A stretch of DNA of 24,316 nt. Source: a virus. The DNA is taken from the IMG/VR virus record IMGVR_UViG_3300044825_001298, positions 1 through 24,316 of that record; one strand, written 5' to 3'. Below, in pieces: positions 1 through 24,316 of the stretch (positions are counted from its first letter, which is position 1; every line of letters starts with the position of its first letter). The position numbers were made by a program, and so were the translations under genes. The notes beneath the pieces were generated by a model, which was not told the origin of the DNA, searched no databases, and saw nothing but the letters and a program-made list of their open reading frames with translations.

Positions 1-41
1 GTCGATTTCTTGCGTGGTTGAGTTTCAAACCTTTTTTTGGC

Positions 42-581
42 ATGGTTGGTAGCAGGGGTCCGAAGCCGTTGCCGGAGAACGTCAAGGCGTTCACGGGCGG
101 GCGCACGCGGCCACTGCGTGCCGCTGACCTGAGCGATGGCGTGCACCCCGAGGTCGGGCTGCCCGACATGCCGAAGCACCTCAGCCGCGAAGCGCGGGCC
201 GAGTGGAAGCGCGTGACGCCCGAGCTGCTCGAGCTGGGCCTGCTGACCCGCATCGACCGCACCGCGCTCGAGCTGTACGTGCGCGCCTACGGCCGGCTGC
301 AGCAGGTGGAGCGCGCGCTGTGGGCGCGGCAGCAGCAGGCCATCGAAGACGGCCGCGACGTCACCGAAGCGCTCATCCAGCACACCCCCACGGGTTTCCA
401 GCGTGAATCGATCCTCTCCCGCCAGGCCGCCGAGTTGAGCCGTGAGGTCGACCGCTACCTGGCCAGCTTCGGCATGAGTCCATCGGCGCGCTCGCGCGTC
501 ACTGCCTCGCGCAATGACGCCCAGTACAAGCTGCCAGGCATGGAATCCGACCCCGCGCAGCAGGGCTTCGGCGCCATCTGA
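42..581 (+). CDS. terS: Terminase small subunit, P27 family
   Basis: Small packaging subunit that recognises phage DNA and loads it onto the large terminase. The protein (179 residues from ATG 42) opens with the short basic GSRGPKPLP stretch usual for P27-type small terminases. A helical segment follows with the spaced pattern L..EA..EW and then ELGLLTRIDRTALELYV, as in that family. The reading frame is open to the left edge of the window and a TTG at 18 is possible, but the family usually starts just before the RGPKP motif, so I prefer ATG 42. No clear Shine-Dalgarno precedes it. The large terminase gene begins 10 bases after its stop, the normal order. The family call rests on motif and context, without an alignment. 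Confidence 0.85.
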   Translation: MVGSRGPKPLPENVKAFTGGRTRPLRAADLSDGVHPEVGLPDMPKHLSREARAEWKRVTPELLELGLLTRIDRTALELYVRAYGRLQQVERALWARQQQAIEDGRDVTEALIQHTPTGFQRESILSRQAAELSREVDRYLASFGMSPSARSRVTASRNDAQYKLPGMESDPAQQGFGAI

Positions 582-591
582 CCCCCGCATC

Positions 592-2319
592 ATGACCCGC
601 GACTACATCGCCATCGCCGAGCGCTACGTCGACGACGTGCTGGCCGGCGTGCGTCCCGCGTGCAAGTGGGAGCGCCTGGCCTGCGAGCGTCACCGGCGCG
701 ACCTGCAGCGACAGGAGACCGACCCCGCCTTCCCGTACCGCTTCAACCCCGAGCTGGTCGACGGCAGCGGCAAGCGCTACCGCCCCGCCGAGCGGATCTG
801 CCGCTTTGCCGAGCTGATGCCGCACATCAAGGGCGACTGGGCCGCGCGTGGCGAGCGCATCCAGCTGGGTGGCTGGCAGGTCTTCGCGCTGGTCAGCATT
901 TTCGGCTGGGTGCATGCCGAATCAGGCCTGCGCCGCTTCCATCGCGCCGACCTGTTCATCCCCCGGAAGAACGGCAAGAGCACCATCGGCAGCGTCATCG
1001 GCAACTTCATGCTGACGGCCGACGGCGAGTTCGGTGCCGAGGTCTACAGCGGCGCGACCAGCCGCGACCAGGCGCACGAGGTGTTCCGCCCCGCGCGCCT
1101 GATGGCCATGGCGTCGCCGGAGTTCCGGGCGCACTACGGCGTGCTGCCCAACGCCTCGAAGCTGCTGGTGCTCGACACCAACAGCAAGTTCGAGCCGCTG
1201 ATCGGCAAGCCTGGCGACGGCGCCAGCCCGAGCTGCAGCATCGTCGACGAGTACCACGAGCACGCCACGTCCGAGCTGTACGACACCATGGCCACCGGCA
1301 TGGGCGCGCGGTCGCAGCCGCTGCTGCTGGTCATCACCACGGCCGGCAGCAACATCGGCGGGCCGTGCTACGCCCATCAGCAGGATCTGCAGCGCGTGCT
1401 CGAGGGCCTGGTCACCGATGACCGCCGCTGGGGCATCGTCTACGGCATCGACGTGGGCGACGACTGGACGCAGCCCGCCGCGCTGGCCAAGGCCAACCCC
1501 AATTTCGGCATCAGCGTCAACGCCGACAGCCTGCTGGCGTCGCAGGCCGAAGCCGTGCGCGACCCGCGCAAGGCCGCCGTCTTCAAGACCAAGCACCTGA
1601 ACGTGTGGGTCAACAGCGCCAGCCCATGGCTGAACCTCGAGGCCCTGCAGCGCACCGCGGACGCCACCCTCACCGCTGACGAGTTCGCGGGTGAGGAGTG
1701 CTGGATCGGCACCGACCTGGCCAGCAAACAGGACATCGCCAGCGCCGTGCGCGTCTGGCGCCGGCAGATCGACGGCCAGTGGCACTACTGGGCCATCAGC
1801 GGAAACTGGCTGCCCGAGGCCGCCGTGCAGCGGCCGGAGAACCAGCACTATCGTGCCTGGGCGCAGCAGGGCCACCTGGTGCAGACCCCGGGCAACATGA
1901 TCGACCTGCGGCTGATCCAGGACCACATCGAGCAGGTGTCCGAGCGTCACGTCGTGCGCGAGATCGCGATGGATGCCTGGGGCAGCCGCGAGATCGCGCC
2001 CGCGCTGCAGGCCGGTGGCTTCACCGTCGTCGACGTGCCCATGACCACCCGGCACCTGAGCGAGCCCATGAAGCTCATCGCCGCGCTGGTCGACGCCGGC
2101 CGCTTCCACTGCGATGGCAACCGCGCCATGTTGTGGATGCTGGCCAACGTGGAAGTGATGGTCGACCGCAACGACAACATCTTCCCGCGCAAGGCCAAGC
2201 CCGAGAACAAGATCGATGCGGCCGTGGCCACCATCCTGGCCATGAGCCGCGCCATGGTCGGCGCCGGTGAGGCCAAGGTTGAGCACTACGGCCCCGAAGA
2301 CTCCATCGCCTTCGTCTGA
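592..2319 (+). CDS. terL: Terminase large subunit (ATPase and nuclease)
   Basis: Motor that drives DNA into the prohead and cuts the concatemer. The 575-residue product has a Walker A motif PRKNGKST at residues 124-131 and a Walker B pair in SIVDEYHEH, with D219 and E220. The C-terminal RNase H-like nuclease shows its first acidic residue in GTDLASKQD (D375) and its last in NKIDAAVA (D542). This is the Terminase_1 (HK97/phiE125-like) arrangement and the length is normal. ATG 592 was chosen because MTRDYIAIAERYVDDVLAG looks like the natural beginning; the frame is open further upstream but that part overlaps the small subunit gene. No truncation is visible. Confidence 0.96.
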   Translation: MTRDYIAIAERYVDDVLAGVRPACKWERLACERHRRDLQRQETDPAFPYRFNPELVDGSGKRYRPAERICRFAELMPHIKGDWAARGERIQLGGWQVFALVSIFGWVHAESGLRRFHRADLFIPRKNGKSTIGSVIGNFMLTADGEFGAEVYSGATSRDQAHEVFRPARLMAMASPEFRAHYGVLPNASKLLVLDTNSKFEPLIGKPGDGASPSCSIVDEYHEHATSELYDTMATGMGARSQPLLLVITTAGSNIGGPCYAHQQDLQRVLEGLVTDDRRWGIVYGIDVGDDWTQPAALAKANPNFGISVNADSLLASQAEAVRDPRKAAVFKTKHLNVWVNSASPWLNLEALQRTADATLTADEFAGEECWIGTDLASKQDIASAVRVWRRQIDGQWHYWAISGNWLPEAAVQRPENQHYRAWAQQGHLVQTPGNMIDLRLIQDHIEQVSERHVVREIAMDAWGSREIAPALQAGGFTVVDVPMTTRHLSEPMKLIAALVDAGRFHCDGNRAMLWMLANVEVMVDRNDNIFPRKAKPENKIDAAVATILAMSRAMVGAGEAKVEHYGPEDSIAFV

Positions 2320-2324
2320 CGCTG

Positions 2325-2480
2325 ATGCACCGCTACGTCTACAACGCCTCCATCCTGGCCGGTGTGGCCCTGGCCAGCATCGGCGCCGGCCTGGTCTACC
2401 TGCCGGCCGGGCTCATCACCGCTGGCGTGCTCGTGCTGGCCGTCACCATCTTCGGCGCTCGCGCCGTGGGCGCCCGCTGA
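2325..2480 (+). CDS. Small two-helix membrane protein between terL and portal
   Basis: A 51-residue reading frame that fills the gap between the terminase and portal genes exactly. It starts 5 bases after terL stops, and its TGA shares one base with the portal ATG (TGATG), which suggests translational coupling. The product begins MHRYVYNASI and then has two hydrophobic stretches, about residues 9-25 and 28-44, separated by Pro-Ala-Gly, and ends in ARAVGAR. It is probably an inner-membrane hairpin. I do not recognise a named family and suggest no function. The tight packing and the lack of any other coding explanation for the gap make it likely to be real. Confidence 0.65.
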   Translation: MHRYVYNASILAGVALASIGAGLVYLPAGLITAGVLVLAVTIFGARAVGAR

Positions 2481-3946
2481 TGTTCCTGGCAGCCAACATC
2501 GGCGCAGCGCGCGGCCCCGCGGACGACTTCTGGTTTTCGTCCGTCGGCGTGGGCACCGCGGCCGGCGTGCCGGTGTCGTCAGACTCGGCCATGCGCCTCA
2601 GCACGGTCTACAAGTGCGTCAGGGTGCGTGCCGAGACCATCGGCATGCTGCCGCTCATGGTCTACCGGCGACTCGAGGACGGCGGCAAGGAACGCGCCAC
2701 GGACCACTGGGCCTACCGGCTGTTGCACGACCAGCCCAATCCGTGGATGACCGCGATGGGGCTGCGCTCGATGATGCAGGCGCATCTGGACCTTCGCGGC
2801 AACGCCTACGCGCAGATCGTCACCGACGGCGCCGGCCGTGTGGACATGCTGCTGCCGCTGCACCCGGATCGGATGCAGGTGGAGGTCACGCCAGGCGGCG
2901 CGCCGCGCTACATCTACACGCAGGCCGACGGCACGCGGCGCACCTATGTCTTCGGCGAGCTGCTGCACGTCGCATCGTTGTCGCTCGACGGCTATCAGGG
3001 TATGAACCCCATCGAGGCTGAGCGCGAGGCCATCGGCGCAGCCATCGCGGCGCGCGACTACGGCGCCCGCTACTTTGCGAACAGCGCCCGGCCGCCGATG
3101 TGGATCAAGATGGCCGGCAAGTTCGCCAGCCCCGAGGATCGGCGCAAGTACGCGAGCGACTTCGCGGCCGGCTTCGGCGGCATGAACAGCGGCCGGGTGC
3201 CTGTGATGGAAGACGGCAAAGAGCTGCACGCCATCCAGATCAACAACAGCGATGCGCAGTTCCTCGAGCTGCGCAAGTACAGCGACGTTGACATCGCCGG
3301 CCTGTTCCGCATGCCGCCGCACAAGATTGGCATTTTGGACAGGGCGACCTGGGGCAACATCGAGCACCAGCAGCTGGACTTCAGCACCGATACCATCATG
3401 CCATCGTGCATCGCATGGGAGCAGGCGCTGCTGCGCGACCTTGGCATCGGCGACGACGGCATCCACTTCGCCGAGCACAAGCTCGACGTGCTGCTGCGTG
3501 GCGACACCCGCACGCGGTTCGAAGCCTACGGCAAGGGCATCCAGGACGGCTGGCTGACGCGCAACGAGGCGCGCAGCATGGAGAACCTGAACCCGCTCCC
3601 CGGGCTCAACGCGCCGTTGCAGCCCATGAACATGCAGCCCGTTGGTGCGGCGCCGGCACAGCTGCCCGAGCCGCCGCCGATCAGCGGCGAGCGGCGGGTT
3701 GCGCTGCTGCAGGCTGCGGCCGAGCGTGTGGCGCGCAAGGAGCTGGCGCTGTGCCGCAAGGGTGGCGCGTTTTCAGCCTCCGAACACGGCCGTTGGATAT
3801 CCGAGGTGCTGGGCGTCCCCGAAAACGTCGCCACGGCCTACGCAGACGCCTTGCCGGGCATCTTTGCCGCGCGCAACGCGGAGCAGATTTCCGATCCTGA
3901 GTTTTTGGCCGCACGGTCGGCCGCTTTGATCCAACTGGGGGCCTGA
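2480..3946 (+). CDS. Portal protein, HK97 family
   Basis: Forms the dodecameric ring at the head vertex through which DNA enters and on which the connector is built. The 488-residue product follows the HK97 portal pattern. Near the N-terminus is MRLSTVYKCVRVRAETIGMLP, then a W.YRLLHDQPNPWMT segment, HPDRMQVEV, then GYQGMNPIEAEREAIGAA and YGARYFANSARP. Later comes IAGLFRMPPHKIGILDRATWGNIEH. The C-terminus is Pro/Ala-rich, as is common. ATG 2480 overlaps the preceding stop by one base; the frame is open 71 codons further upstream, but that stretch lies over terL and the membrane protein gene. The maturation protease follows after one base. Confidence 0.95.
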   Translation: MFLAANIGAARGPADDFWFSSVGVGTAAGVPVSSDSAMRLSTVYKCVRVRAETIGMLPLMVYRRLEDGGKERATDHWAYRLLHDQPNPWMTAMGLRSMMQAHLDLRGNAYAQIVTDGAGRVDMLLPLHPDRMQVEVTPGGAPRYIYTQADGTRRTYVFGELLHVASLSLDGYQGMNPIEAEREAIGAAIAARDYGARYFANSARPPMWIKMAGKFASPEDRRKYASDFAAGFGGMNSGRVPVMEDGKELHAIQINNSDAQFLELRKYSDVDIAGLFRMPPHKIGILDRATWGNIEHQQLDFSTDTIMPSCIAWEQALLRDLGIGDDGIHFAEHKLDVLLRGDTRTRFEAYGKGIQDGWLTRNEARSMENLNPLPGLNAPLQPMNMQPVGAAPAQLPEPPPISGERRVALLQAAAERVARKELALCRKGGAFSASEHGRWISEVLGVPENVATAYADALPGIFAARNAEQISDPEFLAARSAALIQLGA

Positions 3947-3947
3947 C

Positions 3948-4856
3948 ATGCTGCGCCTGCTTTCCGCTTTCTACTCGCAGCCCTGGGCTGTCACCGACGA
4001 GGCCTGGACCGCGATGGAGGGCGTGCTCGTGCGCTGGTCGGCCGGCGTGCGCCTCGACGCCCTGCAGATCGCCGAGGCCGTGGGCGATGCGCCCGAGGCC
4101 GCCGTGCAGCGCCGCGCGCAGGCGCAGGCCGCAAGCGGTGGCGGTGTGCAGGTGGTGCCCATCTACGGCGTGATGACGCATCGTGCCTACGCGGCGAACA
4201 ATGCTTCGCGCCCGCTGACCAGCACCGAGGCGGTGGCGGCGCAGATCCGCCAGGCCATGGCCAGTGACGAGGTGGGCACCATCGTGCTCGACATCGACAG
4301 CCCGGGCGGCAGCGTGAGCGGCACCGCCGAGCTGGCCGACGTGGTGGCCGCCGCGCGTGCCGTCAAGCCGGTCATTGCCGTGGCCAATGCCGAGGCGGCC
4401 AGCGCCGCCTACTGGGTGGCCAGCCAAGCCAGCGAGGTCGTGGTGACGCCCAGTGGCATGGTGGGCAGCATTGGCGTGCGCATGCCCTACACCGACGACA
4501 GCGAGGCGCAGGCCCGCGAAGGCATCAAGCGCGAGTACATCAGCTATGGCAAGTACAAGTCCGAAGGCATGAGCGGCCCGCTCAGCGACGAAACGCGCAG
4601 CTACCTGCAAAGCATGGTCGACGCCTACGGCAACGCCTTCACGCGCGCGGTGGCCAAGGGCCGCGGCGTACCCGTTGACGTGGTGCGCGGGCCGCAGTTC
4701 GGCGAGGGCCGCATGAAGCTGGCCAGCGACGCCGTGGCATCCGGCATGGCCGACCGCATCGGCACGCTCGATGAGGTCATCGCCAAGGCCCGGCGCGTGC
4801 GCCGTGGCATGAGCAGCGCCGCAGCACAGCGGCAGATCACGATTCTGGAGACCTGA
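3948..4856 (+). CDS. S49 (SppA-like) prohead maturation protease
   Basis: Head maturation serine protease that likely removes the scaffold-like N-terminal domain of the capsid protein. The 302-residue product has the S49 core: VLDIDSPGGSVSG (about residues 113-125), the nucleophile S152 in EAASAAYW, a SIGVRM strand, and K204 in YGKYKSEG. The 52-residue Ser-Lys spacing matches the catalytic dyad spacing of short SppA peptidases, which use a Ser/Lys rather than a Ser/His/Asp mechanism. This differs from the ClpP-like and U35 proteases used by other HK97-type phages. Its place between portal and capsid genes supports the role. No signal peptide is apparent, as expected for a cytoplasmic phage protease. 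Confidence 0.92.
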   Translation: MLRLLSAFYSQPWAVTDEAWTAMEGVLVRWSAGVRLDALQIAEAVGDAPEAAVQRRAQAQAASGGGVQVVPIYGVMTHRAYAANNASRPLTSTEAVAAQIRQAMASDEVGTIVLDIDSPGGSVSGTAELADVVAAARAVKPVIAVANAEAASAAYWVASQASEVVVTPSGMVGSIGVRMPYTDDSEAQAREGIKREYISYGKYKSEGMSGPLSDETRSYLQSMVDAYGNAFTRAVAKGRGVPVDVVRGPQFGEGRMKLASDAVASGMADRIGTLDEVIAKARRVRRGMSSAAAQRQITILET

Positions 4857-4874
4857 CGGGCTCCAGTCCCTGGT

Positions 4875-4910
4875 GCGGGCCTACGCCCGCTCCGGCGGCC
4901 CGACGGCCGC
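4875..4910 (+). other. Two tandem perfect hairpins upstream of the capsid gene
   Basis: The 124-base gap between protease and capsid genes holds two back-to-back inverted repeats: GCGGGC-CTAC-GCCCGC at 4875-4890 and GCGGCC-CGAC-GGCCGC at 4895-4910. Each has a 6-bp all-GC stem and a 4-base loop, four bases apart. No T-run follows, so neither is a classical intrinsic terminator. They may stabilise or process the capsid mRNA 5' end. The role is inference. Note that GC-rich DNA forms such stems more readily by chance. Confidence 0.5.
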
Positions 4911-4967
4911 ACCCGTCAAACCGAAGACCAACCAGGCCCGCCGCGTGCGGGCCGCACGCATTGCACG

Positions 4968-4980
4968 AAAGGCAAGCATC
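4968..4980 (+). promoter_or_regulatory. Ribosome binding site deciding the capsid start
   Basis: AAAGG at 4968-4972 sits 8 bases before ATG 4981 in the leader GAAAGGCAAGCATC. It favours ATG 4981 over the in-frame ATG at 4873, which falls in the hairpin region and would add 36 basic, low-complexity residues. The leader resembles those before 6322, 11924 and 24239. Confidence 0.65.
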
Positions 4981-6291
4981 ATGATCAAGCGACTCCGTGC
5001 GCTCCAGCAGCGCAAGGCCGCGGCCGTCGAAACCATGAAGACGATCACGGCATCCATCCCCGAGGGCCAAGACCTGAGCGCCGAGCAGGCGCTGCAGTTT
5101 GCGGCAGCCCAGGCCGACGCCACCGCGGCGCAGGCCAGCATCGAGCAGGTGCAGGCCGCCATCGAGGCCGAGCGCTCGCTTGAGCTGCCGGCTGGCGCGC
5201 GCATCGAGAACGTCGGCCCGCAGGCAGCCAACGACCCGACACGCGGCTTCGCGCACTTCGGCCAGTACCTGGCTGCTGTGCGTAGCGCCGCGCTGCGCCC
5301 CAACGCGGTCGATGAGCGGTTGCGCATCGACGCGGCGGCCACCACCTACGCCAACGAGACCACCGGCGCCGACGGCGGCTTCTTGGTCCCGCCGCAGTAC
5401 AGCAGCGAGATCATGTCGCTGATCGAAGGGCAGGATACGCTTCTCTCGCGCGTGCGCAACATCCCGGTCACCGGCAGCGAGTTCAAGTTCCCGGCCTCCG
5501 AGAAGACCGCGCACGGCACCACGGGCATCCAGGCGTACTGGGACAGCGAAGGCGACACCATCACGCCCACCAAGCCGGTGTTCAAGAACGGCAGCATCAA
5601 GCTGGACCGCCTGACCGCGCTTGCCCCCGTGACCGAGGAAGCCCTCGAGGACTCGTCGGCCCTCGGCGCCTGGGTGCAGATGGAAGCCAGCGAGACCATG
5701 GCGTTCAAGATCACCGACGCCATCTTCGCCGGCACTGGCGGCGGCATGCCGCTGGGCATCCTGAATGCGCCGTGCACCATCACGGTCAGCAAGGAGTCCA
5801 GCCAGGTTGCGGCCACCATCGTTGCCGAGAACGTGCTGAAGATGAAGGCCCGCATGCCGATGCGCAACTTCGCGCGCTCGGTGTGGCTTGCCCACTCGGA
5901 CACTGAGATCCAGCTGGCGCAGATGAACTTCAAGGTGAAGAACGTGGCCGGCAGCGAGAACGTCGGCGGCGTGCCGGTGTTCTACCCGCCCAGCGGTCTG
6001 AGCACCACGCCCTACAGCACGCTGCTGGGCCGGCCGATCCTGTTCATCGAGAGCGCCTCGGCGCTGGGCACCGCGGGCGACCTGGTGTTGGCCGATCTGT
6101 CGCAGTACATCGCCATCACCAAGGGCGGCGTCAAGGCGGATCAGTCGATGCACTTCTACTTCGACCAGAACGTGCGCGCCTTCCGCTTCGTGTTCCGCAT
6201 GGGCGGCCAGCCGTGGCTGTCTTCGGCAATCAGCCGCAAGAACGGCAGCAGCACGCTCAGCCACTTCGTCAGCCTGCAGACCCGCAGCTGA
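4981..6291 (+). CDS. Major capsid protein, HK97 fold
   Basis: Building block of the icosahedral head. The 436-residue product has an N-terminal helical, Ala/Gln/Glu-rich region (residues 1 to about 67), matching the delta (scaffold) domain of HK97-type capsid proteins that the protease upstream removes. A linker with PTRGFAHFGQYLAAV follows, then the characteristic core start GGFLVPPQYSSEIM at residue 132. Downstream are VTGSEFKFP, TALAPVTEEALEDSS, and toward the end GRPILFIESA, LADLSQYIAITKGG and QNVRAFRFVFRMGGQPW, all typical of this fold. The cleavage point is not certain from sequence alone. Gene order protease-capsid is normal. Confidence 0.95.
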   Translation: MIKRLRALQQRKAAAVETMKTITASIPEGQDLSAEQALQFAAAQADATAAQASIEQVQAAIEAERSLELPAGARIENVGPQAANDPTRGFAHFGQYLAAVRSAALRPNAVDERLRIDAAATTYANETTGADGGFLVPPQYSSEIMSLIEGQDTLLSRVRNIPVTGSEFKFPASEKTAHGTTGIQAYWDSEGDTITPTKPVFKNGSIKLDRLTALAPVTEEALEDSSALGAWVQMEASETMAFKITDAIFAGTGGGMPLGILNAPCTITVSKESSQVAATIVAENVLKMKARMPMRNFARSVWLAHSDTEIQLAQMNFKVKNVAGSENVGGVPVFYPPSGLSTTPYSTLLGRPILFIESASALGTAGDLVLADLSQYIAITKGGVKADQSMHFYFDQNVRAFRFVFRMGGQPWLSSAISRKNGSSTLSHFVSLQTRS

Positions 6292-6321
6292 TCCACGACC
6301 TGACCTGAAGGACATCAGACC

Positions 6322-6825
6322 ATGAACACCAATGCACGCCTCGACGAGCAGGTCACCACCGTGGTGGCCGCTGCCGGCCTGCTGCTCACGTCCACCCTTG
6401 GAGACACGACCTATGTGTCCATGAAGGGCTACACGCGGGCGCAGATCATCATCAGCATCGCCGACGGAACCACCGTCACGGGCAGCACCATCACGCTGAA
6501 GCAAGCCACCGCGGTGGCCGGCACCGGCGAGAAGGCGCTGGCCTTCACGCGCATGCTGGCCAACACCGACTACGCGGCCAGCAAGGCGATGACCGAGACC
6601 GCCGTCAGCTCGAACACGTTCACCACCCAGACCACCAACAGCAAGGACAGCCTGTACATCATCGATGTGCTGGCTTCCGACCTGGACACGGCCAACGGCT
6701 TCGACTGCTTCCGCGTCGACGGCACCGGCCACGCGGCCACCGCGTCGCGCGGCTGCGTGGTGATCTACAACCTCTACGGCAAGCGCTACAGCGGCGCCAC
6801 GGCCGCCGAGGCCATCGCCGACTGA
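6322..6825 (+). CDS. Putative head decoration or minor structural protein
   Basis: A 167-residue protein directly after the capsid gene, with a strong leader (GAAGGACATC, 6307-6316) before its ATG. It is rich in Thr, Ala and Ser and appears largely beta-stranded, with alternating polar and hydrophobic residues such as YTRAQIIISIADG and DSLYIIDVLASDL. There is no signal peptide or membrane segment. Proteins of this size and composition just after the capsid gene are often head decoration or cement proteins, but I do not recognise a named family. The intrinsic terminator at 6864 ends the head gene block right after it. The structural call is therefore from context. Confidence 0.55.
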   Translation: MNTNARLDEQVTTVVAAAGLLLTSTLGDTTYVSMKGYTRAQIIISIADGTTVTGSTITLKQATAVAGTGEKALAFTRMLANTDYAASKAMTETAVSSNTFTTQTTNSKDSLYIIDVLASDLDTANGFDCFRVDGTGHAATASRGCVVIYNLYGKRYSGATAAEAIAD

Positions 6826-6863
6826 TCCTCGCCCGCTGGCGATGCCAGCGGCTGAGACATCAA

Positions 6864-6894
6864 GCGCCGCCCTCACCGGGCGGCGTTTTCGTTT
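6864..6894 (+). terminator. Intrinsic terminator after the head genes
   Basis: CGCCGCCC (6865-6872), a TCACC loop and GGGCGGCG (6878-6885) form a perfect 8-bp all-GC stem, followed directly by TTTTCGTTT. This has the form of a Rho-independent terminator. It lies 39 bases after the stop at 6825 and 24 bases before the next gene, with no obvious promoter between them. The genes downstream therefore depend on read-through, antitermination or an unseen promoter. Confidence 0.85.
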
Positions 6895-6917
6895 CCGCCG
6901 CGCACAGGACACCACCC

Positions 6918-7343
6918 ATGGCCACCTACACCAAGTTCCTTGACTACGTGGAGCAGCTCAACAAGGCTGTTCACAACTGGTCCAGCCACACGATCAAGGC
7001 GGCGTTGACCAACACGGCGCCGGTAAACACCAACACGGTGTTCGCCAACCTCACCGAGATCAGCGCCGGCAATGGCTACAGCGCGGGCGGCATGACGCTC
7101 GACACCGTGACGCTGAGCGAGACCAGCGGCACGGCCAAGGTGACCATTGCCGACGAGGTGCTCACGGCCAGCGGCGGCTCCATCGGGCCGCTGCGCTACG
7201 TCAGCATCTACAACGACACGCCCACCAGCCCGGCCGATCCGCTGGTCGCGTTCTACGACTACGGCAGCAGCATCACGCTCGCGGCCGGCGAGTCGTTCAC
7301 CGTCGACTTCGACGCCACCAACGGCCTCTGGCAGCTGGCCTGA
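6918..7343 (+). CDS. Putative phage structural protein, unknown family
   Basis: A 141-residue protein opening MATYTKFLDYVEQLNKAVHNW, a short helical segment, followed by Thr/Ser/Gly-rich sequence that looks beta-stranded (YSAGGMTLDTVTLSETSGTA, then PLRYVSIYNDTPTSPADPLV). It ends in FTVDFDATNGLWQLA. I recall this general type as an uncharacterised protein in siphovirus structural modules, often near decoration or fibre genes, but cannot give it a function. The leader CAGGACACCACCC before ATG 6918 resembles that of the tube protein gene, hinting at high expression. It opens a cassette that separates capsid and connector genes. Confidence 0.6.
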   Translation: MATYTKFLDYVEQLNKAVHNWSSHTIKAALTNTAPVNTNTVFANLTEISAGNGYSAGGMTLDTVTLSETSGTAKVTIADEVLTASGGSIGPLRYVSIYNDTPTSPADPLVAFYDYGSSITLAAGESFTVDFDATNGLWQLA

Positions 7344-7347
7344 CGCC

Positions 7348-7590
7348 ATGAGCTACGGCGCCATCTCCATGCGCGTGCGCGGCAAGACCGTGGCCGACGT
7401 GCTCACCAACGGCCACGAGCTGCGCATTGCGTGCACCGACGGCAGCGAGGTCAGCGTGGTCTGGCTTGACGACAACGGCGCGCCGCTGAAGGGCAAACCG
7501 GCCATCGTTCAGCACGGCGCGCGGCTGCTGGCCCGCGGCGTCGATGAGCTTATCCACTATCCCGCAATCCGAGAGCGAGGGCACGCATGA
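7348..7590 (+). CDS. Small conserved-looking phage protein
   Basis: An 80-residue protein from ATG 7348, four bases after the previous stop. The sequence MSYGAISMRVRGKTVADVLT..GHELRI.CTDGSEVSVVWLDDNG suggests a small mixed alpha/beta domain with several strands. It ends in HYPAIRERGHA, and its stop overlaps the next ATG by four bases (ATGA at 7587), which supports it as part of a coupled gene string. No family is recognised and no membrane or signal segment is present. The frame is open further upstream over the previous gene; that part is ignored. Confidence 0.6.
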   Translation: MSYGAISMRVRGKTVADVLTNGHELRIACTDGSEVSVVWLDDNGAPLKGKPAIVQHGARLLARGVDELIHYPAIRERGHA

Positions 7591-7832
7591 GCAGCCTGGA
7601 AACCCAATACGACGAGCTCTGCGCAAAGCGCGATCACGTCAACGCCCTCAATGCGCCCCTCGAGGCCGAGTTGGCCCGGGTGTGTGCCGAGGGCGAAGCG
7701 CTGCGCATCCGCGCGGCCGAGATCGCTGCGCAGATCGACGACAACCGCGGGCGCGAGGCCTGGCTGGCGCTCAAGCGCGACATCCGCATCCTGGCGCCGG
7801 CCATCGAGCGCGCACGCGCGGCGGGGAGGTAG
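7587..7832 (+). CDS. Small coiled-coil protein
   Basis: An 81-residue protein, almost wholly helical and charged (Glu/Arg/Ala-rich). Heptad-like spacing is seen from LNAPLEAELARVCAEGEAL through IRAAEIAAQIDDNRGREAW, so a coiled coil or helical bundle is likely. It overlaps the preceding gene by four bases (ATGA). Its TAG stop lies against the strong Shine-Dalgarno of the micro-ORF that follows. Small coiled-coil proteins next to fibre genes can be assembly factors, but this is a guess. I know no named family for it. Confidence 0.6.
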   Translation: MSSLETQYDELCAKRDHVNALNAPLEAELARVCAEGEALRIRAAEIAAQIDDNRGREAWLALKRDIRILAPAIERARAAGR

Positions 7833-7834
7833 CC

Positions 7835-7873
7835 ATGTGGGAACTCTGGAAGCGCATCATCGTCGGGGCCTGA
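7835..7873 (+). CDS. 12-codon micro-ORF (possible leader peptide)
   Basis: ATG 7835 encodes MWELWKRIIVGA and then stops at TGA, followed at once by an in-frame TAG and, in the same frame, the ATG of the fibre-like gene. GGAGGT at 7825-7830 is a near-perfect Shine-Dalgarno, 4 bases upstream, and is the strongest in the window. The peptide has two Trp and alternates hydrophobic and charged residues, as an amphipathic helix would. It could be a small protein in its own right or a ribosome-loading leader that couples translation of the 7877 gene, whose ATG is only 3 bases after the TGA. Confidence 0.45.
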   Translation: MWELWKRIIVGA

Positions 7874-7876
7874 TAG

Positions 7877-8965
7877 ATGCCCACTCACGCTAACCGCGTG
7901 TCTATGTCGGTGTCTGGCACGCCAGGCACCGGCACGATTACGCTCGGCTCTGCGCAGTCTGGATACCAGTCGCTGGCGTCAGCCTACGGCGCCAATGCGA
8001 CGGTCGATGTCGTCATCACCGACGGCACGGCGTGGGAGGTCGCGCGCAACTGCACCTACACGCACTCCGGGACGACGCTCAGTCGCGGCACGCTGGAGGC
8101 GAGCAGCACCGGCAGCGCGCTGAGTCTGACCAGTGCGGCGGTTGTGAGCGTGACGCTGACGGCCGACCGCGCTCGCGCCCACGACGCAGCGGCCCTCGAA
8201 TACCTCGCCGGCACGGACGCTGACACCACGATGGTGGTCAATCGGCTGTACGTGGTCGATATGTCGGCTTGGGCCACGGCCAATCGCACCTACACGCTGC
8301 CGGCAACCGCAGCAGTGGGCGACCGCATCGGCATCATGGTGACCAGCGGCAACGCATCCTATGAACTACTGATCACCGCAGGCACAGGCGACACGCTCAA
8401 CGGCGTGGCTGGTGGCACCGAGTGGAGCCGACTGTTCATCACCAATGAGGTGGTGATCATGCGGTGTGTGGTGGCGAACTCGACGTGGCTGGTCGAACAA
8501 GACGGCCGCGTGCCACAGTTTTGCTTGATGCGGTTGTCAACTTCGACGACTGGCAACGAGGCGGCCAGCACCTGGACCAGCCCGACCTCGATCAGCGGGG
8601 CGTGGACTGCGGATGCCGACAACGCATCGCTGGCATCGACTGCCAATAACCGCTTCAAGGTGCGGCGCGCGGGCAACTACCTGCTGTCGGCCGCTGGCCG
8701 CTCCGTCAGTTCGCAGAATGATCAGGAGCTTTTTGGCGTCGTGCTGTGGAAAAACGGCACCAGCACGCTGATCGGCACGAACCAGGGGCGGGTGTCCGGC
8801 ACGGGCAACTTCTACTATGCCGTGTGGCCCGGCGCCTCCAGTGGCATTCCGTTGGCTGCCGGCGATACGGTCAACTACCAGTTCCAGACCAGCAACGGCT
8901 CGCGCAACCTGTTCGCCTCCGGCTACAACTCGTTTTTCTCTGGCGCTGAGGTGCTTGCGCGATGA
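7877..8965 (+). CDS. Fibre-like structural protein with jelly-roll C-terminus
   Basis: A 362-residue protein. Residues about 5-95 (ANRVSMSVSGTPGTGTITL, GYQSLASAYG, VVITDGTAWEVA, TLSRGTLEASS) match an N-terminal module I know from many phage fibre-like or minor structural proteins, probably an attachment domain. The middle (about 115-205) is a beta-rich module with TYTLPATAAVGDRIGIMV. From about residue 213 (TSTTGNEAASTWTSPTSISG, RFKVRRAGNYLLSAAGRS, GVVLWKNGT, PLAAGDTVNYQFQTSNG) it resembles a C1q/TNF-like jelly roll, often used for trimerisation or receptor binding. Lying between capsid and connector genes, it may be a head fibre rather than a tail fibre. Confidence 0.75.
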   Translation: MPTHANRVSMSVSGTPGTGTITLGSAQSGYQSLASAYGANATVDVVITDGTAWEVARNCTYTHSGTTLSRGTLEASSTGSALSLTSAAVVSVTLTADRARAHDAAALEYLAGTDADTTMVVNRLYVVDMSAWATANRTYTLPATAAVGDRIGIMVTSGNASYELLITAGTGDTLNGVAGGTEWSRLFITNEVVIMRCVVANSTWLVEQDGRVPQFCLMRLSTSTTGNEAASTWTSPTSISGAWTADADNASLASTANNRFKVRRAGNYLLSAAGRSVSSQNDQELFGVVLWKNGTSTLIGTNQGRVSGTGNFYYAVWPGASSGIPLAAGDTVNYQFQTSNGSRNLFASGYNSFFSGAEVLAR

Positions 8966-9369
8966 GCACGTACACGCGCATCGATGCGGCTGGCGCACTG
9001 CAGCATCTGGGCTATCGCCCTGGCCTTGACTTTGACGCCAGCGCGCGGGATGGCGCCATCTACGTGCTATGGCACCGCGAGGACTCGCCGACCGATGAGC
9101 AAGTGGCGGCGGTGTCTGCGGCCGATGCGGCGCGCGCGTTCATCGCACCCGTCACCCGTCGCCAGATGCTCACCGCGCTGCACCGTGCTGGCCTGCTGAC
9201 GACCATCAAAGCGGCAGTAGCTGCGTCGGGCGATCCCGAGCTGCAGATCGCTTTCGACGAGTCGCAAGAGTTTCAGCGCAACAACCCATTCCTGGCAACG
9301 ATGGCCGCAGCCCTCGGCAAGACGCCCGCCGAGGTGGATGCGATCTTTGCACTGGCGCGGACGCTGTAA
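8962..9369 (+). CDS. Fibre-associated small protein (possible assembly factor)
   Basis: A 135-residue protein overlapping the fibre-like gene by four bases (ATGA), so the two are coupled. The N-terminal half has a small alpha/beta look (GYRPGLDFDASARDGAIYVLW). The C-terminal half is helical: RRQMLTALHRAGLLTTIKAA, then FDESQEFQRNNPFLATMAAALG and AEVDAIFALA. I recognise this C-terminal pattern (R..ALL.AGL ... W/F..S.EF.R..P....L...LG) from small proteins encoded next to phage fibre genes. Their exact function is not settled; a chaperone or fibre-linked role is the usual guess. Confidence 0.7.
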   Translation: MSTYTRIDAAGALQHLGYRPGLDFDASARDGAIYVLWHREDSPTDEQVAAVSAADAARAFIAPVTRRQMLTALHRAGLLTTIKAAVAASGDPELQIAFDESQEFQRNNPFLATMAAALGKTPAEVDAIFALARTL

Positions 9370-9372
9370 GCC

Positions 9373-10035
9373 ATGACCTTCGCGCTGGGTCCGTGGGCTG
9401 ACGGGCCGATTGCGGACGGGCCGGAGGCGGCTGGCGCCGCCTCCTACACCCTCACCGCCAGCTCCGGCACCTACACCCTCACCGGCCAGGCCGCTGCCCT
9501 CACCGCCACCCGCGCCATCACCGCCGAACAGGGCACCTACACCCTCACCGGCCAGTCTGCCGGCCTGCTGGCCAGCTACTCCCTGCCTGCCGCACAGGGC
9601 AGCTACAGCCTGAGCGGCCAGGATGCCACGCTGACCTACACGCCAGCCGGCGCATACAGCCTCACCGCAGACTCTGGCACGTACACACTGACCGGCCAGG
9701 ATGCCGCGCTGCTGGCCCTGCGCGCGCTGAGCGCCGAACAGGGCACTTACACCCTGACTGGCCAAGATGCCACGCTGGCCCGGCAGTTCACCGTCACCGC
9801 GGACAGCGGCACCTACTCCCTCACCGGCCAGGCCGCCACGCTCACCCGCACGATCATCATGACCGCCGACGGCGGCACCTATGTGCTCACCGGCCAGGCG
9901 GCCACGCTGACGTACAGCGGCGAAGCGGTGGCGGCGCAACTCTCAGCCGCCCCCATCGGCCACGGCCCCGCGCTGGGCATGCGCAGCCTGCAGCTCGGGC
10001 GGCGAATGGCCAACATCAGCAGGCGCACACGATGA
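9373..10035 (+). CDS. Tandem-repeat structural protein with seven GTYxLTGQ repeats
   Basis: A 220-residue protein starting three bases after the previous stop. After a Gly/Ala-rich head (GPWADGPIADGPEAAG) it consists of seven repeats of about 21-26 residues (residues 23-182), each with the core G(T/S)YxL(T/S)GQxAxL. The spacers alternate between (L/I)TADSG-like and (I/L)SAEQG-like forms. The repeats probably make short beta hairpins. A 38-residue basic tail (GMRSLQLGRRMANISRRTR at its end) follows. It is a likely minor virion or fibre component of the cassette. Its stop overlaps the connector ATG by four bases. The repeat type is familiar from phage genomes, but I know no proven function. Confidence 0.65.
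   Translation: MTFALGPWADGPIADGPEAAGAASYTLTASSGTYTLTGQAAALTATRAITAEQGTYTLTGQSAGLLASYSLPAAQGSYSLSGQDATLTYTPAGAYSLTADSGTYTLTGQDAALLALRALSAEQGTYTLTGQDATLARQFTVTADSGTYSLTGQAATLTRTIIMTADGGTYVLTGQAATLTYSGEAVAAQLSAAPIGHGPALGMRSLQLGRRMANISRRTR
9439..9918 (+). repeat. Seven tandem degenerate coding repeats
   Basis: DNA counterpart of the seven protein repeats, about 63-78 bp each. The best conserved stretch is the block encoding GTYTLTGQ, such as GGCACCTACACCCTCACCGG in units 1 and 2; other units differ mainly at third codon positions. Such arrays can change copy number by recombination. It is not a CRISPR: the repeats are contiguous, coding and lack unique spacers. Confidence 0.8.
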
Positions 10036-10616
10036 CCCTCCGACTGATCACCGCGCCGGCCACTGAGCCGGTCACGCGCGCCGAGGCCAAGCTGCAGTGC
10101 CGCGTCGACAGCGACATCACCACCGACGATGACCTGATCGACGCGCTGATCACCTCGGCCCGGCAGGAGTGCGAGCACCTGACCGGCCGCGCGCTGATCA
10201 CGCAGACGTGGGAGCGCGTGGTCGACACCTTCCCGCTGCTGGAGCTCGAGCTCGGCATGCCGAAGGTAGCCAGCATCACCGGCGTGTACTACTACGACAC
10301 CACCGGCACCGAGGTCACGCTCAGCAGCTCGGCCTACGTGCTCGACAGTGCCATGCCACCGGGCTGGGTGCTGCCCGCCTACGGCTACCAGTGGCCGACC
10401 ACCTACGACACGGCCAACGCCGTGCGCGTGCGTTTCGTCAGCGGCTACGGCGCCGCCAGCGACGTGCCGGCAGCCGTCAAGACGTGGATCAAGATGCGCA
10501 TCGCCGACCTGTACCAGCACCGCGGCGGCACGGTGGTGGGCCAGTCCGTCACGCAGCTCGGCCAGCGGTTCTACGACCGCCTGCTCGACCCGTTCACTGT
10601 GCACTACGGCGGCTGA
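10032..10616 (+). CDS. Head-tail connector, phiE125 gp8 / HK97 gp6-like
   Basis: Adaptor protein that docks under the portal. The 194-residue product shows the family pattern: an N-terminal PATEPVTRAEAKLQCRVD, the helical DDDLIDALITSARQECEHLTGRAL, TQTWERVVDTFP, then a beta part (ASITGVYYYDTTGTE), the VRVRFVSGYG strand and the C-terminal helix PAAVKTWIKMRIADLYQHRG. The length is typical of phiE125 gp8-type proteins. It overlaps the repeat-protein gene by four bases and starts the connector/completion block. In most HK97-type genomes this gene lies next to the capsid gene, so the 3.1-kb cassette before it is an insertion or a lineage-specific arrangement. Confidence 0.9.
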   Translation: MTLRLITAPATEPVTRAEAKLQCRVDSDITTDDDLIDALITSARQECEHLTGRALITQTWERVVDTFPLLELELGMPKVASITGVYYYDTTGTEVTLSSSAYVLDSAMPPGWVLPAYGYQWPTTYDTANAVRVRFVSGYGAASDVPAAVKTWIKMRIADLYQHRGGTVVGQSVTQLGQRFYDRLLDPFTVHYGG

Positions 10617-10622
10617 CCGACC

Positions 10623-10958
10623 ATGCCCATCAACGCCGGTGACATGCGCGAGCGCATCACCATCCAGACCCGCGCGTCTGGTGTGGACTCGCTTGGCCAG
10701 GAGTCCGCCACCTGGAGCACGCACATCACCTGCTGGGCCAGCGTCGAGCCCCTGCGCGGCAAAGAGTACTTCGCGGCCGGCCAGGTGCAAAGCTCGGTCG
10801 ACGTGCGCATCCGCATTCGCTGGCGCGAGGGCATCGTGCCGACCATGCGCGTGTTGTGGCGCGGCGTGGCGCACGACATCGTGAGCGTGATCGAGCCGCG
10901 CGCCGGGCAGGAAGTGCTCGAGCTGATGTGCAGCACCGCAGCGAGGGACGGGCGATGA
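10623..10958 (+). CDS. Head closure / head-tail adaptor protein
   Basis: A 111-residue protein of the head-tail joining (SPP1 gp16 / Phage_H_T_join) type, which closes the head after packaging. The typical N-terminus NAGDMRERITIQTRASGVDSLG is followed by W.THITCWASVEPLRGKEYFAAG, a VRIRIRWREGI strand and VLWRGVAHDIVSVIEPR. This is the classic order of small beta-barrel strands in the family, and the length is normal. It starts six bases after the connector stop and overlaps the gp10-like gene by four bases (ATGA). Confidence 0.9.
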   Translation: MPINAGDMRERITIQTRASGVDSLGQESATWSTHITCWASVEPLRGKEYFAAGQVQSSVDVRIRIRWREGIVPTMRVLWRGVAHDIVSVIEPRAGQEVLELMCSTAARDGR

Positions 10959-11470
10959 GCGACGGACTGCGCGCCGAAGTCAAAGGCCTGCCAGACCTGC
11001 GCGCCGCGCTGCTGGGTGTGGCGCCAAAGCTCAAGGTGCGAGCCCTGCGCAACGCGCTGGCGGCCGGCGCCCGCCTGGTGCAGCGCGCCGCGCGCAAGGC
11101 CACGCCGGTGCTCGATCTGTCCAAAGAGTGGAGCGCCGCGGCCTACCGCAAGGGCTACCGCAAGCCGGGCACGGTGCAGCGCGCCATCAGCGTGCGCACC
11201 AGCAAGCTCGCGCGGCGGCAGGGCAACGTCGGCGTATTCGTCAACGTGAAGCCCGCCAAGCGCGGCCAGGCCGGTGCCACGAGCTTCCGCGACCCGTTCT
11301 ACTGGCGCTGGCTCGACAAGGGCTGGACGCCCGCCCGCGGCCCACGGCAGCCCGGCCGCAACATCCTCAAGGCCGGCGCGGCCATGCTCGGTGCGGCGCT
11401 GGCTGAGTTCAACCGGCGACTTCCGCTGGCCATCGCCAAGCTCAACAAGCCGAAAGCGCCCGCGCCATGA
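10955..11470 (+). CDS. HK97 gp10-like head-tail joining protein
   Basis: A 171-residue protein in the position of HK97 gp10. It begins MSDGLRAEVKGLPDLRAALLG, then has the helical ALRNALAAGARLVQRAARKATPV and the VGVFVNVKPAKRG strand. FYWRWLDKGWTP and PGRNILKAGAAMLGAALAEF follow, matching the gp10 pattern in which a segment of the form YW..ie.GT is followed by RPF-like and C-terminal helices. It likely acts at the neck. ATG 10955 overlaps the preceding stop in ATGA, and the same overlap couples it to the next gene. The family is inferred from pattern and order. Confidence 0.85.
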   Translation: MSDGLRAEVKGLPDLRAALLGVAPKLKVRALRNALAAGARLVQRAARKATPVLDLSKEWSAAAYRKGYRKPGTVQRAISVRTSKLARRQGNVGVFVNVKPAKRGQAGATSFRDPFYWRWLDKGWTPARGPRQPGRNILKAGAAMLGAALAEFNRRLPLAIAKLNKPKAPAP

Positions 11471-11823
11471 GTGCCGACACCGAATTCCGCGCGCTGCTGG
11501 CCGGGCACGCGGCGCTCACCGCTCTGGTGAGCACGCGCATCGCGGCCAATGCAGTGCCGCAGGACAGCGCGTTTCCGCTCGTTGTGTTTGTCAGCCAGCA
11601 CGACAGCGAATACGGCCTCGACAACACCCTGCACGGCACCAGCGTCACGCACTCGGTGCAGTGCTACGCCACCACCGCAGCCGGTGCCGAGGCTGTGGCC
11701 GATGCCGTGGCCGGCGCCGTGGCCACCGATGCCGACTACCTCGTCACCGCCCGCTCGGGCGGCTACGACGAGGAGCTGGCGCTCGATGCCGTCAATCTCA
11801 CCGTGCAACGCTGGATCGTCTAA
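11467..11823 (+). CDS. Tail completion protein, DUF3168-like
   Basis: A 118-residue protein of the tail completion (DUF3168, SPP1 gp17-like) type, thought to cap the tail tube at the head-proximal end. The pattern FRALLAGHAALTALVSTRIAANAVPQDSAFPLVVF is diagnostic, followed by the strand HSVQCYATTAAGAEAVADAV and the final strand AVNLTVQRWIV. ATG 11467 overlaps the gp10-like stop by four bases. The stop is followed by a gap with a GNRA-loop hairpin and an intrinsic terminator. The length is usual for the family. Confidence 0.88.
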   Translation: MSADTEFRALLAGHAALTALVSTRIAANAVPQDSAFPLVVFVSQHDSEYGLDNTLHGTSVTHSVQCYATTAAGAEAVADAVAGAVATDADYLVTARSGGYDEELALDAVNLTVQRWIV

Positions 11824-11841
11824 GCGCTGCACAGCAACCAA

Positions 11842-11860
11842 CACGGGCCGCAAGGCCGTG
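11842..11860 (+). other. GNRA-tetraloop hairpin preceding the terminator
   Basis: CACGGGCC (11842-11849) pairs with GGCCGTG (11854-11860) around a GCAA loop, with one bulged G. GCAA is a stable GNRA tetraloop. It stands five bases upstream of the intrinsic terminator, so the two form a double stem-loop at the 3' end of the connector block. It could protect the upstream mRNA from 3' decay; this is inference. Confidence 0.45.
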
Positions 11861-11864
11861 CCGC

Positions 11865-11892
11865 AGGGCTCCATCCGGGGCCCTTTTTCTTG
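11865..11892 (+). terminator. Intrinsic terminator before the tail tube gene
   Basis: AGGGCTCC (11865-11872), an ATCC loop and GGGGCCCT (11877-11884) form an 8-bp stem with one wobble pair, followed by TTTTTCTT. This is a classical Rho-independent terminator. The tail tube gene starts only 32 bases later with a strong leader and no visible promoter. As at 6864, the terminator sits inside what is otherwise one operon. Confidence 0.82.
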
Positions 11893-11909
11893 GGCCTGCG
11901 CCCAGCATT

Positions 11910-11923
11910 GAAAGGACATCACC
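11910..11923 (+). promoter_or_regulatory. Strong ribosome binding leader of the tube gene
   Basis: The leader GAAAGGACATCACC ends directly at ATG 11924, with AAAGGA about 8 bases from the start. Very similar leaders precede 6322 (GAAGGACATCAGACC), 6918 (CAGGACACCACCC) and 24239 (GAAAGGACAACC), and a shorter match precedes the capsid gene. Confidence 0.65.
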
Positions 11924-12565
11924 ATGACCACCATCGTCGGGCGCAACGTCAAAGTCGAGGTCGCGCTCACCTTCGCATCCGCCGTGTCGCCTACTGCTTG
12001 CACCAAGGCAAACCCGGCCGTCGGCACGCTGACCAGCCACACGTTGTCTGACAACGACGTGGGCTACTGGACCGTGACCAGCGGCATGGTCGAGCTCGAC
12101 GGCCAGGCCGTGCACATCATGGACACGTCGGCCAACACGTTCACCATGAACGGCCTGGACACGACGCAATACTCGACGTACGCCTCGGGCACGCTCACGC
12201 CGGCCAGCACGTGGGGCACGCTGAGCGAGGCCGCCAGCTACGCCGTGGGCGGTGGCGCTGCCAATGCGCTGGACGACACGCGGCTGCTGGACGTCAAGAC
12301 CCGCAACGTGGCCGGCCTGCTGGCGCCGCAAGACATCACCATCGACGTGCGCAACGGCGTGGCACACGGCGCGGCCATGGCCTTCATCGAGGCGGCGGCG
12401 CGCAACAGCACCAGCTGCTTGTTCCGCATCAGCCAGGGCCCCACCGTGCTGCGCGTGTACTACGGCGTGCCCTCGGTGCCGGGCGAAAGTCTGCAGGCCG
12501 GCGCGCTGGCCACCGGCCAGTTCAACGTGCTCGGCGCGGGCTGGGCCGTGAAGCCGAATCTGTGA
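11924..12565 (+). CDS. Tail tube (major tail) protein
   Basis: A 213-residue protein in the tube position, between tail completion and assembly chaperone genes. It starts MTTIVGRNVKVEVALTFASA and is mostly beta. A central insert of small polar residues (YWTVTSGMVELDGQAVHIMD, NTFTMNGLDTTQYSTYASG) resembles a small Ig-like or hairpin module. The C-terminal part (QDITIDVRNGVAHGAAMAFIEAAA, TVLRVYYGVPSVPGES, ATGQFNVLGAGWAVKPN) matches the form of lambda gpV / phage tail tube proteins. The strong leader agrees with a protein needed in many copies. The assignment uses gene order and fold pattern, not a full alignment. Confidence 0.82.
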   Translation: MTTIVGRNVKVEVALTFASAVSPTACTKANPAVGTLTSHTLSDNDVGYWTVTSGMVELDGQAVHIMDTSANTFTMNGLDTTQYSTYASGTLTPASTWGTLSEAASYAVGGGAANALDDTRLLDVKTRNVAGLLAPQDITIDVRNGVAHGAAMAFIEAAARNSTSCLFRISQGPTVLRVYYGVPSVPGESLQAGALATGQFNVLGAGWAVKPNL

Positions 12566-12927
12566 GCACCACCGCAGCCGACTACATCGCGCGCATCTGG
12601 CAGGCGCGCGAGTCGTGGTGCGATCTGGCGCCCGGCAAGCGCGTCAAGGTGCGGCGCCCTGGCGAGCTGGCCATGCGCCAGCTCGCCGGTGGTGGCGCCA
12701 CGCTCGAGAAGCTGTGCAGCTGCGTGGTGGCATGGGACGGCATCACCGAGGGCGACCTGTTCGACGGCGGCAGCGAGAACTACGTGCCGTTCGATGCGGG
12801 CGTGTGGGCTGAGGCTGTTGCCGATCAAGCCGAGTGGGCCGCGCTGGTGGCTGCACACGTCACGCAGCTCATCACCGAGCACATGGCCAAGCGCGAGGCC
12901 ACACGGGGAAACTCTCAGCCCTCCTAG
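12562..12927 (+). CDS. Tail assembly chaperone, short form (G-like)
   Basis: A 121-residue protein starting at GTG 12562, which overlaps the tube stop in GTGA. Helical and polar, it opens STTAADYIARIWQARESWCDL and contains VKVRRPGELAMRQLAGGGAT. With lambda gpG it shares position, size and a slippery sequence near its 3' end, not obvious sequence identity. Gp G-type chaperones coat the tape measure during tail assembly and recruit tube protein. The stop (TAG 12925) lies 13 bases after the slippery GGGAAAC. An in-frame ATG at 12673 is possible, but the GTGA overlap and the length favour GTG. Confidence 0.8.
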   Translation: MSTTAADYIARIWQARESWCDLAPGKRVKVRRPGELAMRQLAGGGATLEKLCSCVVAWDGITEGDLFDGGSENYVPFDAGVWAEAVADQAEWAALVAAHVTQLITEHMAKREATRGNSQPS

Positions 12928-13148
12928 ATGTCGCGGCCGGCATCCAGTATGAGGGCGGACCACCACAGGCCAGCAACGACGAGCGTGCAGCGGTGCAGAT
13001 CTGGAACGCTTGCGCCAACGGCATGGGCGGCATCGACTGGCAGGCCGTGCCGCTGTTCGCTGAGTTCTACGGCTTTGCCGACCTGGACGCGCTCACCGAG
13101 CAGCTGCTGATCATCAAGATGCACAAGCCCGACACCACGGGGAGCTGA
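12562..13148 (+). CDS. Tail assembly chaperone, frameshifted long form (GT-like)
   Basis: Product of a -1 ribosomal frameshift at GGGAAAC (12906-12912): 117 residues of the short form joined to 78 residues read in the -1 frame (join 12562..12912, 12912..13148), 195 in all. The added part begins LSALLDVAAGIQYEGG and ends in WQAVPLFAEFYGFADLDALTEQLLIIKMH, resembling the DUF1799-type segment usually encoded just before the tape measure. No good start codon or Shine-Dalgarno serves that part alone, and it sits where the T domain lies in lambda. The long form would bridge the tape measure and tube protein. Frameshifting is well established in such pairs; here it is predicted from the sequence. Confidence 0.82.
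12906..12912 (+). promoter_or_regulatory. -1 frameshift slippery heptamer GGGAAAC
   Basis: In the zero frame the bases read G GGA AAC, fitting X XXY YYZ. After slipping back one base the codons are GGG and AAA. The lambda G-T site is GGGAAAG, so only the last base differs. The zero-frame stop follows 13 bases later, and the -1 frame stays open for 78 further codons up to just before the tape measure gene. Confidence 0.85.
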
Positions 13149-13153
13149 CACGC

Positions 13154-15073
13154 ATGGCAACCGCCACCCTATCGATTGACCTGGAAGCCCGCCTGGCGCG
13201 GCTTGAACAGGACATGTCTCGCGCCACCAAGCTGGTCGAGCGCAGCGCGGGGCAGATGGAGCGCAGCTTTGCCGCTGCCGGGCGGCAGATCACATCGGCG
13301 CTCGGTGCCATCAGTGCCACGGTGGTGGTCGGCGCGATGACGCAGATCGCATCGGCCACGATCAAGGGCATCGATGCGCTCAATGATTTTGCAGACGCCA
13401 CCGGCACCACGGTCGAGAACGCCAGCGCGCTGGAAGACATCGCACGGCGCACGGGCAGCAGCGTGGAGAGCGTGAGCGGTGCGCTCATCAAGTTCAACGC
13501 GCAGATTCAGGAGGGCCTCAAGCCGGGCAGCGAGGCTGCTCGGGTGTTCGAGTTGATCGGGTTGAATGCCAAGGAACTGGCCGCGATTGACCCGGCCGAG
13601 GCGCTGCTGAAAACGGCGCAGGCGCTGGCGCAGTTCGAGGACAACGGCAACAAGGCGCGCATCATCTATGCGCTGTTCGGCAAGAGCACGCGCGAGGTGG
13701 CGCCGCTGCTCAAAGACCTGGCCGAAAGCGGCAAGCTCAACGCCACGGTGACAGCGCAGCAGGCGGCCGAGGCTGAGAAGTTCGAGAAGGCCATGGCCCG
13801 GCTCAGCAAGAACATCACCGACGTGGCTCGCGCCATTGCGAGCGATCTGCTGGGGCCGATCAATCAGTTGATCGAGCGCGTGACGCTGGCCCGCGAGAAG
13901 CTCGGCGGGTTTGGCGGCATCGTGGCGGCGGCGTTTGGTTCTGGCGCCGCGCGGCAGGACTTCGACAGCCCGCAGAAAGCCCTCGACTACTACTCGGCCA
14001 AGCTTTCCGAGATCGACGGCAAGATCAAGGCCATTCAGGCCAACCCCGACGGCGGCCCGCTGGGCGAGCTGGCCGACCGCAACAAGCTCAACGCCCTGCG
14101 CGCCAACCGCGAGGAGGTCGGCAAGCTGGCCGACCTGTACCGCGGCATGGTGAACGCTGGCGGCGCTGGCGGCGGCCGTGGCACGGGTGGCAACACCGGA
14201 CGGCCATCGCTGCCGCTGCTGCCTCCGGCTGCTGGTGGCGCAGGCAAGGCCGGCAAGGTCGAAATCCCCTTCGCCATCACCGACGCGCGCGAGTCCTACA
14301 AGTCGGCGTTCCTCAAGGCCGAGAAGGACTACGAGGAAACCGACAAGCTCCTCACTCAGATCCAGGCCAAGGCCGACGAGGCGGCGCGCAAGTTGCGCGA
14401 ATCCATCAGCGAGGAAGGCCGCCGCGTGTTCGAGGCTACGCGCACGCCGGCCGAGCAACTGGCGGCCGAGATTGACAAGCTCAACAAGCTGTTGCAGGCC
14501 GGCGCCATCGACTGGGACACCTACACCCGCGCCCAGCTCGACGCGCAGGAGCGCTTCGACAAGTCGGCGGCGGGCATCAAGGACCAGGCCAGCAAGACCA
14601 AGAGCCTCGGCGAGGAGCTGGGCCTGAGCTTCACGTCGGCTTTCGAGGATGCCATCGTCGGCGGCAACAGCCTGCGCGACGTGCTCAAGGGCCTGGAGGC
14701 CGACATCATCCGCATCGTCACTCGCAAGCTCATCACCGAGCCATTGGGCAACGCGCTCACCGGCATGCTCGGTGGTGGCGGATCTGGCGGCGGCGGCAAC
14801 TTCCTGGCCAGCATCGGCAACTGGTTCGGCAGCCTGTTCGCTGGCGGCTTCGCCGAAGGCGGGTTCATCCCGCCGGGCAAATGGGGCATGACCGGCGAGC
14901 GCGGACCCGAGCCGATCTTCGGCGGGCGCGCAGGCGTCACCGTGCGGCCGGCTGGCGGCATGTCGGTCACCAACCACTTCACCATCAGCGGCCCCGTGGA
15001 CCGGCGCACGCAGCAGCAGATCGCAGCCGCTGCGCTGCGCGGCGTCCAGATGGCCAGCCAGCGCGGCAACTGA
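13154..15073 (+). CDS. Tail tape measure protein
   Basis: Sets tail length and is ejected with DNA. The 639-residue product begins with a coiled coil (LSIDLEARLARLEQDMSRA, then QMERSFAAAGRQI) and has an Ala/Gly-rich hydrophobic segment (ISATVVVGAMTQIASATI). The next region has tape measure features (NASALEDIARRTGSSVES, IYALFGKSTREVAPLLKDL). After helical repeats, the C-terminal part contains SLRDVLKGLEADIIRIVTRK, a Gly-rich linker at about 539-547 and GGFAEGGFIPPGKWGMTGER at about 562-580, as in lambda H-like C-termini. At roughly 0.15 nm per residue the tail would be about 95 nm, at the short end for a siphovirus. GGGGAG at 13139 is the ribosome site. Confidence 0.93.
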   Translation: MATATLSIDLEARLARLEQDMSRATKLVERSAGQMERSFAAAGRQITSALGAISATVVVGAMTQIASATIKGIDALNDFADATGTTVENASALEDIARRTGSSVESVSGALIKFNAQIQEGLKPGSEAARVFELIGLNAKELAAIDPAEALLKTAQALAQFEDNGNKARIIYALFGKSTREVAPLLKDLAESGKLNATVTAQQAAEAEKFEKAMARLSKNITDVARAIASDLLGPINQLIERVTLAREKLGGFGGIVAAAFGSGAARQDFDSPQKALDYYSAKLSEIDGKIKAIQANPDGGPLGELADRNKLNALRANREEVGKLADLYRGMVNAGGAGGGRGTGGNTGRPSLPLLPPAAGGAGKAGKVEIPFAITDARESYKSAFLKAEKDYEETDKLLTQIQAKADEAARKLRESISEEGRRVFEATRTPAEQLAAEIDKLNKLLQAGAIDWDTYTRAQLDAQERFDKSAAGIKDQASKTKSLGEELGLSFTSAFEDAIVGGNSLRDVLKGLEADIIRIVTRKLITEPLGNALTGMLGGGGSGGGGNFLASIGNWFGSLFAGGFAEGGFIPPGKWGMTGERGPEPIFGGRAGVTVRPAGGMSVTNHFTISGPVDRRTQQQIAAAALRGVQMASQRGN

Positions 15074-15083
15074 GGGCACACGC

Positions 15084-15704
15084 ATGGCGTTCTACGAAAG
15101 CCCCCGCTTCCCCGAGCTGATTGCGATGGGCGCAGTCGGTGGCCCCGCCTGGGAAACCGAAGTCGTGCGCACCATCAGCGGCCACGAGTCGCGGCTTGGC
15201 AAGTGGGCATATCCGCTGCACCGCTTCGAGATCGGCGCCGGCATCAACGCGCCGGCCGATCACGCCACGCTGCGCGCGTTCTTCATCAACTGCAGGGGCA
15301 GGTTGCACGGTTTCCGGTTCAAAGACTGGACCGACTACAGCGCCACGCACACCGACGGCAAGGTCACCGGCCTGACGAGCACCACGTTTCAGCTCGTCAA
15401 GCGCTACACCAGCGGATCGCAGACCACCGACCGCAAGATTGTCAAGCCCATTGCCTCGGGATTCGAGCTGAAAAACTCCGGCACCACGCTCACGCTCACC
15501 ACCGACTACACGCTCGACGCGACCACCGGCATCGTCACCACGACGACCAGCCGCACGGCGGCGAATCTCACATGGTCGGGCGAGTTCGACGTGCCCGTCA
15601 GGTTTGACACCGATGACATGCAAGCCCGCGTCCTGGCGCGCACGCCGTCGCGCGGCATCCTGCAGCAGTGGGAGGGCGTGCCACTGGTGGAGTTGCGGCT
15701 ATGA
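15084..15704 (+). CDS. DUF2460 distal tail protein (GTA g12-like)
   Basis: A 206-residue tail tip protein. The N-terminus FYESPRFPELIAMGAVGGPAW followed by TISGHESRLGKWAYPLHRFE and LRAFFINCRGRLHGFRFKDW is the hallmark of DUF2460, a family found as g12 in the Rhodobacter gene transfer agent and as the distal tail ring protein in related phages. It likely joins the tube to the hub. It starts 10 bases after the tape measure stop and overlaps the DUF2163 gene by four bases (ATGA). The following DUF2163 and NlpC/P60 genes repeat the GTA order, which strengthens the call. Confidence 0.92.
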   Translation: MAFYESPRFPELIAMGAVGGPAWETEVVRTISGHESRLGKWAYPLHRFEIGAGINAPADHATLRAFFINCRGRLHGFRFKDWTDYSATHTDGKVTGLTSTTFQLVKRYTSGSQTTDRKIVKPIASGFELKNSGTTLTLTTDYTLDATTGIVTTTTSRTAANLTWSGEFDVPVRFDTDDMQARVLARTPSRGILQQWEGVPLVELRL

Positions 15705-16546
15705 AGGGCACCGCCAGCGCTCTCAAGACGCACATGGTCGGCAGCGCGCTCACCGTGGCGCACTGCTGGAAGGTCACGCGCACCGATGGCACGGTCTACG
15801 GCTTCACCGACCACGACGAACCGCTCATCGTCAGCGGCACTACCTACACCCCGTCGAGCGTGTTCAGCGGCAGCGCCGTGGCCACGCGCGCCGAGCTCAA
15901 CGTCGATGACCTTGAGCTGGAAGGACTGCTAGACGCCGACGGCATCACCGCGGCCGACATCGAGGCCGGGCTCTGGGACGGCGCGGCCATCATCATCTAC
16001 CGCGTCAACTGGGCCAGCCTGAGCGACGGCGCCGAGATCGTGCGCAAGGGCTGGCTCGGCAAGGCGCAGCGCCGCGGGCCACTGTACGTGGCCGAGATGC
16101 GCGGGCTCATGCAGGCGCTGCAGAACAACATCGGCCGCGAGGTCAAGCCGACGTGCGATGCACAGCTCGGCGATGCGCGCTGCGGCAAGGTGCTCACGTC
16201 CTTCACGCACGCGGCCACCGTCACGGCTGTCAGCTCGCGCAGGCAGTTCACGGCCAGCGCGCTCACGCAGGCCGCGGGCTACTTCGACTATGGCCGGGTG
16301 ACGTGGACCGCGGGCGACAACGACGGCTTGGTGATGGACATCAAGACGGGCAACGGCTCGGGCGTCATCGTGCTGCAGCTGCCCATGCCCTTCGACATCC
16401 AGGTCGGCGACACGCTGAGCGCCGTGGCCGGGTGCAACAAGAGCAAGACGGCGTGCAAGGACACATTCAGCAACCTGGACAACTTCCGCGGTTTCAGTTT
16501 CGTGCCAGGCCCTGACCGTGCGCTGGCCATCGGGAGCACGCAGTGA
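15701..16546 (+). CDS. DUF2163 tail hub protein (GTA g13 / lambda gpL-like)
   Basis: A 281-residue tail tip protein of the DUF2163 / BR0599 type. The N-terminal half has VAHCWKVTRTDGTVYGFTDH and LNVDDLELEGLLDADGITAA; the C-terminal half has FTASALTQAAGYFDYGRVTW and ends in DTFSNLDNFRGFSFVPGPD, the family's signature close. Four cysteines, C152, C161, C245 and C252, lie in the C-terminal half. Related lambda gpL and the GTA g13 hub are reported to bind an iron-sulphur cluster through four cysteines, so a cluster is plausible here. ATG 15701 overlaps the previous stop (ATGA), and the next gene overlaps its stop in GTGA. Confidence 0.92.
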   Translation: MKGTASALKTHMVGSALTVAHCWKVTRTDGTVYGFTDHDEPLIVSGTTYTPSSVFSGSAVATRAELNVDDLELEGLLDADGITAADIEAGLWDGAAIIIYRVNWASLSDGAEIVRKGWLGKAQRRGPLYVAEMRGLMQALQNNIGREVKPTCDAQLGDARCGKVLTSFTHAATVTAVSSRRQFTASALTQAAGYFDYGRVTWTAGDNDGLVMDIKTGNGSGVIVLQLPMPFDIQVGDTLSAVAGCNKSKTACKDTFSNLDNFRGFSFVPGPDRALAIGSTQ

Positions 16547-16986
16547 ACGTGCCGCGCGTTGCCGTGGTGGCCGAGGCGCGGCGCTGGCTGGACACCCCAT
16601 TCCACCACCAGGCCCGCACGCGCGGCGTGGGCTGCGATTGCGGTGGCTTGGTGGGCGGTGTGGCGGTTGCGCTCGGCATCGTCCCGCCCGACTGGTGGCG
16701 CGATACCTTTGATCCGCGCTGGGGCGGCTACGGCCGGCAGCCGGCGCAGGGCACGCTGCAGCAGGTGTGCGAGTCTTTCATGGCCCGCACCGATGATCCG
16801 CAGCCCGGCGACGTGCTGCTGATGCGCTTTGCGCGCGAGCCGCAGCATGTGGCCATCGTCGGCGACCACGGCGGGCGCTCGCTCATCCATGCCTACGAGG
16901 CCATCGGCCGCGTGATCGAGCACCGGCTGGACACGCGCTGGCAACGGCGCACGGTGCAGGCGTACCGGATGCCGGGGGTGCACTGA
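16543..16986 (+). CDS. NlpC/P60 cysteine peptidase of the tail tip (GTA g14-like)
   Basis: A 147-residue peptidoglycan peptidase that probably opens the cell wall during DNA entry. The nucleophile is C33 in the GVGCDCGGLVGG motif. H102 in PQHVAIVGD is the expected catalytic His and H116 in SLIHAYE the likely third residue. This matches the phage NlpC/P60 family (NLPC_P60 putative phage cell wall peptidase), and its place after DUF2163 is the GTA g13-g14 order. It begins at GTG 16543, overlapping the preceding stop by four bases. The stop shares one base with the next ATG (TGATG). It has no signal peptide. Confidence 0.93.
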   Translation: MNVPRVAVVAEARRWLDTPFHHQARTRGVGCDCGGLVGGVAVALGIVPPDWWRDTFDPRWGGYGRQPAQGTLQQVCESFMARTDDPQPGDVLLMRFAREPQHVAIVGDHGGRSLIHAYEAIGRVIEHRLDTRWQRRTVQAYRMPGVH

Positions 16987-19238
16987 TGGCACAGCTCGCA
17001 GTCGCATTCGCTGGCGCTGCGCTCGGCGCGGCCACGCTCGGCACCGCACCGGTGCTGTTCGGCATGACCGGCTCGGCGATTGGCTTCGCGGCCGGCAGCA
17101 TCATCGGCGGCGCAATCGCGCCGCCGCGCATGCATGGGCCGCGCGTCGAGGATCTCAAGGTCCAGATCAGCAGCTACGGTGCGCCGCTGTCCAAAACGTA
17201 TGGCACCGACCGCGTGGCCGGCGTGCTCATCTGGGCGGCCGACTTCGTGGAGACCGCGCACAAGCAAGGCGGCAAGGGTGGCCCGAAGGTCACCACGTAC
17301 AGCTACACCTGCTCTTTCGCGGTGGCCATCGGTGAGGGCGAGGTCGGCGCCGTGCGGCGCATCTGGGCCGACTCCAAACTGGTCTATGACGCGCGCGTCG
17401 GTGGCGAAGATCCCATCGCCGTCCAAAACGCCAAGTTCCGCCAGTACTGGACGCTGTACCCGGGCAGCGAGACCCAGGAGCCCGACGCAACGATTGAAGC
17501 GGTGGAGGGCGCCGGCAACGTCGAGGCGTACCGCGGCACCTGCTACATGGTGTTCACCAACCTCCCGCTGGGCGACTACGGCAACCGCATTCCGTCGTTC
17601 AGCTTCGAGCTGACGCAGGAGACGGAAGACACCACGCCGACGGCCGACATCCTCGAGCCGCTCAAGGTGTACCCCTGGGTCTACAACGCCCAAAGCATGC
17701 CGGAGCACGGCATTGGCGATACCTACTACGAGCCCATCACAGTCGGCAGCGTGTCGGCCGGAACCGGGTTCGGCACGATGGCGGTGGCACAGGCTGATGC
17801 CTACGAGGCGTCCAGCACGCTCACGCGGCCAGGCGCCGCCAAGGGTGCGTACAACTTCACCGGATACTTCTGGAGCCACTTCAGCAACGCCTCGCCCTAT
17901 GCAACGCTGAACAAGCTGTACATGAACGGAGGATCGAACGACGACCCCGAGTTCGTCAGCGTGCTCCATAGCTACTACAGCCTGAAACTGGTCGATGTGC
18001 CCTATGGCGCGGCGCCTGTGAAGGACGTCGTTGCGCTCAACGAGTTTGCGGCCACCACGCCGTTCTACGACAGGCGGTTGAGCTGGCCGCACTATGGCGT
18101 GGCGGGCTACACCTACGACGCGCCCGTCATCGTGCGCCGCGAGATCGGCAACAGTGGGCCCCAGCCGGGCGAGTACACGGTCGTGAACTCGGCCGTCTAT
18201 GACACCTACCCCGCAGGCGATATCAGCTACGTCAGCCACGCGCTCGAACTCAAGGGAAGCCGCGTGCCGACGCACCCGCTCAAGACGTGCTACGCCGCCG
18301 ACAGCGAGCGCAACCAGCAGATCGCGCAAATCCTGGGCATGGCTGAGGCGCCAAGCGACAACGAGTGGTGCGTGACCTTCGACGGCCAGGTGGTGCCCAA
18401 TCGCAACTGGACTATCGTGACCGGCACCGCCAAGCAGCTGGCCGGCGTCGAGTATCGCAGTGGAGCGCTCTACCAAAACGCGCTCGGCCCCGTGCTGCTG
18501 CCGGGCGATCCCAACTACAACAACACGGCGTATTGGGACGCGGCCCGCGATGCCGCCATTGCTGCGGGCACGCTGCAGGACGGCGCCACCACGCCCGTCG
18601 TGGTCACCAGCTGGGCCGAGAGCGACGGCGGGCCGGATGTCACCAGCGTGCAGGATGGCACCGTCCTGCTGAGCACCATCGTGACGGACATCTGCGAAGC
18701 CGCGGGCCTGAGCGCCAGCGACATCGACGTCACCGAGCTGACCGATGAGGTCATCGGCTACAGCCGCGCCAGCCGCATGGCGGCACGGCAGGCCATTGAG
18801 CCCCTGCGGCTCTGCTACCAGTTCGATGGCGTGGAGAGCGACGGCAAGATCGCCTGGCGCAAGCGCGTGCGCAGCAGCGTGGCCACGCTCACCGTCAATG
18901 ACCTGGGCGCGCAGGTGGACGAGGCTGCCGAGCACGCCATGCATCATGAGCGCGGCCAGGAGCAGGAGCTGCCGCGCGCAGTGACGGTGCTCTACCGCAG
19001 CTATGCGCTCGACTACGCCGTAGGCGCGCAGGAAGCGCGGCGCCAGGGCGGCGAGACCGACCAGCTCGCCACCGTCGAGGTGCCCGTCGTGCTGACGGAC
19101 GACCACGCGCGGCAGCTGGCCGACGTCATCCTCTATGGCGGCTGGGTGGCGCGCAACGTGCGCAGCTTCACCACCACGCTGGCATGGGCGCACCTCGAGC
19201 CTACCGACGTTGTGACGGTGAGCGATGACGACCTATAG
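16986..19238 (+). CDS. Tail hub/baseplate protein, N-terminal part (GTA g15-like)
   Basis: A 750-residue large tail tip protein. Residues 1-45 are a Gly/Ala-rich hydrophobic zipper (ALGAATLGTAPVLFGMTGSA). A region of the form YSYTCSFAVAIGEGEVGAVR, RIWADSKLVYDARV and LPLGDYGNRIPSFSFE then follows, typical of phage tail proteins of the GTA g15 / lambda J group. Later segments are STIVTDICEAAGLSASDID, ASRMAARQAIEPLRLCYQFD and VTVLYRSYALDYAVGAQEA. The family's TIM-barrel is not recognisable. It ends at TAG 19236 inside what looks like a continuing domain: the next frame begins MTTYSLRLLDKTEDGGVITW, which normally follows the VVTVSDD strand in the same polypeptide. The gene therefore looks split. 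Confidence 0.88.
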   Translation: MAQLAVAFAGAALGAATLGTAPVLFGMTGSAIGFAAGSIIGGAIAPPRMHGPRVEDLKVQISSYGAPLSKTYGTDRVAGVLIWAADFVETAHKQGGKGGPKVTTYSYTCSFAVAIGEGEVGAVRRIWADSKLVYDARVGGEDPIAVQNAKFRQYWTLYPGSETQEPDATIEAVEGAGNVEAYRGTCYMVFTNLPLGDYGNRIPSFSFELTQETEDTTPTADILEPLKVYPWVYNAQSMPEHGIGDTYYEPITVGSVSAGTGFGTMAVAQADAYEASSTLTRPGAAKGAYNFTGYFWSHFSNASPYATLNKLYMNGGSNDDPEFVSVLHSYYSLKLVDVPYGAAPVKDVVALNEFAATTPFYDRRLSWPHYGVAGYTYDAPVIVRREIGNSGPQPGEYTVVNSAVYDTYPAGDISYVSHALELKGSRVPTHPLKTCYAADSERNQQIAQILGMAEAPSDNEWCVTFDGQVVPNRNWTIVTGTAKQLAGVEYRSGALYQNALGPVLLPGDPNYNNTAYWDAARDAAIAAGTLQDGATTPVVVTSWAESDGGPDVTSVQDGTVLLSTIVTDICEAAGLSASDIDVTELTDEVIGYSRASRMAARQAIEPLRLCYQFDGVESDGKIAWRKRVRSSVATLTVNDLGAQVDEAAEHAMHHERGQEQELPRAVTVLYRSYALDYAVGAQEARRQGGETDQLATVEVPVVLTDDHARQLADVILYGGWVARNVRSFTTTLAWAHLEPTDVVTVSDDDL

Positions 19239-20280
19239 CCTGCGCCTGCTGGACAAGACCGAAGACGGCGGCGTCATCACCTGGCGCGCGGCCGACTACG
19301 ATGGCAGCGTGCTCGCCAGCACGGCCGACGGCGCTGCAGGCCCGGTGCCCGGCAGCATGGCCGGCGTCACGGTGCTGCAGTTCGAGGCGATGGACATCCC
19401 CCTGCTATCGCAGGACGACGACGCTCCAGGCATCTACGTCGCGGCGGCAACGATGATCGGCACATGGCGCGGCGCCGTGGTCTACCGCAGCCGCGACGGC
19501 GGCACCACCTACACCGAGGCGGCGCAACTCAATGCGGCGGCAACGCTTGGCCGGTGCGAGTCGGTGCTCGGTGACTGGGACGGCGGCAATCAGATTGACG
19601 TGAGCAGCTGGGTTGACGTAGTGGTTTCCGGCGAGCTGGAGACCATCACCGCCGCGGCGCTGCTGGAGGGCGGCAATCGTGCGCTCATCGGTGACGAGGT
19701 GGTGCACTTCAAGCGCGCCACGCTGCTGAGCGCCGGCCGCTACCGCCTGAGCGGATTCCTGCGCGGCCGTCTCGGCACCGAAGACGCGCAGGCCACGCAC
19801 ACCGAGACCGACCGTTTCGTGCTGCTCGACGAGGCCGTCATTCGCCTGCCCGAGCAACTGAGCGACCGCGGCAAGGCGATGCGATACCGCTGCGTGGCAC
19901 TTGGAGACCAGGTGACGCAGGGGCCGGTGCAGACCGTAAACCCCCTGCGCTTCGTCAGCCTGTTGCCACTCGCGCCGATCAATCTCAACGTCGCGCCGAT
20001 TGCGGGCGGCGGCCAGTCCGTGCGATGGACGCGGCGCACGCGCTACGCGGCACCGCTGACCGACGGCGCCGACGCACCGCTCGGCGAGGCCAGCGAGCGC
20101 TACAGCCTGCGCATCGTGCAGACCGGACTCGGTGGCGTTGCCGACGCCGTGCTCGACACCGAGGCCACAACCAACAGCTACACCATGGCCGACGGCTACG
20201 AGGAGCGCGTGCTGCAGGTGGCGCAGATCAGCGCCACGGTCGGCAACGGCACCGCCGCGCGCATCACCACAGGAGCCTGA
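19225..20280 (+). CDS. Tail hub/baseplate protein, C-terminal part (separate frame)
   Basis: A 351-residue frame that overlaps the preceding gene by 14 bases and reads in the +1 frame. It continues the homologous hub protein: YSLRLLDKTEDGGVITWRAA, FEAMDIPLLSQDDDAPGIYVAAA, GAVVYRSRDGGTTYTEAAQL, then HFKRATLLSAGRYRLSGFLRG and TDRFVLLDEAVIRLPEQ. It ends in Ig-like strands (ERYSLRIVQTGLGGV, NSYTMADGYEERV). GGTGAG just before ATG 19225 is a weak Shine-Dalgarno, so it could be made as a separate chain. Otherwise one extra or two missing bases near 19230 break a single gene of about 1,100 codons. Confidence 0.82.
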   Translation: MTTYSLRLLDKTEDGGVITWRAADYDGSVLASTADGAAGPVPGSMAGVTVLQFEAMDIPLLSQDDDAPGIYVAAATMIGTWRGAVVYRSRDGGTTYTEAAQLNAAATLGRCESVLGDWDGGNQIDVSSWVDVVVSGELETITAAALLEGGNRALIGDEVVHFKRATLLSAGRYRLSGFLRGRLGTEDAQATHTETDRFVLLDEAVIRLPEQLSDRGKAMRYRCVALGDQVTQGPVQTVNPLRFVSLLPLAPINLNVAPIAGGGQSVRWTRRTRYAAPLTDGADAPLGEASERYSLRIVQTGLGGVADAVLDTEATTNSYTMADGYEERVLQVAQISATVGNGTAARITTGA

Positions 20281-20285
20281 CCGAC

Positions 20286-21716
20286 ATGGCCAACAGCACC
20301 ACGCACCTGGACAGCATCAGCGCGAGCCAGGCGCAAAAAGAGGCGGCCATCAATGGCCTGTTTGACGCGGGCTCGCCTGCGCTGACATTCGGGCGCCGGC
20401 AGACGACCACCGATCAGCTCGTCTGGGGCTACTACGGCGGCCCGGTCAACGGCACCAACGTCGCCGACGGCACCGTGACGCTCACGGCCAGCCGCACGAA
20501 CTACATCGTGGTGCACCTGAGCACGTTTGTCGTCAGCACCAGCACCAGCGCGGCCAACTGGTGCACCCCGCAGACTTACGCGCGGCTGTACAAGGTGACG
20601 TGTGGCACGCTCACGCCCAGCAGCTGGGAAGACTGGCGCTTCGCACAGCTTGGCATTTGGGGCCGGTTGTTCGGCACCGCCGAGTGTGCGCGCGTCGAGT
20701 ACCGGCTGCCGGTGAGCGCGGACCTGAGCACCAGCATCACCACGGGCACCGACAAAGCCTACATGCGCGCGCCGTGCGCGATGCTGCTGACCGACGTTCG
20801 CGCCTCGCTGTACGGCGAGAGCACCAGCGGCACGGTCACCATCGACATCAACGACGCCGGGCAGACCATCCTCGGCGACAAGCTCACCATCGACGCCAAC
20901 GAAAAGACCAGCACCACGGCGGCGGCGGCGTTCGCGTTCAGCGAGGGCGGCGCAGTCATCGCTGACGATGCGCTGCTTACGGTTGACATCGACGGCGCCG
21001 GCACCAGCGCCGAGGGCCTGGCCATCACGCTGATCGGCCTGCGCGGCGTGGGCGATCCCGGCCGCGACTTGATCGTCAGCAGCGTGACGATGGAGGCAGA
21101 CCCATGGGTTGATTCGAACACCGCCATCACCTGGACCAAGACCAGCACGCCGACGGCCAGCAGCGCTCAGGCCGTGAGCAGCGTCAGTGCCAGCTACGCG
21201 ACCACCAGCACGCTGTTCGACGGCTCGGTGGAGCGCTACACCAGCAACGCGAGCAGCGTCTTTGACCTGGCCACGGCGCCGTGGGCGTTTGACTTGTGGG
21301 TCTACACCACCAGCACCAGCAGCAGCCCGCACATCTGCGAGATTGCGGTATCCAGCACCATGCGGCTGTCGCTGTACCTCAACACGGGCGCGCTCACGGT
21401 CTACAGCCAGACCACGGCCGGCAACGGGGCAGACCGCATCACTGGATCGGCCATCAGCACCGGCACCTGGTATCACGTCCGTGTGAGCTATGACCTGACC
21501 ACGCTGCGGCTTTTCCAGGACGGCGCTGTAGTCGGCACAGCGGCAACCAGCATCCTGCCAACCGGCAATGCTGCTGTCGCGCTCGGCAACCTCGAGCTCG
21601 GCGCCACGCCGGGCAGCAGCTACGCATGGCCGGGGCACATGCAGCGCTGGCGGTTCACGCGCGGATGGGCGCGTCAAACCGCGGCGTTTGCGCGGCCGCT
21701 CAAGCCCTGGGCCTGA
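20286..21716 (+). CDS. Tail fibre / receptor-binding protein with LamG-like C-terminus
   Basis: A 476-residue protein from ATG 20286 (AGGAG at 20270-20274 is its ribosome site). The N-terminal NSTTHLDSISASQAQKEAAI with GLFDAGSPALTFGRR is the attachment motif of many phage tail fibres (DUF2793-like N-terminus). A beta-rich middle (about residues 175-265) includes DVRASLYGESTSGTVTIDIN and ALLTVDIDGAGTSAEGLAIT. The C-terminal region, about 310-470, looks like a concanavalin/LamG jelly roll: AFDLWVYTTS, GTWYHVRVSYDLTTLRLFQD and GAVVGTA, and the final GHMQRWRFTRGWARQTAAF. The C-terminal domain probably binds a host surface sugar. It directly follows the hub genes. Confidence 0.86.
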   Translation: MANSTTHLDSISASQAQKEAAINGLFDAGSPALTFGRRQTTTDQLVWGYYGGPVNGTNVADGTVTLTASRTNYIVVHLSTFVVSTSTSAANWCTPQTYARLYKVTCGTLTPSSWEDWRFAQLGIWGRLFGTAECARVEYRLPVSADLSTSITTGTDKAYMRAPCAMLLTDVRASLYGESTSGTVTIDINDAGQTILGDKLTIDANEKTSTTAAAAFAFSEGGAVIADDALLTVDIDGAGTSAEGLAITLIGLRGVGDPGRDLIVSSVTMEADPWVDSNTAITWTKTSTPTASSAQAVSSVSASYATTSTLFDGSVERYTSNASSVFDLATAPWAFDLWVYTTSTSSSPHICEIAVSSTMRLSLYLNTGALTVYSQTTAGNGADRITGSAISTGTWYHVRVSYDLTTLRLFQDGAVVGTAATSILPTGNAAVALGNLELGATPGSSYAWPGHMQRWRFTRGWARQTAAFARPLKPWA

Positions 21717-21718
21717 TC

Positions 21719-22186
21719 GTGGCCATCACCCTCGCCTTCTACCGCGGCCGGCACAGTGGCCGGCTGGGGCCATGGTTCCTCGCCTGGTGGGCGCGGTGCG
21801 ACTGGTCGCACGTTGCCATTGTGTGGCAGATCGACGCGGAGCGGGGCCGGGCGCTGGTCAGCGAGGCAACGCTGGCGCATGGCGTGCAGACGCACTGGCG
21901 GCCGTGGTCGCCTTGGATGTGGGATCTGTACGAGCTGGGCGGCATCAGCTCCGAACCGGTTTTCCTGTGGTGGCAGCAGCACCAGGGCGCCGGCTATGAC
22001 TGGCGCGGGCTGGCCGGCTTCGTCATCCGCCGCATCAAGGGCCGCACGACGTCCTACTGGTGCAGCGAAGCCGTGGCGGCGTCCATCGGGCTGCACGACG
22101 CCTGGCGATATGACGTGGCGCTGATGGCGTCCGTGGCAAAGCACATCGGCAAACCATTGGAGCGGACGCATGCCGAACACGACTGA
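21719..22186 (+). CDS. YiiX/YebB-like cysteine hydrolase (NlpC/P60 superfamily)
   Basis: A 155-residue protein from GTG 21719, 2 bases after the fibre stop. The papain-like circular permutation of the NlpC/P60 superfamily is suggested by H31 in DWSHVAIVW and by the C-terminal C115 and E117 in YWCSEAVAASIG, with QGAGYDWRGLAGFVI between. The pattern AFYRG...WW.R...SH..IV ... YD..G ... WCSEA is one I recognise from small phage proteins encoded near the tail fibre and lysis genes. It may act on peptidoglycan or another amide or ester substrate; the real substrate is unknown. The frame is open upstream over the fibre gene, but GTG 21719 gives the family's usual short N-terminus. Confidence 0.78.
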   Translation: MAITLAFYRGRHSGRLGPWFLAWWARCDWSHVAIVWQIDAERGRALVSEATLAHGVQTHWRPWSPWMWDLYELGGISSEPVFLWWQQHQGAGYDWRGLAGFVIRRIKGRTTSYWCSEAVAASIGLHDAWRYDVALMASVAKHIGKPLERTHAEHD

Positions 22187-22616
22187 CCGAAACGGGTCCA
22201 ACGTGCCGACCACCATCACGGCGCCGATGGAACACGACGACACCGCCGACACCTACCGCGACAAGCAAATCGGCGTGCTCATGGCGCACATGAGGCACAC
22301 GGCGGCACAGGTGGCGGAAATCACCGTTACCCAGCGACGGCTTGACGGGCACATGGGCCAGCTAGCGGGCGAGATGCGCGAGATTGGCCGGGCGCTGCGG
22401 GAGCATGTGCAGCAGTCGGCGGCGAGGGCGGCGAACATCGAGGCCAAGGTAGACGCGAACACGGCCATCACCGAAGACATCGCGCGCCTTAAGACCACCG
22501 GCCGCACGCTCAAAAGCATCATCGTCTGGCTCGGTGGCCTGGGCGCGGGCATCGTGGGTCTGTGGCAGCTGGTGACGCTGTTCCGCGGGCCGCCTGGGGG
22601 CGGCGCTGCGCCGTAA
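22170..22616 (+). CDS. Coiled-coil protein with one C-terminal membrane helix
   Basis: A 148-residue protein overlapping the cysteine hydrolase gene by 17 bases, with GGAGCGG about 6 bases upstream. The N-terminus is polar; residues about 30-105 are helical with heptad spacing (QIGVLMAHMRHTAAQVAEI, LAGEMREIGRALREHV, KVDANTAITEDIARLKTT). A single hydrophobic segment (about 116-138, IIVWLGGLGAGIVGLWQLV) ends in FRGPPGG. The coiled-coil-plus-helix form next to an endolysin recalls XhlA-like or holin-accessory proteins, but I cannot name a family with confidence. Its position suggests a role in lysis. Confidence 0.6.
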   Translation: MPNTTDRNGSNVPTTITAPMEHDDTADTYRDKQIGVLMAHMRHTAAQVAEITVTQRRLDGHMGQLAGEMREIGRALREHVQQSAARAANIEAKVDANTAITEDIARLKTTGRTLKSIIVWLGGLGAGIVGLWQLVTLFRGPPGGGAAP

Positions 22617-22620
22617 CGCT

Positions 22621-23181
22621 ATGGCCGTCAATCCACGCATTGCCATCGCTGCCCTAGCCCTATCCGCTGCGGCGCTTGTGAAGATCGCCAGCGAGGAAGG
22701 CTACACAGAAACCGCCGTCGTGCCAGTCAAAGGCGACCGGCCAACCGTGGGTTTTGGCAGCACGTTCAAGGAAGACGGTTCGCCCGTGCAGATGGGCGAC
22801 CGAATCACGCCCCCGGCCGCGCTGGGCCGCACGCTCGCGCACATCCAAAAGGATGAGGCAGGGCTACGCAAATGCGTAACGGGCGCGCTGAATCAGGGGG
22901 AGTACGACATCCTTGTCAACTTCACGTATCAGTACGGGCCGCAAGCGGCGTGCGCCTCGTCCATCGTCAAGCAAGTCAACGCGGGCAACTATGAGGCGGC
23001 GTGCGATGCGTATCTGCTCTATCGCTTTGTCGGGCGCGGCGCTGATCGCTATGACTGCTCGACCACGATAGACGGCAAGCCAAACCGCCGATGCTGGGGC
23101 GTATGGGAGCGCAGCCGGGAGCGGCAGAAGGCGTGCAGGGCTGCGGCAGGGTTGCCGCCGTCGTTGGGGGCGCGGGGATGA
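22621..23181 (+). CDS. GH24 endolysin (lysozyme), probable SAR endolysin
   Basis: A 186-residue muramidase that cuts the glycan strand of peptidoglycan. The catalytic region EEGYTETAVVPVKGDRPTVG has E26 directly before Gly27 and T42 before VGFG, as in lysozymes with the E-(D/C)-T pattern; which residue takes the middle position is unclear. QGEYDILVNFTYQYG and RRCWGVWERSRERQKAC also fit the family. The N-terminus is a weakly hydrophobic, Ala-rich helix (IAIAALALSAAALVKIA, residues 7-23) without an obvious cleavage site, typical of signal-arrest-release endolysins exported by Sec and released when the membrane depolarises. Six cysteines lie downstream. It starts four bases after the previous stop. 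Confidence 0.9.
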   Translation: MAVNPRIAIAALALSAAALVKIASEEGYTETAVVPVKGDRPTVGFGSTFKEDGSPVQMGDRITPPAALGRTLAHIQKDEAGLRKCVTGALNQGEYDILVNFTYQYGPQAACASSIVKQVNAGNYEAACDAYLLYRFVGRGADRYDCSTTIDGKPNRRCWGVWERSRERQKACRAAAGLPPSLGARG

Positions 23182-23296
23182 CCGCCACGTTTCGGTGTTA
23201 CAAAAAAGATTCGCCAACCGCTTGACTGCCGAAGCATTCCGGTATTACATTAACACCACTGCAGCACGACGCGCAGCAACAAACCGGAGAGCCCAA
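23182..23296 (+). promoter_or_regulatory. Probable promoter with three GGTRTTA half-sites
   Basis: This gap is AT-richer than its surroundings. TTGACT (23222-23227) is a good -35 match; 17 bases later is TTACAT (23245-23250), a weak -10, with TATTAC at 23243 as an alternative. GGTATTA (23241-23247) and TAACACC (23251-23257) form a near-perfect dyad around CAT over the -10, and GGTGTTA (23194-23200) is a third half-site. The likely target is the 23297 gene, with GGAGAGCCCAA as its ribosome site. A repressor or activator site is an inference. Confidence 0.55.
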
Positions 23297-23575
23297 ATGA
23301 CCACCGCCCAGCAAATCGCCGCCAAGCTCGCAAACAACGGCCAAAACTTCGACGGCTTTGACGACTTGATCGACACAGCAGGCGCCCGCCGCGAGTACAG
23401 CCAGCGGGTCTGGAGCGAAGAAGCCGGCGCAAGCGTCTACAAGGCTGGCCATTTGTCTGGCTACATCAGCGGCGACCCGATCCGCCACGTTTTCGCCGAC
23501 GGTTCCGCCATCGTGACGGCTGGCGACGGCTGGGACATCGAAGGCGACGAGCCTTTCTCGTGGCTGAACGCTTGA
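23297..23575 (+). CDS. Small accessory phage protein
   Basis: A 92-residue acidic protein from ATG 23297, chosen because GGAGA lies 8-12 bases upstream and the probable promoter is just before; the frame is open 34 codons further upstream, through that promoter. The start is helical (TTAQQIAAKLANNG) and the second half is beta-like (HVFADGSAIVTAGDGWDIEG), ending EPFSWLNA. No membrane segment or signal is seen. I do not know its function. It seems the first gene of a short transcription unit with the regulator-like and membrane genes that follow; its stop overlaps the next ATG (TGATG). Confidence 0.65.
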   Translation: MTTAQQIAAKLANNGQNFDGFDDLIDTAGARREYSQRVWSEEAGASVYKAGHLSGYISGDPIRHVFADGSAIVTAGDGWDIEGDEPFSWLNA

Positions 23576-23730
23576 TGACCACCCCCAAACGCAAGCCCGG
23601 CCGCCCGGCCCTGCCACTAGCAGAAAAGCTGGTGGTTGTGCCCGTGCGGCTGACGCCTGCGCAGCGGCACAAACTGTGGCTCATCGGCGCGGCGCGGCTG
23701 CGGAAGTGGCTGGATAGGGTGAAGATATGA
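23575..23730 (+). CDS. Small basic DNA-binding-like protein (RHH/AT-hook type)
   Basis: A 51-residue frame coupled on both sides: its ATG shares a base with the previous stop (TGATG) and its stop overlaps the next ATG (ATGA). The N-terminus KRKPGRPALPL has an AT-hook-like GRP core. EKLVVVPVRLTPAQRHKLWL then fits the strand-helix of small ribbon-helix-helix regulators, and ARLRKWLDRVKI a second helix. I have seen such RGRP...RLT..Q..KL proteins in phages, but their targets are generally unknown. It is a candidate regulator of the promoter at 23222. Confidence 0.6.
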   Translation: MTTPKRKPGRPALPLAEKLVVVPVRLTPAQRHKLWLIGAARLRKWLDRVKI

Positions 23731-24011
23731 CCGACCTTGTATCGCGCATCCGGCGCAAAATCTACGACTGGCTGCCGACTGGCGACCATCAATCTGCCGC
23801 GCAAGCCCTGCTAGTCCAAGCTGCCGACGAGATTGCATTTCTCCGCGCCCGCATCGTCGAACTCGAAGCCGCGCACGAAGACGCCAGCGGCGCGATCCTG
23901 CAGGCTGTGGCGGATGAGCGCAAGCGGTGCGCGAAGATCGCGGAAAGCTGGGCTAGCAGGAGCAGCAACATGGGCGCCGTCATTGCGCGCGAGATCCGGG
24001 CGATGCGATGA
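23727..24011 (+). CDS. Small helical phage protein of unknown function
   Basis: A 94-residue protein overlapping its neighbours on both sides by four bases (ATGA at 23727 and 24008). The central part is a coiled coil or long helix (AQALLVQAADEIAFLRARIV, ELEAAHEDASG), followed by the DERKRCAKIAESWAS pattern, which is common in small phage proteins between lysis and early genes. There is no membrane segment, so it is not an obvious Rz-type spanin despite its place in the lysis neighbourhood. No specific function is known to me. Confidence 0.65.
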   Translation: MTDLVSRIRRKIYDWLPTGDHQSAAQALLVQAADEIAFLRARIVELEAAHEDASGAILQAVADERKRCAKIAESWASRSSNMGAVIAREIRAMR

Positions 24012-24220
24012 CCGACACCCTGGCCGCCCGCCTCAGCTCGCGCAAGCTGTGGGTCTGCGTGCTCGGCATGGCCCTGGCCACCTGGCTGCGCTCGCGGGGT
24101 TTGCTTTCTGACGACGGCGTGGTCACCGTGCTGGTCACCGGCATGGTCGGCTATCCGGTGGCCAACGTGGCGCAGCGCGCCGTCGACGCCCGGGAGGCAA
24201 ACAAGGGCTCTGCGGAATAA
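24008..24220 (+). CDS. Small membrane protein, holin candidate
   Basis: A 70-residue protein with two predicted membrane helices, about residues 14-28 (LWVCVLGMALATWL) and 37-54 (GVVTVLVTGMVGYPVANVA), joined by a short SRGLLSDD turn, and a polar C-terminus. The size and two-helix form are those of small phage holins or pinholins, and SRKLWV..LGM.LATWL with YPVANVAQ is a pattern I know from phage membrane proteins near lysis genes. A holin or pinholin would trigger a SAR endolysin such as 22621. The gene overlaps the previous one in ATGA. The alternative is another small inner-membrane protein. Confidence 0.6.
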   Translation: MTDTLAARLSSRKLWVCVLGMALATWLRSRGLLSDDGVVTVLVTGMVGYPVANVAQRAVDAREANKGSAE

Positions 24221-24238
24221 CGTGTTGAAAGGACAACC

Positions 24239-24316
24239 GTGAACGACAACCAGAAAACGGAAAAACGTGTGGAAAAGCGGCAGGCGAAGAGCCGCCACGG
24301 CCAGTTCATGCGCCTG
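24239..24316 (+). CDS. Partial gene running off the right edge
   Basis: GTG 24239 follows the strong leader GAAAGGACAACC (24227-24238) and opens a frame with no stop up to the window end, 26 codons: NDNQKTEKRVEKRQAKSRHG and then QFMRL. The visible part is very rich in Lys, Arg and Gln. The product cannot be identified from this much. The leader match to the capsid-block genes suggests good translation. Confidence 0.5.
   Translation, partial: MNDNQKTEKRVEKRQAKSRHGQFMRL

What the first reader, a model, noticed from the sequence alone, without database searches (positions are those of the whole stretch)
6918..10035. 3.1-kb accessory cassette between capsid and connector genes
In HK97-type genomes the connector gene usually follows the capsid region closely. 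Here six genes intervene: unknown structural-like proteins, a coiled-coil protein, a fibre-like protein with a C1q/TNF-like end, a linked helical protein and a seven-repeat protein. The block starts right after an intrinsic terminator and ends in an ATGA overlap with the connector. The position suggests head-associated fibres or decorations rather than tail fibres, and the tail fibre at 20286 already exists. This could be a head-display module that adheres to mucus, surfaces or hosts. The gene contents are seen; the head location is inference.
Basis: partly seen in the sequence, partly recalled or inferred. Interest (0 to 1): 0.6.

Follow-up and report, generated by a model that had tools for sequence, protein, structure and literature searches.

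The report
Mobile fibre cassette beside neck genes
Between its capsid and neck genes this phage carries a six-gene kit that very probably builds an extra sticky fibre, and the same kit, with a swappable tip, recurs at many different places in the genomes of otherwise unrelated phages, so its position here does not prove that the fibre sits on the head.

Summary
The block is real and as described: six genes (A-F) between an intrinsic terminator and an ATGA overlap with the connector. It is best read as a mobile accessory-fibre cassette. A (6918-7343) folds confidently (pLDDT 95.5). Its best matches are T4-type gp7 baseplate domains (Z 12.6-13.1) and a chain of the GP4 'fiber I and fiber-tail-adaptor' entry (Z 9.1), so A is probably a fibre-docking adaptor. 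D's low-confidence model has a middle domain like T4 gp10/gp9 and tailspike anchors, and a TNF/C1q-like tip. In 78 loci found through D's N-terminal domain alone, A sits just upstream in 36. The cassette keeps its order but occupies at least six kinds of slot, from portal to lysis genes, in siphoviruses, podoviruses and a satellite phage (at least 10 slot changes on A's tree). A sister phage keeps A-B-C and F but has D and E replaced by other genes, including an alpha/beta-hydrolase. The head-display reading is therefore not supported by position. Repeats like F's are fused to a tail terminator in one phage group and to the tail tip in another. I favour a neck-mounted fibre, but location is unproven.

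The parts
6862..6888 (+). Intrinsic terminator that separates the capsid genes from the cassette
   Evidence: Stem of 11 pairs, T-rich tail; z -6.4
6918..7343 (+). Gene A, 141 aa: predicted fibre-docking adaptor (phrog_644, unknown function)
   Evidence: AF2 pLDDT 95.5; Z 13.1/12.6 to T4-type gp7 domain, 9.1 to 8jou_a of GP4; 52 IMG/VR loci; directly upstream of D-type fibres in 36 of 78 loci
7348..7590 (+). Gene B, 80 aa, unknown; next to A in six loci including the window
   Evidence: No Pfam hit, only weak PHROG hits; homologues near A in L005, L007, L016, L017, L018
7587..7832 (+). Gene C, 81 aa, predicted helical/coiled-coil; ATGA overlap with B
   Evidence: Cluster present in 24 loci, usually right after A; pN/pS about 0.04 against L005
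7835..7873 (+). 12-codon ORF MWELWKRIIVGA with GGGGAGG upstream; sits at the left recombination junction
   Evidence: Elsewhere only in L005 and L058; window/L005 DNA homology ends at 7874, window/L058 homology starts at 7833
7877..8965 (+). Gene D, 362 aa: fibre. 1-~98 D-N domain; ~106-212 T4 gp10/gp9/tailspike-anchor-like domain; ~252-360 TNF/C1q-like tip
   Evidence: D-N family tips include Peptidase_S74, YadA head, Collar
8962..9369 (+). Gene E, 135 aa, ATGA-coupled to D: candidate fibre chaperone
   Evidence: phrog_6034 5e-15 (unknown function); same slot holds DUF4376 (PF14301) in L058 and ESV2; E homologue near a tail-fibre gene in Caulobacter phage S2B
9373..10035 (+). Gene F, 220 aa, seven repeats with 22-26-residue spacing: candidate stalk or surface protein; ATGA overlap with the connector
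   Evidence: F-type repeats fused to a tail terminator in L031/L033 (phrog_179 4e-11) and to the C-terminal part of the tail-tip protein in L036
10032..10616 (+). Head-tail connector (right boundary of the cassette)
   Evidence: phrog_442 1e-25, PF05135

Best explanation
The block is a mobile accessory-fibre cassette. A is an adaptor with a T4 gp7-type fold that docks a fibre on the virion. D is that fibre, presumably trimeric: an N-terminal attachment part (D-N plus a gp10/gp9-like domain) and a TNF/C1q-like tip that binds the cell surface. E, co-translated with D, is probably its folding helper. C and F are probably a helical accessory and a repeat stalk or second surface protein. The D-E slot is exchanged by recombination between conserved flanks (the mini-ORF/D-N side and the start of F), which changes what the fibre binds or hydrolyses. 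The fibre adds to the LamG-tipped tail fibre at 20286. Shown here: gene order, recurrence, swapping, predicted folds. Inferred: assembly, trimerisation, binding. The place of mounting is inferred only weakly; my order is neck/connector (about 0.45), tail end (about 0.3), capsid shell (about 0.2).
For: A's model (pLDDT 95.5) matches T4-type gp7 (Z 13.1, 127 residues, rmsd 2.5; Z 12.6), a chain of the GP4 fibre I/fibre-tail-adaptor entry (Z 9.1), and small chains of the Bxb1 tail tip (8.3), Bas63 connector (7.2) and Sf14 neck (6.8). D residues 106-212 match gp10-type chains in the same two entries (9f4a, 5iv5), T4 gp9 and CBA120 TSP4 anchors (Z 10.8-13.5); 252-360 match TNF/C1q. A lies 9-57 bp upstream of D-N fibres in 36 of 78 loci sampled by D-N only. 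D-N fibres carry Peptidase_S74, YadA head and Collar domains and PHROG tail-fibre labels. DUF4376 occupies the E slot in L058 and ESV2. The sister phage L005 keeps A-C and F but has LamG-like, unknown and alpha/beta-hydrolase genes instead of D-E; a homologue of that hydrolase, ArV2 gp24, was found in virions by MS (PMC4205034). The A homologue of satellite MiniFlayer lies between MCP and head-tail adaptor, next to genes its authors propose as an adsorption module (PMC10690885). Slot changes: at least 10 on A's tree. Neck: F-type repeats fused to a tail terminator.
Against: No virion proteomics or microscopy exists for this phage. D's model is poor overall (pLDDT 57) and rests on eight sequences. 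Fold similarity does not prove function, and Foldseek alone gave no PDB match for A at E 0.001. 42 of the 78 D-N loci have no A within 400 bp, so A is not always needed. E itself does not match DUF4376. The terminator fusion of F-type repeats is one phage group (L031-33, L050, near-identical).
Confidence: 0.72

Rival explanations
1. Head-display module: D/F decorate the capsid shell as head fibres that adhere to mucus, surfaces or hosts.
For: Gene position right after the capsid and 6322 genes; a slot after MCP or cement in several phage types; D's middle domain matches the Pa223 capsid spike (Z 9.1); F has a weak Hoc-like PHROG hit (E 0.029).
Against: The same cassette occurs after tail, lysis and portal genes, so position is not diagnostic; A's best folds are baseplate/neck fibre adaptors; terminator and tail-tip fusions of the repeats; no specific head-fibre family hit.
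Confidence: 0.18
2. Ordinary tail-end fibre: the cassette makes side or tip fibres of the tail, and its place among head genes is a mere accident of insertion.
For: In ESV2, L035-L039, Fryberger and GMA1 A lies among tail-tip or minor-tail genes; A and D resemble gp7/gp10 of T4-type baseplates; D-N proteins hit tail-fibre PHROGs.
Against: The cassette sits next to portal, capsid or connector genes in many of the classified loci, including short-tailed phages and satellite MiniFlayer; F-type repeats are also tethered to a tail terminator, i.e. the neck end.
Confidence: 0.28
3. Not virion proteins: a lysogenic-conversion or host-takeover cargo island inserted in the late operon.
For: Variable gene content and terminator in front; A, B, C, E have no annotated function.
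Against: ATGA overlap with the connector; fibre-type folds and domains; fusions of F-type repeats to virion proteins; virion detection of the ArV2 homologue of the sister's hydrolase.
Confidence: 0.04

Closest known systems
T4 gp7-gp10/gp9 fibre-docking complex of the baseplate
   Same: A has the fold of a gp7 domain (Z 12.6-13.1); D's middle domain resembles gp10 and gp9 (Z 10.8-12.2); A and D match chains of the same two entries, 9f4a and 5iv5.
   Different: Stand-alone 141-aa adaptor, no contractile tail genes seen in the window, tip of TNF/C1q type, sits in a mobile cassette. Sequence similarity is not detectable. That the matched chains are gp7 and gp10 is my inference from their lengths.
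GP4 fibre I / fibre-tail adaptor (PDB 8jou) and A-1(L) neck fibres
   Same: A matches chain a of 8jou (Z 9.1, 119 of 136 residues); an optional adhesin chain hung on the neck is the arrangement I favour (PMC10966104).
   Different: Which GP4 protein chain a is was not established here; A-1(L) neck gp5 appears helical and was not matched; ring formation by A is untested.
Putative adsorption module of satellite phage MiniFlayer
   Same: A homologue (gp6) right after MCP and before the head-tail adaptor, followed by a small gene, a 4.1-kb gene and a tail-fibre gene.
   Different: A is only 37% identical; no D-N domain was detected there; MiniFlayer fibres bind the neck of a helper phage.
LSH1 extra structural module gp34-36
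   Same: An optional accessory virion module with a predicted depolymerase/adhesin, a GP4-type fibril and an Ig-like protein, found in half of relatives and detected by MS (PMC13243795).
   Different: No sequence link to A-F was tested; located after the lysis genes.
DUF4376 (PF14301) proteins next to tail fibres
   Same: Occupies the E slot behind D-type fibres in L058 and ESV2.
   Different: E of the window does not match PF14301.

Membership tests
T4 gp7-type fibre/baseplate adaptor fold (protein A) | Fold over most of the domain | tested here: met
   Z 13.1 and 12.6, 126-127 of 141 residues, rmsd 2.5, well above unrelated rows
T4 gp7-type fibre/baseplate adaptor fold (protein A) | Detectable sequence homology | tested here: not met
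   Profile search of PDB sequences found only antibodies
T4 gp7-type fibre/baseplate adaptor fold (protein A) | Binds a gp10/gp9-type trimeric fibre base | not testable with these tools
   No complex prediction available; only gene linkage to D-N fibres and D's gp10/gp9-like domain
Phage fibre/tailspike (protein D) | Conserved N-terminal anchor with variable tips, tips of known fibre type | tested here: met
   D-N shared, tips differ: Peptidase_S74, YadA head, Collar, glycine-rich; middle domain like TSP4/gp10 anchors
TNF/C1q-type trimeric head (D tip) | Jelly-roll fold of residues 252-360 | tested here: inconclusive
   Z 8-9 to many TNF/C1q chains but model pLDDT about 50 there
DUF4376 tail-fibre-type protein (E) | PF14301 match | tested here: not met
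   E: no Pfam hit; L058 and ESV2 proteins in this slot do match
Hoc-like head decoration (F) | Hoc profile or Ig-like domains | tested here: not met
   phrog_4069 only at E 0.029 over the repeats; no Ig Pfam over cut-off
phi29-type head fibre | Pfam head-fibre domain | tested here: not met
   No such hit for any of the six proteins
Neck collar/whisker fibre | Physical location at the neck | not testable with these tools
   Only indirect: fold matches to neck chains, gene position, F-type repeat-terminator fusion in L031/L033

The most novel reading that the evidence does not exclude
A previously unnamed, widely exchanged fibre system of tailed phages: a small gp7-fold adaptor (phrog_644 family) plus interchangeable D-N fibres that can be fitted to virions of unrelated architecture (siphoviruses, P22- and T7-type podoviruses, satellite phages), probably at the neck, giving a phage a second, quickly replaceable set of receptor-binding or sugar-cleaving tools independent of its tail tip.
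Probability: 0.4. Interest if true: 0.75.

Novelty: new variant of a known kind. Interest (0 to 1): 0.55.

Why it matters
Protein A and its relatives (PHROG 644, 'unknown function') are common in environmental phages and lack an assigned role. A testable role as a fibre adaptor would annotate many genomes, mark the adjacent gene as a receptor-binding candidate even where it has no recognisable domain, and explain how phages of different build trade host-binding tools. The sister pair with a swapped D-E slot, and a different phage from the sister's metagenome sharing the junctions, show where such exchanges happen.

Tried and rejected
Megablast of 10 kb around the block against cultured phages: no match. 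tblastn of D against cultured phages: no match. PDB sequence searches with A, the 6322 protein and D: only chance hits. Foldseek of A against PDB: nothing below E 0.001, although VIA-align then found strong matches among its candidates. Connector search: only the sister and one distant contig, so an empty version of this exact slot in a close relative could not be shown. A single ORF joining head closure and the hydrolase, hinted at by phrog_10356, was not found. The GP4 genome accession I tried was not in the collection, so the protein behind chain 8jou_a was not identified. Considered and rejected: Hoc-like decoration, phi29-type head fibre, host-takeover cargo. The mini-ORF as a conserved peptide is undecided: three copies and no sign of purifying selection.
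Full report
What was checked. The window is an IMG/VR virus record of 24,316 bases with an HK97-type head module and a long-tailed phage's tail genes. The tool's terminator scan missed the stem, probably because the stem extends into the T-run, but folding gives -32.3 kcal/mol, z -6.4. Two more ATGA overlaps couple B to C and D to E. Comparison with the sister contig L005 shows purifying selection on A, B and C, and comparison with L058 shows it on D-N.

Does it move as a unit? Protein A was used to fetch 52 IMG/VR loci. Clustering all ORFs and comparing gene order shows A at the head of a recurrent set: A, often C (24 loci), fibre-type genes, and at the end F-type repeat proteins (36 loci including the window). 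The neighbours differ. With reference proteins for head, neck, tail and lysis genes the slots are: MCP to connector (window, L005, L006, L022/23, L026, L030, L041, L044; in some of these only one flank is on the contig); MCP or cement to adaptor or needle head in P22/Pam1-type podoviruses (L019, L020, L021, L040, L042, L043, L049); MCP to later tail genes in T7-type podoviruses (L004, L008-L010); right after portal (L012, L024, L027-L029, L053, L054); connector to tail tube (L031-L033, L050); after tail-tip genes (ESV2/L003, L035-L039); after lysis genes (L007). Cultured relatives agree: Pam1 gp9 behind the needle head, MiniFlayer gp6 between MCP and head-tail adaptor, Fryberger gp58 and GMA1 gp27 just before minor tail proteins, CRP-603 gp59 between coat and a tail fibre, a Manatee Spring podovirus with A two genes before a pectate lyase. 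On a tree of A the slots need at least 10 changes, against 25 for shuffled labels, and the MCP-to-connector label needs at least three changes on well-supported branches. Position therefore does not identify the place in the virion.

The A-fibre pair. The first ~95 residues of D (D-N) define a family. Of 78 with enough upstream sequence, 36 have A 9-57 bp upstream. Behind D-N the proteins differ completely: of 49 scanned, 5 have glycine-rich domains, 4 Peptidase_S74, 3 YadA heads, and single ones Collar and others; the most frequent PHROG labels are mostly tail fibre. Some D-N proteins stand alone at 110-123 residues.

Folds. A was modelled at pLDDT 95.5. VIA-align gives Z 13.1 and 12.6 to two T4-type baseplate chains of about 1,000 residues, which by length I take to be gp7, then Z 9.1 to chain a of the GP4 'fiber I and fiber-tail-adaptor' entry, 8.3 to a Bxb1 tail-tip chain, 7.2 and 6.8 to neck/connector chains of Bas63 and Sf14, 5.4 to a phi812 baseplate chain and 4.7 to phage 7-7-1 tail fibres; values under 8 may be common arrangements. 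In the viral library the closest are uncharacterised phage proteins, with many 'tail collar fiber' proteins at weaker E-values. D's model is poor overall (pLDDT 57), but its better part, 106-212, matches CBA120 TSP4 (Z 13.5), gp10-type chains of the same two baseplate entries (12.2, 10.8), T4 gp9 (10.8) and the Pa223 capsid spike (9.1); 252-360 matches TNF and C1q proteins (8-9). From established knowledge of T4, gp10 is carried by gp7 and gp9 connects the long tail fibres. That A and D resemble these partners is the main reason for the adaptor-plus-fibre reading.

E, C, F. E is ATGA-coupled to D. E itself has only unknown-function PHROG hits, but the gene in this slot in L058 and ESV2 is DUF4376, and an E homologue lies close behind a tail-fibre gene in Caulobacter phage S2B. 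F has seven repeats spaced 22-26 residues. In L031/L033 similar repeats join a LamG-like N-terminus (my reading of the sequence) to a C-terminal tail terminator (PF13554 2e-7; phrog_179 4e-11); in L036 they precede a LamG-like C-terminal domain of a tail-tip protein. Such repeats thus look like spacers between a virion anchor and a surface domain. C is conserved and probably helical; its role is open.

Swapping. Window and L005 are colinear to 7874, the end of the 12-codon ORF, and again from 9432 in F; in between L005 has a 233-aa LamG-like ORF, a ~250-aa ORF and an alpha/beta-hydrolase (LamG-like and hydrolase are my readings of the sequences, supported for the hydrolase by its annotated relatives). 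The hydrolase belongs to a family whose ArV2 member, gp24, was detected in virions (11 peptides, PMC4205034). L058, a contig with a P22-type coat gene by my reading and from the same metagenome as L005, shares with the window only 7833-8165 (mini-ORF plus D-N, 90%) and 9366-9439 (start of F, 93%). So exchange happens between these flanks, at domain borders.

Where is the fibre? Three locations remain. For the neck: the gene neighbourhood, A's matches to neck/connector chains, the terminator fusion, and precedents of optional neck fibres (A-1(L), PMC10966104; Sf14 whiskers, whose genes lie between portal and capsid, PMC11821841). For the tail end: the T4 baseplate folds and the tail-end slots. 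For the capsid: the slot after MCP and the Pa223 capsid-spike match. I rank them 0.45, 0.3 and 0.2.

Novelty. Accessory fibres, neck whiskers and modular fibre tips are known, and MiniFlayer's authors already proposed an adsorption module of a tail fibre and three hypothetical proteins at this place (PMC10690885). LSH1 has an optional three-gene virion module of similar logic (PMC13243795). What I did not find in the papers read is the assignment of the A family as a gp7-fold fibre adaptor or its spread as a linked cassette over unrelated phages. Hence 'new variant of a known kind'.

Noticed in passing
window 4981-6291 versus L005 5006-6325: The major capsid protein of the sister phage is only 60% identical while the protease and the 6322 protein on either side are 96-97%: the capsid gene itself has been swapped between otherwise near-identical phages.
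   Followed up: no
window 7835-7873: 12-codon ORF MWELWKRIIVGA* with a GGGGAGG ribosome-binding site, found elsewhere only in two IMG/VR contigs of one metagenome, exactly at the left edge of the swapped slot. Peptide or mere homology arm is undecided.
   Followed up: partly
L033 8213-10060 (also L031, L032, L050): A single 615-aa ORF joins a LamG-like part and F-type repeats to a tail terminator.
   Followed up: partly
L005 9514-10290 and PHROG 10356: PHROG 10356 (852 positions) matches the head-completion protein at its start and the sister's hydrolase at its end, hinting at a member that links a neck protein to the hydrolase family; no such ORF was found.
   Followed up: partly
window 16986-19238 and 19225-20280: The tail-tip (gpJ-like by position) region is split into two ORFs overlapping by 14 bases; frameshift, split gene or assembly error was not examined.
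   Followed up: no
window 12211-13148: Overlapping ORFs between the tail tube and tape measure, where tail assembly chaperones with programmed frameshifts usually lie.
   Followed up: no
L057 2-3899: D and E homologues followed by an unrelated repeat protein and a 562-aa GDSL/SGNH hydrolase (PF13472 8e-10), upstream of a capsid-like gene.
   Followed up: no
L058 2788-3336: Collagen-like Gly-X-Y protein directly upstream of the mini-ORF and D-N fibre in a contig with a P22-type coat gene.
   Followed up: no
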